DNA of 64,000 nt, from NCBI RefSeq assembly GCF_023008405.1, contig NZ_CP095376.1, positions 1,450,001-1,514,000 on the forward strand. The letters run 5' to 3'. The notes beneath the pieces are model-generated. The model made no database searches, had not been told where the DNA came from, and was given only the letters and a program-made list of their open reading frames with translations. Below are positions 1 through 64,000 of the stretch, one piece after another; within the stretch, counting starts at the first letter, position 1; each line of letters starts with the position of its first letter. This DNA comes from Amycolatopsis sp. FBCC-B4732 (GTDB lineage: Bacteria > Actinomycetota > Actinomycetes > Mycobacteriales > Pseudonocardiaceae). The position numbers were made by a program, and so were the translations under genes.

Positions 1-3000
1 GCCGGGCTGAGCGTCGCCTTCGACGCCTCCTGCGAAGAGATGTGGCTGGCCTGGCGCCACGGCGCCTGCCTGGTCCCGGCACCGCGCGCGCTGGTCCGCA
101 CCGGCGTCGATCTCGGCCCGTGGCTGGTCGCGCAGCGGATCACCGTCGTCTCGACCGTGCCGACGCTGGCCGCGCTGTGGCCCGCCGACGCGCTCGAAGA
201 CGTCCGCCTCCTCATCTTCGGCGGCGAAGCCTGCCCGCCGGAGCTGGCCGAGCGCGTCGCCGTCGAAGGCCGCGAAGTCTGGAACACCTACGGCCCCACC
301 GAGGCCACCGTCGTCGCCTGCGCCGCGCAGCTGACCGGCGAGGGCCCGGTCCGGATCGGCCTGCCGCTCTCGGGCTGGCAGCTCGCCGTCGTCAACGACG
401 AGGGGCAGCCGGTCGCCATGGGCGAGACCGGTGAGCTGGTCATCGGCGGGGTCGGCCTGGCCCGCTACCTCGACGCCGAGAAGGACGCGGAGAAGTTCGC
501 GCCGCTGCCGTCGCTGGGCTGGCAGCGCGCCTACCGCTCCGGCGACATGGTCCGCGCGGAAGAAGAAGGCCTGCTGTTCCTCGGTCGGCTCGACGAGCAG
601 GTCAAGCTCGGCGGCCGCCGCATCGAGCTGGGCGAGGTCGACGCCGCGCTGCAGGCCCTGCCGGGCGTGCAGGGCGCGGCCGCCGCGATCCGCCGCACCA
701 AGGCCGGCAACCAGGTCCTCGTCGGGTACGTCGTGCCCGCGGCGGGGGTCCCGTTCGACCTGGACGTGTCCGCGACCCGGCTGCGCGAGCACCTGCCCGC
801 CGCGCTGGTGCCGCTGCTCGCCGTCGTCGACGACCTGCCGACCCGCACCTCCGGCAAGGTCGACCGCGCCGCGCTCCCGTGGCCGTTGTCCACTGTGGAC
901 GCGACCGGGCTGTCGCCGACCGAGACCTGGCTCGCCGAAGGCTGGGCCGAGATCCTCGGCGTGTCCGTCGACGACCCGAAGGCCGACTTCTTCACCCACG
1001 GCGGCGGCAGCCTGACCGCCGCGCAGGTGGTCGCGCGCATCCGCACCCGGCACCCGCAGGTGTCGGTCGCCGACGTCTACGCCCACCCCAAGCTGGGCGC
1101 GCTGGCCGCGATGCTGGACGCGCTGAGCGGCCAGGCCACCGAACGCCGGGACATCGCGCCGACCCCGCGTCGCGCCGGGGTGATCCAGACGCTGCTGACG
1201 GTCCCGCTGATGGGTCTCGTCGGGCTGCGCTGGGCGACGCTCGCCGCCGCGCTGTCGAACGTCCTGGCGCTGCTGGGGTTCGCCTGGGCGCCGACGCTGA
1301 ACTGGGCGTGGCTCGGCCTGGCCTGGGTGGTGCTGTTCAGCCCGGCCGGCCGGATCGCGATCGCCGCCGGCGGTGCGCGTGTCCTGCTCTCGGGCGTGCG
1401 CCCCGGGACGTACCCGCGCGGTGGCAGTGTCCACTTGCGACTGTGGACGGCCGAGAAGCTCGCCGAGTTCTCCGGCGCGGACAGCGTCGCGGGCGCGTCG
1501 TGGATGACGACGTACGCGAAGGCGCTCGGTGCGCGGATCGGCAAGGACGTCGACCTGCACTCGCCGCCGCCGGTCACCGGATTCCTCAAGCTGGGCCGCG
1601 GTGCGGCGATCGAACCCGAGGTCGACCTGACCGGCCACTGGGTCGACGGCGACCGCGTGCACATCGGCAAGGTCCGCGTCGGCGCGGAAGCCCGCATCGG
1701 CGCGCGCAGCACGCTGTTCCCGGGCGTCCGCATCGGCAAGGGCGCGGAGATCGCGGCCGGCTCGACCGTCCGCGGCGCCGTCCCGGCCGGGCAGCGCTGG
1801 GCCGGCTCGCCCGCCGCGCGCGTGGCCAAGGACGAGCGCGACGCGCTGAAGTGGCCGTCGAGCCGTCCCCCGCGGTCGCACTTCTGGGCCACCGTCTACG
1901 GCGCGACTTCGTTGCTGCTCGGGTTCCTGCCCGGCATCGCCGCGCTGGCCGGGGTCGCCGTGCTCGGCTCCGCGATCGCCGGTGCGCCGACGCTGCTCGA
2001 CGCGTTCACCCGCGCGCTGGTCTTCGTGCCGGTCGCGACGCTGGCGTACTTCGGCGCGTACATGCTGCTGGTGCTCGTCGGTGTCCGGTCGCTGAGCATC
2101 GGCATGGTCGAGGGCTACCACCCGGTGCACGGCCGCGTCGCGTGGCAGGTCTGGGCCACCGAACGCCTGATGAGCATGGCCCGCGAAGGCCTGTTCCCGC
2201 TGTACGCCAGCCTGTTCACGCCGGTCTGGCTGCGGCTGCTGGGCGCGAAGGTGGGCCGCAACGTCGAGGCGTCGACCGTCCTGGCGCTGCCGAAGATGAC
2301 CCAGGTCGACAGCGGCGCGTTCCTGGCCGACGACACGATGGTCGCCACCTACGAGCTCGGCCACGGCTGGCTGCACGTCGCCCCGGCGCGGATCGGCAAG
2401 CAGGCGTTCCTCGGCAACTCGGGGATGACCGCGCCCGGCCGTTCGGTGCCGAAGCGTGGACTCGTGGGTGTGCTGTCCTCGACGCCCCTGAAGGCGAAGA
2501 AGGGCTCGTCGTACCTCGGGATGCCGCCGCTGCCGGTTCGCCGCGCGATCGGTGCCGCCGACACGAGCCGCACCTACACCCCGGCGCTGCACCTGAAGGC
2601 GGCGCGGGCGCTGGTCGAGCTGTGCCGGATCATCCCGGTCATGTGCGGGGTCGCGCTGACCGTTTCGGTCGCCTTCGGGCTGCTGTGGGCGGCGACAGCG
2701 TTCGGCTTCGGCGTCGCGCTGCTGCTGGCCGGGCCCGCCCTGCTGGCCGCCGGTGTCGTCGCGGCGCTGACCGCGACGGCGATGAAGTGGCTGCTGGTCG
2801 GGAAGTTCCGCGAGATCGACCACCCGCTGTGGAGCTCCTTCGTCTGGCGCAACGAGCTGGCCGACACCTTCGTCGAGGCCCTCGCGGTGCCGTGGCTGAT
2901 CGGCTCGATCGGCGGCACCCCGCTGCTGTCGGCGTGGCTGCGCACGATGGGCGTCAAGATCGGCCGCGGCGTCTGGCTCGAGACGTACTGGCTGCCCGAG

Positions 3001-3267
3001 GCCGACCTCGTGGCGCTGGGCGACGGCGCGACGATCAACCGCGGCTGCGTCGTGCAGACGCACCTGTTCCACGACCGGATCATGAGCATGTCGCGGGTGG
3101 CGCTCGGCGAGGGCGCGACGCTCGGCCCGCACGGCATCGTGCTGCCGGGCGCCGGCATCGGCGCGCGCACCACGGTCGGCCCGGGCTCGCTGGTGACCCG
3201 CGGCGACGAGGTGCCCGCCGACACGCGCTGGCTGGGCAACCCGATCTCCGCGTGGACGGGTAAGTAG
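1..3267 (+). CDS. Pls/PosA-type non-ribosomal peptide synthetase (5' truncated by window)
   Basis: The frame is open from base 1, so the true start lies upstream; about 1088 residues are visible. In order they show the back half of an adenylation domain (YGPTE near residue 97, YRSGD, GRLDEQVKLGGRRIE, RTSGKVDR), a carrier-protein site (HGGGSLTA, phosphopantetheinyl serine), then a C-terminal half alternating hydrophobic transmembrane segments with hexapeptide-repeat (left-handed beta-helix) blocks. There is no classical condensation or thioesterase domain. This A-T-membrane/LbH order is that of epsilon-poly-lysine synthetase-like enzymes, which join one amino acid or a small acyl group at the membrane. 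The substrate cannot be read because the main specificity-code residues lie upstream. Confidence 0.88.
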   Translation, partial: AGLSVAFDASCEEMWLAWRHGACLVPAPRALVRTGVDLGPWLVAQRITVVSTVPTLAALWPADALEDVRLLIFGGEACPPELAERVAVEGREVWNTYGPTEATVVACAAQLTGEGPVRIGLPLSGWQLAVVNDEGQPVAMGETGELVIGGVGLARYLDAEKDAEKFAPLPSLGWQRAYRSGDMVRAEEEGLLFLGRLDEQVKLGGRRIELGEVDAALQALPGVQGAAAAIRRTKAGNQVLVGYVVPAAGVPFDLDVSATRLREHLPAALVPLLAVVDDLPTRTSGKVDRAALPWPLSTVDATGLSPTETWLAEGWAEILGVSVDDPKADFFTHGGGSLTAAQVVARIRTRHPQVSVADVYAHPKLGALAAMLDALSGQATERRDIAPTPRRAGVIQTLLTVPLMGLVGLRWATLAAALSNVLALLGFAWAPTLNWAWLGLAWVVLFSPAGRIAIAAGGARVLLSGVRPGTYPRGGSVHLRLWTAEKLAEFSGADSVAGASWMTTYAKALGARIGKDVDLHSPPPVTGFLKLGRGAAIEPEVDLTGHWVDGDRVHIGKVRVGAEARIGARSTLFPGVRIGKGAEIAAGSTVRGAVPAGQRWAGSPAARVAKDERDALKWPSSRPPRSHFWATVYGATSLLLGFLPGIAALAGVAVLGSAIAGAPTLLDAFTRALVFVPVATLAYFGAYMLLVLVGVRSLSIGMVEGYHPVHGRVAWQVWATERLMSMAREGLFPLYASLFTPVWLRLLGAKVGRNVEASTVLALPKMTQVDSGAFLADDTMVATYELGHGWLHVAPARIGKQAFLGNSGMTAPGRSVPKRGLVGVLSSTPLKAKKGSSYLGMPPLPVRRAIGAADTSRTYTPALHLKAARALVELCRIIPVMCGVALTVSVAFGLLWAATAFGFGVALLLAGPALLAAGVVAALTATAMKWLLVGKFREIDHPLWSSFVWRNELADTFVEALAVPWLIGSIGGTPLLSAWLRTMGVKIGRGVWLETYWLPEADLVALGDGATINRGCVVQTHLFHDRIMSMSRVALGEGATLGPHGIVLPGAGIGARTTVGPGSLVTRGDEVPADTRWLGNPISAWTGK

Positions 3268-3357
3268 AAGGTCACGAAGTACCCACCTGGCTCGCCGGAC
3301 TCACCCGCCCGTGCGAGCCTGGTTTGGTACGTCGGTACGAGGAAAGGTTCGGCACGG

Positions 3358-4770
3358 GTGATTTCGAAGGCTCCGGCTCCCGCACCCGGGGCGGACACCT
3401 CGGGGGACCCCTACCTCCCCGCCCACGGCAACGGTGGATACCGGGTCCGGCACTACGACCTCACGCTCGACTACAAGGTCGCGCCGAACCGGCTGTCGGC
3501 TTCGGCCGTGATCACCGCCGAGGCGACGCAGGCGCTTTCCCGCGCCAGCTTCGACTTCGGCGAGTTCCGGATCAACCGGGTGCTGGTCGACGGGCGGCCC
3601 GCGAAGTACGTGAAGCGCGGGGTGAAGCTGCACGTCAAGCCGGCGAAGCCGATCGCGGTGGGTGCCGCGTTCACCGTCGAGGTCCACTACGTCGGCAACC
3701 CGCGTCCGGTGGGCAGCCGCTGGGGTGACGTCGGCTGGGACGAGCTGACCGACGGCGCGCTGGTGGCGAGCCAGCCGGTCGGCGCGCCGTCGTGGTTCCC
3801 CTGCAACGACCACCCGTCGGACAAGGCGTCGTACCGGGTGAGCGTGACGACGGCGTCGCCGTACCTGGTCGCGGTCACCGGCACCCTCGTCGAGCGGACC
3901 ACGTCGGCCAGCACGACGAGGTGGGTGTTCGACCGGCCGGAGCCGACGGCGACGTACCTGATGAGCGTGCAGGTCGGCCGCTACGACGACCTCGAGCTGA
4001 CCGGCCGCGGCTGGTTCCCGCACACGGGCGTGGGCCTGCGCCGGCTGAGCCTCGGCTTCGGGCGCGCGAGCGGGCAGGTCGAGACGGTCTTCGAGACCGT
4101 GCCGCAGCGGGCCGCCGTGCCACCGCGGCTGCGCCGGGCGTTCGACCGCGACTTCGGGCGGCAGGGCCGGATGATGGAGTTCCTGCAGCGGCTCTTCGGG
4201 CCGTACCCCTTCCACGAGTACGTCATCGTCGTCACCGACGACGACCTCGACGACCCGATCGAGGCGCAGGGCATGGCGATCTTCGGCGCCAACCACGTCG
4301 ACGGCCGCCGCACCTTCGAGCGGCTCGTGCTGCACGAGCTGTCGCACCAGTGGTTCGGCAACAGCCTGACGGTGGCGGACTGGCGGCACATCTGGCTGAA
4401 CGAGGGTTTCGCGACCTACGCCGAGTGGCTGTGGTCGGAGGAGTCCGGCGGCCCGTCCGCGCAGGCACTGGCCCGCGACTGGCACGCACGCGTGAAGCTC
4501 AAGCCGGCCGACGTCCGCATCGCCGACCCGGGCGTGTCGCGCATGTTCGACGAGCGCGTCTACAAGCGCGGTGCTCTGACCCTGCACGCCCTGCGAGCGG
4601 AGATCGGCGACCCGGCGTTCTTCGCGATGCTGAAGGCGTGGGCGGTCGAGCACCGGCACGGGCTGGTGACGACGGGCCAGTTCGTGACGACGGCGGAGGC
4701 GTACGCGGGCCGCCCGTTGACGGCGTTCTTCACCCGCTGGCTGGAATCGACGGCGCTGCCGCCGCTTTAG
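3358..4770 (+). CDS. M1 family zinc aminopeptidase
   Basis: A 470-residue gluzincin. The zinc motif HELSHQWFGN sits near residue 326, and the third ligand glutamate is in WLNEGFATYAEW about 23 residues later. The exopeptidase loop, normally GAMEN, reads as an IEAQGMAIFG segment. No signal peptide is visible, so it is probably cytoplasmic. The GTG start has AGGAAAGG 12 bases upstream; no better start exists. It is about half the length of full M1 enzymes and lacks the long C-terminal helical domain, like other short actinobacterial M1 peptidases. It follows the Pls-like gene after 90 bases and overlaps the next, convergent gene by 4 bases. Confidence 0.9.
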   Translation: MISKAPAPAPGADTSGDPYLPAHGNGGYRVRHYDLTLDYKVAPNRLSASAVITAEATQALSRASFDFGEFRINRVLVDGRPAKYVKRGVKLHVKPAKPIAVGAAFTVEVHYVGNPRPVGSRWGDVGWDELTDGALVASQPVGAPSWFPCNDHPSDKASYRVSVTTASPYLVAVTGTLVERTTSASTTRWVFDRPEPTATYLMSVQVGRYDDLELTGRGWFPHTGVGLRRLSLGFGRASGQVETVFETVPQRAAVPPRLRRAFDRDFGRQGRMMEFLQRLFGPYPFHEYVIVVTDDDLDDPIEAQGMAIFGANHVDGRRTFERLVLHELSHQWFGNSLTVADWRHIWLNEGFATYAEWLWSEESGGPSAQALARDWHARVKLKPADVRIADPGVSRMFDERVYKRGALTLHALRAEIGDPAFFAMLKAWAVEHRHGLVTTGQFVTTAEAYAGRPLTAFFTRWLESTALPPL

Positions 4771-5645
4771 GTCTCGCAGCCGAAGACCGACCGGCAGACC
4801 GGGCAGCGGGCCCGTACCGAGCGGCCGACCGGCAGCCGGGTGCCGTGGCCGCAGGCGGGACAGGCGAACGCGACCTTGGCGCCGTCGAAGCGGTAGTCCG
4901 CGGCCGGCCGGTGGTGGTCGCGGTCCTGCCGGTAGCGCGCCCGGGCCGCGCGGCTCGCGCCGGACAGCGGGGGACGCGCGTAGTCCGCCAGCGCGCGGGT
5001 GTGGCCGAGCCGGTACGCCTCCGCCGCGGGGCCCGGGAACGGCCGGACCTCCTCGCCGAACGCCAGCGCCCGCTTCGCCGGCACGTACCCCATTTCCGGC
5101 GGCGACAGGTACCCGACCCGGGACGTCGTCCGGCGGCGGGTGTAGCGCCCCTGCGTGACGTCGACGCGGTACGCCGCCAGCATCGGCCGGCCGAGGCCCA
5201 GGTAGAGCGTTGCCGTGTCGGTCAGGATTTCGTGGCGGGCGAGGTCGGCGTGGCGGAGCCCGTGGCGGTGCAGGAAGACGTGCGTCACCTCGTGCGCCAG
5301 CACCGCCGGGATGTCGCGCGGGTCGTCCTGGTAGCGCGCGCTGAGGGTGACGAAGTACTCCGGGCCCGGCCCCAGTTCGACCTCGCCGACGTGCCCGCCG
5401 AGCGCGCTGAAGCCGACGATCACCCGGGCGTCGCCGATGCCGAGGTGGCGGGCCATCGCCGCCGCGACCCGCTGGGCGCCGGTGAGCGGGTCGCGTTCCG
5501 CGGGCAGGGGCGGCAGCGTGCCGAACGCCTTGACCGCCGGCCCGGACAGCTTCGCGTAGAGCTCGGCGATCGAGTCCGCCACGACGCCCAGCCGGTCGAA
5601 CGTTCCCGCCGGCGGCACCGGCCCGGGCCACCGGAGGAAGGCCAT
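4767..5645 (-). CDS. HExxH metalloprotease-like protein with C-terminal zinc ribbon
   Basis: A 292-residue protein of no family I can name. Near residue 120 it has LAHEVTHVFLH followed by HEILTDTATLYLGLG, the pattern of a metzincin or gluzincin active site with a downstream acidic ligand. The last 35 residues hold two CxxC pairs (CPACGHG and CPVCRSVFGC), a probable zinc ribbon. No signal peptide or membrane segment is seen. It converges with the M1 peptidase (4-base overlap). The domain arrangement suggests a cytoplasmic zinc-dependent peptidase; the substrate is unknown. Confidence 0.6.
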   Translation of the reverse strand: MAFLRWPGPVPPAGTFDRLGVVADSIAELYAKLSGPAVKAFGTLPPLPAERDPLTGAQRVAAAMARHLGIGDARVIVGFSALGGHVGEVELGPGPEYFVTLSARYQDDPRDIPAVLAHEVTHVFLHRHGLRHADLARHEILTDTATLYLGLGRPMLAAYRVDVTQGRYTRRRTTSRVGYLSPPEMGYVPAKRALAFGEEVRPFPGPAAEAYRLGHTRALADYARPPLSGASRAARARYRQDRDHHRPAADYRFDGAKVAFACPACGHGTRLPVGRSVRARCPVCRSVFGCET

Positions 5646-5815
5646 ACCGGCCAGACGTCCGAGCTGGGGTCAGAGTTCCCGGCGCGACAATTCATCGGAT
5701 GTATGTGCCGCTTTACGGGTGAACTTCTCTGGCGTTTTGGGTGTCCTTCTGCAAGTATGACCGGACGCCGCCGCTTGAACTCGCCGAAACGTAGTATGAA
5801 TTCGGAGGATGCTTC
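5646..5815. promoter_or_regulatory. Divergent intergenic region upstream of the GH95-like pair
   Basis: This 170-base divergent gap holds the promoters for the glycosidases (rightward) and the metalloprotease (leftward). It is less GC-rich than its surroundings. A TAGTAT element at 5792-5797 could be a -10 box; no well-spaced -35 is evident (TTGAAC at 5775-5780 is only 11 bases away). GGAGGA at 5804-5809 is the ribosome binding site for the gene starting at 5816. Confidence 0.35.
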
Positions 5816-8107
5816 ATGGACTCAGTGTCCCGGCGGACGGTGCTCCGTGCTGCCTCGGTCGCGGCCGGGGCCGCGGCCTTCGGTGGTCTGTGGGCCCGGG
5901 CCGCGCCGCCCGCGGTGGCCGCCGCGAACCCGCACCGCGAGGTCGCCGCCGATGCGCGCATGGTCTGGAAGCGGCTGCCGAAGAACTGGCAGGAAGGCCC
6001 GTTCCTGGCCAACGGCTACCTCGGCGCGCAGGTCTACGCCGGCCAGGCACCGCAGGTGCTCAAGGTGATGCTGAGCCACACCCAGGTGCAGGACCAGCGC
6101 ATCCAGTGGGAGGCCGGCATCGGCCTGTCCCGGCTGCCGATCGGCTACCTCACGCTCACCTTCGCCGGCGCGATCACCGCCGTCGACTGGACGCTCGACC
6201 TCTACAACGCCGAGCTGGGCGGCACCATCACCACGACGCAGGGCTCGATCGCCTTCTCCGCCGTCGTGCACAACGACCTCGGCGTGCTGCTCGTCTCGAT
6301 GACGCCGAGCGCGGGCGAAGCCGGTGCGGCGTGGGCGTTCCAGCCGCTGGAGTCCGCGACGACGCGAACCGTCCGCAAGCCGCCCGAGTACGTCGCGAAC
6401 CCCGCGCCCGAGGTCGCGAACGGGTACTGCGCGCAGCCGATGCTCGCCGGGGGCGGGTACACGACGGCGTGGCGGGAACGCGCGATCGGGGCCCGCCGGC
6501 TCCTCGCCGCGACCGTCGCCTACAGCTTCCCCGGCACCAACCACACCGCGACCGCGCTCGACAGCGTCCGGAAAGCGCTTGCCCTGAACCCGGACTTCCT
6601 GCTCGCGCGCCACCGCCGCTGGTGGAACGACTACCACCGGCGCAGCTTCGTTTCGGTGCCGGACAAGCAGGTGCAGCGGTTCTACTGGATCCAGCTGTAC
6701 AAGATCGCGGCCGCCACCCGCGCGGACGGCCCCGTCGTCTCGGAGTGGGGCCCGTGGTTCCCCGAGGTCGGCAACAGCTGGACCGCGGTCTGGTGGAACC
6801 TCAACGTCCAGGTCACGTACCCGATCGTCAACAGCAGCAACCACCCCGAACTCGACGCCGTCACCGAAACCTTCCGGCGTGACCACGCCAACCTCGAGGC
6901 GTCCGTGCCCCCCGCGTACCGCGACGGCGAAACCTACGCGCTTTCGCACCCGGGGGACTGGCGGCTGCGCCCCGGCGGCACGCGCTCGGTCGGCGTCCCC
7001 GGGACGACGTCCAAGACCGACCAGACCGGCAACCTGTTGTGGGGACTGCACAACGTCTGGCTGGCCTACCGTCACCACATGGACCGGAGCGTGCTGCGCG
7101 ACGTCCTGTACCCGACGCTGGCGAAGGCGCTGAACTTCTACCGCCACTTCCTGGTCACCGGCCCGGACGGCTTCCTGCACCTGCCGCTGACCCGGTCGCC
7201 GGAGTACGCCGACGCCCCCGACTGCACCTACGACCTGTCGCTGATCCGGTGGGCCGCCCGCACCCTCGTCGACACGGCCCGGATCCTGCGCCTGAACGAG
7301 CCGCGCGTGCCGGCCTGGCAGGAGATCGGCGCGAAGCTCGTGCCGTACCACGAAGATCCCGCGAACGGCGTGCTGATCGGCGACGGCGTCCCGCTGGCCG
7401 CGTCGCACCGGCACTTCTCCCACCTGCTGTGGCTGTACCCGTTGCGGGAGAAGGTCTGGGACAACCCCGCCGACCGCGACCTCATGACCCGCACCTTCGA
7501 CCACTGGGTCGCTGACCAGTCCGCCTGGCACGGCTACAGCTACGCGTCCGCGTCTTCGATGAAGTCCGTGATGGACGCACCCGAAGAAGCGTTGCGGTAC
7601 TTGAAGTTCTTCCTCGACCGGAACGTCGTCGCGGACACCGAGCTGACCGCGAACACGATGTACCGCGAAGGTTCGAACTTCGCCGTCGAAAGCCCGATCA
7701 CGGCCGCGCAGTCCCTGGTGGACATGGTGCTGCAAGGATCCGGTGACGTGCTCAAGGTCTTCCCGTCGGTGTCGGCGGCCTGGCGGGACGCCTCGATTTC
7801 GGGCCTGCGCGCGGAAGGCGCGTTCCTCGTGGACGCCTCCCGCCGCGCGGGCACCACGGAGTTCGTCCGCGTGCGCAGTGAAGCCGGGGAACCCCTGGTC
7901 CTCCAGCACGGCATCGCCGGGGACGTCGACGTCCGCGACGAGCACGGCCGGCACCTGCCGTGGCGCGCCACCGGCCCGGGCCGGATCTCGATCGGGCTGC
8001 GGCGCGGCGGCACCGCCGTCGTCGCACCCCGGGGCACGCGGCCGGACTTCGCGCCGCGAGACGTTCCCGCGCTCGGTGCGGCACCCGCGTGGGGCCTGCC
8101 GGACTGA
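5816..8107 (+). CDS. Tat-exported GH95-like glycoside hydrolase (copy 1)
   Basis: 763 residues. The N terminus has a twin-arginine signal (SRRTVLRAAS, then an Ala-rich hydrophobic stretch to about residue 37). The mature part has the FLANGYLGAQVYAG, YWIQLYKIA, TWWNLNVQ-like and SHRHFSHLL segments and the C-terminal GDVLKVFPSVSAAWRDASISGLRAEGAF-type beta domain of GH95-like (alpha/alpha)6 glycosidases. GH95 enzymes include alpha-L-fucosidases and alpha-L-galactosidases; the actual substrate is not readable. A strong GGAGGA precedes the ATG. It is followed after 26 bases by a paralogue and the two are probably cotranscribed. Confidence 0.75.
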   Translation: MDSVSRRTVLRAASVAAGAAAFGGLWARAAPPAVAAANPHREVAADARMVWKRLPKNWQEGPFLANGYLGAQVYAGQAPQVLKVMLSHTQVQDQRIQWEAGIGLSRLPIGYLTLTFAGAITAVDWTLDLYNAELGGTITTTQGSIAFSAVVHNDLGVLLVSMTPSAGEAGAAWAFQPLESATTRTVRKPPEYVANPAPEVANGYCAQPMLAGGGYTTAWRERAIGARRLLAATVAYSFPGTNHTATALDSVRKALALNPDFLLARHRRWWNDYHRRSFVSVPDKQVQRFYWIQLYKIAAATRADGPVVSEWGPWFPEVGNSWTAVWWNLNVQVTYPIVNSSNHPELDAVTETFRRDHANLEASVPPAYRDGETYALSHPGDWRLRPGGTRSVGVPGTTSKTDQTGNLLWGLHNVWLAYRHHMDRSVLRDVLYPTLAKALNFYRHFLVTGPDGFLHLPLTRSPEYADAPDCTYDLSLIRWAARTLVDTARILRLNEPRVPAWQEIGAKLVPYHEDPANGVLIGDGVPLAASHRHFSHLLWLYPLREKVWDNPADRDLMTRTFDHWVADQSAWHGYSYASASSMKSVMDAPEEALRYLKFFLDRNVVADTELTANTMYREGSNFAVESPITAAQSLVDMVLQGSGDVLKVFPSVSAAWRDASISGLRAEGAFLVDASRRAGTTEFVRVRSEAGEPLVLQHGIAGDVDVRDEHGRHLPWRATGPGRISIGLRRGGTAVVAPRGTRPDFAPRDVPALGAAPAWGLPD

Positions 8108-8133
8108 CACCCCGCTTCGACGAGGAGGCCGGA

Positions 8134-10407
8134 ATGGACATCACCCGCAGAACCGTGCTCGGCGGCGCGCTCGCCGGGCTGGCCGCCGCCGGCTTGACGC
8201 CCGCGGCCGCGGCGGCGGCACCGGGCAGCGACGACTTCGGCTGGGCGGAGTTCCTGGCCACCGCGGACCTGCGCTGGCGGCGCCTGCCGAAGACCTGGTA
8301 CGAGGGCCCGTTCCTGGGCAACGGGTTCCTCGGCTCGGGTGTCTACGCCGAGCCGGGGCAGAACGCGCTCCGGTTCACCGTCCAGCACAGCCAGGTGCAG
8401 GACCACCGGCCGGAGTTCGGCTCGCTGTTCGGCCTGGCCCGGCTGCCGGTCGGGTACTTCACCCTGGAGCCGGTCGGCGCGATCACCGCGCTCGACTGGC
8501 GGCTGGACCTGTGGAACGCCGAACTGGCCGGCACGATCACGACGTCGGCCGGGAGCCTCAGCCTGCGCGCGATCGTCCACACCGGACAGTCACTGCTCGC
8601 GATCGAGGTCCGGCCCAGCGAAGGCGAACGCGGCTTCGAGTGGGTGTTCCACCCGGCGGTGGCGGTCAGCCCGCGCGCCGATCCGGTGTGGAACAAGCCG
8701 CCGCCGGACGGCTACACCGCGAACCCGCCGGTGAACCTGACGACCAGCGGCGACGCCCGGCTGGCCGTCCAGCCGCTGCTGGCCGACGGCGAGCACGTGA
8801 CGGCCTGGCGGGAGGTGCCGCGCGGCGGCACGCGCACGCTGTACACGTCGGTCGCTTGGTCGCACCCGGAAAAGACGTCGGTGGCGCGAGCGCTCGGCAC
8901 GGTCCGCCGCGCGCCCGCGTTCCCCGAGCTGACCCGGGACCACCGGCGCTGGTGGCACGACTACTACCGCGGCAGTTTCGTGTCCGTTCCGGACACCCGG
9001 CTGCAGAGCTTCTACTGGATCCAGTTGTACAAGATCGCGTCGGCGGCCCGGCGGGAGGCGCCGGTGATGGCGACGTCCGGGCCGTGGCTGGAGAACACGC
9101 CGTGGCCGGCGACCTGGTGGAACCTCAACGTGCAGCTCGAATACTGGCTGATCCACGGCTCCAACCACCTGGAACTGGACGCTGTCAGCTATGCGCTGGA
9201 CAAGTACCGGGCGAACCTCACCAGCCAGGTCGCGTCGCCGTACCAGGCCGACTCCGCCGGCATCCCGCGGACGACCGACATGACCTTGCTCAACGGCGTT
9301 TCCCATGCCACCAGCGGGTTCCCGGTCGGCATCCCGGGGCAGGACACACCGACGCCCGAGGTCGGCAACCTGACCTGGGCGCTGCACAACGTCTGGCTGT
9401 CCTACCGGCACACGATGGACCGGAAGCTCCTGGCCGGCACGCTGGTCCCGTTGCTGCGCAAGGCGATCAATTACTACCTGCACTTTCTCGCCCCGGGCCC
9501 GGACGGCAAGCTGCACCTGCCGCCGACGTTCTCGCCCGAGTACGGCGTCAACGCCCCGGACTGCACCTACGACCTTTCGCTGATCCGCTGGGGCTGCAAG
9601 ACACTCCTGCAGGCCGCGCCCGGCGATCCGCTCGCGCCGAAGTGGCGGGACGTCCTCGCGAACCTGGTCGGCTACCCGGCCGACGCGAACGGCTACATGA
9701 TCGGCGCCGGGGTGCCGTTCGCGAAGTCGCACCGCCACTACTCGCACCTGCTGCAGATCTACCCGCTCCACGACGTCACCTGGGAGCAGCCGGAGCACCG
9801 GCAGATCATCGAGACGTCGCTGAACCACTGGGTCGGCTTCGAAGGCGCGCTGCAGGGCTACACGTTCACCGGGGCCGCGTCGATCTCGGCGCAGATGCTG
9901 CGCGGCGACCAGGCCGCGTTCTACCTCGGCGAGCTGCAGCGGCGCTACATCCAGCCGAACACGATGTACAAGGAGTCCGGGCCGGTCATCGAGACGCCGC
10001 TCTCGGCGGCGAAATCCCTCCAGGACATGCTGGTGCAGAGCTGGGGCGGCGTGCTCCGGTTGTTCCCCGCGGTCCCGTCGGCGTGGGGCGACATCGCGCT
10101 GCGGGACTTCCGCACCGAGGGCGCGTTCCTGCTCAGCGCGTCCCGGGCGGGCGGCAAGACGCGCTGGCTGAAGGTGCACAGCGAGGCCGGGGCGCCGTGC
10201 GTGCTGCGGCCGGGCATCGAGGGCGAACTCGCGGTCACGGACGCGCGTGGCCGGGCCCGCCGGTGGCGGCGGCTGGCCACCGGGGACGTCCAGGTCGAAC
10301 TCGGGCGCGGCGAGGACGCCTTCGTGCACCGGAAGGGTGACCAGCCGGACTTCGGTGTCCGGCCGGTCACGCCGAGCGGCCCGAGTTCGCCGTGGGGCCT
10401 GCCGTGA
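8134..10407 (+). CDS. Tat-exported GH95-like glycoside hydrolase (copy 2)
   Basis: 757 residues, a clear paralogue of the preceding gene with the same landmarks: RLPKTWYEGPFLGNGFLG, FYWIQLYKIAS, APDCTYDLSLIRWG, KSHRHYSHLLQIYPL. The frame is open further upstream, but the start is set at ATG 8134 because GAGGAGGCC lies just before it and translation begins directly with a Tat signal (DITRRTVLGGALAG and an Ala-rich tail). The tandem pair suggests duplication and specialisation on related linkages of an extracellular polysaccharide or glycan. GH95 assignment rests on overall architecture. Confidence 0.75.
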   Translation: MDITRRTVLGGALAGLAAAGLTPAAAAAAPGSDDFGWAEFLATADLRWRRLPKTWYEGPFLGNGFLGSGVYAEPGQNALRFTVQHSQVQDHRPEFGSLFGLARLPVGYFTLEPVGAITALDWRLDLWNAELAGTITTSAGSLSLRAIVHTGQSLLAIEVRPSEGERGFEWVFHPAVAVSPRADPVWNKPPPDGYTANPPVNLTTSGDARLAVQPLLADGEHVTAWREVPRGGTRTLYTSVAWSHPEKTSVARALGTVRRAPAFPELTRDHRRWWHDYYRGSFVSVPDTRLQSFYWIQLYKIASAARREAPVMATSGPWLENTPWPATWWNLNVQLEYWLIHGSNHLELDAVSYALDKYRANLTSQVASPYQADSAGIPRTTDMTLLNGVSHATSGFPVGIPGQDTPTPEVGNLTWALHNVWLSYRHTMDRKLLAGTLVPLLRKAINYYLHFLAPGPDGKLHLPPTFSPEYGVNAPDCTYDLSLIRWGCKTLLQAAPGDPLAPKWRDVLANLVGYPADANGYMIGAGVPFAKSHRHYSHLLQIYPLHDVTWEQPEHRQIIETSLNHWVGFEGALQGYTFTGAASISAQMLRGDQAAFYLGELQRRYIQPNTMYKESGPVIETPLSAAKSLQDMLVQSWGGVLRLFPAVPSAWGDIALRDFRTEGAFLLSASRAGGKTRWLKVHSEAGAPCVLRPGIEGELAVTDARGRARRWRRLATGDVQVELGRGEDAFVHRKGDQPDFGVRPVTPSGPSSPWGLP

Positions 10408-10473
10408 TCCCGCGTTCTCACCCGGGGAGCGGGCGGTAGCGGCAGAATGGGGCTCTCGACGAGGGGAGCCTTC

Positions 10474-11373
10474 ATGAGCGAGCCGGGGGAGCGGCCCCAG
10501 CCGTACGGGCAGTGGCAGCCGCCAGTGCCGCCGAAGCGGACTTCGACGACGGCGATCGCGCTGGTCACCGGCTCGGCCGTGGTCGTCGTCGTGATGGTGC
10601 TGGCCTTCCTGGCCTGGGGCTATCCGGGCTTCCTGCGCAAACCGGACGGTCAGGCCGGCGGCGGCTTCTTCACCGCGGCGGCGTCGACGGCATCGTCGTC
10701 GTCCGCGCCGCCGGCCGCGGTCAGCTCGCCGGTCTCGATCCCGGGCGGCCGGGCCGCGCTGCCGAAGCGGACGAAACCGCTGGCCGACCCGGTGACCTGC
10801 GCGTTCACCCCGGACCCCGGCGCGCCGGCACCGAAGAAGGTCGCGCTGCCGCCGGACGGCCCGGCGCCGTCGTCCGGGACGGCCGGGGTGCGGCTCGCGA
10901 CGAGCGCGGGGACCATCGGGCTGACGCTGGACCGCGCGCTGGCGCCGTGCACCGTGGTCAACTTCCTGAGCCTGGCCAAGCAGGGCTTCTACGACGGCAC
11001 GTCGTGCCACCGGCTCTCGGTGACGGACGGGCTGCAGATGCTGCAGTGCGGCGACCCGGTCGGGGACGGGACCGGCGGCCCGGGCTACACGATCCGCGAC
11101 GAGGTGTTCCCCCAGCTGACCTACGGCCGCGGGATCCTGGCCATGGCGAAGACGAGCCAGCCCGACACCGGCGGTTCGCAGTTCTTCCTGGTCTTCGGCG
11201 AGACGCAGATCCCGCCGGAGTACACGGTGTTCGGCAGCATCGACGACGCCGGCCTCGCCGTCCTGGACCAGGTCGCCCGCGGCGGCATCGACGCGTCGAA
11301 GCCGGGCATCGGCGACGGCAGCGGGCCCCCGAAGACCCCGGTGACGTTCACCGGGGTCACCACCACGCCGTGA
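10474..11373 (+). CDS. Membrane-anchored cyclophilin-type peptidyl-prolyl isomerase
   Basis: 299 residues. A Pro/Gln-rich cytoplasmic head (to about residue 22) is followed by one transmembrane helix (AIALVTGSAVVVVVMVLAFL), a Ser/Ala/Pro linker, then a cyclophilin domain with VNFLSLAKQGFYDGTSCHR, AMAKTSQPDTGGSQFF and PPEYTVFGSI. It should act outside the membrane as a protein-folding catalyst. The start at 10474 is preferred over ATG 10447 because GAGGGGAG sits 7 bases upstream. Its stop abuts the stop of the convergent monooxygenase gene with no gap. Confidence 0.9.
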   Translation: MSEPGERPQPYGQWQPPVPPKRTSTTAIALVTGSAVVVVVMVLAFLAWGYPGFLRKPDGQAGGGFFTAAASTASSSSAPPAAVSSPVSIPGGRAALPKRTKPLADPVTCAFTPDPGAPAPKKVALPPDGPAPSSGTAGVRLATSAGTIGLTLDRALAPCTVVNFLSLAKQGFYDGTSCHRLSVTDGLQMLQCGDPVGDGTGGPGYTIRDEVFPQLTYGRGILAMAKTSQPDTGGSQFFLVFGETQIPPEYTVFGSIDDAGLAVLDQVARGGIDASKPGIGDGSGPPKTPVTFTGVTTTP

Positions 11374-13116
11374 TCACGGCCGGTCGAGGACCGTCCGCAA
11401 CGCGCTGAGCAGGGCCTTAGCGGCTTCGGGGGCCGCGGTGGCGTGGCGCCAGGCGACGTAGCCGTCCGGGCGGACCAGCAGGCAGCCGTCCTCGTCGATG
11501 CCGCTCAGCCGGGACCAGTCGCCGTAGGCGTCGCGGGCCCCGGGGTCGCCGATCCGGACGGCGCGCAGGTCGAGGCTCAGCTCGGCACCCACCTTGGCGG
11601 CCGCGTCGCGCCACGGCGTGCCGGTCAGCCCGGTCAGGACCGTCCACCGGCCGCCGGCCACGATGTCCAAAGTGGACACGCGGCGGCCGTGCGGCCCGAC
11701 CAGCCATGCGTGCGGCAGCTTCGCGCCGGGCTCGGTGCTCGGCCGGTGGAACAGCTCGGGATCGCGGTCCGGCTCGGCGGTGGTGCCGTCGGGCAGCACC
11801 GCACCGGAGCGGTACCGCTGGTCCAGCTCGACGCCGTGGGCGTTGAACTCGTAGTGCTTCAGCTCGATGGCCCGCTCCAGCTCACGACGTTTGCGCGCGC
11901 CGTCGGCGGTCGGCGCGAGGCAGGTCTCGAGCCCGGCGGTGATGCCGTCGGCGTCGGTGTCGCCGTCGATGCCGAGCGCGGCGAAGATCGGCCCGAACTG
12001 GTCGCGGCTGAGGTTCGCCCGGTCGACGATCTGCTTGCCCACCGGCGCGCGTTCGGCGCTGTAGCTGTCGAGCAGTCCTTCGCCCGCCTCGCCGCGCAGG
12101 ACCATCGCGAGCTTCCAGGCCAGGTTGTAGGAGTCCTGAACGGACGTGTTGGAGCCCAGCCCGTTCGACGGCGGGTGCCGGTGCACGGCGTCCCCGGCGC
12201 AGAACACCCGGCCGTTGCGGTACTCGGTGGCGTAGTTGTGGTTGACCGTCCACAGTGACGTCGAGGTGATCTCGACGGCCAGTCCGGGGTCGCCGACCAG
12301 GTCGCGCACCAGCCGCGTCGCCTCTTCGACGTCGACCTCCGGCGGGGCCTGCTCGATGTCGTAGCCCCACGTGAGCAGCCACTCGTTCCAGGGCCGGACC
12401 ATCCGGACCAGGCCCATCCCGATCCCGCCGAGGTGCGCGCCCGGCCGCATCACCCAGTACAGGACGCTGGGGCGGTGGGCCACGTACGGCGCGAGGTCGG
12501 CGGTGAACGTGATGTTCATGCTGCCCGCTTTGCCGGTCTGCCCGGCGATCGGCAGGCCGGCTTGTTCGGCCACGCGGCTACGGGCGCCGTCCGCGCCGAT
12601 GAGGTACTTGGCGCGCAAGGTGAAGTCGTCGCCGCGCACGCGGTCGTGGAACCGGGCCGTGACGCCGTCGTCGTCCTGCGTGAAGTCGAGGAATTCGGTG
12701 TCCAGCCGCAGTTTCGCGCCGCGCGCGGCGGCTTCGCTCGCCAGGATCGGCTCGAGGTAGGTCTGCGGCAGGTCGATCATGTGGCACGGGCTGGCCGCGG
12801 TGTACTCGGCCGCCGACCGGTCGCCGGTGCCCCAGCTGGCGATCCGGCCGATCTCCGGCCCGGTCAGCGACGTGCAGAGCACGGTGTCGCCCATCAGCTC
12901 CGGCGGCGTGCCGACGGCGAGGGCCTTGTCCTCGATCCCGAGGTCGCGCAGCACCTCCATGGTGCGCTGGTTGGTGATGTGCGCGCGGGGCGTGTTCGCC
13001 GTCCACCCGTACTTGGTGGCGAGCACGGTGGGCACGCCGTAGGTGGCGAGCAGCAGGGCCGCGGAGCCGCCGGCCGGGCCGCTGCCGACCACGATGACGT
13101 CGGTGTCGTAGGTCAT
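11374..13116 (-). CDS. FAD-dependent phenolic monooxygenase, probable resorcinol hydroxylase
   Basis: 580 residues of the group A flavoprotein aromatic hydroxylase type (2,4-dichlorophenol hydroxylase-like). The FAD-binding GSGPAGGSAALLLA is at the N terminus, a central IGADGARSRV (DG motif) near residue 188, and the GD motif FCAGDAVHRHPPSNGLG near residue 310; a thioredoxin-like C-terminal domain follows. The start overlaps the end of the fused maleylacetate reductase/hydroxyquinol dioxygenase gene by 4 bases (ATGA), so the pair is translationally coupled. By context it makes hydroxyquinol from resorcinol or a similar phenol; a chlorophenol substrate is also possible. Confidence 0.85.
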   Translation of the reverse strand: MTYDTDVIVVGSGPAGGSAALLLATYGVPTVLATKYGWTANTPRAHITNQRTMEVLRDLGIEDKALAVGTPPELMGDTVLCTSLTGPEIGRIASWGTGDRSAAEYTAASPCHMIDLPQTYLEPILASEAAARGAKLRLDTEFLDFTQDDDGVTARFHDRVRGDDFTLRAKYLIGADGARSRVAEQAGLPIAGQTGKAGSMNITFTADLAPYVAHRPSVLYWVMRPGAHLGGIGMGLVRMVRPWNEWLLTWGYDIEQAPPEVDVEEATRLVRDLVGDPGLAVEITSTSLWTVNHNYATEYRNGRVFCAGDAVHRHPPSNGLGSNTSVQDSYNLAWKLAMVLRGEAGEGLLDSYSAERAPVGKQIVDRANLSRDQFGPIFAALGIDGDTDADGITAGLETCLAPTADGARKRRELERAIELKHYEFNAHGVELDQRYRSGAVLPDGTTAEPDRDPELFHRPSTEPGAKLPHAWLVGPHGRRVSTLDIVAGGRWTVLTGLTGTPWRDAAAKVGAELSLDLRAVRIGDPGARDAYGDWSRLSGIDEDGCLLVRPDGYVAWRHATAAPEAAKALLSALRTVLDRP

Positions 13117-14864
13117 TCGGTGCTCCCCGAGATCCGGAAGGTGAATTCGAGCCGCTGCTCGGCGAAGTCGACGATCAGGCCCTCCTTGACGCCGAACACG
13201 GTGTCGGAGTCGAGGTAGTCGCCGCCGGCGACGAACAGCTGGGTGATCAGCGTCCGGTACCCGGGCTTGGCGATCATGAAGTGCACGTGCGGCGCACGGT
13301 AGGGGTGCCGCCCGACGGCGTCGAGCATCTCGCCGACCGGCCCGTCGGCGGGAATCGGGTACGCGCTGGGCACGATGGTCCGGAAGCGCAGCCGCCCGCC
13401 GGCGTCGGTGCGGAAGCGGGCCCGCAGCACCGGACCGTCCACATCGGGTAACTGGACGTCGTAGAAGCCGTCCTCATTGGACTGCCAGACGTCCACGACC
13501 GCGTCCGCCACCGGATCGTCTTCGGTGTCGGTGACCCGGACGTCGGTCCACAGGGGAGTCCCCGGCAACCCGGCCGCGATGTCGGCACCCTGCGGGGTTT
13601 CGGGCGGCCCTTCGACGTAGAACGGCCCGAGCACGGCGGACGGCGTCGTGTCAGGTGTGCGCGAGTTGGTCAGGACGTCGACGACGCTGGAGACGCCGAG
13701 GGTGTCCGACAGCAGGATGAACTCCTGCCGCGTGTCGGTGGTGATGTGCCCGGCGCGGGTCAGGAAGCCGATCGCGTACTCCCACTCATTCTGTGTGAGA
13801 TCGGTGCGGATGGCGTAGCCGTGCAGGGTTTCGACGAGGTCGGTGAGGAGGACGCGCACGCGGTCCGGGGCGTCGGCGAAGCTGTCGACGACCTGCTTGG
13901 TGAGCGCCTTGAGACTCGGGCGCGCGGCCGGGCGGGTGCCGTGTACGGCCTGGCGGAGGAGGTCCGCTTCGGGCTCGTCCTCGATGTCCGCTTCGGTGAG
14001 CCCCAGTTCGGCCAGGGAGTGCGGGACGGGGAGTCTCGCGGCGAGTTCGAAGACGTCGTCCGCGTCCTCGAGCCCCAGGTGTGCCATGACGTGGGGGAGC
14101 AGGACGGCGTGGGTCTCGGCGTGCGGCAGGCCGAACTTGCCCCCGAGGTGGTGGCAGAGCCGGTGGTGCAGTCCCATTTTCACCGAGTCGAGGCAGGTAC
14201 CGGCGAGCCAGGCACCGCGGAGGGCGTCGGCACGGGCGTCCACATCGGACGGTTCTTCGGCGATCCGCGGCAAGGCGCTGGTGAGCAGCCTGACGGCTTC
14301 CGCGGCGACCAGGTCGGTCATGGGGTTGGCGTCGGGGGCGTAGCGGGCCTCGACGGCGTGGGCGAGCGCGTTGAGACCACTGGCCGCGGAGACGCGCACC
14401 GGGAGTCCGAGGGTGAGCCGCACGTCGTAGAGGACGGTTTCGGGCCGGACCGCGGGGGTCTTTTGCGTGGTCTTGCGCCCGTCGGCGGTCTGCCCCAGCA
14501 CGGAGGTGAGTTCGGAGCCGGCGTAGGTCGTGGGCACGATGAGCTGCGGCAGATCGGTGTGGAGGGCGATGGCCTTGGCCAGCCCGGTGGCAGAGCCTCC
14601 CCCGATCGCGACAACCCCGTCGACAGAGTGCTCGGCGACGACCTCGAGCGCACGTTCGGTGACGTCGACGGGCGTGTGCATGGCGGGCTCTCCGAACCGC
14701 GCGGCCAGCCGGGAGCCGAGTGCCTCGGCGGCCCGGTCCCCGTGCCGGGGCCGGCCGATCAGCAGGACGCGGGTGAGCCCGAGCCGGTCGGCTTCAGCAC
14801 CGAGGCTGTCGAGCGAGCCGAAGACCACCCGAACGGGGTTCGCGGCGTAGCTGAACGAGGTCAT
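13113..14864 (-). CDS. Maleylacetate reductase-hydroxyquinol 1,2-dioxygenase fusion
   Basis: 583 residues with two enzymes in one chain. Residues 1 to about 330 are an iron-type alcohol dehydrogenase fold matching maleylacetate reductase (GGGSATGLAKAIA nucleotide motif, IVPTTYAGSE, and the histidine cluster MGLHHRLCHHLGG). Residues from about 345 are an intradiol dioxygenase: LTDLVETLHGYAIRTDLTQ, then GPFYVEGPPE and SAYPIP (two tyrosine iron ligands) and PHVHFMI (two histidine ligands). The dioxygenase would open hydroxyquinol to maleylacetate and the reductase would yield 3-oxoadipate. No stop or frameshift separates the halves. Upstream lies an AraC gene on the same strand. Confidence 0.9.
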   Translation of the reverse strand: MTSFSYAANPVRVVFGSLDSLGAEADRLGLTRVLLIGRPRHGDRAAEALGSRLAARFGEPAMHTPVDVTERALEVVAEHSVDGVVAIGGGSATGLAKAIALHTDLPQLIVPTTYAGSELTSVLGQTADGRKTTQKTPAVRPETVLYDVRLTLGLPVRVSAASGLNALAHAVEARYAPDANPMTDLVAAEAVRLLTSALPRIAEEPSDVDARADALRGAWLAGTCLDSVKMGLHHRLCHHLGGKFGLPHAETHAVLLPHVMAHLGLEDADDVFELAARLPVPHSLAELGLTEADIEDEPEADLLRQAVHGTRPAARPSLKALTKQVVDSFADAPDRVRVLLTDLVETLHGYAIRTDLTQNEWEYAIGFLTRAGHITTDTRQEFILLSDTLGVSSVVDVLTNSRTPDTTPSAVLGPFYVEGPPETPQGADIAAGLPGTPLWTDVRVTDTEDDPVADAVVDVWQSNEDGFYDVQLPDVDGPVLRARFRTDAGGRLRFRTIVPSAYPIPADGPVGEMLDAVGRHPYRAPHVHFMIAKPGYRTLITQLFVAGGDYLDSDTVFGVKEGLIVDFAEQRLEFTFRISGSTE

Positions 14865-14941
14865 GCGGCGAGTATCAGGCGTCCGGAGGGCGGCGGTCCT
14901 GCACGTTCGTGCTGCCGGCCGGCACGAAACGCGCGTGTGTG

Positions 14942-15814
14942 TCAGCCCGCCCGGCGCAGGGCCGCCGGCGTCGTGCCCAGCTGGGCACGCAGCACCCGGG
15001 TCAGGTGCTCCTGGTGCGAAAACCCGCAGCGGACGGCGATCTCCGCGATCGGCGCGTCGCCCGTGCGCAGCAGCAACCCCGCCTGCTCCACCCGCAGCCG
15101 CAGCAGGAAGCGGTGCGGGGGCAGGCCCGTGCGAGCTTTGAAGCGCCGCGAGAACTGGCTGACGCTCAGCCCCGCGAGCGCCGCCAGCTCGGTCAACGGG
15201 ACCGGCGAAGCCAGCCGGTCCGCCATGAAGTCGCGAACCGTGGCGAACTGGCGGTCCGAGAGACCGGTACCGACCGGCTCGGGCGCGCGCCCGGCACCGT
15301 GCCGGCGAACCAGCTGCGCCGCGACGAGCGCACCCAGCTGGTCGGCGTACGTCCGAGCGGACGGCTCCCAGTCCCGGACGACGCCATCGAGGCTCAGCAC
15401 CAGCTGTTCGAGCAGCGGATCGGTACTCCCGAGCTCCTCGGCGAGCCGGACCGGAGCGGAACCCCCGGCAGCTTCCTGAACGGCGTCATCGGCCAGGTAG
15501 ACGTGCACGGTGTCGAGCTCACCGCCCAGTTCGACGGACAGTTCCGCGTGCGACGGCTGCAGGAAGAGCCCACCGACGGGCATCCGCCGACTCTGCTCAC
15601 GCGGCGTGCCGACACCACGGCGAACGGTCACCGGCCCGTCGAGGTGCAAGATCAGCTGATGACTGCGCGCAGCCCCGAACTCGGCCCGATAGGGGCGCTC
15701 GCGCTGCCGGGAGACGTAGACGCGATCCCACCCGAGCCCCGCACTGGTCCGATCGGGCCGAACCCAGGGCAGCGCAAGGATGCCATTGGTGTCACCCAGC
15801 CCGAGTTCACCCAC
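14942..15814 (-). CDS. AraC-family transcriptional regulator
   Basis: 290 residues with an N-terminal cupin-like sensor half and a C-terminal AraC double helix-turn-helix (LTELAALAGLSVSQFSRRFK; then PIAEIAVRCGFSHQEHLTRV). It begins with GTG. It sits 77 bases upstream of, and on the same strand as, the maleylacetate reductase/dioxygenase and monooxygenase genes, so it is the likely activator of that phenol-degradation operon. About 150 bases without a gene separate it from the siderophore-interacting protein gene; a TTGAAA on its strand (15951-15956) is the only promoter-like element seen there. Confidence 0.88.
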   Translation of the reverse strand: MGELGLGDTNGILALPWVRPDRTSAGLGWDRVYVSRQRERPYRAEFGAARSHQLILHLDGPVTVRRGVGTPREQSRRMPVGGLFLQPSHAELSVELGGELDTVHVYLADDAVQEAAGGSAPVRLAEELGSTDPLLEQLVLSLDGVVRDWEPSARTYADQLGALVAAQLVRRHGAGRAPEPVGTGLSDRQFATVRDFMADRLASPVPLTELAALAGLSVSQFSRRFKARTGLPPHRFLLRLRVEQAGLLLRTGDAPIAEIAVRCGFSHQEHLTRVLRAQLGTTPAALRRAG

Positions 15815-15966
15815 GCCATCTCCTCACCATCGAGGCCCCCACGATGCTACCCGCCGAAACCCCTGGCCCGACCCCCGCGGAACCTGAGCTGGATGACCAC
15901 CCAGCGACCCGAAGGTCATCCCAGAGCCTGCCAGTCCGGCGAGGACGATCTTTCAACCCCAGGAAC

Positions 15967-16764
15967 TCATCCCGGAGCCGCCCGCCCGTAGCGCCAGTAG
16001 CCCAAGAACGCGATATCCGCCTTCCCCCACCCACGATCCCGCACCAGGTGCCGCCGCGCCCCGGTAGCCAGCGCGGCCTCCCCGGCAACCCACGCGTAAG
16101 CCGGTCCGGACGGAAGATCCGCGGCGACCAACGCCGCCAAAGCCAGCTCACCCGGCCGCGCATCCGCCCGAGCACGAGGCAGCCAGTGCACCCGCACCCC
16201 CACCGGCACCTCAACGACCCGGACATCGCCCGCCGAAGGCACTTCCAAGAACACCTCCGCCACCAGATCGGAAGGAGCGTTCTCGAGGATCGCCAGAACC
16301 GCGGGCAAAGCGCTCTCGTCCCCGACCAGCAACTGCCAAGGCACCCCCACCGGCGGCAGATAACCGACCCCGAGGTCGAACACCCCGGCCCGATCACCCG
16401 CCCGCGCCCGCCGAGCCCAGGAAGCCGCCGGAGCATCCCCGTCGTGCAGGGCGAACTCGATGTCGATCTCCCCATCCCGAGAGCGCCGAATCGTGTAGTT
16501 CCGCACCCAGGGCCGACGGCTCTTCGGCATCAGGAGCACCTCGGCCATCCAGCCCTCGTTGTCCAACGTGGGCATCCGCAGCCGCTCCTGGCCCACCCGG
16601 GGAAAGAACAGCCGCACAGCCTGATCATCGCCCGCCGGCTCGAGGTCCGCGAGGTCCGCCCCGCCCAGGGTGATGGTCCGGAACGACGGACTCGGCGCGG
16701 TGTTCGCCAACACTTCGAGCGAGAGCATCCGGCGCACCTTCGGGCGACGCACCTTGGGAATCAT
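15967..16764 (-). CDS. Siderophore-interacting protein (ferric-chelate reductase)
   Basis: 265 residues of the SIP/ViuB flavin-reductase family. The FAD-binding signature appears as VRNYTIRR, followed by the D/E-rich strand DIEFALHDGDAPAASWA that is typical of the family, and LLVGDESALPAVLAILE for NAD(P)H binding. It would release iron from imported siderophores in the cytoplasm. Its ATG overlaps the stop of the upstream 2Fe-2S reductase gene by one base (TGATG), so the two are in one operon. Confidence 0.88.
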   Translation of the reverse strand: MIPKVRRPKVRRMLSLEVLANTAPSPSFRTITLGGADLADLEPAGDDQAVRLFFPRVGQERLRMPTLDNEGWMAEVLLMPKSRRPWVRNYTIRRSRDGEIDIEFALHDGDAPAASWARRARAGDRAGVFDLGVGYLPPVGVPWQLLVGDESALPAVLAILENAPSDLVAEVFLEVPSAGDVRVVEVPVGVRVHWLPRARADARPGELALAALVAADLPSGPAYAWVAGEAALATGARRHLVRDRGWGKADIAFLGYWRYGRAAPG

Positions 16765-17645
16765 CAGACGTCCAGCACGAGCCGAGGGGACAGCGAACGC
16801 GACACGCAGGCGTACATCCGGCCGGCGGGCGCCCCGATGTCGTCCCGATGCTCCGGCTCGCCCTCCAGCACCGAAAGCTCACAACTACCGCAAACGCCTT
16901 CGCGACACCCCGAAGGCACCGCCCGCCTGGCGTAGCTCAACGCGTCGAGCAGGGATTCATCGGCCGGGACCCGAATGGTGTCACCGGAGCGAGCGCACAC
17001 GACGTCGAACGGCGTGTCCGGCCCGAACACCCGCCGAGTCGGCTGGAAGCGTTCGGTGTGCACACGAGGGAACAGCGCTTCGGCCGCGTCCACCATGGAC
17101 GCCGGCCCGCAGCAGTAGACCTCGGCGGAAGAGAATTCCGCCGCCAGCGCCGCGAGATCCGGTCGGCCCTGGGAGAACAACCGCACGCGATCACCGAACT
17201 CGGCACGGAGTTCCGCCGCGAACGGCATGGTCGAAGCGGAACGACCGACGTACACGAGCGTCGCCCGACCACCGGCGGCCCGCACCATCGGCACGATCGG
17301 CGTGATCCCGATCCCGCCCGCCAGGAACAGGTAATCGGACGCAGGAACGAGCGGGAAGTGATTGCGAGGCAAGGAAACCTCGAGCGTCCGGCCCGGGCGC
17401 AGGTAAAGGTGCACGTATTCGGACCCGCCCCGGCTGAGCGGATCGTGCCGCACCGCGATCCGGTAGGCGGAAAGATCACCCGGGTCGCCGCACAGCGAGT
17501 ACTGCCGGGTCAGCCAGTTCGGCAGCGCGAGGTCGATGTGCGCACCCGGCTCCCACGGCGCCAGCGGCCCCTCATCGCCCCGCAGGACCAGGGAAACGAC
17601 GTCGTCGGCGACGTGCTCGACGCGGTCGAGGATCGTCTTCTGCAT
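16764..17645 (-). CDS. PDR/VanB-type ferredoxin-linked flavin oxidoreductase
   Basis: 293 residues when started at ATG 17645, 2 bases after the upstream stop. The reading frame stays open further upstream but only as a shadow of the PPOX gene. Domains in order: FMN/FAD-binding barrel (RQYSLCGDP), NAD-binding domain (GGIGITPIVPMV; YCCGPASMVDA) and a C-terminal plant-type 2Fe-2S domain (CREGVCGSCELSVLEG with a fourth cysteine in YACVSRS). This is the single-polypeptide reductase layout of phthalate dioxygenase reductase and VanB. Its partner oxygenase is not in view; it is coupled to the siderophore-interacting protein. Confidence 0.9.
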   Translation of the reverse strand: MQKTILDRVEHVADDVVSLVLRGDEGPLAPWEPGAHIDLALPNWLTRQYSLCGDPGDLSAYRIAVRHDPLSRGGSEYVHLYLRPGRTLEVSLPRNHFPLVPASDYLFLAGGIGITPIVPMVRAAGGRATLVYVGRSASTMPFAAELRAEFGDRVRLFSQGRPDLAALAAEFSSAEVYCCGPASMVDAAEALFPRVHTERFQPTRRVFGPDTPFDVVCARSGDTIRVPADESLLDALSYARRAVPSGCREGVCGSCELSVLEGEPEHRDDIGAPAGRMYACVSRSLSPRLVLDV

Positions 17646-17647
17646 GG

Positions 17648-18268
17648 TCAGTACAGCTTCCGGTAGCCCTCTTCGAGCATCTGCTCGAAGAGCTCGGGGT
17701 CGGCGTTCATCTGCTCGGCGGCGATCTCGCCCACCGACGGCAGTTCCGCGGCGAGCGCCTGGCCGGCCGGGTCCCAGAGCCGGGACCGGATCAGCGCGCG
17801 CCCGCAGTGGAAGTACACCTGCTCGACCCGGACGACGATGGCCAGCATCGGTTCCTTCGCCTCGGTGCGCATCCGGGCGAGGACGTCGGGGTCGTCGGTG
17901 ACGTACGCGCTTCCGTTGACGCGCAACGTTTCCCGCATGCCGGGGACGAAGAACAGCAGGCCGACGCCGTCGTTCTCGGCGATGTTGCGGAAGGAGTCGG
18001 CGATCTTGTTGCCGGTGCGGTCGGGCAGCGCGAGGGTGCGTTCGTCGAGGACCTTGACGAACCCGGGGTAGTCGCCGCGGGGCGAGCAGTCGGCTCGGCC
18101 GGCGGCGTCGGCGGTGGCCAGCGTCAGGAACGGCGAGTGGGCGATGAAGCGGCGGGCGTGCCGGTCGACGCGGCCGGCGATCTTGGCTTCGATCATCGCG
18201 TCGGGCTCGCCCAGCCGGGACCGCACCTCGGCCATCGAGACGTGGCTCAGCGTATTTGTGCTGGTCAT
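17648..18268 (-). CDS. PPOX-class FMN-dependent flavoprotein (MSMEG_1061-like)
   Basis: 206 residues of the pyridoxamine-phosphate-oxidase-like split barrel. Landmarks are SPFLTLATADAAGRADCSPRG near residue 45, LPDRTGNKIADSFRNI, and GLLFFVPGMRETLRVNG, the pattern of MSMEG_1061-like proteins. It is the first gene of a leftward operon with the 2Fe-2S reductase and siderophore-interacting protein, and is divergent from a TetR gene. The substrate is unknown; the reductase next to it could supply electrons (inference). Confidence 0.82.
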   Translation of the reverse strand: MTSTNTLSHVSMAEVRSRLGEPDAMIEAKIAGRVDRHARRFIAHSPFLTLATADAAGRADCSPRGDYPGFVKVLDERTLALPDRTGNKIADSFRNIAENDGVGLLFFVPGMRETLRVNGSAYVTDDPDVLARMRTEAKEPMLAIVVRVEQVYFHCGRALIRSRLWDPAGQALAAELPSVGEIAAEQMNADPELFEQMLEEGYRKLY

Positions 18269-18278
18269 GACACAATTA

Positions 18279-18292
18279 TGAGCAAATACTCA
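18279..18292. promoter_or_regulatory. Candidate TetR operator TGAGCAAATACTCA
   Basis: The 67-base gap between the divergent PPOX and TetR genes holds a 14-base near-palindrome, TGAG-N6-CTCA, 10 bases before the PPOX start codon and 43 before the TetR start. It is the only such element in this AT-richer patch, and TetR repressors usually bind a site of this kind in their divergent promoter. Binding is inferred, not shown. Confidence 0.4.
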
Positions 18293-18335
18293 GATCTCGC
18301 GCTACTCGCTTTCGAGCCGCGCGGAAGGGGGAGCC

Positions 18336-18953
18336 GTGAGCCCGGGCGAGCGCCGCATCCAGCCACGTAAACAGCCCCGCCAGGTGCGTGCCGAGCTGAC
18401 CAGGGAGCGGATCCTCACCGCGGCTGCTCGCGTTTTCGCCGAGCACGGCTACGCCGCGGGCACCACCAACCGCATCGCCGAGCGGGCCGGGATCTCCATC
18501 GGCTCGCTGTACCAGTACTTCCCGAACAAGGACTCGATCCTGGCCGAGCTGCTGGTCCGCCACCTCGACGACGGCACCGCCGCCACCGAACGGATCCAGC
18601 GCGGGGAACTGCCCGGCCCGATCGAGGAGATCTTCCGCGTCTTCGTGCGCGGCGCGATCGAGACCCACCTCGACGACCCGCAGCTGCTGCGGCTGCTCAT
18701 GGAACAGGCACCGCGGTCGAAGGAGCTCCTCGACAAGGTCGAGCGGCTGAAGCAGGGCCTGGTCGGCTACGTCCAGGAGCTGTTCGACCACCACCCCGAG
18801 GTCCGGGTGACCGACACCGAGACGGCGGCCCGGCTCTGCGTCACCACGACCGAACTCGTGGTCCACCAGCTCATCGCCGACCACGAACCGGTGGACCTCC
18901 GGAAGCTGGAGAACGAGCTGGTCGCGATGCTGACGCGGTACGTCAGGGGGTGA
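18336..18953 (+). CDS. TetR-family transcriptional regulator
   Basis: 205 residues. The helix-turn-helix is at residues 25-65: RERILTAAARVFAEHGYAAG, TNRIAERAGISIGSLYQYFPNK. A mostly helical ligand-binding half follows. GTG start with GGAAGGGGGAG just upstream. It is transcribed away from the PPOX/2Fe-2S reductase/siderophore-interacting operon across a short region with a palindrome, so it is the likely repressor of that operon and of itself. Confidence 0.9.
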   Translation: MSPGERRIQPRKQPRQVRAELTRERILTAAARVFAEHGYAAGTTNRIAERAGISIGSLYQYFPNKDSILAELLVRHLDDGTAATERIQRGELPGPIEEIFRVFVRGAIETHLDDPQLLRLLMEQAPRSKELLDKVERLKQGLVGYVQELFDHHPEVRVTDTETAARLCVTTTELVVHQLIADHEPVDLRKLENELVAMLTRYVRG

Positions 18954-19324
18954 ACTGGCGTTGACCGCCGTGGCAGACGAAACCTTCGGATTCGGCGTTG
19001 CTCGAGCGGACCGAGTTGTCGCGGAAGACCGTGCCGGTCACCGGGCGCTGACGACCGGCCCGCATGACGACGAACGGGTCGTCTGCGTCGCGTGACGCTC
19101 GCGAAGGTGGCCAGGGTCGCCTGGTTACCGGCGGGATCGGGCCCGTCGTCGAAGGTGAGCGCGACGACCCGCTCGGTGGTCTCGACGCGGTTCACGAGGG
19201 TGCCGAAGAACTGGAGGATCCGCGACTTCGACACCTCGAACAGCGCGACCGCGCGGGCGAGGACGACGAGCACGCGAGCCACGACGACGACCCACTTCCG
19301 CGCGCGGCGGGATTTCCGGATCAT
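18943..19324 (-). pseudogene. Polysaccharide deacetylase remnant, frameshifted
   Basis: The first 70 or so codons encode a basic N terminus, a hydrophobic helix (WVVVVARVLVVLARAVALF) and the NodB motif VVALTFDDGPDPAGNQATL, the start of a membrane-anchored polysaccharide deacetylase. After FAS the frame loses all similarity. A different frame then reads sensibly to a stop at 18943 (ending EGFVCHGGQRQFTP) and may be the tail of another exported protein. The rest of the deacetylase catalytic domain is absent, so this is a truncated or chimeric relic. It overlaps the 3' end of the TetR gene by 11 bases. Confidence 0.7.
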
Positions 19325-19388
19325 GGCTTCACCTGGTGAGACGAGGAAGCCGCGGAGGTACCAGTACCTCCGCGGCTTCCGGCAACCG

Positions 19389-20195
19389 TCAGAGCGGGTT
19401 GAAGACGCCCAGGGGAGCGGTGCAGAACGGGCCGCCGACGTACTCGGCCGCGGGGCCGGTCGGCGCGGGCTTGGACGCCAGCTGCTCCGCGTACACCTCC
19501 GCGTCGTCGAGGGACTTGTAGCCCAGCGCCTCCGCCTCGGCCAGCGAGTAGATCCGGCGCGTGTTGTCCGAGACGCCCCAGATCAGCCGGTACCCCGGCG
19601 ACGGCGCCGACAGGCAGGCCTCGAACAGCCGGGCGCCGTCGTCCGGCGAGAGCCACGTCGTCAGGCCGCGCGGGCCCAGCGGCAACGGCGTCTCGAAGCA
19701 CGAGCCGATCCGGATCACGATCACGTCCATGCCGAACCGCGAGTGGTACAGGCTGCCCAGCGCCTCGATCGCCGCCTTGGAGACGCCGTAGTACGTGTCC
19801 GGGCGCGGGGACGAGTCCGCGGGGAGGTCGGAGTCGTTGCGGCGGAAGCCGACCGCGTGGTTGCTCGACGCCAGGATCACCCGGGGGATCCCGGCCGCCC
19901 GCGCGGCCTCCAGGACCGTCTGCGTCCCGTTGATGTTGACGTCGAGGGTCGCTTCCCACGAGTTCTCGCGGCTGTGGCCGCCGAGGTGGATCAGCGCGTC
20001 GACGCCCTCGCACGCCGACGCCATCGCTGCCGGGTCGGTGACCGACGCCGTCACGACCTCTTCGGAGGCGTCCGACGCCGTCTGCGGGGCCAGGTCGAGC
20101 AGGCGCAGCACCCGGCCGTCGCGCTTCAAGCGGGGCCGCATCAGGGTGCCGACGACACCCGCCGACCCGGTGATGAGCACACGCTGGTCCGTCAT
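19389..20195 (-). CDS. Uronate dehydrogenase (NAD-dependent SDR)
   Basis: 268 residues; ATG at 20195 is chosen because the protein then opens directly with the Rossmann motif VLITGSAGVVG. The catalytic YxxxK is in TYYGVSKAAIE; ILASSNHAVGF and RIGSCFETPLP match uronate dehydrogenases of the extended SDR family, which oxidise D-galacturonate or D-glucuronate to the aldarolactone. The neighbours confirm the pathway: glucarate dehydratase, 5-dehydro-4-deoxyglucarate dehydratase and ketoglutarate-semialdehyde dehydrogenase lie just across the divergent promoter. It follows the IclR gene after 26 bases and is probably cotranscribed with it. Confidence 0.87.
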   Translation of the reverse strand: MTDQRVLITGSAGVVGTLMRPRLKRDGRVLRLLDLAPQTASDASEEVVTASVTDPAAMASACEGVDALIHLGGHSRENSWEATLDVNINGTQTVLEAARAAGIPRVILASSNHAVGFRRNDSDLPADSSPRPDTYYGVSKAAIEALGSLYHSRFGMDVIVIRIGSCFETPLPLGPRGLTTWLSPDDGARLFEACLSAPSPGYRLIWGVSDNTRRIYSLAEAEALGYKSLDDAEVYAEQLASKPAPTGPAAEYVGGPFCTAPLGVFNPL

Positions 20196-20221
20196 TGTGG
20201 TCCTCTCGATAAGGGCGGCGG

Positions 20222-21031
20222 TCAGCGAATCCCGGCCCGGCGCAGCTGCTGCCCGAGCTCGGCGGTGGTTTCGGCGAGCAGCTCGCCGACGCGACGGGCG
20301 TCGGCGTCGCTCACCTGGGAGATCGGCATCGAGCAGCTGATCGCGTCCGTGCCCGGGATCCGGTAGGGGATCACCGCGGCGACGCAGCGGACGCCCAGCG
20401 TGCCCTCCTCGACCTCGGCCGCGTACCCGCGCTCGCGCGTCGCGGCGCACTCGGCGTGCAGGCCCTCGAGCGTGGTGATCGTGTTCGGCGTCAGCGGCGT
20501 CAACGTCGCCGGCATCAGCGACTCGATCTCCTCCTGCGTCAGCTCGGCCAGCAGTGCCTTGCCCAGCGCGGTCGCGTGCGTGGGCAGCGTGCGCCCGACG
20601 CGGGAGACGAGGTGCGTGGAGCGCTGCGACTCGCGCGTCTCCAGGTAGACGACCTCGGTGCCGTTGCGCCGCGCGAAGTGCGCGGTGAAACCGGTCTTCT
20701 CCCGGATGCGCTCGAGCGCCTCGGTCGCGAACGGGACGACGGCGTCGCGGTCCAGGTACGCCGTGCCGCAGATCAGCGCGCGGACGCCGAGGCGGTAGCG
20801 GGCGGTGTTGGTGTCGGCCTCCAGCCAGCCCGCTTCCAGCAGCGTCCGCAGCAGGCCGTGCAGCGACGAGCGCGGAAAGCCCGTGCGCGCGTGCAGGTCG
20901 GACAGCGACAGCCAGACGTCGTTCGCCGCGAACGTCTCGATGAGGTCGACGGCCCGGCGCGCGGACTTCACCCCCGACGACTCGGCGGGAGCGCCGTCGG
21001 CCGCTACCGGGTTGTCCACCTTCTGCGGCAT
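20222..21031 (-). CDS. IclR-family regulator of the uronate locus
   Basis: 269 residues. The winged helix-turn-helix is near residues 25-85 (SARRAVDLIETFAANDVWLS, GFPRSSLHGLLRTLLEAGWL); the C-terminal GAF-like ligand domain has THATALGKALLAELT and a final CSMPISQVSDADA. ATG 21031 is chosen over upstream starts because GGAGGAGCACAA precedes it. It is divergent from the transporter/dehydratase operon and upstream of uronate dehydrogenase, so it likely controls both, with a uronate or aldarate as ligand. Confidence 0.9.
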   Translation of the reverse strand: MPQKVDNPVAADGAPAESSGVKSARRAVDLIETFAANDVWLSLSDLHARTGFPRSSLHGLLRTLLEAGWLEADTNTARYRLGVRALICGTAYLDRDAVVPFATEALERIREKTGFTAHFARRNGTEVVYLETRESQRSTHLVSRVGRTLPTHATALGKALLAELTQEEIESLMPATLTPLTPNTITTLEGLHAECAATRERGYAAEVEEGTLGVRCVAAVIPYRIPGTDAISCSMPISQVSDADARRVGELLAETTAELGQQLRRAGIR

Positions 21032-21084
21032 TTGTGCTCCTCCGTCCGGCCGTTGACTTGTGACTCCGGCCATATTAGCGTCCC

Positions 21085-21144
21085 GAACAACGTTCTTATG
21101 GATGAACATAATCACTATAACAGACTCCGTTCATGGATGTGAAC
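21085..21144. promoter_or_regulatory. Divergent promoter with three GTTC/GAAC inverted repeats (IclR site candidates)
   Basis: The gap between the IclR and transporter genes is AT-rich for this genome. It contains GAACAACGTTC (21085-21095), GTTC-N8-GAAC (21092-21107) and GTTCATGGATGTGAAC (21129-21144, 5-base arms, 6-base spacer). All share the GTTC/GAAC half site. They lie between the two divergent starts (21031 and 21191), where an IclR repressor would be expected to bind. Confidence 0.5.
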
Positions 21145-21190
21145 ATCTCCTTCGAGACCGCATCATCGTGGACGCGGAAAGGAGCCTGCG

Positions 21191-22696
21191 GTGCACGCAC
21201 TCGACTGGACGATGGTCTGCGCGTACTTCGCGCTGATGATCGTGATCGGCTGGTGGTCGCACAAACGGGTCAGCGACGTGAAGGACTTCTTCACGGCCGG
21301 CGGCAAGATGCCCTGGTGGCTGGCCGGGATCTCGCACCACATGTCCGGCTACAGCGCCGTGCTCTTCGTCGCGTACGCGGGCGTCGCGTACACCAGCGGC
21401 GTCACCGTGTACTTCTGGGGCTTCGCCAGCATCGGCATCGGCGTGGGCATCGGCAGCTGGCTGTTCGCCGCCCGCTGGAACCGGTTGCGCTCGAAGCTCG
21501 GCGTCGCCTCGCCGCTGGAGTACCTGGCCAAGCGGTACAACGTGCCGACGCAGCAGGCGCTGGCCTGGAGCGGCAGCCTGCTGAAGATCTTCGACATCGC
21601 CGCCAAGTGGTTCGCCGTCGCGACGCTGCTGCACGTCTTCGCCGGGCTGGACTACAACCTCGGCATCCTCATCACCGGCGCGGTCACCCTCGTCTACTGC
21701 ACCATCGGCGGGCTCTGGGCCGACGCGCTCACCGACTTCGGCCAGTTCGTCATCCAGGCCATCGCGGCGATCGTGATGATCGTCGTCGTGCTCGGCAAGC
21801 TCGGCGGCATCTCCGCGCTCTGGACGATGTGGGACAAGCTGCCCGAAAACCACGTCAACCCCGTGACGTCCAAGTACACCACCATCTTCCTGCTCGTCTA
21901 CGTGCTGGTGAAGACGCTGGAGTACAACGGAGGCATGTGGAACCTGGCGCAGCGGTACATGGCCGCGCCGAACACCCAGGAAGCCAAGCGCGGCGCGCGC
22001 CTTTCGTCCGCGCTGTACCTGTTGTGGCCGCTGGTGCTGATGTTCCCGATGTTCGCGGCGCCGCTGCTGATCCCCGGCATCAAGGACCCGACGCAGTCCT
22101 ACGCGATCATGACCACGACGTTCCTGCCGCCGGGCCTGATCGGCCTGGTGCTGGCCGGCATCTTCTCCCACACCATGGCGATGGTCTCCTCCGACGCCAA
22201 CGCGATCTCCGCGGTGATCACCCGGGACATGATCCCGGCGATGTTCCGCCGCACCCGGCAGTGGACGGACACCCAGGGCCTGAAGGCCGCCCGGATCACC
22301 ACGGTGATCTTCGTCGCGCTGACCATGCTGGTGGCCACCCAGGCGCAGAACCTCGGCGGCGTGCTGCAGATCGTCGTCAACTGGGTCGCCGCGCTGATGG
22401 GCCCGATCTCGATCCCGCTGCTGCTGGGCATGCTGCCGTGGTTCCGCAAGTGCGGCCCGCGCGCGGCGCTGGTGTCCTGGGCGGGCGGCCTGATCGACTA
22501 CGCGCTCTGCTACTACGTCTTCAACGCGAACCAGACGGTGCTGATCGCCACGCCGATCCTGGTTTCGCTGGCCCTGTACGTCGGTCTCGGACTGCTCGCG
22601 CCCGAGCGCAGCGCGGTCGCCGATGAGATCGTCGACACCGTGAACGTCGACGACGACGTCGATCGCACCAAGGAAGGCACGACCGTGCCCGCTTGA
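21191..22696 (+). CDS. Sodium:solute symporter (SSS family), probable uronate/aldarate uptake
   Basis: 501 residues with about 13 hydrophobic segments. SSS landmarks include FFTAGGKMPWWLAGISHHMSG near residue 36 and the TGAVTLVYCTIGGLWADALTDFGQF segment. The start is GTG 21191, preceded by AAAGGAG; an earlier ATG lies in the operator region in another frame. It is the first gene of the rightward uronate operon, so the substrate is probably a hexuronate or aldarate, taken up with sodium. Confidence 0.87.
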   Translation: MHALDWTMVCAYFALMIVIGWWSHKRVSDVKDFFTAGGKMPWWLAGISHHMSGYSAVLFVAYAGVAYTSGVTVYFWGFASIGIGVGIGSWLFAARWNRLRSKLGVASPLEYLAKRYNVPTQQALAWSGSLLKIFDIAAKWFAVATLLHVFAGLDYNLGILITGAVTLVYCTIGGLWADALTDFGQFVIQAIAAIVMIVVVLGKLGGISALWTMWDKLPENHVNPVTSKYTTIFLLVYVLVKTLEYNGGMWNLAQRYMAAPNTQEAKRGARLSSALYLLWPLVLMFPMFAAPLLIPGIKDPTQSYAIMTTTFLPPGLIGLVLAGIFSHTMAMVSSDANAISAVITRDMIPAMFRRTRQWTDTQGLKAARITTVIFVALTMLVATQAQNLGGVLQIVVNWVAALMGPISIPLLLGMLPWFRKCGPRAALVSWAGGLIDYALCYYVFNANQTVLIATPILVSLALYVGLGLLAPERSAVADEIVDTVNVDDDVDRTKEGTTVPA

Positions 22697-22748
22697 CCGG
22701 CGCCGGTCCACCCCCGGCCGCACCCGACAAACGGAGAGCAGAAAACAG

Positions 22749-23684
22749 ATGGCACAGACCGAGATCGCGCTGGACGGCCTGCTGGCCTTCCCCCTCACCC
22801 CGTTCACCGAGGACCTCGAGGTCAACCTCGACGCGCTCGCGGAGAACGTGGAGAGCCACATCGCGGCGGGCGCCGGCGCCCTGTTCGTCGCGTGCGGCAC
22901 GGGTGAATTCAGCTCCCTGTCGCCGGCCGAGCACGCCGCTGTGCTCGCGAAGACCCGTGAGGTCGCCGCGGGCCGCGTTCCGGTCTGGGTGGGTGCGGGC
23001 GGGGGTGCCGCCTCGGCGCGGGCGGGCATCGCCCTCGCCGAGGCCGGGGGTGCCGACGGCGTCCTGCTGCTGCCGCCGTACCTGGTCACCGGGCCGCCGT
23101 CGGGCCTGGTCGACTTCGTCCGCTACGCCGTGGGCGACTCATCGGTGCCGGTGATCGTCTACCACCGCGGCACCGGCGTGTACACCGCGCAGACCGCGGC
23201 GGCGCTGCTCGACATCCCCTCGGTCGTGGGCCTCAAGGACGGCTACGGCGACGTCGAGGTGATGACCCGGATCGTCACCACCATCCGCGCGCTGGACACC
23301 GAACGGTCGCGGAAGTTCCTGTTCTTCAACGGCTTGCCGACCGCGGAGGTCTCGGCCAAGGCGTACGCCTCGATCGGCGTCGCCCGGTACTCCTCGGCGG
23401 TGCACTGCTTCGCGCCGGAGATCGCGCACCGCTTCCACCGCGCACTCGGCGAGGGCGACACCGCCGTGATGGACGCGCTGCTGACCGGGTTCTACCTGCC
23501 GCTGGTGGCGCTGCGGGACGAGACGCCCGGCTTCGCCGTCTCGCTGGTGAAGGCCGCCGCCCGGCTGCGCGGCGACAAGGTCGGGCCGGTCCGGCCGCCG
23601 CTGGTCGAGCCGACGCCGGAGCAGGTCCACCGGCTCGAGAAGATCGTGGAGGACGGCTTCGTCACGCTGAAGGCGCTGGGCTGA
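22749..23684 (+). CDS. kdgD: 5-dehydro-4-deoxyglucarate dehydratase
   Basis: 311 residues of the DapA/N-acetylneuraminate lyase superfamily. The Schiff-base lysine is in SVVGLKDGYGD near residue 160, with the tyrosine of VIVYHRGTGVY ahead of it and the substrate-binding GTGEFSSL motif near residue 55. It dehydrates and decarboxylates 5-keto-4-deoxyglucarate to 2-oxoglutarate semialdehyde. It follows the transporter by 52 bases and overlaps the glucarate dehydratase start by one base (TGATG). Confidence 0.92.
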   Translation: MAQTEIALDGLLAFPLTPFTEDLEVNLDALAENVESHIAAGAGALFVACGTGEFSSLSPAEHAAVLAKTREVAAGRVPVWVGAGGGAASARAGIALAEAGGADGVLLLPPYLVTGPPSGLVDFVRYAVGDSSVPVIVYHRGTGVYTAQTAAALLDIPSVVGLKDGYGDVEVMTRIVTTIRALDTERSRKFLFFNGLPTAEVSAKAYASIGVARYSSAVHCFAPEIAHRFHRALGEGDTAVMDALLTGFYLPLVALRDETPGFAVSLVKAAARLRGDKVGPVRPPLVEPTPEQVHRLEKIVEDGFVTLKALG

Positions 23685-24940
23685 TGAAGATCCTCGATGT
23701 GGTGCTGACGCCGGTCGCGTTCGCCGACCCGCCGCTGCTCAACGTGATGGGCGTGCACGAGCCGTTCGCGCTGCGCAGCGTCGTGCAGGTGAAGTGCGAG
23801 GACGGGATCGTCGGGCTCGGCGAGTCCTACGGCGATTCCGCGTTCCTCGGCGAGGTGCGCAAGGTGCTGCCGCAGCTGCGCGGCCACGACGTCTTCGACC
23901 TGCCCGGCCTGCAGCGGCTGGTCGCGCGGGCGTTGTCGGACACGGTGCTGACCGACGCGCACGGGCTGATCGGCGGGTTCTCCATCCGCAAGACCGTGGC
24001 GAGCGTGTATTCGCTGTTCGAGGTCGCGTGCCTGGACGCGCAGGGCCAGTACCTCGGCCGGCCGATCACCGACCTGCTCGGTGGCAAGGCGCGCGACGCC
24101 GTCGAGTTCTCCGCGTACCTGTTCTACAAGTACGGCAAGCACGTCGACGGCCGCGAGGACACCTGGGGCGAGATCACCACGCCGGAAACCCTGGTGGGCT
24201 CGGCGAAGCGGATGATCGACGAGTACGGCTTCCGCTCGATCAAGCTCAAGGGCGGGGTTTTCGAGCCGGCGCAGGAGGTCGACGGGATCCGCGCGCTGGC
24301 CGAGGCGTTCCCCGGGCACCCACTGCGGATCGACCCGAACGGCGCGTGGACTCCTGAGACCGGCATCCGGGTCGCCGCCGAACTGGACGGCGTCCTGGAG
24401 TACCTCGAAGACCCGACGCCGGGCATCGAGGGCATGGCGCGGGTGGCCGCCGCGGCGTCGATGCCGCTGGCCACCAACATGTGCGTGGTCAACTTCGGCG
24501 ACATCGACCCGGGCTTCCGGGCGCGCGCGATCGGCGTCCTGCTGTCGGACCACCACTTCTGGGGCGGCCTGCGCGCGACGCAGTCGCTCTCGACGACGTG
24601 CGAGAGCTTCGGCGTCGGCCTGTCGATGCACTCCAACAGCCACCTCGGGATCAGTCTCGCCGCGATGGTCCAGGTCGCCGCGGCGACCCCGCACCTGACC
24701 TACGCCTGCGACACGCACTGGCCGTGGAAGGTCGAGGACGTCATCGAACCGGGCGTGCTGGAGTTCCGCGAAGGTGCCGTGGCGGTGCCGACGACGCCGG
24801 GGCTCGGCGTCAAGCTGGACGAGGACGCCCTGGCCCGCCTGCACGAGAACTACGTCCGATGTGGACTGACCAAACGGGACGACGTGACCTACATGCGCGA
24901 GTACGTCGACGGGTTCGAGCCCAACACGGCGAGGTGGTGA
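23684..24940 (+). CDS. gudD: Glucarate dehydratase
   Basis: 418 residues of the enolase superfamily. MLE-type landmarks are visible: SIKLKGGVFE (KxK), IDPNGAWTP (metal ligand Asp), LEDPTPGIEGM, TNMCVVNFGDI, and the catalytic histidine in LSMHSNSHLGISLAAM. It makes 5-keto-4-deoxyglucarate from D-glucarate. It overlaps the upstream dehydratase gene by one base and precedes the unknown 375-residue gene by 4 bases, so all are one operon. Confidence 0.92.
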   Translation: MKILDVVLTPVAFADPPLLNVMGVHEPFALRSVVQVKCEDGIVGLGESYGDSAFLGEVRKVLPQLRGHDVFDLPGLQRLVARALSDTVLTDAHGLIGGFSIRKTVASVYSLFEVACLDAQGQYLGRPITDLLGGKARDAVEFSAYLFYKYGKHVDGREDTWGEITTPETLVGSAKRMIDEYGFRSIKLKGGVFEPAQEVDGIRALAEAFPGHPLRIDPNGAWTPETGIRVAAELDGVLEYLEDPTPGIEGMARVAAAASMPLATNMCVVNFGDIDPGFRARAIGVLLSDHHFWGGLRATQSLSTTCESFGVGLSMHSNSHLGISLAAMVQVAAATPHLTYACDTHWPWKVEDVIEPGVLEFREGAVAVPTTPGLGVKLDEDALARLHENYVRCGLTKRDDVTYMREYVDGFEPNTARW

Positions 24941-24944
24941 TCCG

Positions 24945-26072
24945 GTGAAGGTGACGGGATACGCCTACCCCTGGGACGTCCTGGAGTCCGGGTTCGCCGC
25001 GCGCGTCCGGGACCTCGGCGTCGACGAGGTGGCGGTGGCGCTGTCGTACCACAGCGCCCGCGCGGCGACGCCGTGGTCGGCTTCGCGGACTTCGGTCGTG
25101 GCTCGGCACGCGGCGTTCTACCGCCCGGTTGCGGACGGGTGGGGCGCGCTGCGTCCGTCCACTCCGGACTGGGTGACCTCGGAGGACTCCGGCGGCGACG
25201 CCGTCCGGCTGCTCAACGAGGCCGGGATCCCGGCCGCCGCGTGGCTCGTGCTGACCCACAACTCCCAGCTCGGCTACGAGCACCCGGACGTCGTGGTGCG
25301 CAACTGCTTCGGCGAGCCGTACCCGTGGGCACTGTGCCCGGCGCAGCCCGCGGTGCGCGAGTACGCCGCGAAGCTGACCGCGGACGCGGTCGCCGGGCTG
25401 GACCTGGCGTCGGTGATCCTCGAAGCCTGCGGCCCGCTCGGCGCGGTGCACCAGCACCAGCACGAGAAGACCGACGGCGTGTGGGCGCCCGCGGTGGCCC
25501 GGCTGCTGTCGATCTGCTGCTGCGACGCCTGCGCGTCTTCGTGGGACGTGGACGCGGACACCGTGCGGGCGCAGCTCGTCGAGGAGGTCCGGCGGCTGGT
25601 CGCGACCGGCGACCTCGGCGTCACGGCCGACGGGTTGCCGCCATCGTTGACTCAGCACCTTCTGTTCACAAGGCAGATGCACACCGACCAGCTGCGGGCC
25701 GCGGTGCTGGCGTCGCTGCCCGCGGGCGTGCGGATCGTGCTGCACGGCGCGCTCGACCCGTGGGTCACCGGCGCGCTGCCGGGGCTGACGCCGTCCGCGC
25801 CCGACGACGTCGACGCGGTCGTATTGTTCGGGTGGGCGCCCGCCACGGGCGCCGAGGCCGTCGCGGCGGCCCGGGAGGCCTTGCCCGAGCGGGTCGCGAT
25901 CGGCAGCTACATCACCGCGGTCGCCGCCGCCCCGGTGCCGGACATCGCCGCGTACGCCGGCGAGCTGGCCAAGGCGGGCGCCGCGGAGCTGCACCTGTAC
26001 CACCTCGGACTGGCCGGTCCGGGTCGCTGGGGCGACCTGGGCTCGGCCACCGCCGCCGCCCATGAGAACTGA
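24945..26072 (+). CDS. Uncharacterised protein in the uronate operon, possible TIM-barrel hydrolase
   Basis: 375 residues, GTG start 4 bases after glucarate dehydratase. I do not recognise a named family. It reads like a glycosidase-type TIM barrel: GYAYPWDVLE at the start, LNEAGIPAAAWLVLTHNSQLG, SVILEACGP (a strand ending in Glu), the cysteine-rich SICCCDACASSW, and an evenly spaced alpha/beta pattern afterwards. No signal peptide, so it acts in the cytoplasm. Its position suggests work on an imported uronate oligomer, lactone or glycoside; that is inference. Confidence 0.6.
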   Translation: MKVTGYAYPWDVLESGFAARVRDLGVDEVAVALSYHSARAATPWSASRTSVVARHAAFYRPVADGWGALRPSTPDWVTSEDSGGDAVRLLNEAGIPAAAWLVLTHNSQLGYEHPDVVVRNCFGEPYPWALCPAQPAVREYAAKLTADAVAGLDLASVILEACGPLGAVHQHQHEKTDGVWAPAVARLLSICCCDACASSWDVDADTVRAQLVEEVRRLVATGDLGVTADGLPPSLTQHLLFTRQMHTDQLRAAVLASLPAGVRIVLHGALDPWVTGALPGLTPSAPDDVDAVVLFGWAPATGAEAVAAAREALPERVAIGSYITAVAAAPVPDIAAYAGELAKAGAAELHLYHLGLAGPGRWGDLGSATAAAHEN

Positions 26073-26087
26073 GGAGCTGTTCCACCC

Positions 26088-27542
26088 ATGAGCCAGGCCA
26101 CCGACGCCGCCACGCTCGAGAAGATCCTCGCGGGAGCCGCCGCGGCCGCCCGTCCCGCCGCCGCGGCCACCCCGGCCGAACGGTCCCGCTGGCTGGTCGC
26201 GGCCGCCGACGCGCTCGACGCCGCCGCGGACGAGCTCGTCCCGCTCGCCCACGCCGAAACCCACCTCCCGGCGACCCCGCGGCTGGCCGGCGAGCTGAAG
26301 CGCACGACGTTCCAGCTGCGCCTGTTCGGCGAGGTCCTCACCGACGGCGAGTTCCTCGGCGCGGCCGTCGACCACGCCGACCCGGACTGGCCGATGGGCC
26401 CGCGGCCGGACATCCGCCGCGTGAAGACCGCCGTCGGCCCGGTGCTGGTGTTCGCGGCCAGCAACTTCCCGTTCGCGTTCAGCGTCGCCGGCGGCGACAC
26501 GGCGGCCGCGCTGGCCGCGGGCTGCCCGGTGGTGCTGAAGGCGCACCCGGGGCACCCGGAGCTGTCCGCGCTGACCGGCCGGATCGTGCGCGAAGCCCTG
26601 GTCGGCGCCGGCGCGCCCGAGGGCATCTTCGATGTCATCTTCGGCCAGGACGAAGGTGTCACGGCGCTGAAGGACCCGCGCATCGAAGCGGCGTCGTTCA
26701 CCGGCTCCATCCCCGGCGGGCGCGCGCTGTTCGACATCGCGAACGCGCGGCCGCGGCCGATCCCGTTCTACGGCGAGCTCGGCAGCGTCAACCCGGTCGT
26801 GGTGACCGAGGCCGCGATCGCCGCGCGCGGGGAAGCCGTCGCCAAGGGCTACGCCGGGTCGTTCACGCTCGGCGCCGGGCAGTTCTGCACGAAGCCGGGC
26901 CTGCTGTTCCTGCCCGAGGACCACGGCCTGACCGAGACGCTGCGTTCGGCGCTCGAGGGTGCCGCGGCCCAGCCGATGCTCAACGACCGCATCGCGGCCG
27001 GGTACGAGGCGAAGCTCGCGGCCCTGCGCGAGGTGCCGGGCGTCGACGTCGTGTCTTCGGCGGCTTCGGAGTCGCCGTCGTTCACGCCGACGCTGCTGGC
27101 CACGACCGGCAAGCAGTTCCTCGAGGGCGGCCCCGCCGTGCACGAAGAGTGCTTCGGCCCGGCGTCGCTGATCGTCACCTACGCCGACCAGGCCGAGCTG
27201 CTGAGCCTGCTCGACGTCGTCGAACCGGGGCTCACGGCCACGATCCACGGCGAGGAGTCCGACGCGGACTGGCTCCGGCCCGTGCTGCCCCCGCTGGCCC
27301 GCATCGCCGGCCGGCTGCTGTGGAACGACTGGCCCACCGGCGTCACGGTGAGCTGGGCCCAGCAGCACGGCGGCCCGTACCCGGCCACGACCGCCCCGAC
27401 GACGACCTCGGTCGGCACCGCGGCGATCGACCGGTTCCTGCGCCCGATCGCCTGGCAGGGCTTCCCGGACGCGCTGCTGCCCGAACCCCTGCAGGAGGCC
27501 AACCCCTGGCACCTGCCCCGCCGCACCGACGGCACCCGCTGA
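26088..27542 (+). CDS. 2-oxoglutarate semialdehyde dehydrogenase (NADP-type ALDH)
   Basis: 484 residues of the aldehyde dehydrogenase superfamily. Landmarks: VLVFAASNFPFAFSVAGGD, KAHPGHPELS, FTGSIPGGRALFD, general-base Glu in YGELGSVNP and the catalytic cysteine in LGAGQFCTKPGLL. SVAGGDTAAALAAGCPVV is typical of ketoglutarate-semialdehyde dehydrogenases. It completes the route from uronate to 2-oxoglutarate. It starts 15 bases after the unknown gene and its stop is followed by two large palindromes that may end the transcript. Confidence 0.9.
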   Translation: MSQATDAATLEKILAGAAAAARPAAAATPAERSRWLVAAADALDAAADELVPLAHAETHLPATPRLAGELKRTTFQLRLFGEVLTDGEFLGAAVDHADPDWPMGPRPDIRRVKTAVGPVLVFAASNFPFAFSVAGGDTAAALAAGCPVVLKAHPGHPELSALTGRIVREALVGAGAPEGIFDVIFGQDEGVTALKDPRIEAASFTGSIPGGRALFDIANARPRPIPFYGELGSVNPVVVTEAAIAARGEAVAKGYAGSFTLGAGQFCTKPGLLFLPEDHGLTETLRSALEGAAAQPMLNDRIAAGYEAKLAALREVPGVDVVSSAASESPSFTPTLLATTGKQFLEGGPAVHEECFGPASLIVTYADQAELLSLLDVVEPGLTATIHGEESDADWLRPVLPPLARIAGRLLWNDWPTGVTVSWAQQHGGPYPATTAPTTTSVGTAAIDRFLRPIAWQGFPDALLPEPLQEANPWHLPRRTDGTR

Positions 27543-27545
27543 CCC

Positions 27546-27602
27546 GCACTTTCACGTGAAAGTGCCGACCTGGGCCCCGCACTTTCACGTGAAAGTGCGG
27601 GG
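27546..27602. repeat. Two tandem perfect palindromes GCACTTTCACGTGAAAGTGC
   Basis: The first 20-base palindrome spans 27546-27565, the second 27579-27598. The second extends to a 28-base perfect palindrome (27575-27602, four C before, four G after). They start 3 bases after the aldehyde dehydrogenase stop and end 61 bases before the PL8 start. Both DNA cruciform and RNA hairpin are possible, so they could act as a terminator pair, a protein-binding site (CACGTG core), or a mobile repeat. There is no U-tract. Confidence 0.85.
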
Positions 27603-27663
27603 TGATGCTCCACCACGCCGCCGCACAACCGAATTCCGTTCCCCCTCACTGGGAGGCATCGTC

Positions 27664-30012
27664 ATGCCCGTGAACCGGAGAAACGCCCTGCGCGGCGGCG
27701 CCCTGGTGGCCGCTTCCACCGTGTTGCTCACCCGTCCTGCCTTCGCCTCGGCGGTGGCCGCTCCGTCCGCGGGCGGGGTGCCCGCCGCGACCGCGCCGAT
27801 CGTGGCCGCCTACCGGCAGCTGCAGACCGGCATCAACCGGCCGTCGCCGGAACGCGCCGAGGCGCTGGCCAACCTGGGCCGCGTCGCCAAGGCCTACCAC
27901 GCGAGCCTTTCCGTGGCCGGCGGTGGTGCTCCACTGTGGACGGACCTGCCGCTCGGCCCGGGCAGCGACTACACGACGTCGATGTACGCCCGGCTGCGCG
28001 CGATCGCCGTCGACTGGGGCACGCCCGGCGGCGCGCTGGCCGGCGACCCGGCGGTGCTCGACCGGATCAAGGCCGCGCTCGAGCTGATCCACGCCAGTCA
28101 GTACAACGAGAACGTCGGCGAGATCGGCAACTGGTACACCTACGAAATCGGCATCCCGTACTACCTGCTGCACACGCTTTCGGTCGTCGCCGACCAGCTC
28201 ACCGCGGACGAGCTCGCCCGCTACCTCGCGCCGGTCAAGCGGTTCGTCGGGAACCCGAACGTGCGCGCGAACAACGCGTCCGTCGTCGAAACCGGGGCCA
28301 ACCGCGCGGACAAGGCGCTGATCTCGATCGTGGCCGGCGCGATGCTCGGCGACGCGGCCTGGATCAGGACCGGCCTCGACGCGCTCACCGACGTCGCCGG
28401 CGGGGGCGCGGCGAGCGTCGTGGCGAAGCTGGACCGCGCGGCGGGCGACGGCTTCCACGTCGACGGCTCCTTCATCCAGCACGACACCATCCCGTACCCC
28501 GGGCACTACGGCATCGTGCTGCTCACCGCGCTCGCCGGCGCCATCCACGTCACGCAGGGCACCGAGTACGCGCTCCCGCAGCCGCTGAAGGACAAGATCT
28601 ACGCACTGGTGGCGGACAGTTTCGCGCCGTTCGTCTACGCGGGCGCGCTGATGGAACCGGTGCGCGGGCGGATGCTGTCGCGGCAGGGCGAGACCGGCCA
28701 CGACATCGGCCACCAGCTCACCGTCGCGACCCTCGTGCTGGCGCGGACGGCCTCCGGCAGGACGAAGACCGACCTGAACGCGCTCGCCGCGAAGTGGATC
28801 AAGGAAGGCGCGTACGCCCCGTTCCTGAAGATCCCGGACCCCGAGCGGTTCGCGCCCGGCCCGGACCTCGTGGCGACGCCGGGGATCGAGTTCGCGCAGG
28901 ACATGCTGGCCTCGGGCGCGCGCCCGGCGCGGGTCACGGCCACGCACCGGATCTTCGGTCAGCAGGACCGCCTGGTGCACGTCACCGAGGACTGGTCGGC
29001 TTCCCTCGGCGTCAGCTCGGCGCGGATTTCCCGCTACGAAGCCATCAACGGGCAGAACCTCAAGGGCTACCACGTCGGCGACGGCGTGCTCTACACGTTC
29101 CTCCCGAACGCCAAGGGCCACTACACCGACGCCTACTGGCCGACGGTGGACCCGCTGCTGCTGCCCGGCACGACGGAGAACGACGGCCCGGTGGACCCGG
29201 CGTTCGGCGGCGTGCCGGTCGGGCCGAACCGGCACACCGGCGGCGTCCGCTGGGACGCGCACACCGGTGCCTACGCGTTCGACTTCAAGTCGTGGGACGG
29301 CTCGCTCGTCGCGAAGAAGTCGTGGTTCTTCACCCCGGCCGGGATCCTGTGCCTCGGCGCCGGCATCACGAGCACCTCGAACCACGCGGTGCGCACCACG
29401 ATCGAGAACCGCAACCTCGGCGAGGGCGGGCGCGGGGTGCTGCTGGCGGACGGCCAGCGCGTTCCCACCGACCTCGGCAAAGCGTCGGCGTTGCGTCGTC
29501 CGCGCTGGCTGCACCTGGAAGACGTCGGCGGGTACGTGGTCCTGGACGGCGCTTCGGTGACGGCGTTGCGCGAGGACCGGACCGGCGCGTGGCGCGACAT
29601 CGACACCGGCGCCAACACCAAGGGCACCACGACGCCGAACACGCGCCGCTACCAGAAGCTGGTCCTGGAGCACGGCGTGCGGCCCGCCGGCGCGACCTAC
29701 GCGTACGCCGTGCTGCCGGGCGCGTCGATGCTCGGCACCCTGGCGGCGTCCTGGGCGTGGCGCGTGCGGGCCAACACCGCGGCGGTCCAGGCCGTCCAGA
29801 CCGGGGACACGCTGCTGGCGAACTTCTTCGCGGCCGGCTCGGTCGACGGCGTCAGCGCGTCCGGGCCCGCGTCGGTGGCGGTCGGGCGGCGTCAGCTCGC
29901 GGTATCGGACCCGACCCAGACGCAGGACAGCGTCACGGTGACCGTGCACGGCAAGACCGTGACGGTGCCGCTGAAGGGCACGTTCGGCGCGACGACAGTC
30001 GTGCGGTTGTAG
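27664..30012 (+). CDS. Secreted polysaccharide lyase family 8 (hyaluronate/xanthan lyase-like)
   Basis: 782 residues; ATG 27664 is chosen because GGAGGC lies before it and the protein then opens with a Tat-like signal (NRRNALRGGALVAAS) ending near residue 30. PL8 landmarks: the NWYTYEIGIPYYLL cleft, TGANRADKAL (catalytic Asn near 213), IQHDTIPYPGHYG (His near 273 and Tyr nine residues on), EPVRGRMLSRQ, ARISRYEAINGQNLKGYHVG, and the beta-sandwich YWPTVDPLLLPGTT. It would cleave a uronate-containing polysaccharide outside the cell by beta-elimination, feeding the adjoining uronate pathway. Confidence 0.9.
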   Translation: MPVNRRNALRGGALVAASTVLLTRPAFASAVAAPSAGGVPAATAPIVAAYRQLQTGINRPSPERAEALANLGRVAKAYHASLSVAGGGAPLWTDLPLGPGSDYTTSMYARLRAIAVDWGTPGGALAGDPAVLDRIKAALELIHASQYNENVGEIGNWYTYEIGIPYYLLHTLSVVADQLTADELARYLAPVKRFVGNPNVRANNASVVETGANRADKALISIVAGAMLGDAAWIRTGLDALTDVAGGGAASVVAKLDRAAGDGFHVDGSFIQHDTIPYPGHYGIVLLTALAGAIHVTQGTEYALPQPLKDKIYALVADSFAPFVYAGALMEPVRGRMLSRQGETGHDIGHQLTVATLVLARTASGRTKTDLNALAAKWIKEGAYAPFLKIPDPERFAPGPDLVATPGIEFAQDMLASGARPARVTATHRIFGQQDRLVHVTEDWSASLGVSSARISRYEAINGQNLKGYHVGDGVLYTFLPNAKGHYTDAYWPTVDPLLLPGTTENDGPVDPAFGGVPVGPNRHTGGVRWDAHTGAYAFDFKSWDGSLVAKKSWFFTPAGILCLGAGITSTSNHAVRTTIENRNLGEGGRGVLLADGQRVPTDLGKASALRRPRWLHLEDVGGYVVLDGASVTALREDRTGAWRDIDTGANTKGTTTPNTRRYQKLVLEHGVRPAGATYAYAVLPGASMLGTLAASWAWRVRANTAAVQAVQTGDTLLANFFAAGSVDGVSASGPASVAVGRRQLAVSDPTQTQDSVTVTVHGKTVTVPLKGTFGATTVVRL

Positions 30013-30036
30013 GACCCCCGGTTGCGCTGCGAACCA

Positions 30037-31254
30037 TGACCGGTGCCGAACACGTCGACGTCCTGATCGAGGGGGCCGGCTTGTTCGGCATCGGTGCGGC
30101 GTGCCGGCTCCGGGAGCGGCTGCCGGGCAAGACGTACGCGGTGCTCGAGGTGCGCGACACCGGCCGTGGAAGGACCCGAAGGCGATCGCGGACGGGCCGT
30201 CGATCCTGGCCTACATCCGCGAAACGGCGGCCGCGCACGGGATCGCCGACCGGATCCGCTTCGGGCACCGGGTGGTGCGGGCGTCCTGGTCGTCAGCGTC
30301 GGCGCGGTGGACGGTTTCGACGGCGCACTGGCCCGCGTCGTTGGACCACCCGAGCAAGCGGGTCGTGGTGATCGGCAGCGGCGCGACGGCGGTGACGCTC
30401 GTCCCGGCGCTGGCTTCCCGCGCCGCGCACGTGACGATGCTGCAGCGGTCGCCGTCGTACCTCGCGGCGCGCCCGGGTTCCGACGCGCTCTCCGACCGGA
30501 TCCGCGCGCTGCTGCCGGGGAAGCTCGCGCACCGGGTGGTGCGCGGCAAGAACGTGGTCATGGGCACGCTGTTCTTCCAGCTGATGCGCCGGCTCCCCGA
30601 GCGGTCATCCCCGGTGGACCCGCACTTCGTGCCGTCGTACGCCCCGTGGGACCAGCGCCTGTGCCTGGTCCCGGACGCCGACCTGTTGAAGGCGCTGCGG
30701 TCGGGCAAGGCGGACATCGTGACGGACGGGATCGCGCGGTTCACCGCGTCCGGCGTGGAGCTGACGTCGGGGCGCACGGTGCCGGCGGACCTCATCGTGA
30801 CGGCGACGGGCCTGCGCCTGGTGGCGTTCGGCGGGATCGAGCTGGCGGTCGACGGACGCGCGATTTCTACCGGCGACCAGCGGGCATGATGTTCGGCGGC
30901 GTCCCGAACCTGGCGTGGTGCGTGGGCTACACGAACAACTCGTGGACGCTGCGGGCGGACCTGACGTCCCAGTACGTGTGCCGGCTGCTCGCGCACCTGG
31001 ACCGCCACGGCTTCGCCTGCTGCGTGCCGGACGAGGCCTCGGCTTCCACGGGGGGCCGGCCGCGCCCGATCGTGGACCTGCAGTCCGGGTACGTCAAACG
31101 GGCCGCTTCCGGCCTGCCGAAGCAGGGTGGGAAGCGGCCCTGGATGATGCGCCAGAACTACTTGCTCGATCTGGCGGACATGCGGCTCAACCGGCTCGAC
31201 GACCGCGTGCTGCGGTTCGGCACCCGCACGACGGCGAGCGCGGCTCAACCCTGA
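30037..31254 (+). pseudogene. Flavin-containing monooxygenase pseudogene
   Basis: Three frames must be joined to read a flavin monooxygenase. 30037 on gives VDVLIEGAGLFGIGAACRLR (FAD Rossmann) up to LEVRDTG. A second frame resumes with WKDPKAIADGPSILAYIRET, KRVVVIGSGATAVTLVPALA (NADPH Rossmann) and IVTATGLRLVAFGGIEL. A third carries DFYRRPAGMMFGGVPNLAW to the stop. Stretches expected between the pieces (the GGTW/RYPG region, the FATG region before the second Rossmann fold) are missing, so deletions as well as frameshifts are present. Ancestral role: Baeyer-Villiger or similar flavin monooxygenase. Its last 10 bases overlap bL36. Confidence 0.85.
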
Positions 31255-31367
31255 CGCGCCTTGGCGCGCGGGTTGTCCTTGTTGATCACGAACACCCGGT
31301 TGCCGCGGCGGATGACCTGGGCGCCCTGCTGGCGGGCCAGCGAGCGGATCGAGCTGCGGACCTTCAT
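31245..31367 (-). CDS. rpmJ: Ribosomal protein bL36, cysteine-free paralogue
   Basis: A 40-residue, very basic protein beginning [20 protein letters not shown] and ending NPRAKARQG, the pattern of the zinc-independent (type B) large-subunit protein bL36. The four zinc-binding Cys/His of the classic form are absent. The ATG has AAGGA upstream at good spacing. Such copies often replace the zinc-binding form when zinc is scarce; no Zur box is evident here. It overlaps the end of the flavin monooxygenase pseudogene. Confidence 0.9.
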
Positions 31368-31383
31368 GGTGACCGTCCTTCCC

Positions 31384-31399
31384 GTGGGAACCGTCCCAC
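31384..31399 (-). promoter_or_regulatory. Inverted repeat upstream of bL36
   Basis: GTGGGAACCGTCCCAC, a 6-base stem with a 4-base loop, lies 17 bases before the bL36 start codon. It may be a leader hairpin or protein-binding site. The 72-base gap between bL36 and the VWA gene holds no other clear signal. Confidence 0.3.
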
Positions 31400-31439
31400 A
31401 CCTCGCTCAACATCGGCCGGGTCGGTTTGATTCCGCGAC

Positions 31440-32612
31440 TCAGCTGGTCTCTCGCGCCACCCACCCTTGCAGGTCATCGCCGCGGATGGCGGCGGCCATC
31501 AGTTCCGGGAACTGGTCCGGGGTGCACGCGAAGGCCGGGACGCCCAGCTCGGCCAGCGCCGCCGCGTTCTCGTGGTCGTACGACGGCGCGCCCGAGTCGG
31601 ACAGGGCCAGCAGCGTCACCACCTGGACCCCGGCGTTCACCAGCTCGCCGACGCGGTGCAGCAGCTCGTCCTCGTTGCCGCCCTCGTAGAGGTCGCTGAT
31701 CAGCACCAGCAGCGTGCGCTCCGGGCGCTCGACCAGGCCCTCGCAGTAGGCGATCGCGCGGTTGATGTCGGTGCCGCCGCCCAGCTGGGTGCCGAACAGG
31801 ACGTCGACCGGGTCGGCCAGGTGCTCGGTCAGGTCCGCCACCTCGGTGTCGAACGCGACGAACGACGTCCGCAGCGCCCGCATCGAGGCCAGCACCGCGC
31901 CGAACAGCCCGGAGTACACCACCGACTCCGCCATCGAGCCCGACTGGTCGACGGCCAGGATCACGTCCCGCTGCACGGCCTGCTGCCGCCGGCCGAAGCC
32001 GATCAGGCGTTCCGGCACGATCGTGCGCAGCTCGGGGGAGTAGTGCTTGAGGTTCGCGTGGATCGTGCGGGCCCAGTCGACGTCGCCCGGGCGGGGCCGG
32101 TGGGTGCGCGACGCCTTGTCCAGCGCGCCCTTGATCGCCGCGCGGGTGCGCTCGGCGAGCCGCTCCTCCAGCTCCTGGACCACCTTGCGGACGACCTCGC
32201 GCGCGGTCTCCTTCGTCTCCTCGGGCAGCACGCCGTTCAGCGACAGCAGCGTCCCGACCAGGTGCACGTCCGGTTCGACCGCCGACAGCAGCTCCTTCTC
32301 CAGCAGCATCCGGGTGAGCCCGAGCCGGTCGAAGGCGTCGCGCTGCATCACCTGGACCACCGTGCTGGGGAAGTAGCGGCGGATGTCGCCCAGCCAGCGC
32401 GCGACCCGCGGTGCCGACGCGCCGAGGTTCGCCCCGCGCGTGCCGCCCGCGGTTTCCTCGTCCGGCTTGTCGTAGAGGGCGGCCAGCACCTGGTCGACGC
32501 CACTGTCCTCATCGGACAGCCGGGTGTCGGCCAGCCCGGAGCCGGGCCCGGCGCCCTCGCCGCCCAGGACCAGCCGCCAGCGCCGCAGCCGGTCGTCGGT
32601 TTCCGCGCTCAC
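31440..32612 (-). CDS. VWA-domain protein of the YehL-like operon (YehP-type)
   Basis: 390 residues from GTG 32612, which overlaps the DUF5682 stop by 4 bases. The N-terminal 200 residues are helical and charged (RWLGDIRRYFPSTVVQVMQRDA; KHYSPELRTIVPERLIGFGRR). The C-terminal half is a von Willebrand A domain with an intact MIDAS: VDQSGSMAES, the threonine of GGGTDINRA, and LISDLYEGG. VWA partners of MoxR ATPases usually bind metal-dependent targets and pass them to the ATPase. It is the last gene of the operon and corresponds to E. coli YehP by size and context. Confidence 0.88.
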   Translation of the reverse strand: MSAETDDRLRRWRLVLGGEGAGPGSGLADTRLSDEDSGVDQVLAALYDKPDEETAGGTRGANLGASAPRVARWLGDIRRYFPSTVVQVMQRDAFDRLGLTRMLLEKELLSAVEPDVHLVGTLLSLNGVLPEETKETAREVVRKVVQELEERLAERTRAAIKGALDKASRTHRPRPGDVDWARTIHANLKHYSPELRTIVPERLIGFGRRQQAVQRDVILAVDQSGSMAESVVYSGLFGAVLASMRALRTSFVAFDTEVADLTEHLADPVDVLFGTQLGGGTDINRAIAYCEGLVERPERTLLVLISDLYEGGNEDELLHRVGELVNAGVQVVTLLALSDSGAPSYDHENAAALAELGVPAFACTPDQFPELMAAAIRGDDLQGWVARETS

Positions 32613-34792
32613 GCGCCCACCCCCAGCAGTGTCGCCAGCACGGGCAGCACGCGCTCCGCCCGGTCCTCGTCCAGTTCGTCGGCCACCGGCGCGAGCCGGG
32701 CGGGGCCGGTCAGGCCGGCCGCCCGGTGCCCGATGGCCCGTTTCTCGGGCCCGCTGAACGCGCCGAACGTCCGGCGCAGCAACGGAAGCACCTCGGTGAA
32801 GACCTCCGGCGGGATCCCCGCGAGCCACGCGTCGATCACCCGCAGCAGGCCTTCGTCGTGCACCAGCAACAGCGCGCCGCCGTCGAAGAAGCCTTCGACG
32901 TACGCCGCCCCCGCCGCGGGCGTGATGCCCGGGGTCAGCGCCCGGCCCAGCCGCAGCTCGATGTCGAACGCGTCGAGCAGGCCGCTGTCGTGCAGGATCC
33001 GGGTGAGCCGCCCGGCCAGCAGCGGCGGCAGCGACGGCCGCTCCGCGAGCCGGGCCAGCGCGGCCAGCCAGCGTTCCTTGGCGTCGTCGCCCAGCAACGA
33101 CGTCGCGTCGTGCACGCCGTCGACCAGCGCGGCCAGCCGGGCCGCGGCGTCGTCGTCGATGCCGTGCGCCGCAGGGGGCAGGCCCGCGCAGATCCGGTCG
33201 AGCATACGGTCGGCGACCGCGCGCAGCGCCGCGGTGTCGGTGCCGCGCACGTTCCCGTAGCGGGTCGCCCGGGCCAGCGCAGGCAGCGCCGACATCAGCC
33301 GGGCGACGTCCGCGTCGGCCGCCGCCCGGGCGTCGAGCGCCGCGAGCGCCTCGGGCAACGCCTCGGGCAGGTCGGCGAGCAGGCAGTTCTCGACGGCCGT
33401 GGTGACCTCGTCCAGCGGGGGCGTGCCCTCGACGGCGCCGCGGACCGCGGCCGTGGCCGCCGACGGCACGGTGGTGCCGTGCACCGCCGCCGCGACGAGG
33501 TCGACCTCGAACGACGGCTCCCAGGCCAGCGCCCAGGTTTCCCGGAACGTGCCCTTGTTCCGCCGCGCCGACGCCTCCCGGCTGCCCCACTCGATGCCGA
33601 GGATCCGCAGGCGGTGCAGCAGCTTCGAACGGTCCAGCCCGCCGGGCGTGCGCAGGTCGAGGTCGAGCTCCTTGACGATCGGATCCTTCTTGAGCCGCAG
33701 GCGTTTCGCCGTCGCGGTCAGGTCCGCGGCCAGCGGCGGCTGCGGCACCCGCTCGGGGACCTCGCCGAGCCGTTCGCCGACCACCAGCCGCCGCGTCACG
33801 AGCTCGACCTGCACCTCGTCCCCGCCGCACAGCACGGACCGGGTGGCTTCGGTGACCTCGGCGAGCCCGGCCGAGGACCGCCCGCGCAGCGCCGCGAGCG
33901 CCTCGGCCAGCCGGACGGCCTCGATGACGTGCGCGGTCGAGACCGGCAGGTCCTCCTCCCGCAGCACCCCGGCGACGCCGGTCAGCCAGCGCGTGGTGAC
34001 GTCTTCGGCCGTGGTGAACAGGTGGTGGTACCAGCCCGGCGACCGCACCCCGGCGCCGTACCCGCTGGCAGTGGCCAGGCGCCCGTGCGTCCACGGCACC
34101 CAGGTGCACGCGACCTTGCGCTTCGGGAGTCCTTTGAGGACGGCCTGGTCGTGCGACGCCGGCGGCAGCGGGTCGGCCAGCGCGGGCACGTGCCAGGCCC
34201 CGCAGACCACGGCGATGTTGTCGAACCCCTCCTTGCGGGTGCGGCGCAGCACCGAGCGCATGTACGCCTCGCGCCGCGCTTCGTTGCCCTGCGGCGGTTT
34301 CTCGTCCTCCCGCAGCGCGGTCATCGCCTCGGCGATCACCTCGAACGGGTTCTCGTCGTCACGCCGGGACTCGACGACGTCGTCCCACCAGCGTTCCGGG
34401 TCGTCGTAGCCGCCGGCCGCGGCCAGCTCCGCCAGCGGGTCGCCGGGCGGGCCGGCGTGCTCGTCCGGCCCCGCGGCGAACGTGTGCGCGGCCGGGAGGT
34501 CGCAGAACCGCACCGGGATCCCGGCTTCGCGCGCGTAGGCGAGCGCCTGCCATTCCGGGCTGAAGACGGCGAACGGCCAGAACGCGGCACGCGAGACGTC
34601 GTCGGTCGCGTACGCCAGCAGCGCGACCGGCGGCGCCATCGCCGGGTCTTCGGTCAGTTCGACCAGGACGTCGGCTTCGGGCGGACCCTCGATCAGCACG
34701 ACGTCGGGCTCGAGTTCGGCGAGCCGCGCCGCCACGGCCCTGGCGGACCCCGGACCGTGGTGGCGGATGCCGAGCAGGTGGGTCGCCGTCAC
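32609..34792 (-). CDS. DUF5682 family protein (YehM-type)
   Basis: 727 residues. The N terminus has the family's hallmark HLLGIRHHGPGSARAVAARL, ELEPDVVLIEGPPEAD and AVVCGAWHVPAL, resembling the ChaN/TraB-like fold with conserved histidines, so an enzymatic role is possible. The remainder is helical. It overlaps the MoxR ATPase stop (ATGA, 34789-34792) and the VWA start, so all three are translated together. The family is uncharacterised; E. coli YehM is the named counterpart. Confidence 0.87.
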   Translation of the reverse strand: MTATHLLGIRHHGPGSARAVAARLAELEPDVVLIEGPPEADVLVELTEDPAMAPPVALLAYATDDVSRAAFWPFAVFSPEWQALAYAREAGIPVRFCDLPAAHTFAAGPDEHAGPPGDPLAELAAAGGYDDPERWWDDVVESRRDDENPFEVIAEAMTALREDEKPPQGNEARREAYMRSVLRRTRKEGFDNIAVVCGAWHVPALADPLPPASHDQAVLKGLPKRKVACTWVPWTHGRLATASGYGAGVRSPGWYHHLFTTAEDVTTRWLTGVAGVLREEDLPVSTAHVIEAVRLAEALAALRGRSSAGLAEVTEATRSVLCGGDEVQVELVTRRLVVGERLGEVPERVPQPPLAADLTATAKRLRLKKDPIVKELDLDLRTPGGLDRSKLLHRLRILGIEWGSREASARRNKGTFRETWALAWEPSFEVDLVAAAVHGTTVPSAATAAVRGAVEGTPPLDEVTTAVENCLLADLPEALPEALAALDARAAADADVARLMSALPALARATRYGNVRGTDTAALRAVADRMLDRICAGLPPAAHGIDDDAAARLAALVDGVHDATSLLGDDAKERWLAALARLAERPSLPPLLAGRLTRILHDSGLLDAFDIELRLGRALTPGITPAAGAAYVEGFFDGGALLLVHDEGLLRVIDAWLAGIPPEVFTEVLPLLRRTFGAFSGPEKRAIGHRAAGLTGPARLAPVADELDEDRAERVLPVLATLLGVGA

Positions 34793-35877
34793 GAAATCTC
34801 CTGGCCGGCCCGGTAGAAGTCGGCCCAGCCGTCGCGCTCGCGGACCACCGTCTCCAGGTACTCGATCCAGATCGCGCGGTCGGCCACCGGGTCCTTGACC
34901 ACCGCGCCGTGGATGCCGGCCGCGACGTCGTGCGGGCGCAGCACGCCGTCACCGAAGTGCGCCGCCAGCGCGAGCCCGCCGGTGAGCACGCTGATGGCCT
35001 CGGCGGTCGAGAGCGTGCCGGACGGGGATTTCACCGCCGTGCGGCCGTCTTCGGTGCGGCCGGAGCGCAGCTCGCGGAACACCGTGACCACCCGGCGGAT
35101 CTCGGCCAGCTCGGCGGCCTCGGTGGGCAGCTGCAGCGACTTGCCGAGCTCCGCGACCCGCCTGCTGACGATCTCGACCTCCGCGTCGGCGCTGTCCGGC
35201 AGCGGCAGCACGACCGTGTTGAACCGCCGCCGCAGCGCGCTCGACAGCTCGTTGACGCCCTTGTCGCGGTTGTTCGCCGTCGCGATCAGGTTGAAGCCCG
35301 GCCGCGCCTGCACCTCGGTGCCCAGCTCGGGGATCGGCAGTGTCTTCTCGGACAGGATCGTGATCAGCGAGTCCTGGACGTCGGCCGGGATGCGGGTCAG
35401 CTCCTCGAGCCGGGCCAGCTTCCCGTCCCGCATCGCGTGCAGCAGCGGGCTTTCCACGAGCGCGGCGGTGCTCGGCCCTTCGGCGATCAGCCGGGCGTAG
35501 TTCCAGCCGTAGCGGATCGACTCCTCGGACGTGCCCGCGGTGCCCTGCACCAGCAGCGTCGAGTCGCCGCTGATCGCGGCGGACAGGTGTTCGGACACCC
35601 ACGTCTTCGCCGTGCCCGGCACGCCGAGCAGCAGCAGCGCGCGGTCGGTGGCCAGGGTGGCGACGGCGACCTCGACCAGCCGGCGGGGGCCGACGTACTT
35701 CGGCGTGAGCACGGTGCCGTCCGGCAGGGTGCCGCCGAGCAGGTATTCGACGACGGCCCAGGGCGAGAGGAGCCAGTTCGGCGGCTTCGCCCGGTCGTCG
35801 GCGGCGGCCAGCGCGGCCAGCTCGGCGGCGTAGTCCTGCTCGGCGTGCGGCCGGAGGACGGTGGCGGGGGCGGTCAT
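34789..35877 (-). CDS. MoxR-family AAA+ ATPase (YehL-type)
   Basis: 362 residues from ATG 35877, which overlaps the DUF5691 stop by 4 bases. AAA+ features in order: Walker A GVPGTAKTW near residue 81, Walker B-like ARLEELTRIP near 158, sensor-1 FNLIATANNRDKGVNELS near 200 and the arginine run SSALRRRFN. MoxR ATPases work as ring chaperones that remodel or activate partner complexes with a VWA protein. The size and gene order match the YehL subfamily. The target is not known. Confidence 0.92.
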   Translation of the reverse strand: MTAPATVLRPHAEQDYAAELAALAAADDRAKPPNWLLSPWAVVEYLLGGTLPDGTVLTPKYVGPRRLVEVAVATLATDRALLLLGVPGTAKTWVSEHLSAAISGDSTLLVQGTAGTSEESIRYGWNYARLIAEGPSTAALVESPLLHAMRDGKLARLEELTRIPADVQDSLITILSEKTLPIPELGTEVQARPGFNLIATANNRDKGVNELSSALRRRFNTVVLPLPDSADAEVEIVSRRVAELGKSLQLPTEAAELAEIRRVVTVFRELRSGRTEDGRTAVKSPSGTLSTAEAISVLTGGLALAAHFGDGVLRPHDVAAGIHGAVVKDPVADRAIWIEYLETVVRERDGWADFYRAGQEIS

Positions 35878-37265
35878 GCGAGCTCCTCGTACATTTCGCG
35901 GCGGAAGTTCAGCGTTTCGGTGAGCGCCCGGCGCCAAGGCCCGGCGTCCATGGTCAGGCGGGTGGTGGCCAAGGGGTGGCCGAGGCAGCCGCGCGGGACC
36001 GCCCGCGCGATCACGACGGCGGCGTGCGAGACCAGGCGGTGGTCGTCCTGGCGGGCGATCCAGTCGAGCAGGGCGGTGCCGAGCTCCTTCGTCCACGGCC
36101 GGGGCAGTTCGTGCACCAGCCGCGCGAACGATTCGACGGGCAGCCGGCTCACCAGGTGCCCGATCGTGGCGGCCTGGCCGGCCGGGCTCAGCACGCCCAG
36201 CAGCGGCGGGGTGGTGCGCCCGCCGGGGTCGGCGCCGATCAGCGCCTTCGCCCAGGTCTCGTCGCCTTGCCGGACCGCGGCGGTGGCCCAGGAGTCGCGC
36301 AGCACGGCGGCCGGGCACCCCTCGACGCTCATCCGCACCACCTCGGCGGGCGGCCCGAACTCGGTCCAGAAGGCCAGGGGCGCGGCCGCGACGAGGGTGC
36401 GCAGCCGGACGGTGCCTTCCCCGCGTTCACCTTGCGGCAGCGCGATTTCGAGCACCCGGTTCCGGCGGCGGACCAGCGGGCGCAGCCGTTCGGCCATGCG
36501 TTCGCCGTACCGGGTGCCGGGCAGCCGCCCGAGCAGCTCGGCAGCCCGTTCCCGGACGGCGGCCGCCCGGTCGGACAGCGCGGCTTCGAGGAAGGCTTCG
36601 TCGTCGGGCCGCACGTGCGCGGCGAGCACCCCGAGGAAGTCCGAGCGGATGTCGGCGGGCTCGCTCTTCCAGGAACCGGCGAGGGCTTCGCGGGCTTCGC
36701 CGGGTGCGTCGGCCAGCTTGGCGGCCAGCCAGCGGCGGCGCTGGGCGAGGCTGCCGTACTGCCAGATGTCGCGGGACGAGCCGGTTTCCGCGGGCGCGGC
36801 GAGGAAGGACCAGTCCGGGTTCCGCTGCCCGAGCCAGGCCCCGACGGGCCCGGCGACCGCGACGAGCGGCCCCCGCAGCGCGGCTTTGGTGCGCGCGGCT
36901 TCGGCGAGCAGCGGCAGGGTTTCGGGCGGGACGCGGTAGCGCGTGCCGGCGACGATGCCGAGCCACTCGAGGAGCAGATCGGGATGACTGGCGGCGAGCA
37001 GCCGGGCCAGCCGTTCCCTGGCGAGCGCCGGCACGAAGGGCCGCTCGTCGGCGGCGGCGACGGGCAAGGGCCGCACGTCGTGCAGCGGCGGCCGCCCGGC
37101 CCGCCGGTAGGTGGTGAGCACGGCCGCGGCGGCCAGGAGCTGCTCGGCGGGGTCGTCGCGGTCTTCGGCCAGCGGCCGGACCGCGGCGGGCTGGGTGGAG
37201 AGGTCGAGGGTGCGCCGGCGGGTGCCGAGCAGTGCGGTGCCGACGAGATCTTCCCAGGCTTTCAC
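35874..37265 (-). CDS. DUF5691 family protein (HEAT-like)
   Basis: 463 residues, GTG start. It opens MKAWEDLVGTALLGTRRRTL, the usual start of this family. The body is made of short helical repeats (for example AFLEAALSDRAAAVRERAAELLGRLPG), suggesting a HEAT-like solenoid scaffold. No catalytic motif is seen. The start overlaps the repeat ORF stop by 4 bases (GTGA) and the end overlaps MoxR by 4 bases. By context it may be an adaptor or substrate receptor for the MoxR-VWA machine. Confidence 0.85.
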   Translation of the reverse strand: MKAWEDLVGTALLGTRRRTLDLSTQPAAVRPLAEDRDDPAEQLLAAAAVLTTYRRAGRPPLHDVRPLPVAAADERPFVPALARERLARLLAASHPDLLLEWLGIVAGTRYRVPPETLPLLAEAARTKAALRGPLVAVAGPVGAWLGQRNPDWSFLAAPAETGSSRDIWQYGSLAQRRRWLAAKLADAPGEAREALAGSWKSEPADIRSDFLGVLAAHVRPDDEAFLEAALSDRAAAVRERAAELLGRLPGTRYGERMAERLRPLVRRRNRVLEIALPQGERGEGTVRLRTLVAAAPLAFWTEFGPPAEVVRMSVEGCPAAVLRDSWATAAVRQGDETWAKALIGADPGGRTTPPLLGVLSPAGQAATIGHLVSRLPVESFARLVHELPRPWTKELGTALLDWIARQDDHRLVSHAAVVIARAVPRGCLGHPLATTRLTMDAGPWRRALTETLNFRREMYEELA

Positions 37266-37732
37266 GGCTTCACCGCCTTCTGGAGGGAGGGGATTCGGAT
37301 GCGGATGCGGGCGGCCGCGGTGGTGCGGCGTTGGGTGGAGAGGGCGGTGCCGCTCGCTGGAGCGTGGCCGGTGGGTGGTTGGTCGGCGTGGCGGCGGCCG
37401 GCAGGGCGCGGGTCGCGGGGGCGTGGTGGGTCGGAGTGGCGGCCGGCGCCGGCAGGGTTGGGGCGCGGGTCGCGGGGGCGTGGTGGGTCGGAGTGGCGGC
37501 CGGCGCCGGCAGGGTTGGGACGCGGCTCGCGGGGGCGTGGCGGGTCGGAGTGGCGGCGGGTGCCGTGGAGTGCGGTGCCGACCGCGCAGGCGTGCTCGGT
37601 GAGTGGTGGGTCGGAGTGGCCGCGGGTGGTGGTGCCGGCCGGGATGCGGGCGGCCGCACCGGCGCGCTCGGCGAGGGGGTGGCCGACGGGGATCCGGGTC
37701 GGACCAGGTGCAAGGAAGGGGACGTGGTTCAC
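37262..37732 (-). CDS. Candidate repeat-containing protein inserted in the YehL-like operon
   Basis: A 156-residue ORF from GTG 37732 to TGA 37262. It has the operon's 4-base GTGA overlap with the SWIM stop upstream and with the DUF5691 start downstream, the best evidence that it is real. It is Arg/Pro/His-rich and largely made of 19-residue repeats (RHSDPPRPRDPRPNPAGAG type), encoded by 57-bp DNA repeats, with no fold I recognise; intrinsic disorder is likely. A second frame (37270-37713) also stays open and gives Ala/Pro/Thr repeats, so coding is not certain. The ancestral operon probably had SWIM joined directly to DUF5691. Confidence 0.5.
   Translation of the reverse strand: MNHVPFLAPGPTRIPVGHPLAERAGAAARIPAGTTTRGHSDPPLTEHACAVGTALHGTRRHSDPPRPREPRPNPAGAGRHSDPPRPRDPRPNPAGAGRHSDPPRPRDPRPAGRRHADQPPTGHAPASGTALSTQRRTTAAARIRIRIPSLQKAVKP
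37407..37577. repeat. 57-bp tandem repeat, about three copies
   Basis: Units begin at 37407, 37464 and 37521. The first two are nearly identical; the third diverges in its second half, and partial degenerate copies flank the array on both sides (for example near 37365 and 37603). The period is divisible by three, so copy-number changes would not shift any frame that reads through it. Confidence 0.8.
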
Positions 37733-39048
37733 AGCCGCACCGCCCGGTTTTCGTGCCAGCACGTCAGGGGGCGCAGGCCTGCGGGGCTCCACTCGCCCGC
37801 CACCGTCAGCGGGTTGCTCGCCGACATCGCCAGCAACGGCCACGGGAATGCGTACGGGACCAACGGCAGCGCCGTTCCGTCCTTTTCGGACAGACACCAG
37901 CCGCCCGGGTGTTCGGCCGGGGTCACCGACGAAAGCAGGACCGGCCAGCGTTCGAGCCACGGGTCCGCCGCCATGGCCTCCGCGTACGCCGCCAGTGCGG
38001 CCGGGATCGAGCTGCCCTCGGCAGCCGGGGCCGCGAGGGGGATTCCGCGCTCCACCACCAATGCCCGCAACGGGGCCGCGCCCGGGTAGAACGCCAGCTC
38101 CGCCGTCAGCAGGTGCCCGGGTGGCAGCGACGCGTCCAGCGGGCGGCCCGGTGGGGCGAACGACAGCACCAGCGCGTCCCGCCCTGTGCCGAGGCCGCGC
38201 AGCCACGTCCGGCGGGTGAGGAGGCGGTCGTTCTCCTCGTCGGCCGCGCCCGTGATCAGCCAATCGTCCGACACCCGCTCGCCGGATTCCAGGACGCGGG
38301 CCGTCTCCACCGAGAAGCCGAGCCTGGTCCGGACCGTCTCCGCCAACGGTGGCGGCAGCGAATCCAGCCTCGTGGCCGCGTCCGCCAGCAAGTACAGCAG
38401 CGATAGTTCCGAAAGGAGCGCCTCCGGCCAGTCACGGCGGCCCACGGTGCCCGCTGCCCGGCGCAACCCGCCCGCGAGGCCGGACGCCTGTGCGTCGACC
38501 ATCCGGGCCGCGACCGTGCGCAGTTCCTCGCCGCCGTTGCGGTCGAAGCCCGCGAAGCCGGCGCCGATCCGGTCGGTCAGCCAGACCTTCAGCTCGGCGA
38601 CACCGCCTTCGACGCGTGCGGCACGTTCGCCCGCCCGGCGCGCGGCGGCCTCCTCGTCCTTCGGCCCGGCCGCTTCCGCGCGTTTTTCCGCCCGCTGGGC
38701 GCGGTCGGCGCGCTCGGCCAGCCAGGAGTGCACCCACTCCGGTGGCTCGCTCGCGTCGATCTTCCCGGCCGCCCACAGCATCAGCAGCCCCAGTGCGTGC
38801 TTGCACGGGAACTTCCGGCTGGGACAGGAACACCGGAACGCGGGCTCGGCGAGCTCGACGCACGTCTGGTACGGCTTCTTGCCGCTGCCCTGGCAGAAGC
38901 CCCACACGGCGTCTTCGGACGCACCCGCGCCCGACCACTTGGCCGGCGCGGCGAGCGCCCGGCCCGCCTTCTCCGACGCGGGATCGGGCGCCAGCCCGGC
39001 CACGCGCTCCGCGGTCCACGGCACCGCCGTCACCACCTGTCCCCCCAC
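37729..39048 (-). CDS. SWIM zinc-finger protein (YehQ-type)
   Basis: 439 residues, GTG start preceded by GAGGGAG. The SWIM motif CSCPSRKFPCKHALGLL (CxC, CxH zinc ligands) is at about residues 73-90. Before it is WTAERVAGLAPDPASEKAGR, after it a charged coiled-coil-like segment (RAEKRAEAAGPKDEEAAARR) and a long C-terminal region. SWIM domains bind nucleic acid or protein. It is the first gene of the leftward operon and its stop overlaps the repeat ORF start. E. coli YehQ is the comparable protein in the yeh cluster. Confidence 0.88.
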   Translation of the reverse strand: MGGQVVTAVPWTAERVAGLAPDPASEKAGRALAAPAKWSGAGASEDAVWGFCQGSGKKPYQTCVELAEPAFRCSCPSRKFPCKHALGLLMLWAAGKIDASEPPEWVHSWLAERADRAQRAEKRAEAAGPKDEEAAARRAGERAARVEGGVAELKVWLTDRIGAGFAGFDRNGGEELRTVAARMVDAQASGLAGGLRRAAGTVGRRDWPEALLSELSLLYLLADAATRLDSLPPPLAETVRTRLGFSVETARVLESGERVSDDWLITGAADEENDRLLTRRTWLRGLGTGRDALVLSFAPPGRPLDASLPPGHLLTAELAFYPGAAPLRALVVERGIPLAAPAAEGSSIPAALAAYAEAMAADPWLERWPVLLSSVTPAEHPGGWCLSEKDGTALPLVPYAFPWPLLAMSASNPLTVAGEWSPAGLRPLTCWHENRAVRL

Positions 39049-39113
39049 TGTGCTCCCTCGCTTTCCGGTACTCGCTGAAGCATGCCAGCACCCACCGACA
39101 ATTTCCGGAAGCG

Positions 39114-39151
39114 TTGACGAACGGGCCTATTCCAGTACTAGAATAGGCCCG
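39114..39151 (+). promoter_or_regulatory. PadR promoter with perfect 11-base-arm operator, probably leaderless
   Basis: CGGGCCTATTC (39122-39132) and GAATAGGCCCG (39141-39151) form a perfect inverted repeat with spacer CAGTACTA. The last base is the first base of the PadR GTG start. TTGACG (39114-39119) and TAGAAT (39139-39144) can serve as -35 and -10, 19 bases apart. Transcription would then begin at about the G of the start codon, and no ribosome binding site is present, so a leaderless transcript blocked by its own repressor is likely. Confidence 0.65.
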
Positions 39152-39660
39152 TGCTCACCGACGCGGAACTCACGGTGCTCGGCCTGGTGACCGAGCGGCC
39201 GAGGCACGGCTACGAGCTGGACGAAGTCGTCTCCGAACGCGGCATGCGCGAGTGGACGGCGCTCGGCTTCAGCTCGATCTACTACGTGCTCGGCAAACTC
39301 CGCGACCGCGGCCTGGTCGCCGAAGTCGAGCAGGACCGCGCGCACGCCAAGGCGAAGAAGACGTATACGGCGACGGACGCGGGCCGGGCGGCGTGCGCGG
39401 CCGCCGCGGAAGCCGCCATCGCCGAACTGCGCCCGGTGCACCCGCCGGTGCTCGTCGGGCTGGCGAACAGCCCGGTCGTCGCGCCGGACCGGCTCGCCGC
39501 GGCGCTGGCCCGGCGAGCCGAAGCGGTGGGGGAGCGGCTGGCCGAGGTCCGCCGCGCCGCCGCGGCCCGGCCGGACGCGCCGCCGTTCGTCCGGGCGATC
39601 TTCGACTACTCGATCGCGCAGCTCGAAGCGGAAGCCGCGTGGCTGGAAGGGATGTCCTGA
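39151..39660 (+). CDS. PadR-family transcriptional regulator
   Basis: 169 residues. The N-terminal winged helix reads ELTVLGLVTERPRHGYELDE, SSIYYVLGKLRDRGLVAEVE and KKTYTATDAGR, the PadR pattern; the rest is a helical dimerisation domain. It overlaps the GyrI-like gene by one base (TGATG), so it regulates itself and that gene through the palindrome covering its start. Confidence 0.92.
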   Translation: MLTDAELTVLGLVTERPRHGYELDEVVSERGMREWTALGFSSIYYVLGKLRDRGLVAEVEQDRAHAKAKKTYTATDAGRAACAAAAEAAIAELRPVHPPVLVGLANSPVVAPDRLAAALARRAEAVGERLAEVRRAAAARPDAPPFVRAIFDYSIAQLEAEAAWLEGMS

Positions 39661-40259
39661 TGCCGTACGACCTCAAGAAAGAGCTGAAACCGCTCTACGC
39701 GCCCAAGAACACCGACTGGGCCCTGCTCGACGTGCCCGAGCAGCGGTTCCTCGCGATCGACGGCCGCGGCAACCCGAACACGGCCGAGAGCTACAAGCAA
39801 GCCGTCGAAGCGCTCTACGCCTTCGCGTACACGATCAAGATGACCGCGAAGAAGACCGGCGAGGACTTCGTAGTAGGCCCGCTCGAAGGCCTGTGGTGGG
39901 CGGACGACTACGCCGCTTTCACCGTGCGGGCCAAGGACGCCTGGCAGTGGACCATGCTCATCGCGCTACCGCCGTGGATCGGCGAAGACGCCGTCGAGGA
40001 AGCCCGGGAAACCGTGCGGCGCAAGAAGAAGATCGACGCGCCGGTCCGCCTCGAGAAGCTGCACGAGGGCCGCTGCGCGCAGGTGCTCCACGTCGGTTCG
40101 TACGACGACGAAGGCCCGCTGCTGGCCCGCCTGCACGACGAATTCTTGGAGAGCCAAGGATTGAAGCCGACCGGGCTGCACCACGAGGTCTACCTCGGCG
40201 ACCCGCGCCGGGTCGTGCCCGGGAAGCTCAAGACCGTGCTGCGTCAGCCGGTGGGCTGA
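39660..40259 (+). CDS. GyrI-like (SOUL/BmrR-type) small-molecule-binding protein
   Basis: 199 residues. It begins MPYDLKKELKPLYAPKN and has EQRFLAIDGRGNPNT, VGPLEGLWWAD and VLHVGSYDDEGPLLARLHDE, the landmarks of the GyrI-like superfamily that binds lipophilic cations. No DNA-binding domain is attached. It is coupled to the PadR gene, so it may act as an effector-binding or detoxifying partner of a PadR-controlled response. Its 3' end overlaps the convergent 87-residue gene by 16 bases. Confidence 0.85.
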   Translation: MPYDLKKELKPLYAPKNTDWALLDVPEQRFLAIDGRGNPNTAESYKQAVEALYAFAYTIKMTAKKTGEDFVVGPLEGLWWADDYAAFTVRAKDAWQWTMLIALPPWIGEDAVEEARETVRRKKKIDAPVRLEKLHEGRCAQVLHVGSYDDEGPLLARLHDEFLESQGLKPTGLHHEVYLGDPRRVVPGKLKTVLRQPVG

Positions 40260-40507
40260 TCCAGCTCGGCGAGCCCCTTTTCCCAGCGCTCCCGCCGTTG
40301 CGCGGAAGTCTGCTCCCACCACGGTTCGCCGCGCTCGCCCAGCGCCACCTTCGCCAGCTGGGTGCGCTCGCGGTCCTGGACGCGCCGGGCCGCCATCAGG
40401 TGCTTCTGCAGCCGGTCGCGGACGTCGGCCGGGATCTCCGGGTCGGTCGCGCGCCAGCGGCGGCCGTTGACGACGATGTACCGGCCGTCGGATGTGTGTT
40501 CGGGCAT
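40244..40507 (-). CDS. Small conserved actinobacterial protein (often labelled biopolymer transporter Tol)
   Basis: 87 residues beginning MPEHTSDGRYIVVNGRRWRA, rich in Arg and charged helix (LQKHLMAARRVQDRERTQLA). I recall this family from actinomycete genomes, where the Tol label has no functional basis. No membrane segment. Its ATG overlaps the stop of the upstream acyl-CoA ligase fusion by one base, so it is cotranscribed with it. Function unknown. Confidence 0.75.
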   Translation of the reverse strand: MPEHTSDGRYIVVNGRRWRATDPEIPADVRDRLQKHLMAARRVQDRERTQLAKVALGERGEPWWEQTSAQRRERWEKGLAELDQPTG

Positions 40508-42573
40508 CAGTACTCGGAGGTCGCCGGCCAGGTGTCGTCGTGCAGGAGGCGCTTGAGGATCTTGCCCGTCGCGTTGCGAGGCAGGTCCGGGACGAAGTAG
40601 ACGTCCCGCGGCACGGCGAACCGCGCCAGCCGCTGGTGGATGTACGCGCGGATGTCCTCGGCGTGCAGCGAAGCGCCGCGCCGGGGCACGACGTACGCGG
40701 CCAGCCGCTGGCCCCACTCCGCGTCCGCCACCCCGACCACCGCGGCGTCGTGGACGCCGGGCAGCGCGACCAGTGCTTCCTCGACCGGGCGCGGGAAGAC
40801 GTTCTCGCCACCGGAAACGATCATCTCGTCGGCCCGGCCGGTGACGAACAGCCGTCCCGCGGCGTCGAGGTAGCCGACGTCGCCGGTGGCCATCAGGTCC
40901 GCCGCGCGCGCCGGGTCGGTGCCGTTGGTGTAGCCGTCGAAGAGCATGTCGTTGCCGACGAAGATCTGGCCCTCGCCGCCCGGCGGCACCGGCTTGCGGT
41001 CCTCGTCGAGGATGGCCAGGCGGGTGCCGAGCAGGCAGCGCCCGGCCGTGGTCGGCGCCGCGCGCAGGTCGGCGGGGTCGGCGATGCTCGCCCACGACAC
41101 TTCGGTCGAGCCGTAGAAGTTGTAGAGGACGTCGCCGAAGGTGTCCATGAACGACGTCACGAACGCCCCGGACATCGCCGAGCCGCTGCTCGCCACGATC
41201 CGCAGCGACGACAGGTCGTAGCGCGCGCGGACGCGTTCGGGCAGGTCCATGATCCGCTGCAGCATGATCGGCACGACGAACAGCGCGTCGCACTTCTGCT
41301 CCGCGATGGTCCGCAACGTCTCTTCGGCGTCGAACTTGCGGATCAGCGCCAGCGAGGCCCGCAGCGCCATGCCGATCTGCATCGCGGCGAGGCCCCAGCT
41401 GTGGAACAGCGGTGCGGCGACGAGGATGCGGTCACCGGCGCGCAGCGGGATGCGGTCGAGGATCGCGGCGGCCGAGCCGAGCCCCTTGGGTGTGGGGCGG
41501 CGCGCGCCCTTCGGCGTCCCGGTGGTGCCGGAGGTGAGCACGACCAGCCGGCCCGGCCGCTCGACCGGCTTCGGCGGGTCGGCGGGCGCGGCGTGGATCA
41601 GCTCGTCGACGGTCGGGTAGCCGGCGTCGGCGTCCGGCCAGGTGCTGATCCGGGCGAAGTCGCCGGGGACGTTCGCGATGGTCTGCGCGAACTCGTCGTC
41701 GGCGAGCACGGCGGACGGCTTGTGCTCGGCGAGCACGTCCTTGACCGAAGCCGCGGACAGGCCGGTGTTCAGCAGGACGACGTCGGTGCCGAGCTTGCTG
41801 GCCGCGACGAACGACTCGACCATCGCGGAGTGGTTGCGGCACATCAGCGCGATCCGGTCGCGTTCGCTGACGCCGAGTTCGCTCAGTGCGTTGGCGAGCC
41901 GGTTGCTGCGCTCCTGGACCTGGCGGAACGTGCGGAGGTTGCGCTCGTCGTGCAGCGCCTGCTCGTCCGGGACGCGGCCCGCGGCGGCCTGGTAGCCGCC
42001 CGCGACGGTGGCGCCCCACTGCGCGAGGGACTGGAGCTGGCGGGCCAGCTTGTCCGGCCGCGCCGGGCTCAGCACGCCGGCGCGCAGCAGCACGCTCGTG
42101 GTGCGCAGCTTGGTCGCCTTGGTGCCGTCGCGATCGGCTTCGGTGTCGTACTGCCCGGCCAGGTGCAGGTCGAGCCGCCGGCCCAGGGCGCGGACGTCCT
42201 TCTTGATCGACGAGACCAGATCCAGGTACGCCGGCGGCAGCATCATCCGGACGAACAGCTCGGTCTTGCCGCCCGCCAGGGGTCTCAGCTCCAGGGAGAC
42301 CCACGTGCCCTCGTCCGGGACGCCGCACCACACCACGTGCTCGCCCGGCCGGTACACGACGGCCTGCACCTGCGCCTCCAGCATCGGCCCGCGCTCGGGG
42401 ACGATCCGGATCACGCCCTTCGGCCCGCGCCCGCGCGAAGCCGGCTCCTGCACCTCGCACCAGCTGATCTCCGGCACGAATCGCGCGTACCACTCCGGCG
42501 ATCCGACGATCTGCCACACCACGTCCGGCGTGTGCCCGACCACCGCACTCGCTTCGACCACATCGTCACGCAT
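40507..42573 (-). CDS. SRPBCC-acyl-CoA synthetase fusion
   Basis: 688 residues from ATG 42573 (GAGGG upstream; a GTG 33 bases earlier is possible). Residues 1-145 are a SRPBCC/START-like lipid-binding domain (TPDVVWQIVGSPEWYARFVPE, PGEHVVWCGVPDEGTWVSLEL). From about 195 the chain is an AMP-forming acyl-CoA ligase: VVLTSGTTGTPKGARR (P-loop), NFYGSTE, TGDVGYLDAAGRLFVTGR and the lysine of RNATGKILKR. It likely activates a fatty or aryl acid. The two domains would be separate proteins in most genomes. The 3' end overlaps the small downstream gene. Confidence 0.88.
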   Translation of the reverse strand: MRDDVVEASAVVGHTPDVVWQIVGSPEWYARFVPEISWCEVQEPASRGRGPKGVIRIVPERGPMLEAQVQAVVYRPGEHVVWCGVPDEGTWVSLELRPLAGGKTELFVRMMLPPAYLDLVSSIKKDVRALGRRLDLHLAGQYDTEADRDGTKATKLRTTSVLLRAGVLSPARPDKLARQLQSLAQWGATVAGGYQAAAGRVPDEQALHDERNLRTFRQVQERSNRLANALSELGVSERDRIALMCRNHSAMVESFVAASKLGTDVVLLNTGLSAASVKDVLAEHKPSAVLADDEFAQTIANVPGDFARISTWPDADAGYPTVDELIHAAPADPPKPVERPGRLVVLTSGTTGTPKGARRPTPKGLGSAAAILDRIPLRAGDRILVAAPLFHSWGLAAMQIGMALRASLALIRKFDAEETLRTIAEQKCDALFVVPIMLQRIMDLPERVRARYDLSSLRIVASSGSAMSGAFVTSFMDTFGDVLYNFYGSTEVSWASIADPADLRAAPTTAGRCLLGTRLAILDEDRKPVPPGGEGQIFVGNDMLFDGYTNGTDPARAADLMATGDVGYLDAAGRLFVTGRADEMIVSGGENVFPRPVEEALVALPGVHDAAVVGVADAEWGQRLAAYVVPRRGASLHAEDIRAYIHQRLARFAVPRDVYFVPDLPRNATGKILKRLLHDDTWPATSEY

Positions 42574-42737
42574 CGTCTGCCCTCGCCGAAGTGTCACCGA
42601 ACACACGTTCAGGTCACGGAGGCGTCACAGTAACAGCAAACGGGTGATCACGGATACTCCGAACGGCCAGATACCGGTGAGTAACGGACACTCGTAGTAG
42701 GTCTCCACCATGTCCAAAGTAGACCGATTAACGGGGT

Positions 42738-42858
42738 TCACCGAGCATAGCGGGCGAACGGCGTTCAAGTGCGGTGCTTCTCGGCGGGCATCGGCCTGAG
42801 CAGGCCCGATACCGCGCGTGTTCGGGAGCGTGCGGGATTACCGGGCATAACGGGCAAC
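42738..42858. repeat. Imperfect repeat of the WYL gene's stop region within a 264-base intergenic gap
   Basis: 42838-42858 (the last codons of the WYL gene) recurs 100 bases downstream of that gene's end at 42738-42759 with a few substitutions and one extra base. On the minus strand both copies spell ARYAR followed by a stop. A short GGCCT/AGGCC hairpin (42793-42806) lies between and could be a weak terminator. Otherwise nothing gene-like is seen from 42574 to 42837. Confidence 0.45.
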
Positions 42859-43776
42859 CAGCTCCGCGCCCAAGCGGGCCAGCTCGGCCTTCACCGACTC
42901 CGGACCCTCGACGTCGACCAGCGCGCCCCACCCCGCCAGCTCCTGCGCGATCATGATCGGCGCGGGCGCCGCGACCCGGGCCCGCACCCGGTCGTCCGGC
43001 AGCTCGGCGACGAGCTCGCAGTGCCGCCCGAACCGGTCCCGCAGCACGCCGAAGTGGCGCCGGCTCAGCACCACGTCCGCGGTCAGCGACGAACGGCGCT
43101 TCTCGACCTCCTCGACGACCTCTTCCCACACCTTCGCCAGCTCCAGGTCCGAGGGCCGGTCGGCGGGCTCCTCGCTGACGGTGGCGGCGGCGATCCGGTC
43201 GACGCGGAACGTGCGACGCCCCTTCTCCGTGCCGGCGACCAGGTACCAGACGTCGTCCTTGTCGACCAGGCCCCACGGGTCGACCAGCCGCTCCGACCGC
43301 TCGCGGCCGCCGTAGACCAGGTGGACCCGGCGGCGGGCGATGACGGCGTCCTGCAGCAGCTCGACCACCGGCGGCCGGTCCTTCGGGCGCTCGCCCCAGC
43401 CCGCCTGGTCGACGACGACCGCGTCCGCGGCGGCCTCGGCGTCCGCCCGGAACGTGCCGGGCAGCGCGCCCATGAGCTTCCGCAGCGCGGACTTGACCTC
43501 GGGGGCGCCGGCCGCGGCCGGGCCGGCCAGGAGGAACAGCGCCTGCGCCTCGCGGGCGCTCAGGCCGGAGAGGTCGGTGCGGGCGCCGCCGACGAGCTGC
43601 CAGCCGCCGCCGCGACCGGGCTGCGGGTACACGGGCACGCCGGCGGCCGAGAGGGCTTCCAGGTCGCGGCGGGCGGTGGCGACGGAGACCTCCAGCTCGG
43701 CGGCCAGCTCGCCCGCGGTGACCCGGCCGCGGGTTTGCATCAGCAGGAGGGTGGCCACGAGACGGTCGGCGCGCAT
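42838..43776 (-). CDS. WYL-domain transcriptional regulator
   Basis: 312 residues. An N-terminal DeoR-like helix-turn-helix (RLVATLLLMQTRGRVTAGEL, ATARRDLEALSAAGVPVY) is followed by a WYL sensor domain (VYGGRERSERLVDPWGLVDK, VWYLVAGTEKGRRTFRVDRI) and a C-terminal WCX-like extension. WYL regulators respond to nucleotides or ssDNA/RNA-like ligands in some systems. It is divergent from the VOC gene across an 84-base gap and likely controls it. Confidence 0.9.
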   Translation of the reverse strand: MRADRLVATLLLMQTRGRVTAGELAAELEVSVATARRDLEALSAAGVPVYPQPGRGGGWQLVGGARTDLSGLSAREAQALFLLAGPAAAGAPEVKSALRKLMGALPGTFRADAEAAADAVVVDQAGWGERPKDRPPVVELLQDAVIARRRVHLVYGGRERSERLVDPWGLVDKDDVWYLVAGTEKGRRTFRVDRIAAATVSEEPADRPSDLELAKVWEEVVEEVEKRRSSLTADVVLSRRHFGVLRDRFGRHCELVAELPDDRVRARVAAPAPIMIAQELAGWGALVDVEGPESVKAELARLGAELVARYAR

Positions 43777-43794
43777 GGGGGAAGTGTCGCAAAC

Positions 43795-43819
43795 AAAGTG
43801 CTCACTCGGTGCACACTTT
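43795..43819. promoter_or_regulatory. Inverted repeat AAAGTG-N13-CACTTT between WYL and VOC genes
   Basis: Six-base arms with a 13-base spacer sit in the middle of the 84-base divergent gap between the WYL regulator (start 43776) and the VOC gene (start 43861). Its position makes it the leading operator candidate. The half sites resemble the outer part of the palindromes at 27546-27602, which may be chance. Confidence 0.35.
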
Positions 43820-43860
43820 CACCCCGCATGCTGGCTCCACACCGTCCGAGAGGAGCAGCC

Positions 43861-44247
43861 GTGCTGCGAGGAATGGCCACCGTTTCGTACTTCGCCGACG
43901 ACCACGAGGCCGCGAAGGAGTGGTACGCCGGGTTCCTGGGCATCGAGCCGTACTTCGAGCGGCCCGGGTACGCCGAGTTCCGCATCGGCGACCACCAGCA
44001 CGAACTCGGGCTGATCGACCGGAAGTACGTCCCGGCGAGCATGGGCGGGCCGAGCGGCGAGATCGTCTACTGGCACGTCGACGACCTCGAAGCGACCGTC
44101 GCCCGCCTCCACGAGCTGGGCGCGAAGGAGTGCGAGCCGATCACCGAGCGCGGGCCGGGGTTCGTGACGGCGTCGGTCGTCGACCCGTTCGGCAACCTCC
44201 TCGGCGTCATGACCAACGCGCACTACCTGGCGGTGCTGGCCCGCTGA
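43861..44247 (+). CDS. VOC-family (glyoxalase-fold) protein
   Basis: 128 residues, one beta-alpha-beta-beta-beta module pair: ATVSYFADDHEAAKEWYAGF, YAEFRIGDHQHELGLIDR, IVYWHVDDLEATVARLHELG and ASVVDPFGNLLGVMTNAHY. Glyoxalase-fold proteins include lyases, dioxygenases and antibiotic-binding resistance proteins; which applies is not readable. GTG 43861 is preferred over ATG 43873 because GAGAGGAG precedes it. Divergent from, and probably regulated by, the WYL gene. Confidence 0.88.
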   Translation: MLRGMATVSYFADDHEAAKEWYAGFLGIEPYFERPGYAEFRIGDHQHELGLIDRKYVPASMGGPSGEIVYWHVDDLEATVARLHELGAKECEPITERGPGFVTASVVDPFGNLLGVMTNAHYLAVLAR

Positions 44248-44251
44248 CGAG

Positions 44252-44299
44252 GTGTGCGGCGGCACCACGGGATCTTCCCGGCTTGTAGCCGCCGCACAC
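44252..44299 (+). terminator. Large stem-loop after the VOC gene
   Basis: A perfect 12-base inverted repeat GTGTGCGGCGGC (44252-44263) and GCCGCCGCACAC (44288-44299) begins 4 bases after the VOC stop. The 24-base loop itself contains CGGGATCTTCCCG (5-base stem). No T-tract follows, as is common in GC-rich actinomycetes. A terminator is the likeliest role; an operator for the next gene is possible. Confidence 0.55.
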
Positions 44300-44337
44300 A
44301 TGGTCCGCGACGCGGGTCACGCTTACCGTTCCCGTCC

Positions 44338-45087
44338 ATGACCAGCGATCTGGACGGGCGCACCGCCCTCGTGACCGGCGGGGCCGGGGGCATCGGCCTC
44401 GCCTGCGTCCGCGCTCTCGCGGCGGCCGGGGCCAAGGTGCACGTCGTCGACGTGGACGCCGAACGCGCCGAAGCCGCCGCCACCGAAGTCGGGGGCTGGG
44501 CGCACGCCGCCGACCTGACCGACCCCGCCGCCATCGGCGCGCTGCCCGCCGAGGTCGACATCCTCGTCAACAACGCCGGCATCCAGCACGTCGCGCCGAT
44601 CGAGGACTTCCCGCCGGACGTCTTCACCCGCATCCAGGCACTCATGGTCACCGCGCCCTTCCTGCTCATCCGGCACGCGCTGCCGTCGATGTACGCCAGG
44701 GGCTGGGGCCGGATCGTCAACATGTCGAGCGTCCACGGGCTGCGTGCCTCCCCGTACAAAGCCGCGTACGTCGCCGCCAAGCACGGGCTCGAAGGGCTCT
44801 CCAAGGTCGCCGCCCTCGAAGGGGCCGAGCACGGGGTCACCAGCAACTGCGTCAACCCCGGGTACGTCCGCACCCCGCTGGTCGACGGCCAGATCGACGC
44901 GCAGGCCGCCGAACACGACATCCCGCGCGAGGACGTCGTCGCCGAGGTCCTCCTCCGCCGCGCCGCGATCAAGAAGCTCATCGAACCCGGCGACGTCGCT
45001 TCCCTGGTGGTGTGGCTGTGCTCCCCGCGCGCCGGCCACATCACCGGGGCGTCCATCCCGCTCGACGGCGGCTGGACCGCCGCCTAG
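44338..45087 (+). CDS. 3-hydroxybutyrate dehydrogenase (SDR)
   Basis: 249 residues of the classical SDR family. TGGAGGIG (cofactor), NNAGIQHVAPIEDFP, VNMSSVHGLRASPYKAAYVAAKHG (Ser, Tyr, Lys catalytic set) and NCVNPGYVRTPLV are visible; the IQHVAPIE and SVHGLRASPYK segments are characteristic of D-3-hydroxybutyrate dehydrogenase. It would convert 3-hydroxybutyrate to acetoacetate with NAD. ATG 44338 lacks an obvious ribosome binding site. It precedes a transporter and a regulator in the same direction. Confidence 0.85.
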   Translation: MTSDLDGRTALVTGGAGGIGLACVRALAAAGAKVHVVDVDAERAEAAATEVGGWAHAADLTDPAAIGALPAEVDILVNNAGIQHVAPIEDFPPDVFTRIQALMVTAPFLLIRHALPSMYARGWGRIVNMSSVHGLRASPYKAAYVAAKHGLEGLSKVAALEGAEHGVTSNCVNPGYVRTPLVDGQIDAQAAEHDIPREDVVAEVLLRRAAIKKLIEPGDVASLVVWLCSPRAGHITGASIPLDGGWTAA

Positions 45088-45120
45088 ATCCCGCCCGACC
45101 ACAAGGAAGTGGAGCCCGCA

Positions 45121-46449
45121 GTGAGCCAACCCCACCGGTCGGCGATCGCCAAGATCGTCGGCGCGAGCCTGATCGGCACCACCATCGAGTGGTACGACTT
45201 CTTCCTCTACACGTCGGCCGCCGCGCTGGTGTTCAACAAGCTGTTCTTCCCGACGGCGGATCCGCTCACCGGCACGCTGCTGGCGTTCCTGACCTACGCG
45301 GTCGGGTTCCTCGCCCGCCCGATCGGGGGCCTGGTGTTCGGCCACTTCGGCGACCGGCTCGGGCGGAAGAAACTGCTCATCGTCAGCCTGTCGCTGATGG
45401 GGGGTTCGACCGCGCTCATGGGCGTGCTGCCGACGTACGCCTCGGCGGGCGTCGCGGCGCCGGTGCTGCTGACGCTGCTGCGCCTCGTCCAGGGCTTCGC
45501 GCTCGGCGGGGAATGGGGTGGCGCGGTCCTGATCGTCTCCGAGCACGGCGACGACCGCCGCCGCGGGTTCTGGGCGAGCTGGCCGCAGTGCGGGGCGCCG
45601 GGCGGCAACCTGCTGGCCACCGCCGTCCTGGCGATCCTGTCCGCGACGCAGACCGACGCGGCGTTCCTGTCCTGGGGCTGGCGGATCCCGTTCCTGCTCT
45701 CGGCGGTGCTGCTGCTGATCGGGCTGTGGATCCGGCTGGCCGTCTCCGAGTCGCCGGTGTTCCTCGCCGCGCAGCAGCGGGCCGAGGAGCGCGGCGAGAA
45801 GCACGTCCCCGTCGTCGACGTCTTCCGCCACAACTGGCGCGAGGTGCTGGTGACCATCGGCGCGCGGATGGCCGAGAACGTGTCGTACTACGTGATCACC
45901 GCGTTCATCCTGGTGTACGTCACGACCGGGCTGCACCTGCCGAAGGGCATGGGCCTGACCGCGGTCCTGATCGGCTCGGCCGTGCACTTCGTGACCATCC
46001 CGCTCTGGGGCGGGCTGTCCGACCGCGTCGGCCGCCGTCCGGTCTACCTGTTCGGCGCCATCGGGATGGCCGTGTGGAGCTTCGCGTTCTTCGCGTTGCT
46101 GGACACGAAGTCGTCGGTCGTGATCGTGCTGGCCACGACCGTCGGGCTGGTGCTGCACGGCGCGATGTACGGCCCGCAGGCGGCGTTCTTCGCCGAGCAG
46201 TTCCCGACCCGCGTCCGCTACACCGGGCTGTCGGTCGGCGGTCAGCTGTCCTCGATCGCCGCCGGCGCCGTCGCGCCGCTGATCGCCGTTGCGCTCTTCT
46301 CGGCCTGGGGCAGCACGGTGCCGGTGTCGCTGTACGTCACGGGGATGTGCCTGCTCACCGTCATCGCGCTGCTGGCCGCCCGCGAGACCCGCGGGCAGTC
46401 GCTGCACGACGAGGGTGTCCAGGCGGAACAGGCGGCCGTTTCGCCCTAG
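45121..46449 (+). CDS. MFS transporter, metabolite:H+ symporter (MHS) type
   Basis: 442 residues with 12 hydrophobic segments. MHS/ShiA-like landmarks: GTTIEWYDFFLYTSAAALVF at TM1, RPIGGLVFGHFGDRLGRKK in loop 2-3, QGFALGGEWGGA at TM4 and PTRVRYTGLSVGGQ near TM9. It is probably an uptake system for a small organic acid; with the dehydrogenase next door, 3-hydroxybutyrate or a related acid is the natural guess. GTG 45121 is preferred to GTG 45109 because GGAAGTGGAG precedes it. Confidence 0.87.
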   Translation: MSQPHRSAIAKIVGASLIGTTIEWYDFFLYTSAAALVFNKLFFPTADPLTGTLLAFLTYAVGFLARPIGGLVFGHFGDRLGRKKLLIVSLSLMGGSTALMGVLPTYASAGVAAPVLLTLLRLVQGFALGGEWGGAVLIVSEHGDDRRRGFWASWPQCGAPGGNLLATAVLAILSATQTDAAFLSWGWRIPFLLSAVLLLIGLWIRLAVSESPVFLAAQQRAEERGEKHVPVVDVFRHNWREVLVTIGARMAENVSYYVITAFILVYVTTGLHLPKGMGLTAVLIGSAVHFVTIPLWGGLSDRVGRRPVYLFGAIGMAVWSFAFFALLDTKSSVVIVLATTVGLVLHGAMYGPQAAFFAEQFPTRVRYTGLSVGGQLSSIAAGAVAPLIAVALFSAWGSTVPVSLYVTGMCLLTVIALLAARETRGQSLHDEGVQAEQAAVSP

Positions 46450-46450
46450 C

Positions 46451-48322
46451 ATGACCGCCGTGACCGCACCTTCCGACGCGTTGCGCCGGCTGCTCGACCT
46501 CCTCGCCTCCGGGGCGAGCACCGAGCAGCTGGCGCACGTCGTCGTGGCCGCCCGCGCCGAAGGCACCCTCGGCGCGGGCGACCTGGCCGCCTTGGCCAGC
46601 GCGGGCGAGCTGGCCTTGCGGATCCGCGAGACGCTCGCCGAGCACCGGCGCCGTGAAGCCCAGCTCACCGCGCTGTTCGAGACCGCCAGCGAGCTCGCCG
46701 CCCTGTCCGATCCGGACACCGTGCTGCGCTCGATCGTCCGCCGCGCGCGGGCGCTGCTCGGCGTCGACGTCTCCTACCTTTCGCTGAACCGCGAGGCCGA
46801 GAACAAGACCTACGTCCGGGTCAGTGACGGGTCGGTGTCGGCGGAGTTCCAGCAGATCGTGCTGGGCATGGGGGAGGGCCTCGGCGGGCTGGTCGCGCAG
46901 ACCGCGCGGCCGTACGCGACTTCGGACTACTTCACCGACGAGCGGTTCAAGCACACCCGCCACATCGACTCCGGCGTCAAGGACGAAGGCCTGACCGCGA
47001 TCCTAGGCGTCCCGCTGGCGATCGGTCCCAAGGTGCTCGGCGTGCTCTTCGCCTCCGACCGCGCCACCCGGGAGTTCACCGCGGACGAAGTGGCCCTGCT
47101 GTCCTCGCTGGCCGACCACGCCGCCATCGCGCTCGACAGCGCGAACCTCCTCGACCAGACGCGCCGCGCGGTCGCCGAGCTCAACGAAGCCAACGCGACG
47201 ATCCGCGCGCAGAACGAGGCGATGGGACGCGCCGAGGACGCCCACGACCGGCTCACCGACCTCGTGCTGCGCGGCGGCGACCTGCCGGACGTCGCCGCCG
47301 CCGTCGCCGGGGTGCTGCACGGCGACCTCACGGTGTACGACGCCGACGGCACGCTCCTGGCGAGCTCGGCCGCCCCGGCCGCGCTGGACCCGGACGCGCT
47401 CGCCGCGGCCCGGACCGCCGGGCGGGCGGTGTCCACAAAGGACTGCTGGGTGTGCGCGGTGCAGGCCGGTCCCGAGCTGCTCGGCAGCCTCGTGCTGGCC
47501 GGCCGCGCCGGGCTCACCGACCCCGACCGGCGGCTGTTCGAACGCGCCGGCGTCGTGACGGCGCTGCTGCTGATGCTCCGGCGGTCGGTGGTGCGGGCCG
47601 AGGACGAGGTCCGCGGCGAGCTGCTCACCGACCTGCTGACCGCGCCCGACCGCAACCCCCGCGCGCTGCTGGCCCGCGGGCGCCGGCTGGGCATCGACCT
47701 GTCGGCCCCGCACGCGGTGCTGGTCGCGCACGCCGACGGCGGTTCGCGGCGGCGGGTGGCGAGCGCCGCCGCCCGGCACGCGACGCTGGTCGGCGTGCAC
47801 GCGGAGGAGGTCGTGCTGCTCGGCGAAGGCGACCCGGACGAACTGGCCCGCCGGGTGGCCGCCGACCTCGGCGCGGTGACCGGCCGCCCGGTCACGGTGG
47901 GCGCGGCCGGTCCGGCGAGCGGGCCGCCGTCGATCGCGGACGCCCACGCCGAAGCCGCCCGCTGCGTGCGTGCCCTGCTCGCGCTCGGCCGCACCGGTGA
48001 AGGCGCGGCGATGGCCGGGCTCGGCTTCCTCGGCCAGCTGCTGGGCGACCGTGCGGACCTCGACGCGTTCGTCCGGCAGACGCTCGGCCCGGTCCTCGAC
48101 TACGACGAGCGCCGCGGCACCGAGCTGGTCGCGACGCTGCGGGCGTACTTCGCGAACGGGGCCCAGCTCGCGCGCACGAAGGACGTCCTGCACGTCCACG
48201 TGAACACCGTCGTGCAGCGGCTGGAGCGGGTGGCTTCGCTGCTGGGCGAAGACTGGCAGGCGCCGGACCGCGCGCTGGAAATCCAGCTGGCCCTGCGCCT
48301 GCACCGCCTCGGCTCGCGGTGA
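46451..48322 (+). CDS. GAF-domain PucR/CdaR-type transcriptional regulator
   Basis: 623 residues. A GAF domain lies near residues 80-230 (VDVSYLSLNREAENKTYVRV, IGPKVLGVLFASDRATREF), a short coiled coil follows (RAVAELNEANATIRAQNEA), then a CdaR-like middle part and a C-terminal PucR helix-turn-helix (ELVATLRAYFANGAQLART, VLHVHVNTVVQRLERVASLLG). ATG 46451 is one base after the transporter stop. It likely activates the 3-hydroxybutyrate dehydrogenase/transporter pair in response to an acid or its CoA ester. Confidence 0.88.
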   Translation: MTAVTAPSDALRRLLDLLASGASTEQLAHVVVAARAEGTLGAGDLAALASAGELALRIRETLAEHRRREAQLTALFETASELAALSDPDTVLRSIVRRARALLGVDVSYLSLNREAENKTYVRVSDGSVSAEFQQIVLGMGEGLGGLVAQTARPYATSDYFTDERFKHTRHIDSGVKDEGLTAILGVPLAIGPKVLGVLFASDRATREFTADEVALLSSLADHAAIALDSANLLDQTRRAVAELNEANATIRAQNEAMGRAEDAHDRLTDLVLRGGDLPDVAAAVAGVLHGDLTVYDADGTLLASSAAPAALDPDALAAARTAGRAVSTKDCWVCAVQAGPELLGSLVLAGRAGLTDPDRRLFERAGVVTALLLMLRRSVVRAEDEVRGELLTDLLTAPDRNPRALLARGRRLGIDLSAPHAVLVAHADGGSRRRVASAAARHATLVGVHAEEVVLLGEGDPDELARRVAADLGAVTGRPVTVGAAGPASGPPSIADAHAEAARCVRALLALGRTGEGAAMAGLGFLGQLLGDRADLDAFVRQTLGPVLDYDERRGTELVATLRAYFANGAQLARTKDVLHVHVNTVVQRLERVASLLGEDWQAPDRALEIQLALRLHRLGSR

Positions 48323-48421
48323 TTTCTTCCAGCGTGCTGCGGACCAAAGCCCGTTGCGCCGGGCGGCCCTAGCGGGACGCGCCGCCGGCGGGCACCGTGG
48401 AAGCCGACGGATACCGAGACG

Positions 48422-48604
48422 ATGGGGGTTCTCGTGAAGGAATTCGAAAGCGCGCTCGCGGCGGGGTTCGACGTGGTCCCGGCCGAGGTGCCCGGGCTGG
48501 CGATCGACCGGCTCGACGGCGGCCAGTCCACCGGGTCCCCGGCGCGGCTGTGCTACACCTGGGTGGCGGACCCGGTTCGCCCGTCGGTCAGCCCCTGTAG
48601 GTGA
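48422..48604 (+). CDS. Candidate RiPP (TOMM) precursor peptide
   Basis: A 60-residue ORF whose stop overlaps the YcaO gene start by 4 bases (GTGA). The acidic N-terminal part (FESALAAGFDVVPAEVPG) could be the leader bound by the RRE of the next protein. The C-terminal 25 residues hold Gly, Ser, Thr and two Cys (GGQSTGSP, RLCYTWVADP, VSPCR), the residues a cyclodehydratase turns into azolines. An alternative GTG start at 48434, with GGGGG upstream, would give 56 residues. No similarity to a known precursor class is recognised. Confidence 0.65.
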   Translation: MGVLVKEFESALAAGFDVVPAEVPGLAIDRLDGGQSTGSPARLCYTWVADPVRPSVSPCR

Positions 48605-50784
48605 CCGAACCCGCCCCGCCGGTCGTCGGGTTCAAGCGGCACCTCGGTACCGCGGTGGTGCCCGGCGACGCGGTGTACGTGCTCTCCGAAGAAGGCGCGA
48701 CAGCCTTGCGCGGGCCGCACGTGGAGTCCCTGGTCCCGTTGCTCGACGGCACCAGGGACTTCGCGGCCCTGCGCCGGGAACTGCCGCCCGACGTCCCGGC
48801 CGACGAAGCCGCCGGGGTGCTGACGCGGCTCGCCGAAGCCGGGCTGATCGGCCTGCGATCCGCGGTCTCCGACCCCGAATCGGCCTACTGGGACGCGGTG
48901 GACGGCGAACCCGCGTCCGGCCGGGTCGCGGTGCTCGGCGCGGACCCCGCGACGGTGGACGTCCTGCGCGCGGCCGGGCTCACCGTGGCCGAGGACGCCG
49001 GCCTTTCCCTCGTGCTGTGCCACGACTACCTCGCCGGCCACCTGTCCGATGTGGACGCCGAGCACCGCCGCACCGGGCGGCCGTGGCTGCTCGCCAAACC
49101 ACTCGGGGCGCGGGTGTGGCTCGGCCCGTTCTTCACCCCCGGTGACGGTCCGTGCTGGCACTGCCTGGCCGCGCGGCTGTGGGGCAACCGGCCCGCCGAG
49201 GCCCACGTCCGTGCCGCGCTCGGCTTGCCCGGCCCGCTGCCGCGCCCGGAAGTCGCCCTCGCGCCGCTGACCGCCGTCGCGCTCAACCTGGTGGCCCTCG
49301 AAGCGCGCAAGTGGCTGGCCGGGCAGCGGTACCCGGGCCAGCGGGCGCTGTGGACGTTCGACAGCCGCGACCTGACCGGCGAGCGGCACGAGGTGCGCGC
49401 CCGCCCGCAGTGCGCGTCCTGCGGGAACCCGGAGCTGGTCCGCGACCGGACACGGCGGCCCGTGGTCCTCGAATCCCGCCCCAAGACCCAGTTCGGTGGC
49501 GGCGGGCACCGCGCGTTGCCGCCGGAGCAGGTGCTCGGCGAACACCGGCACCTGGTCAGCCCGCTGACCGGCGTCGTCAAGGAGCTGCGCCGCGACACGC
49601 GCGGCCCGGCGCTGTTCGCGTCGTTCCGCTCCGGGCCGAACACCGCGCTGGGCCGGCGTGGTGCCGAGCGGCTGCGCACGGCGCTGCGCAGCGAGAACGG
49701 CGGCAAGGGCGTCACCCCGCTCCAGGCCGAGGTCGGCGCGCTGTGCGAGGCCCTCGAACGGCACAGCGGGCACTACGACGGCGACGAGGAACGGGTGCGC
49801 GCCAGTTTCCGTTCGCTGGGCGACAAGGCCGTGCACCCCGACACGTGCCAGTTGTTCCACGAACGGCAGTTCGCCGACCGGGCGCGGATCAACGCGCGGC
49901 ACGGGCCGTTCCAGTTCGTCGGCGAGCCGTTCGACGACGACGAAGTGCTGGACTGGACGCCGGTGTGGTCGCTGACCCGCGGCGAGCACCGGCTGTTCCC
50001 GACCGCTCTGCTGTACTTCGACGCGCCCGGGCCGCCGTCCGTGCTCGCCGACTCCAACGGCAACGCCGCGGGCGGCACGCTGGAAGACGCGGTGCTGCAA
50101 GGAATGCTGGAGGTCGTGGAACGCGACGCCGTCGCGCTGTGGTGGTATAACCGCACCCGGCACCCGGCGGTCGACCTGGCCGCGTCCGGCGACCCCTGGA
50201 TCGCTGAACTGCGCGAGGTGTACGCCGGGCTGGGGCGCGAAGTCTGGGTCCTCGACGTCACTTCCGACCTCGGGATCCCCGTGCTGGCCGCCGTCTCCCG
50301 GCAGGTCGGCGGACCCCGCGAGGCGATCATGCTCGGGTTCGGCGCGCACCTCGACCCGGCCGTCGCCCTGCGGCGCGCGCTGACCGAGCTGAACCAGCTG
50401 GTGCCCGCGGTCCTCGACGGGTGGGACGGCGGTGACGACCCGGACGCGGTGCGGTGGCTGCGGGACGCGACGGTGGCCACCGAGCCGTACCTGCTGCCCG
50501 ATCCGGCGTGCCACCCGCTCGCGCCCGACCTCTCCTCACCCGACCTGCTGGCCGACGTGCACCTGGTGCGGGCGCGGCTGGAAGCGGCCGGGCTCGAGGT
50601 GTTCGTGCTCGACCAGACGCGGCCCGACATCGGCCTGCCCGTGGTCAAGGTGATCGTGCCGGGCCTGCGGGGCTTCTGGGCGCGGTTCGCGCCCGGCCGG
50701 CTCTACGACGTGCCCGTGCGGCTCGGCCGGCTGACCGAGCCGCACGGCTACGACGACCTCAACCCGATGCGGATCTTCCTCTAG
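48601..50784 (+). CDS. Fused TOMM cyclodehydratase: RRE, E1-like and YcaO domains
   Basis: 727 residues. Residues 8-90 are a PqqD-like RiPP recognition element (FKRHLGTAVVPGDAVYVLSE, ALRGPHVESLVPLLDGTRDF). A ThiF/E1-like middle follows, with zinc cysteines GPCWHC near 186 and QCASC near 272. From about 330 a YcaO domain shows the ATP-binding pattern: QAEVGALCEALERHSG, NGNAAGGTLEDAVLQGMLEV, ERDAVALWWYNR and RALTELNQLV. It would use ATP to cyclise Cys/Ser/Thr of a precursor to azolines. It ends NPMRIFL without the proline-rich tail common in this class. No dehydrogenase or transporter lies downstream. Confidence 0.9.
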   Translation: MTEPAPPVVGFKRHLGTAVVPGDAVYVLSEEGATALRGPHVESLVPLLDGTRDFAALRRELPPDVPADEAAGVLTRLAEAGLIGLRSAVSDPESAYWDAVDGEPASGRVAVLGADPATVDVLRAAGLTVAEDAGLSLVLCHDYLAGHLSDVDAEHRRTGRPWLLAKPLGARVWLGPFFTPGDGPCWHCLAARLWGNRPAEAHVRAALGLPGPLPRPEVALAPLTAVALNLVALEARKWLAGQRYPGQRALWTFDSRDLTGERHEVRARPQCASCGNPELVRDRTRRPVVLESRPKTQFGGGGHRALPPEQVLGEHRHLVSPLTGVVKELRRDTRGPALFASFRSGPNTALGRRGAERLRTALRSENGGKGVTPLQAEVGALCEALERHSGHYDGDEERVRASFRSLGDKAVHPDTCQLFHERQFADRARINARHGPFQFVGEPFDDDEVLDWTPVWSLTRGEHRLFPTALLYFDAPGPPSVLADSNGNAAGGTLEDAVLQGMLEVVERDAVALWWYNRTRHPAVDLAASGDPWIAELREVYAGLGREVWVLDVTSDLGIPVLAAVSRQVGGPREAIMLGFGAHLDPAVALRRALTELNQLVPAVLDGWDGGDDPDAVRWLRDATVATEPYLLPDPACHPLAPDLSSPDLLADVHLVRARLEAAGLEVFVLDQTRPDIGLPVVKVIVPGLRGFWARFAPGRLYDVPVRLGRLTEPHGYDDLNPMRIFL

Positions 50785-51983
50785 CACTGGCCGTCGGCGA
50801 GCACCCAGTAACCCGGCGACGTCTCGCGCAGCGCGTGCGTCGTGAAGGTGTTCCACAGCCCCATGGCCTGGTTCGAGCCGTTGGCGTAGGTCTGGCCACC
50901 GCTCTGGTGCGCGCGCCCGGCCTGCGTGTGGGCGTAGTTGCTGGCGCTCACGCACGTCCCCGACGGCGGGGCGCTGGTCGTCGTCGTGGTGGTCGGCGGC
51001 GCGACCGTCGTGGTGGTGCCGGTTCCCTTGTCCAGGCCCCAGAACACGCCGGTGTAGTAGCTGGAGCAGATCCCGGCGAGGAAGTACGCGCCGGTGCTGC
51101 CGCACTGCGTCGTGCCGCTGCCCGGGTCGACGGCGGTGCCGTGGCCCATGCCGGCGATCGAGTACAGCTGCACCTTGTCGCCATAGTTCGTCACCGTCGT
51201 GCTGCCGGGCAGGGACTGGGTGTTGGACGGCGTCTGCGAAACGCCGTGCACCGCGGTCCACTGGTCGCGCAGTTCGGTGCCGTTGACCGGGTAGACGGTG
51301 TAGTCGCCGGTGCCCTGCCAGATCGCGACACGCGGCCACGGCCCGCCGTAGCCGGGGTTCTGCGCGGTGACCTTCGCGGCCCACTGCGCCGGGCTCAGGT
51401 TCTGGTTGTTCTGCTGGCAGCCCGACGCCTGCGTGATGCTCGTGGCGCACTGCGCGGGGAGGCCGGCCATGACACCGCCGCCGGCGAAGACGTCCGGGTA
51501 CGCGGCGAGCAGGTCCGCGGTCATCCCGCCGCCCGCCGAAAGCCCGGTGACGAACACGCGCTTGGTGTCCGAGCCGTGGTCGGCGACCGCCTTGTCCACC
51601 ATGGACTTCACCGACGCCGCTTCGCCCTTGCCGCGGGTGTCGTCGGCGGGGTCGAACCAGGTGAAGCACTTCAGCGAGTTGTTCGCGGTCGACGTCTGCG
51701 GGAACACCACCTCGAACCGCCACCGGTCGGCCAGCGCGGGCCAGCCGGAGTGGGCGTAGTAGTCCGCGGCGCTCTGCGTGCAGCCGTGCAGGGCGACGAC
51801 GACCGGGCGGCCGGCTTCGAGCCCGGCGGGGGTGTAGGTGTACATCGCCAGTGCGCCCGGGTTGGCGCCGAAGTCCGGCACCTGGACCAGGGACGACGGC
51901 GGCGGGTCGGCGGCGGCCACCCCGACGGTGGTGAGCACGGCGGCGGTGATCGCGGCGAGTCCGGCGAAGGCGAGCTTGCGCAA
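50781..51983 (-). CDS. Secreted PHB-depolymerase-type esterase
   Basis: 400 residues from TTG 51983, chosen because AAGGAGTTCACC precedes it and a signal peptide (LAFAGLAAITAAVLTTVGVAAA) follows directly; the frame also stays open upstream. The alpha/beta hydrolase has VVALHGCTQSAADYY (oxyanion), the nucleophile in FVTGLSAGGGMTADLL, and the catalytic His in GMGHGTAVDPG. A Thr/Pro linker leads to a C-terminal disulfide domain (CVSASNYAHTQAGRAH to GYWVLADGQC) like those that bind polymer. It would hydrolyse extracellular polyhydroxyalkanoate or an ester. It converges on the YcaO gene with 4 bases of overlap. Confidence 0.85.
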   Translation of the reverse strand: MRKLAFAGLAAITAAVLTTVGVAAADPPPSSLVQVPDFGANPGALAMYTYTPAGLEAGRPVVVALHGCTQSAADYYAHSGWPALADRWRFEVVFPQTSTANNSLKCFTWFDPADDTRGKGEAASVKSMVDKAVADHGSDTKRVFVTGLSAGGGMTADLLAAYPDVFAGGGVMAGLPAQCATSITQASGCQQNNQNLSPAQWAAKVTAQNPGYGGPWPRVAIWQGTGDYTVYPVNGTELRDQWTAVHGVSQTPSNTQSLPGSTTVTNYGDKVQLYSIAGMGHGTAVDPGSGTTQCGSTGAYFLAGICSSYYTGVFWGLDKGTGTTTTVAPPTTTTTTSAPPSGTCVSASNYAHTQAGRAHQSGGQTYANGSNQAMGLWNTFTTHALRETSPGYWVLADGQC

Positions 51984-52157
51984 GGTGAACTCCTTCTCGT
52001 CGTTGAGAGGGTTTCCCGCGACGCTAAGTCGGACCGGCGGCGGGGACCATGTGGCCGTCCACCACATCGGCGCCGGAATTCATGGTGCCCGGCGGGGTGG
52101 CTCTCCGGCGGTGCGGACGCTTGAGTTCTGTCTCATCGACGAGACCGGAGGTGGACC

Positions 52158-53525
52158 GTGCGCGGTTGGCTGACCTGGGTACTGGCGGGTGCGCTCGCGG
52201 CGGCGCTGCCCGCGACGGCGTCGGCTTCGGCCGGGCGCTGCCGGGCGGAGGTGCCCGGCGCGGAGAAGTCCGTCGCGGTGTGCCTGGACGACCTGACGAC
52301 GACCGGCACGCTGAAGTCCGGCCACACGGTCGAAGCCGATTGGGCCGGCTTGACGTCGGCGGGACTCCCGTCGCCGAGCGGCGTCCCGGGCGTCCAGGTC
52401 GACGGGTACTTCCCGGACTCCTCGACGTCGAACGCGAACAACGGCTGGAACCACGACTCCCAGTTCGTGCTGCGGATGCCCGACCGCTGGAACGGCGGCC
52501 TCGTCGTGGCCGGTTCGCCCGGCGTCCGCCGCCAGTACGCGAACGACCGCGCGATCGGCGACCAGGCACTGGCCGAGGGCTACGCCTTCGCCGCCACCGA
52601 CAAGGGCAACACCGGCGCGGCGTTCTACACCGACGGCGTCCGCCCGGGCGACGCGCTGGCGGAGTGGAACACGCGCGTCACGCAGCTGACGCTCGCCGCC
52701 CGCGGCGCGCTGACCCGCCACTACGGCCGCCCGCCGGCGAGGACGCTGGCGGCCGGGCTGTCCAACGGCGGATACCTCGTCCGGTGGCAGCTGGAGAACC
52801 GGCCGTGGCTCTACGCCGGGGGCGTCGACTGGGAGGGGACGCTGTGGCGTGCCGATGGACCGAACCTGTTCACGTTCCTGCCCCCGGCCCTGCGGGCGTA
52901 CCCGGCTTACGCGGCGGGGTCGCCGGCCGCCCACCAGTCCATTTTGGACGCGGGCTTCGCGCCGGGCTCGGAGTTCCTGTGGGACTACCACTACCGCGTC
53001 TACTGGGACCTGACCCAGCGGATCTACCGCGAGGAGGCCGACCCGTCGTTCGACGGCGCGGTTCTGGCCGGAACCCCTTTCTGCGCTTCGGGAACGCCGG
53101 CGTGTGACGCGGATTATGCGTACTCGTCCCGGCCTGCTTCGGTGGTGCGGGCGGTGGAGCGGATTTCGCTGACGGGGCGGATCGGGAAGCCGTTGCTGAC
53201 GCTGCACGGGACGTGGGACACGCTGCTGCCGATCACGCGCGATTCCGACGTCTACGACCGGATGATCAGTGCGTCCGGGCGCGGGCCGCTGCACCGGTAC
53301 TACCGCATCGAGGGCGGCAACCACGTCGACGGCCTGGTCGACCAGTACCCGGACCGGTTGCGGCCGTTGGGCCCGTGCTTCCGGACGGCGTTCGACGCGC
53401 TCGCGGGCTGGCTGCGCGGGGTGCGCCCGCCGGCGTCGGCGACGATCGCCCGCCCCGCCGGAGCGACCCCGGCCGAGCTGGCGACCTCGTGCGACCTGGG
53501 TCGGGGGCGGGTCACTCCGGGGTGA
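52158..53525 (+). CDS. Secreted tannase/feruloyl-esterase-like alpha/beta hydrolase
   Basis: 455 residues with a signal peptide (WLTWVLAGALAAALPATASA). Family features include SGVPGVQVDGYFPDSSTSNA, RMPDRWNGGLVVAGSPGVRR, the nucleophile in TLAAGLSNGGYLVRW and the acid/His region LTLHGTWDTLLPI with IEGGNHVDGLVDQ. These match a tannase or 3-hydroxybutyrate-oligomer hydrolase-like group; an ester of a phenolic or hydroxy acid is the substrate class. GTG start with GGAGG upstream. It is divergent from the PHB-depolymerase-type esterase. Confidence 0.75.
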   Translation: MRGWLTWVLAGALAAALPATASASAGRCRAEVPGAEKSVAVCLDDLTTTGTLKSGHTVEADWAGLTSAGLPSPSGVPGVQVDGYFPDSSTSNANNGWNHDSQFVLRMPDRWNGGLVVAGSPGVRRQYANDRAIGDQALAEGYAFAATDKGNTGAAFYTDGVRPGDALAEWNTRVTQLTLAARGALTRHYGRPPARTLAAGLSNGGYLVRWQLENRPWLYAGGVDWEGTLWRADGPNLFTFLPPALRAYPAYAAGSPAAHQSILDAGFAPGSEFLWDYHYRVYWDLTQRIYREEADPSFDGAVLAGTPFCASGTPACDADYAYSSRPASVVRAVERISLTGRIGKPLLTLHGTWDTLLPITRDSDVYDRMISASGRGPLHRYYRIEGGNHVDGLVDQYPDRLRPLGPCFRTAFDALAGWLRGVRPPASATIARPAGATPAELATSCDLGRGRVTPG

Positions 53526-53777
53526 CGCCGCCGCCTTTCGCGATCGAGCCGGCGGGCCAGACCGCTCCGCGAACCGGACGTTGACGAAGTACCCGGTCCG
53601 GCCGAATTCGCTGTCGCCGAACTCCGCCGCCGCGCTCTTCCAGCCGGTGTCGAACGCGTCGCGGTGGTCGGCTCGCGTGCCGCCCCGCAGGATCGCGGCC
53701 CCCACGAGAACGGGCGTGGGCGAGCGCCGTCGGTGCCGGGAACCGTGCGTCATCCCACCACGCCAGGAGCGCCCGGG
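53512..53777 (-). pseudogene. Degraded coding remnant between hydrolase and GH6 pseudogene
   Basis: On the minus strand one frame reads FDTGWKSAAAEFGDSEFGR, TGYFVNVRFAE and then another gives AVWPAGSIAKGGGVTPE with a stop at 53512. Together they look like the C-terminal part of a lost gene broken by a frameshift near 53570. I cannot name the family. Its end overlaps the hydrolase 3' end by 14 bases. The region could also simply be noncoding. Confidence 0.3.
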
Positions 53778-54504
53778 TCAGTCGCCCTTGAGCAGGTGGT
53801 TCGCCAATGCCGGGCTGAACGTCCCGGCCGGCACGCCCGTCCCGTAGCCGCAGCTGCCGTCCGAGTCGCCCGGGACCTTGATCCACAGCTGCAGCTCCGG
53901 GCCGCCGCCTGGCTGGGACGTCGCGCCCAGCTTGCGCTTGGGCGGGTTGCCCCACTCCGGATCCGTGCCGTGGCCGGCGCCGTTGCGGCTCGTGTCGACC
54001 ACGAACGGGGCCGCGTACCCGAGGGCCGAGCCGACCGCTTTGCCGTAGGTGGTCGATTCGGCCGTGGTGGAGAAGTTCGACACGTTGAGCACGAAGCCGT
54101 GGATCGACTGGACGCCCACCTGCTTCAACCGGGACGCCGCGGTAGGCCTGAGGGCCGCCCGCGCCGCCGGTCGACTCGCCGCCGCAGTCGCGGCCCGGGA
54201 TGTTGTAGGCGACCAGGACCGGGAGCTTGTCGGCGTAGGTGTACTTGTCGACAGCGGTGCGGATGTCGCCGCTCCAGGTGCCGAACCAGCGGGCGCCGGG
54301 CTTCGTCGCGATCGACGTCCGGATCGGGCCCGCGAGGGTGTCGGACGGGTGGTCGCGGACCCAGACCGCCGGGTTCGAGTCGGGGTCGACGTGGAAGCCG
54401 TTCGTCTTCTCGAGCGGGTTGCCGTCCGCGGCGAGGGCCGGGGGCGCGGGGGCGAGGCCGGTCAGCGCGAGCGCGGCGGCCACGAGCCAGGTCGAAATGC
54501 GCAT
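53778..54504 (-). pseudogene. GH6 cellulase pseudogene with internal deletion
   Basis: A signal peptide (WLVAAALALTGLAPAPPALA), NPLEKTNGFHVDPDSNPA and VLVAYNIPGRDCGGEST identify the N-terminal third of a secreted GH6 endoglucanase/cellobiohydrolase. Near 54140 the frame breaks and the -1 frame resumes with QVGVQSIHGFVLNVSNFSTT, VVDTSRNGAGH and LWIKVPGDSDGSC to a normal end. The stretch that should carry the catalytic acid and EPDAL motif is absent. Deletion plus frameshift makes an active cellulase impossible. Confidence 0.85.
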
Positions 54505-54747
54505 TCCGCGAGTTTGCCGACCGGGTGTACACGGGCCGTACGAAACAAAAGTGAACCGGCTGCGCCGCGCGTCCGTACTACCTGGTGAGGGGCCTGTTTC
54601 CGGCTACCCCGAAACCGGTCCTGAGCTGCGGGGGTCTGGGGTCCGCGAAATTCGTTCACGTCGAATAGCCAGGTGTCGGCCATGCTTCGGAAGAACCGTC
54701 CGTCCGGAAGTGAACGCCATGCTGCTACCCGTCGCCGAGGCCGCCTG

Positions 54748-55146
54748 ATGGCCGCGGACCTGCCCGGCCTCGCCATCGTCGCCGGCCTGCTGCTCCCGGC
54801 GCTGGCCGCCGCGGCCTGGGCGATCGCCCTCGAGCGGCGCACGCGCCGCGGCCCCGACGAGCCGGACGAGGAGCCGGACTGGACGGTGGCCGGCATCCAG
54901 GCGCGCCTGCGCTTCGAGCAGTCGGCGCGCCGGGTCGCGGAGGCGGGCACGATCGCGCTGCCGACCCTGCCGATCCCGCGGCAGACGGGCCCCGAGTCCT
55001 CGCTGGACGGGCTGCCGTGGCGGACGCCCCGCACCCTCCCGCCCCCGCGCCCGATGGGCCGCGTGCCGGCGCCGCAGCTGGCGTTCGCGGCCCCCGACAC
55101 CGACCTGATGCGCCGCATCCTGGACGGCCTCCGCAAGATGGACTGA
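54748..55146 (+). CDS. Single-pass membrane protein of unknown function
   Basis: 132 residues. The N terminus is one transmembrane helix (LAIVAGLLLPALAAAAWAIAL), then a charged stretch (RRTRRGPDEPDEEPDW), a short helix (IQARLRFEQSARRVAEAG), a Pro-rich linker and a C-terminal helix (DTDLMRRILDGLRKM). No family recognised. ATG 54748 is preceded by GAGG. It converges with the TolB-like gene (2-base gap). The 240 bases before it hold no clear feature. Confidence 0.6.
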   Translation: MAADLPGLAIVAGLLLPALAAAAWAIALERRTRRGPDEPDEEPDWTVAGIQARLRFEQSARRVAEAGTIALPTLPIPRQTGPESSLDGLPWRTPRTLPPPRPMGRVPAPQLAFAAPDTDLMRRILDGLRKMD

Positions 55147-55148
55147 CT

Positions 55149-56135
55149 TCAGGGGCCGGCCGTCAACGCCGCCGGCGACTCCGCCTCCGGGATGAGCAGC
55201 CGGGGCGCACCCGTGCCGTCCGCCGGCACCGACCAGACGTCCGCGTGGCCCGGCGCCCGGGGTACGCCGTAGCCGATCGTGTGGTCGTCGAGCCAGGCCG
55301 GCTGGTCGTCGACGCTGCGGGTCTCCGCCAGCGGTGTCACCGTCGACGCCGCCAGGTCCAGCACCGACAGCCGCCAGCCGCGGGCCGGGTCGCCGTCCAC
55401 CGCGGACTTGAACGCCACCCGCGTGCCGTCCGGGGACAGCGACGGGCACTCGACGTTCTCCCGCAGCGTGCGGATCGTGTGCGCGGCGAAGTCGCCCGCG
55501 ACGAGGTACCGGTGCCCGGCCGAGGACATGGTCGCGTAGAAGTGGCGGTCGTCGGCGGTGAACGTGACGCCCCAGAAGTTGAGGTCGGCCGCCTGGTAGG
55601 GCTTGCCGTCGACGGTCACCGCGTAGTCCTCGAGCGTGCCGGCCAGGTCGCCGGTCGCGGTGTCCAGGATGCCGGCGCGGGTGGAGAACATGCCGCCGTT
55701 GTAGGAGTCGCCGGTGACGAACACCGTCCACGCGAGCATCCGGCCGCTGCCCGACACCCGCGCCCGGTTCGGCAGCCCGACCAGCGGGATCTCCCGCTTC
55801 GACGCCAGCCCCGCGTCGAGCACCACCAGCTGGTAGGTGGTCAGGTCGCCGTCCGGGCGCAGGCAGAGCCCGGTGCCGCCGGCGGCGTACACCCGGCTGC
55901 ACGACAGCGGCGACACGGTCCGCGGCCCGCCCGGGTCGGTGGTCGGCACGGTGGCGACGTGGCCGCGGTCGGCGTCGGCCGTGCTGCGGAACAGCAGTCG
56001 CGGGCCGGGGGAGAGGCTGACCGCGCCGGTCGCGGTGCCGGCGTGGCCGCGCGCGCTCGCGAACCCGACGTACGCGATCGCCGCCCCGGCCAGCACGAGC
56101 ACGCCGGCGACGGCGATCAGGATCCGGACCTTCAT
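55149..56135 (-). CDS. Membrane-anchored TolB-like beta-propeller protein
   Basis: 328 residues from ATG 56135. An N-terminal signal-anchor (ILIAVAGVLVLAGAAIAYVG) precedes repeated blades such as ECPSLSPDGTRVAFKSAV, DDQPAWLDDHTIGYGVPR and HADVWSVPADGTGAPRLLIP, the TolB/PD40 pattern. It has no catalytic motif and probably binds protein or ligand outside the membrane. Its start overlaps the MFS gene stop by 4 bases, so it is coupled to that gene and may be a partner of the transporter or of the phosphoesterase. Confidence 0.75.
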   Translation of the reverse strand: MKVRILIAVAGVLVLAGAAIAYVGFASARGHAGTATGAVSLSPGPRLLFRSTADADRGHVATVPTTDPGGPRTVSPLSCSRVYAAGGTGLCLRPDGDLTTYQLVVLDAGLASKREIPLVGLPNRARVSGSGRMLAWTVFVTGDSYNGGMFSTRAGILDTATGDLAGTLEDYAVTVDGKPYQAADLNFWGVTFTADDRHFYATMSSAGHRYLVAGDFAAHTIRTLRENVECPSLSPDGTRVAFKSAVDGDPARGWRLSVLDLAASTVTPLAETRSVDDQPAWLDDHTIGYGVPRAPGHADVWSVPADGTGAPRLLIPEAESPAALTAGP

Positions 56136-57376
56136 GCGGTGGCCTTCCGTGGCGAGAGGACGGCGAACGTCACGCCGATCGCGACCACGGCCCCGCCCGC
56201 GGCGACGCCGATCGCGCGCTCGGGACCCCAGAACTGCCAGGCCAGTCCGAAGAGGACGGACGAGGTGAAGTACGCGAGCGCCTGGACGGTCTGCACGAGG
56301 GAGATCCCCGTGGTGCGCAACGATTCCGGCAGCAGCGGACCGGCCAGCGCCATCAGCACGCCGTCGGTCGCCGCGTAGAAGGCGCCGTACAACGCCAGCG
56401 CCGCGGCGATGAGCGGCCACCCGGACACCGGCCCGGCCAGCAGCAGGTAGACGACGGCCAGCGCGCCGTAGCCGCCGAGCACCACGGGCAGCCGCCCGAT
56501 CCGGTCGGCCAGCGCGCCCAGCGGCGCGGCGAGCAGCAGGTAGCTGAGGTTCGTGCCGACCGCGAGCAGCGGGAACCAGCCGGTGGCGATGTCCTCCTCG
56601 TGCTGCAGCAGCAGGTAGACGAACCCGTCGCCGACCGTGGCCAGCCCGAGCACGCACGCCGCCACCAGCAGCCGTCGCACGCCGCTGCCGCGCAGCAACG
56701 CCGCCGCCGCGCGCGGGGTGACCGGGTTCGCGGCCGCTTTCGGCGTCCGGTGGTCGCGGACGAACAGCACCAGCAGCAGCACGCCGATCGCGGCGACGCA
56801 GAAGCTGACGACGAACACGGCGTCGAAGGCTTCGGGTTCGGCGGCGCCGACCGCGGCGAGCACGGCGAGCGCGACGAGCGGGCCGGCGAACGCGCCCACG
56901 CTGTCCATCGCGCGGTGCACGCCGAAGGCCCGGCCGAGCAGGGGTTCGGGCGCGGACAACGTGATCAGCGCGTCGCGCGGGGCCGTCCGCAGCCCCTTGC
57001 CGGTGCGGTCGAGCGTGATGACCGCGCCGATCGCGGCCGCCGACGCCCCGGCCGCGAGCAGCCCGAGCTTCGCCACCGCGGACAGCGCGTACCCCGCGCC
57101 GGCCACCACCTTTCGCCGCCGGACCCGGTCGGCGACGTAGCCGCCGGCGATCCGCAGCACCGCCGTCGCGCCGGTGTAGAGGCCGTCGAACAGCCCGTAC
57201 GCGGCGGGGCTCAGGTGCAGGCCGAGCACCAGGTAGACCGGCAGGACCGCGGTGACCATCTCCGAGGAGACGTCGGTGACCAGGCTGACCGCGCCGAGCG
57301 CGAAGACGTTCGCGCCGACCGCCGAGAGCTTGCCCTTCGCGGCGTGCTCTCGGCGGCCGATGGTGGAGAGGTACAC
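56132..57376 (-). CDS. MFS transporter
   Basis: 414 residues if started at GTG 57376, 5 bases after the phosphoesterase stop; no strong ribosome binding site is seen. About 11-12 hydrophobic segments with SLVTDVSSEMVTAVLPVYLV in TM1, GGYVADRVRRRKVVAGAGY in loop 2-3 and the repeated GALADRIGRLPVVLGGY in loop 8-9. It belongs to a drug/metabolite exporter-like branch. Its substrate is unknown. It lies between the secreted phosphoesterase and the TolB-like gene in one operon. Confidence 0.82.
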   Translation of the reverse strand: MYLSTIGRREHAAKGKLSAVGANVFALGAVSLVTDVSSEMVTAVLPVYLVLGLHLSPAAYGLFDGLYTGATAVLRIAGGYVADRVRRRKVVAGAGYALSAVAKLGLLAAGASAAAIGAVITLDRTGKGLRTAPRDALITLSAPEPLLGRAFGVHRAMDSVGAFAGPLVALAVLAAVGAAEPEAFDAVFVVSFCVAAIGVLLLVLFVRDHRTPKAAANPVTPRAAAALLRGSGVRRLLVAACVLGLATVGDGFVYLLLQHEEDIATGWFPLLAVGTNLSYLLLAAPLGALADRIGRLPVVLGGYGALAVVYLLLAGPVSGWPLIAAALALYGAFYAATDGVLMALAGPLLPESLRTTGISLVQTVQALAYFTSSVLFGLAWQFWGPERAIGVAAGGAVVAIGVTFAVLSPRKATA

Positions 57377-57381
57377 GCGGG

Positions 57382-58254
57382 TTACTGCCAGACGTCGAGG
57401 ATCGGCGACTTGCTCGCGGCGCCGCCGATGCCCGGCAGGCCGTAGGACGCCTCGATCGTGCGCAGCACGGTGTAGTGGTTGATCGATTCGCTGTAGCTGC
57501 CGACCTTGACGTGGGCGCCGGTGAAGCTGGTGAAGATCTGGTTGACCGACGTGCCGCTGTCCTCGTCGAAGGTGGTGATCAGCAGGCTGTTGTGGGTCTT
57601 GGCCCACTGCGCGTAGGCGTCGAGGTGGTTCTTCAGCCAGGTGTCGCCGGTACCGACGCTGCAATCGTGCATGTCGTTGCACATGTCGGGCGTGACGAAC
57701 GAAACGGTCGGCAGCTGGGTGAAGTCGGCGGGGAAGCTCGAGTACCGGACGTTGCTCGCGGCGGGGACGTTGGAGAAGTCCACCCAGCTGTTGTGCTTGC
57801 GCCGGTAGGTGCCGCTCGAACAACCGGTGTAGCCGTCGGACGGCATGGCTTCGGAGTAGCCCTTGAACGACTTGCCCGCACCGATCAGCTGCTGGCCGAG
57901 GTTGGCCTTGGCGCCGAGGTTCGCGGGGCAGCTGTCGTCGGTGACGCCCTGCGTCGCGCCGGAGAAGAGGGCGACGTAGTTGGGCTGGCTCGGGTGGGTG
58001 ATCGCGAACGAGTTGGTGAACTTCGCGCTCTGCGAGGCGAGGGAATTGAAGTAGGGCGCGCTGGAGCTGCCGTTGATCGAGGAGTACTTCTTGTTCTCGA
58101 ACATCACCAGGACGATGTGGTCGAACGCGGGCACGGCCGCCGCGGTCGGCTGCACGGCGGGCTCCGCCGTCCGGGTGACGACCGCGGTCGTGACCGCGCC
58201 CGCGGTGACCAGAGCGGCGGCGGCGAACACGGCGGCGATCCGCTTGCGGATCAT
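57382..58254 (-). CDS. Secreted phosphoesterase (acid phosphatase/phospholipase C-like)
   Basis: 290 residues with a signal peptide (AAVFAAAALVTAGAVTTAVV). Phosphoesterase-family landmarks: FDHIVLVMFENKKYSSING, FAITHPSQPNYVALFSG, FVTPDMCNDMHDC, WLKNHLDAYAQWA and LLITTFDEDSGTSVN. These bind metal in acid phosphatases and phospholipase C-like enzymes. ATG 58254 is set by GGAGGACCC immediately upstream. It would release phosphate from external esters. First gene of the operon with the MFS and TolB-like genes. Confidence 0.85.
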   Translation of the reverse strand: MIRKRIAAVFAAAALVTAGAVTTAVVTRTAEPAVQPTAAAVPAFDHIVLVMFENKKYSSINGSSSAPYFNSLASQSAKFTNSFAITHPSQPNYVALFSGATQGVTDDSCPANLGAKANLGQQLIGAGKSFKGYSEAMPSDGYTGCSSGTYRRKHNSWVDFSNVPAASNVRYSSFPADFTQLPTVSFVTPDMCNDMHDCSVGTGDTWLKNHLDAYAQWAKTHNSLLITTFDEDSGTSVNQIFTSFTGAHVKVGSYSESINHYTVLRTIEASYGLPGIGGAASKSPILDVWQ

Positions 58255-58491
58255 GGGTCCTCCAGCGTGTGGTGGGAGAGGGCGCCTCATGATGCCCACC
58301 GCGGAGGGCCGCTGCGTGCCGTGTCGTGGTCCGGTTCGTGAACACCTGGAAACCCTCCGGCGGACAACGGAAAGAGTGGGTTAATGCCTTTCCGGTGTCA
58401 ACCTCCTTTGGTAGGTGTCCACAATGGCCGGTCAGGGAGTTGACAGGTCGTTCCCAGCTCGCTCAAAGGAACGCGGCCGAGACTCGTTCCC

Positions 58492-58746
58492 ATGGACCCC
58501 TCGACCACCGCCAGGACCGCTCACCGGGAACGGGGCCGCCGCAAGGCCGCCCTGGTCACGGCGACGGCCGCCCTGCTGGGCGCGGCCGCCGCCGGCGCGA
58601 TCGGCTTCGGCCTGTCGACGGCGAACGCGGACACCTCGCAGACGACCACCACGACCGATTCCGGAGACCAGGACCAGCTGCAGGCCCCGGACAACGGCCT
58701 GAGCTCCGGTTCGGGCTCCGCGCACACGGGATCGGGGGCGTCGTGA
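58492..58746 (+). CDS. Small membrane/exported peptide heading the ApbE operon
   Basis: 84 residues. A basic head (RERGRRKAA) precedes one hydrophobic helix (LVTATAALLGAAAAGAIGFG), then a Ser/Thr/Gly/Asp-rich tail outside the membrane. It ends AHTGSGAS, with an SGAS that resembles the [ST]-G-A-[ST] core of the ApbE flavinylation motif, but the usual Asp is His. The stop overlaps the ApbE start by 4 bases. A role as flavin-carrying partner is a hypothesis. No known family is recognised. Confidence 0.65.
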   Translation: MDPSTTARTAHRERGRRKAALVTATAALLGAAAAGAIGFGLSTANADTSQTTTTTDSGDQDQLQAPDNGLSSGSGSAHTGSGAS

Positions 58747-59753
58747 CGACCGCGGCGACGGCGTTCCGCGCCCTCGGCACGACGGCGGAGCTGCTGGTCA
58801 CCGACCCGGCCCGGCTGGGTGCGGCGACCGAGCTCCTGCACGGGGAACTGGCGGCGATCGACCTCGCGTGCAGCCGGTTCCGGCCGGACTCGGAGATCTC
58901 GCGGTTGCACGAGGCCGCGGGCCGGCAGGTGCGGGTGAGCCCGCTGCTGGCGGAGGCTCTGGGTGTCGCGCTGCGGGCGGCCCGGGTGAGTGACGGGCTG
59001 GTCGACCTCACGGTGGGGGACGCGGTGCGCGAGCTGGGCTACGACCGCGACTTCGCCAAGGTGGCGGGGCGCGTCGATGCCGCCGAGGCCGGGCGGGCAC
59101 CGGGCGCAGCTGACTTGACCGCTTCCGAGCGTGCCGTCGGCGGCTCCGACCTCGCGGCGGCACCCGCCGCGGCCGCCGATTCCGCTTCGCCCAAGCCCGC
59201 TCCCGGCTGGCACCGCGTGCTCTTCGATCCCGTCCGACGACTCGTCGTCCTGCCCCGCGGTGTCCGCCTCGACCTCGGCGCCACCGCGAAAGCCCTCGCC
59301 GCCGACCGGGCCGCGCGGCGGATCCACTCCGTCGTCGGCTGCGGGACCCTCGTCAACCTCGGTGGCGACCTGCGCGCCGCCGGGCGGCCGCCGGCCGGGG
59401 GGTGGCAGGTCGCGCTGGCCGACGACCACGCCGGTGCCGTCGCCTCCCCGGACGCCACCGTCGCGCTGCACCGGGACTTCGCCTTGGCCAGCTCGGGGAT
59501 CACCCGGCGGCGCTGGCGGCGTGGTGGCCGGACGGTGCACCACATCGTCGACCCGCGCACCGGCGACGTCCCGGAACCCCGCTGGCGCACCGCGAGCGTC
59601 GCTGCGAAGTCCACTGTGGACGCCAACACGGCGGCCACCGCGGCGATCGTGCTCGGCGCCGCCGCACCGGAGTGGCTGGCCCGGCGGCGGCTGCCTGCGC
59701 GGCTCGTCGGCGTCGGCGGCGACGTCGTCACCACGCCCGGGTGGCCGTCGTGA
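58743..59753 (+). CDS. ApbE-type FAD:protein FMN transferase
   Basis: 336 residues, GTG start. ApbE landmarks: LGTTAELLV, DLACSRFRPDSEISRLH, VDLTVGDAV, the FAD/Mg-binding RLDLGATAKALAAD, LVNLGGDLRAAG, and VHHIVDPRTGDVPEP near the end, then the catalytic KSTVDANTAAT region. These enzymes attach FMN to a Ser/Thr of a partner. There is no export signal, so transfer is in the cytoplasm or on the membrane. It overlaps the genes on both sides by 4 bases. Confidence 0.92.
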   Translation: MTTAATAFRALGTTAELLVTDPARLGAATELLHGELAAIDLACSRFRPDSEISRLHEAAGRQVRVSPLLAEALGVALRAARVSDGLVDLTVGDAVRELGYDRDFAKVAGRVDAAEAGRAPGAADLTASERAVGGSDLAAAPAAAADSASPKPAPGWHRVLFDPVRRLVVLPRGVRLDLGATAKALAADRAARRIHSVVGCGTLVNLGGDLRAAGRPPAGGWQVALADDHAGAVASPDATVALHRDFALASSGITRRRWRRGGRTVHHIVDPRTGDVPEPRWRTASVAAKSTVDANTAATAAIVLGAAAPEWLARRRLPARLVGVGGDVVTTPGWPS

Positions 59754-60319
59754 GCACCGCCGTCTGGTACTTCAGCCGCGCGACCGGGCTCGTGTCGCTG
59801 GTGCTCTTCACCGGCGTCGTCGTGCTCGGCGCGCTCGGCGCCGGCCGGTTCGCGACGCCCGCGTGGCCGCGGTTCACCGTCGCCGCCGTGCACCGGAACC
59901 TCGCGCTGACCAGTCTCACCTTCCTCGCCGTGCACATCGCGTCGGCGATCCTCGACGGCTACGTCCCGCTGAGCTGGCTCGACGTCGTGCTCCCGTTCGG
60001 CGCGGGCTACCAGCCGTTCTGGGTGGGCCTCGGCGCCGTCGCGATCGACCTGCTGCTCGCGATCGTCGTCACCAGCCTGGTCCGGACCCGCCTGCCCGCG
60101 CGGGTGTGGCGCGCCGTGCACTGGTCGGCCTACCTGTGCTGGCCGGTCGCGCTGGTGCACGGCATCGGCATGGCCGAGGACGACGCCGTGCGCGGCTGGA
60201 TCGTCGCGCTCGACGTGCTGTGCGCGCTGGCCGTGCTCGGCGCCGTCGCCTACCGCGCCGGCGTGAAGCACGCCGACACCGAAACCCGCAAGCTCTCGCC
60301 GCTGGGAGGCACCCGATGA
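59750..60319 (+). CDS. Ferric-reductase-like transmembrane cytochrome b
   Basis: 189 residues with five hydrophobic helices, for example GLVSLVLFTGVVVLGALGAG and AIDLLLAIVVTSLV. Paired histidines fit heme b ligation: AVHRNLALTSLTFLAVHIAS in helix 2-3 and AVHWSAYLCWPVALVHGIG in helix 5, as in the ferric-reductase-like family. It should pass electrons across the membrane. GTG start with 4-base overlaps to ApbE and to the NuoF-like gene. Confidence 0.87.
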   Translation: MSTAVWYFSRATGLVSLVLFTGVVVLGALGAGRFATPAWPRFTVAAVHRNLALTSLTFLAVHIASAILDGYVPLSWLDVVLPFGAGYQPFWVGLGAVAIDLLLAIVVTSLVRTRLPARVWRAVHWSAYLCWPVALVHGIGMAEDDAVRGWIVALDVLCALAVLGAVAYRAGVKHADTETRKLSPLGGTR

Positions 60320-61446
60320 GCATCCTGCCCCCGCACCGGCTCGACCTGGCCGGTCACCGGCGCCGCAACGGCGTCGTCCCCTGGGTCGCCTACCACGGCG
60401 ACGACGGCCGCGACCGGCTGGTGGAAGCCGTCGAAGCGGCCGGCCTGCGCGGCCGGGGCGGCGGCGGCTTCCCGACGGCGGTGAAGCTGCGCGCGGCCCG
60501 GTCGCGACGCTCGATCGTCGTCGCGAACGGCTGCGAAGGCGACCCGCTCAGCCGGAAGGACGCCGCGCTGCTGGCCTTGTCACCGCACCTGGTGGTGGAC
60601 GGCCTGCAGCTTGCCGCGCACGCGATCGGCGCCACCGAGACCGTGCTGTGCGTGGACACGGGCAGCCCGGTGCTGCCGAGCGTGACCGCGGCGCTGGCCG
60701 AGCGCGACGACCGCGTGCCGGTGCGGATCGCGGAGATCCCACGGCGGTACGTCGCTAGCGAGGAGAGCGCGCTGGTCCACTTCCTGACGTCCGGCGACGC
60801 GCGGCCGCTGGGCAAGGAGCCGCGGCCCGCCGAACGCGGGGTGCGGGGCCGCCCGACGCTGGTGGACAACGTCGAAACGCTGGCGCAGCTCGCTTCGGCG
60901 GTGCTGCTCGGCCCGCACCACTACCGCGCCGCGCGCACGGACCTGGTGACGGTGACCGGCGCGGTCCGCACCCCCGGCGTCGTCGAGCTCCCGGCGGGCC
61001 CGTCCCTGACGGCGGTGCTGGCCGCGGCGGGCGGCGAAACCGAGCCGCTGCAGGCGGTCCTCGTCGGCGGTTACGGCGGCACCTGGACGACCGACCTGCG
61101 CCTCGGGCTGTCGGGAATCCCCGCGGTGTACGCACTTCCGGCGAGCGCGTGCGGGCTGGAGTACACGGCGAAGGTGCTGGCGTTCCTCGCGGCGGAGTCG
61201 GCCCGGCAGTGCGGCCCGTGCATGTTCGGCCTGCCGTCGATCGCGGCGGACTTCGCGGAACTGGTGCGCGGCGGCCCTGCGGTGCACCGGCTGGCCCACC
61301 GCCTCCCGCTGCTGACCGGCCGCGGCGCGTGCGCCCACCCGGACGGCGCGGCCCGGCTGGCGGCGAGCGCGCTGCGCACGTTCGGCGCGGACGTCACCAC
61401 CCACCAGGCCGGTGGCCGGTGCCGGGTGCTGGAGGGAGTGGCGTGA
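60316..61446 (+). CDS. NuoF-like NADH-binding/SLBB iron-sulfur protein
   Basis: 376 residues. The FMN/NADH-binding loop GLRGRGGGGFPTAVK is near residue 44, ANGCEGDPLSRKDAALL near 70 and RYVASEESALVHFL near 144, followed by an SLBB domain (AGPSLTAVLAAAGG) and the cluster region QCGPCMFG with ACAHPDG and a final CRVLEG. It resembles the NADH dehydrogenase F subunit and would feed electrons from NAD(P)H to the ferredoxin and cytochrome. ATG overlap (ATGA) with the cytochrome gene. Confidence 0.87.
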   Translation: MSILPPHRLDLAGHRRRNGVVPWVAYHGDDGRDRLVEAVEAAGLRGRGGGGFPTAVKLRAARSRRSIVVANGCEGDPLSRKDAALLALSPHLVVDGLQLAAHAIGATETVLCVDTGSPVLPSVTAALAERDDRVPVRIAEIPRRYVASEESALVHFLTSGDARPLGKEPRPAERGVRGRPTLVDNVETLAQLASAVLLGPHHYRAARTDLVTVTGAVRTPGVVELPAGPSLTAVLAAAGGETEPLQAVLVGGYGGTWTTDLRLGLSGIPAVYALPASACGLEYTAKVLAFLAAESARQCGPCMFGLPSIAADFAELVRGGPAVHRLAHRLPLLTGRGACAHPDGAARLAASALRTFGADVTTHQAGGRCRVLEGVA

Positions 61447-61637
61447 AGCTCTCGGTGGACCCGATCGCCTGCCGCGGCCACGGGCTGTGCGCGGACCTGC
61501 TGCCGGAGCTCGTCCGGCTGGACGAGTGGGGTTACCCGGTAGTGGCGGCGGGGCCGGTGCCGCCGGAGCTGGCGGCGGAGACCCGCCGCGCGGCAAACGC
61601 TTGCCCGGCACTGGCGTTGCGGTTGCGGAAGGCGTGA
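61443..61637 (+). CDS. Small ferredoxin
   Basis: 64 residues, GTG start overlapping the NuoF-like stop by 4 bases. CRGHGLC near residue 10 and ACPALAL near 54 are the cysteine positions of the short single-cluster (3Fe-4S) ferredoxins of actinomycetes; the usual third-position Cys of a 4Fe-4S protein is replaced by His in the CxxHxxC motif. Last gene of the operon; likely accepts electrons from the NuoF-like protein or delivers them to it. Confidence 0.85.
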   Translation: MKLSVDPIACRGHGLCADLLPELVRLDEWGYPVVAAGPVPPELAAETRRAANACPALALRLRKA

Positions 61638-61702
61638 TCCGCCGGTTCCGCGCCGGGCGTCGAGGACTTCGACGCTCGATCAGCCGAACGGGAACCGGTG
61701 AC

Positions 61703-62908
61703 TCAGGCGGACGTCAGCGGCGCCGTCGCCAGCAGGTGGCTCGCCGCCACGCTCGCCCCATCCGCACGGACCTCGCCCGCGAACCGGCGTGCCCGGGCCG
61801 CCACCTCCGGGCGCAGCGCGACCTCCAGCGCCGCCGTCAACGCGGCCCCGGCCGGCACGCCCGGCTCCGTCGCTGCGCCGATGCCCAGCGTGCCGACGCG
61901 GGCGGCGAAGTAGTGCTGGTCGTACATCTGCGGCGCCACCACCTGGGGCGCGCCCGCGCTGGCCGCCGCCGTCGTCGTGCCCGCGCCGCCGTGGTGGACG
62001 ACCGCCGCCACCCGGCGGAACAGCGCCTGCTGGTTCACCTCGCCGACGCCGAAGCAGTCCGGGGCGCCGGGCGCGGCGAGGTCCGCCCAGCCGCGGGCGA
62101 TGACCGCCCGGCGGCCGTGGGCGCGGGCCGACGCCAGCATCGACTCGGCGAGCTCGCCCGGAGCGCGCATGCTGCCAAACCCGAAGTACACCGGTGGCTC
62201 GCCCGCGTCGAGGAACTCCTCGAGCCCGGGTGGCAGCGGGCGCTCGTCCGGCCAGATCCATGCGCCCGTTCGGACGATCCTGGTGTCACCCGGTTCGGGC
62301 CACGGCGCCAGCGCCGCGTCGGCCGCCAGCCACGGCCGGTCGGAGAACACGTGCGTCGGCAGGTCGGCGACGGGCGGCTGGCCGGCCGCCGCGCGGTGCT
62401 CGTCGACCCGGGCACCGAAGAATGTGTTCCAGCGGTCCGCGTCTTCGGCCCAAAGGGCGCGGTTTTCCGCCTTTCCGGGCGACCGCCACGGCATCGGCGG
62501 CGGCGCGTGCAGATCCGACGGCAGGGTGATCGGGCAGAAACTCGCGTAGACGTAGGCGGCGCCGCGGCGCTCGGCGATCGAGCGGGCGGCGAACTGCAGG
62601 GCCCCGGCCGCGACCAGGACGTCACAGCCCTCGGCCGCGGCCCCGATCGTCTCGAACTGGGTCGTCACGGTGTCCTCGGCCGCCTTGCGGATCTGCTCCG
62701 GTGTCGGCGGAACCCGGTGCGCCGAAGCGGTTCCGCGCAGCGGCGGGCCGATCGGCACGACGTCGAACCCGAGCTCGTCGAGCCCGTCCCGGAAGTCGGG
62801 CGGCACGCACAGCCGGACGTCCTGCCCGAGCGCGCTCAGTTCCGAGGCCAGCGCCACCACCGGCTGCACTTCGCCCCGCGAGCCGATCGTGGACAGCAGC
62901 ACGCGCAT
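61703..62908 (-). CDS. GT1 glycosyltransferase of the vancomycin GtfB type
   Basis: 401 residues from ATG 62908, preceded by GAGGGGA. N-terminal STIGSRGEVQPVVALASELS and the C-terminal donor-binding VVHHGGAGTTTAAASAGAPQ with VAPQMYDQHYFAARV identify a UDP/dTDP-sugar glycosyltransferase of the antibiotic-tailoring group. The acceptor-binding N half has no readable specificity. It stands alone, so it may glycosylate an antibiotic or small hydrophobic molecule for detoxification. The region from 62909 to 63158 is divergent intergenic with no gene. Confidence 0.88.
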   Translation of the reverse strand: MRVLLSTIGSRGEVQPVVALASELSALGQDVRLCVPPDFRDGLDELGFDVVPIGPPLRGTASAHRVPPTPEQIRKAAEDTVTTQFETIGAAAEGCDVLVAAGALQFAARSIAERRGAAYVYASFCPITLPSDLHAPPPMPWRSPGKAENRALWAEDADRWNTFFGARVDEHRAAAGQPPVADLPTHVFSDRPWLAADAALAPWPEPGDTRIVRTGAWIWPDERPLPPGLEEFLDAGEPPVYFGFGSMRAPGELAESMLASARAHGRRAVIARGWADLAAPGAPDCFGVGEVNQQALFRRVAAVVHHGGAGTTTAAASAGAPQVVAPQMYDQHYFAARVGTLGIGAATEPGVPAGAALTAALEVALRPEVAARARRFAGEVRADGASVAASHLLATAPLTSA

Positions 62909-63158
62909 GGAAAATCCCCTCATCGGAAAATGGTGAGCCCGGATTGTGGACCCGCACCCGGGGCTTGCCGCAAGCCCCGGTGTCCGCTATATATTTGAAT
63001 GGGGAGAGGGAATCCCGTGTCCTCTTCGACGTCTGATCGTGCTGCTTCCGGTGTGCTCTCCTGGCCCGCTCAGCCTGCGCCCACCCGGGGTCCTGCCGTA
63101 ACCTTTGATGACCGAACCCGGACCCGGTGAGGAAAAACCCGGTCGGCAGGAGGTCAGG

Positions 63159-63482
63159 ATGACACTTCGCAGCGTGCTCCTCGAAGACGAGGTCATCCTG
63201 TCCGTCGACGGGGTCTTCGACGGCGGCTTGGCCCCCACCTACCACCAGGCGATCGAAGACGCCTTCGCCGAGGCGGTCCGCCGCATCGTCGTGGACCTCA
63301 CGATGGCCACGGCGGTCGACGGCGGCGGCATCGCGGTGCTGGCCGCGACGGCGGCGGGCTGCACGGCCCGCGAGACGCAGCTGATCATCGCGATGCCGCG
63401 GGGCGTCGAGGCCGTCATCACGGATCCGGCCCAGGTCAGGCTGCTCCTGCGCAGCTTCGAACCCTGGCAGGACGCCGGCTAG
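63159..63482 (+). CDS. STAS-domain protein (anti-sigma-factor antagonist-like)
   Basis: 107 residues from ATG 63159, which is preceded by AGGAGGT; an earlier ATG at 63108 lacks a ribosome binding site and would add an uncharacteristic tail. The fold reads VILSVDGVFDGGLAPTYHQA, RIVVDLTMATAVDGGGIAVL and CTARETQLIIAMPRG. The phosphorylatable Ser of classical SpoIIAA proteins is replaced by the DGGG segment, so it may not be switched by phosphorylation. TAACCT at 63099-63104 could be a -10. Converges with the I42 gene (4-base overlap). Confidence 0.7.
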   Translation: MTLRSVLLEDEVILSVDGVFDGGLAPTYHQAIEDAFAEAVRRIVVDLTMATAVDGGGIAVLAATAAGCTARETQLIIAMPRGVEAVITDPAQVRLLLRSFEPWQDAG

Positions 63483-63787
63483 CGGACCCGCACGGTGAAC
63501 CGGAAGCGGTGCAGCTCGCTCTCCGGCGCCCACGGCCGCGCGTGCCGCGCCACCAGCGTCGTCTCACCCGGCTCGTCCGCGTGCAGGACGAACCGGTGTT
63601 CGCCGGTGCCGCCGGCCCGGTCCGCCACCGGGTGGAGGGTCTCTTCGACCACTCGCAGCGGCGGTTCCGGGCCGTCGAGCACCCACTGGTAGCCGGTGCC
63701 CGCGTTCTCGGGCAGGCGCAGCTCCAGCCGTTCGCCGGGCGCGACGTCCGCCGCCGCGCCGTCGGCTTCGAGCGTGATCACCCGCAC
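63479..63787 (-). CDS. I42-family (chagasin-like) cysteine protease inhibitor
   Basis: 102 residues, GTG start. The inhibitory loop RLPENAGTGYQWVL corresponds to the NPTTGYxW motif of chagasin, and ARPWAPESELHRFRFTVRV matches the RPW region. No signal peptide is visible. It lies 4 bases after the truncated gene at the window edge, suggesting cotranscription. Confidence 0.82.
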   Translation of the reverse strand: MRVITLEADGAAADVAPGERLELRLPENAGTGYQWVLDGPEPPLRVVEETLHPVADRAGGTGEHRFVLHADEPGETTLVARHARPWAPESELHRFRFTVRVR

Positions 63788-63791
63788 GGGC

Positions 63792-64000
63792 TCACCACAG
63801 GTAGATCTCGTGGATGAAGCCGTCGGCGGCCTCGGGATAGGTGACCGAGCCGCTCAGTTTCGCCGACGTGGCGAGCATCAACAGCGCTTCGTGCACGCCG
63901 TCGCTGTTCGTCGCGAGGCGCTTCCAGCCGACGCCGTCGACGAACGCGTAGCCGTTGCGGGCGGCGTTGTTCGTCCAGAGGGCGAGCACCTTCTTGTTCG
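63792..64000 (-). CDS. C-terminal part of an unrecognised protein (cut by window end)
   Basis: About 69 residues are visible, ending in GFIHEIYLW; the gene starts beyond base 64000. GYAFVDGVGWKRLATNSDGV and HEALLMLATSAKLSGSVTYP form a small alpha/beta unit of a kind I have seen at the C terminus of actinobacterial exported proteins without a known role. The chagasin-like gene follows after 4 bases. Confidence 0.5.
   Translation of the reverse strand, partial: NKKVLALWTNNAARNGYAFVDGVGWKRLATNSDGVHEALLMLATSAKLSGSVTYPEAADGFIHEIYLW

Follow-up and report, generated by a model that had tools for sequence, protein, structure and literature searches.

A predicted two-gene cassette of a short precursor peptide and a fused cyclodehydratase for azoline peptides in Amycolatopsis and related genera

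Introduction

Can a RiPP system consist of no more than a precursor peptide and a single modifying enzyme? This question is raised by a locus on the 10.19-Mb chromosome of Amycolatopsis sp. FBCC-B4732, where a 60-aa ORF (48422–48604) is joined via a GTGA overlap to a 727-aa ORF (48601–50784) within the window, i.e., the whole 64,000-nucleotide stretch of DNA that was analysed and to which coordinates refer unless stated otherwise. A substrate and one enzyme would together make up about the smallest testable azoline RiPP system. Throughout, L, G and P labels denote loci, genomes and proteins of the present analysis, and close orthologues of the window enzyme (66–100% identical) are referred to as class A.

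Results

A recurrent GTG start defines a 56-aa precursor

The original prediction drew the precursor as the 60-aa ORF overlapping the enzyme gene. Both this ORF and its overlap were found as described, but its start was not upheld, since a GTG at position 48434, yielding a 56-aa peptide (i.e., MKEFESALAAGFDVVPAEVPGLAIDRLDGGQSTGSPARLCYTWVADPVRPSVSPCR), recurs in relatives. The ATG four codons before this GTG is absent in L010 and L011, and the protein collection lists the peptide in both lengths, 56 aa (P0128) and 60 aa (P0131).

48424..48428, + strand: ribosome-binding site GGGGG of the precursor gene, with sequence and spacing the same in most class A relatives
48434..48604, + strand: precursor peptide gene, 56 aa from the GTG at 48434, based on recurrence in relatives, alignment and profile matches

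The 56-aa peptide has a computed monoisotopic mass of 5887.91 Da and gave no Pfam or NCBIfam match at E <= 1. In 14 of the 22 class A loci the precursor stop codon and the aligned enzyme start share 4 nt; in the other eight the precursor ends 13 or 16 nt inside the aligned enzyme frame, with a Val codon at the overlap. The next gene (50781–52067) lies on the opposite strand and is convergent, as had been noted from the sequence. A promoter scan found none, a terminator scan returned one terminator-like site (vs. 0.5 expected), and an Rfam search gave no match.

The downstream gene encodes a fused cyclodehydratase

The RRE–E1–YcaO architecture originally proposed for the large protein held up under profile matches, structural homologues, invariant CxxC pairs and a model of the N-terminal domain.

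48601..50784, + strand: fused RRE–E1-like–YcaO cyclodehydratase, 727 aa (TIGR03604, TIGR03882, PF02624, TruD/LynD alignment)
48601..48858, + strand: predicted RRE or peptide clamp, residues 1–86 (alignment with the TruD/LynD N-terminus, AlphaFold2 model)
49078..49578, + strand: E1-like, leader-binding domain with CxxC pairs at 49153–49164 and 49411–49422 (TIGR03882 over residues 160–326, invariant Cys)
49702..50670, + strand: YcaO domain, residues 368–690 (PF02624, 7.6e-107; invariant Glu/Asn/Arg in 35 sequences)

TIGR03882 and TIGR03604 scored 149 bits (cut-off 36.9) and 263 bits (cut-off 219), respectively, and residues 6 to 723 align with both TruD (8e-159) and LynD (4.1e-158). The two CxxC pairs (C185/C188 and C271/C274) are invariant in 35/35 aligned homologues, as are the Glu, Asn and Arg positions of the YcaO domain. 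For the N-terminal region, Pfam returned only a winged-helix match below cut-off, and the fold assignment was based on sequence alignment and an AlphaFold2 model. The best model had a mean pLDDT of 80.3 and a pTM of 0.77 (65.8–73.1 mean pLDDT for the other four) and was weak near the C-terminus; its N-terminal domain consists of strands and helices, with elements at residues 8–86 and a block pLDDT of 80–90 from residue 11 onwards. As modelled, this domain fits the expected RRE.

The enzyme C-terminus reads NPMRIFL (50761–50781), where the second Pro of the NPxPxFL motif is replaced by Arg. This position is Pro in 12 of the 22 class A enzymes (among them those of L009 and L014), Arg in nine (including the window enzyme and that of L099) and Ala in one. 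In other cyclodehydratases the second proline of the C-terminal motif matters and, if the same applies here, the Pro-to-Arg change could alter activity.

The pair recurs in 22 genomes of four genera

A search through the 390 genomes of the family revealed a YcaO relative at E <= 1e-230 in 122 genomes, and class A in 22 of them, i.e., 15 in Amycolatopsis and seven across three other genera (five Lentzea, one Umezawaea and one in a third genus). In a set of 49 related loci, ten were class A, all from Amycolatopsis or Umezawaea. A tree of 57 proteins placed class A in one clade (support 100/100), which under midpoint rooting lies among a second class of the same family (referred to as class B, see below), the node that unites it with the five nearest class B rows having a support of 94/93.

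The original prediction could have failed here had orthologous YcaO genes lacked a conserved upstream ORF. Instead, an upstream peptide was present at all 22 class A loci, amounting to 26 peptides because four loci contain two complete copies. When a profile of 22 of these peptides was run against the six frames of the 390 genomes (13 candidates scored per genome), it gave 26 matches at E <= 0.001 in 22 genomes; these are exactly the class A genomes, and every match sits beside a class A YcaO gene. A wider search within the genus (64 candidates per genome, E <= 0.01) added five weak matches, with those in G001 and G028 immediately preceding class B YcaO genes. The protein collection contained 48 proteins matching the precursor profile among 8000 scored candidates, and the named ones among them were called 'hypothetical protein' or 'Uncharacterized protein'. 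The gene pair is thus real and exceeds chance: a chance ORF is ruled out by its presence at 22/22 loci, the specificity of the profile, the invariant residues and the composition of leader and core.

A conserved leader precedes a core built from Cys-Arg and Thr-Arg units

48434..48517, + strand: leader, residues 1–28, with the motif LAIDRLD at 48497–48517 as predicted RRE-binding strand (invariant residues, Cys-free; RRE binding putative)
48548..48601, + strand: core unit LCYTWVADPVRPSVSPCR, with Cys40 and Cys55 as predicted azoline sites (pN/pS, motif counts)

Across 22 aligned precursors, M1, F4, F12 and D28 are invariant and the leader carries the motif LxIDxLD. The precursors range from 53 to 151 aa, with a conserved N-terminus and a Cys-rich, often repeated C-terminus. 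Leaders contain no Cys at all (0 in 1860 residues of 66 leaders), compared with 189 in 2391 residues of 44 representative cores. The 62 distinct cores contain 105 Cys-Arg pairs vs. 21.7 ± 4.2 in shuffled versions of themselves (none of 2000 shuffles reached 105) and 57 Thr-Arg pairs vs. 23.4 expected, while the inverse Arg-Cys occurs once vs. 21.9 expected. Core units end at these dipeptides, as in AEPVVATICR (L009), AETGSARGYGGTCYCR (L011) and the Thr-Arg units of Lentzea P0167; at least one [CT]R is present in 53 of the 62 cores, with a maximum of six, and none in nine. The Lentzea precursors P0158 and P0167 have repeat units with Ser or Thr before or near Arg and few Cys, which amounts to a natural Cys-to-Thr swap.

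Direct DNA repeats were detected in the precursor region of all four relatives tested (L011, L012, L014 and L042), among which L011 carries a tandem repeat with a period of 48 nt in three copies; the same test found none in the window precursor region. Moreover, the core changes faster than the leader, with a mean identity of 0.40 vs. 0.72 over 13 locus pairs whose enzymes are at least 90% identical.

The core unit of the window behaves differently. LCYTWVADPVRPSVSPCR is nearly unchanged in eight precursors, and the pN/pS of this unit (CYTW...SPCR) is 0.15 over 28 pairs, vs. 0.57 for the leader over 36 pairs, to which one additional CYTW precursor contributes, the pairs being non-independent in both cases. 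Its SVSPC motif occurs in 28/62 cores, other genera included, and CYTW in 13/62. Judged by these ratios, the window core is held by purifying selection and is not hypervariable. The original expectation of a conserved leader followed by a varied core therefore proved right for the leader and for the family's cores, but wrong for the core of the window member itself.

Only the precursor and enzyme genes are common to all loci

Genes were called up to 7.5 kb on either side of the 22 loci (L035 and L039 end at contig ends). The gene caller reported the enzyme at 22 loci and the precursor at 19; those it missed, in L037, L105 and L108, are among the upstream peptides described above (that of L037 in L010). 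Only enzyme and precursor are present at all 22 loci, any other gene being found at 15 at most. Four other gene clusters cross genus lines, each by one locus outside its main genus, and were taken as generic families because of their low identity (25–36% in compared pairs) and differing places. A short-chain dehydrogenase upstream of the pair in L106 clustered with 3-hydroxybutyrate dehydrogenase, but at 29% identity (E 1e-5) and with a different placement it was dismissed as a generic family match.

Within the genus, 3-hydroxybutyrate dehydrogenase, MFS symporter and PucR regulator genes are widely common upstream, and PHB depolymerase downstream. The window region 44338–53525 shows the cassette within a run of 3-hydroxybutyrate/polyhydroxybutyrate genes (dehydrogenase, symporter, regulator, PHB depolymerase and a possible oligomer hydrolase), a link not kept in other genera. 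In the surroundings of L106 (Umezawaea) and L107 (Lentzea), Pfam annotation of eight genes returned regulators, a short-chain dehydrogenase, a mycothiol-dependent-type enzyme, a periplasmic binding protein, a GGDEF/EAL protein, NB-ARC proteins and a GDSL lipase. In L107 (1697–5940), two NB-ARC/TPR (STAND-type) proteins are encoded upstream of the cassette.

PucR and the esterase were found in 69 and 29 of 80 genus genomes, respectively (E <= 1e-120), and in 13 genomes both lie within 5 kb of each other without class A. Eight of these sites were inspected. In G039 and G008 (the two empty sites, L127 and L128), PucR and esterase adjoin without the pair: the window DNA matches up to ca. 48313 and again from ca. 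50780, and all between is absent. In G064 (L129), YcaO residues 22–80 and 703–727 remain and no precursor was detected; this site (423–645, reverse-complemented) is a deletion remnant with N- and C-terminal YcaO scraps between PucR and esterase. One other called gene is present at the sites in G078, G017 and G047, and four in G031 and G030. The empty sites and the remnant indicate that the pair is present or absent as a unit. Since, moreover, other genes intervene between PucR and the pair in L103, L104 and L112, and flanks differ in other genera, the PHB-type neighbours were rejected as cassette members, and the two-gene extent first proposed is borne out.

Two irregularities were seen in neighbouring genes. 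The PHB depolymerase match beside the cassette holds one TAA stop in G029 and G051. The glycosyl hydrolase family 6 gene at 53512–54504 of the window looks frameshifted, PF01341 matching two pieces in different frames, and is one 318-aa ORF in a sister genome (L099).

SagB dehydrogenase genes adjoin class B loci of the family, not class A

The locus had been described as lacking a dehydrogenase, protease or transporter. Pfam annotation of the five flanking genes in the window agrees, as no peptide dehydrogenase, protease or exporter was recognised among them; the 3-hydroxybutyrate dehydrogenase and metabolite symporter upstream are not kept at all loci. SagB was likewise found in 0 of 48 class A rows, representing 22 distinct loci with flanks of 1.5–10 kb. 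In contrast, SagB adjoins the YcaO gene in 23/23 distinct class B loci examined within the family, and in 12 of 39 other relatives, most of them Streptomyces and some with short flanks.

It had also been suggested that enzymes encoded elsewhere might act on the product, and a SagB-family dehydrogenase does exist in the window genome, at 536927–537451 beside a class B YcaO gene at 533734–535971. At this locus (G000:C1:533734–537470, or L098:9668–13469), a second fused cyclodehydratase is directly followed by the SagB/ThcOx-type dehydrogenase. The latter was detected with TIGR03605; PF00881 gave 13 other matches that did not include it.

Within the same family, class B enzymes are ca. 54–64% identical to those of class A. 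A loose motif scan detected, ahead of the YcaO gene in 32 of 62 class B loci, a candidate peptide whose leader has the similar motif L-x-I-[DE]-x-L-[DE], and none at the window genome's own class B locus. Unlike class A cores, these candidates are short and without CR arrays. In Streptomyces class B candidate precursors (L058, L076, L080, L068 and others), the leader motif is followed by a common short FT(I/L)C(I/V) core.

Discussion

The best reading of the locus, and in our judgement a probable one, is a minimal RiPP cassette of two genes in which the leader directs azoline formation. From homology we infer docking, ring formation, cleavage after Arg, export, fate and biological role as follows. 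Leader residues 1–28 would dock via the LxIDxLD strand on the RRE of the fused enzyme, after which the YcaO domain, using ATP, would convert core Cys into thiazoline and, in some relatives, probably also core Thr/Ser into (methyl)oxazoline, with Cys40 and Cys55 as the predicted ring sites in the window peptide. The core of many relatives appears multiplied into tandem units ending in Cys-Arg or Thr-Arg, so that one leader could deliver several rings. A housekeeping protease cutting after Arg might then release azoline-bearing oligopeptides, and oxidation would not be encoded within the cassette. The following observations count against or qualify this reading: no export, protease or immunity gene is common to the loci, which is unusual for an antibiotic RiPP; nine of the 62 cores are without [CT]R; and nine of the 22 enzymes have Arg at the C-terminal Pro position.

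The pair might instead not be autonomous, with its azolines oxidised to azoles in trans by the class B SagB and other processing perhaps shared as well, which we regard as possible but on balance unlikely. Consistent with this scenario, all 22 class A genomes have a SagB-family match elsewhere, 21 have a class B YcaO (E <= 1e-230), and midpoint rooting places class A within the SagB-bearing class B enzymes. However, the SagB match exceeds the cut-off in only 19 of the 22 and is sub-threshold in the other three, and co-occurrence is weak evidence because class B is common anyway (63 of the 80 genus genomes at the same threshold). The nested position of class A and its lack of SagB would also fit a class B cluster decaying after dehydrogenase loss, with the short window core as a degenerate leftover, and both the YcaO fragments that alone are left in G064 and the Pro-to-Arg change at the enzyme C-terminus point the same way. 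Yet such decay seems quite improbable given that the frames are open in 22/22 genomes of four genera, that the window core unit is under purifying selection, and that cores elsewhere diversify through tandem units and gene duplication.

Moreover, the YcaO superfamily also makes thioamides and amidines (the available parts of PMC8120280 and PMC8442711), and the window enzyme could in principle do the same rather than form azolines. Among solved structures TruD and LynD, with their E1-like part, are the best homologues, both TIGR03604 and TIGR03882 score above cut-off, and no TfuA was recognised in the five neighbouring window genes that were scanned, all of which argues for azoline chemistry and makes the other two very improbable here. 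Finally, the GTGA overlap may couple translation, as would suit an upstream ORF that is a regulatory or translation-coupling leader peptide and no substrate at all. This idea, which we find barely credible, was rejected on the 22/22 occurrence, the alignment, the composition and the profile search: the peptides vary widely in length behind a conserved N-terminus, end in a Cys-rich and often repeated C-terminus, and come in two complete copies at four loci.

Building on the two-gene cassette as the preferred reading, we tentatively suggest, with rather less than even confidence, a new RiPP family in which the cyclodehydratase is the sole dedicated enzyme and a shared leader serves a fast-evolving array of CR/TR units. 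Its rings would stay azolines, and housekeeping cleavage at Arg would yield strain-specific peptides with no dedicated exporter or immunity. As neither would be needed, the product may work within the cell, or serve to bind metals or in recognition, and not be a classical antibiotic.

In terms of known systems, the cassette has the two hallmarks of a TOMM locus, i.e., a cyclodehydratase that comprises both a C (E1-like) and a D (YcaO) component (TIGR03882 and TIGR03604 above their cut-offs) and, at 22/22 loci, a ribosomal precursor with a leader and a Cys/Ser/Thr core beside the enzyme. The cyanobactin cyclodehydratases TruD and LynD (PDB 4bs9 and 4v1t) resemble the window enzyme in combining E1-like and YcaO parts in a single polypeptide. 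The cassette differs from cyanobactin clusters in its leader, in units punctuated by [CT]R rather than by cyanobactin cleavage sites, and in having no recognised adjoining PatA/PatG-type protease or SagB-kind dehydrogenase; neither PatA-type nor PatG-type proteases, nor TfuA, were found among the five flanking genes in the window or the eight near L106 and L107. Leader-directed azoline formation, as predicted for the cassette, is shared with goadsporin and plantazolicin.

According to the available part of a TOMM survey (PMC4603692), goadsporin clusters contain a B protein and a dehydratase, and cyanobactin precursors also have hypervariable core regions. The same part describes the mobilisins, a TOMM family of Mobiluncus, Rhodococcus and other Actinobacteria that, like the cassette, pairs a fused cyclodehydratase with a short nearby peptide, low in Cys/Ser/Thr. 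Among the TOMM families named there, mobilisins are the nearest by description, and are set apart on the same basis by the B dehydrogenase in their clusters, as class A loci are without SagB. A literature search that included this part of the survey, and that was neither exhaustive nor proof of novelty, revealed no description of the family. We conclude that the cassette belongs to the TOMM kind as a minimal, apparently undescribed variant of only two genes, with azoline peptides as its predicted product.

The 62 distinct natural cores, some with Thr-Arg instead of Cys-Arg units, provide variants with which co-expression could test how YcaO enzymes choose their substrates, how several cores on one precursor are processed and whether oxidation is needed. 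The system also raises the question of what a RiPP would be for when no transporter, protease or immunity gene can be recognised, and of why its core diversifies in some species and stays constant in others.

Other YcaO proteins of the window's genome

Besides the two fused cyclodehydratases, the window's genome encodes a third long YcaO protein (L114:6716–10770; 786 aa, TIGR03604 but no TIGR03882), whose gene precedes one for an MFS efflux-type transporter and a further small gene, and a fourth YcaO protein (L115:8203–9564; 453 aa) that matches TIGR03604 and has no E1-like match.
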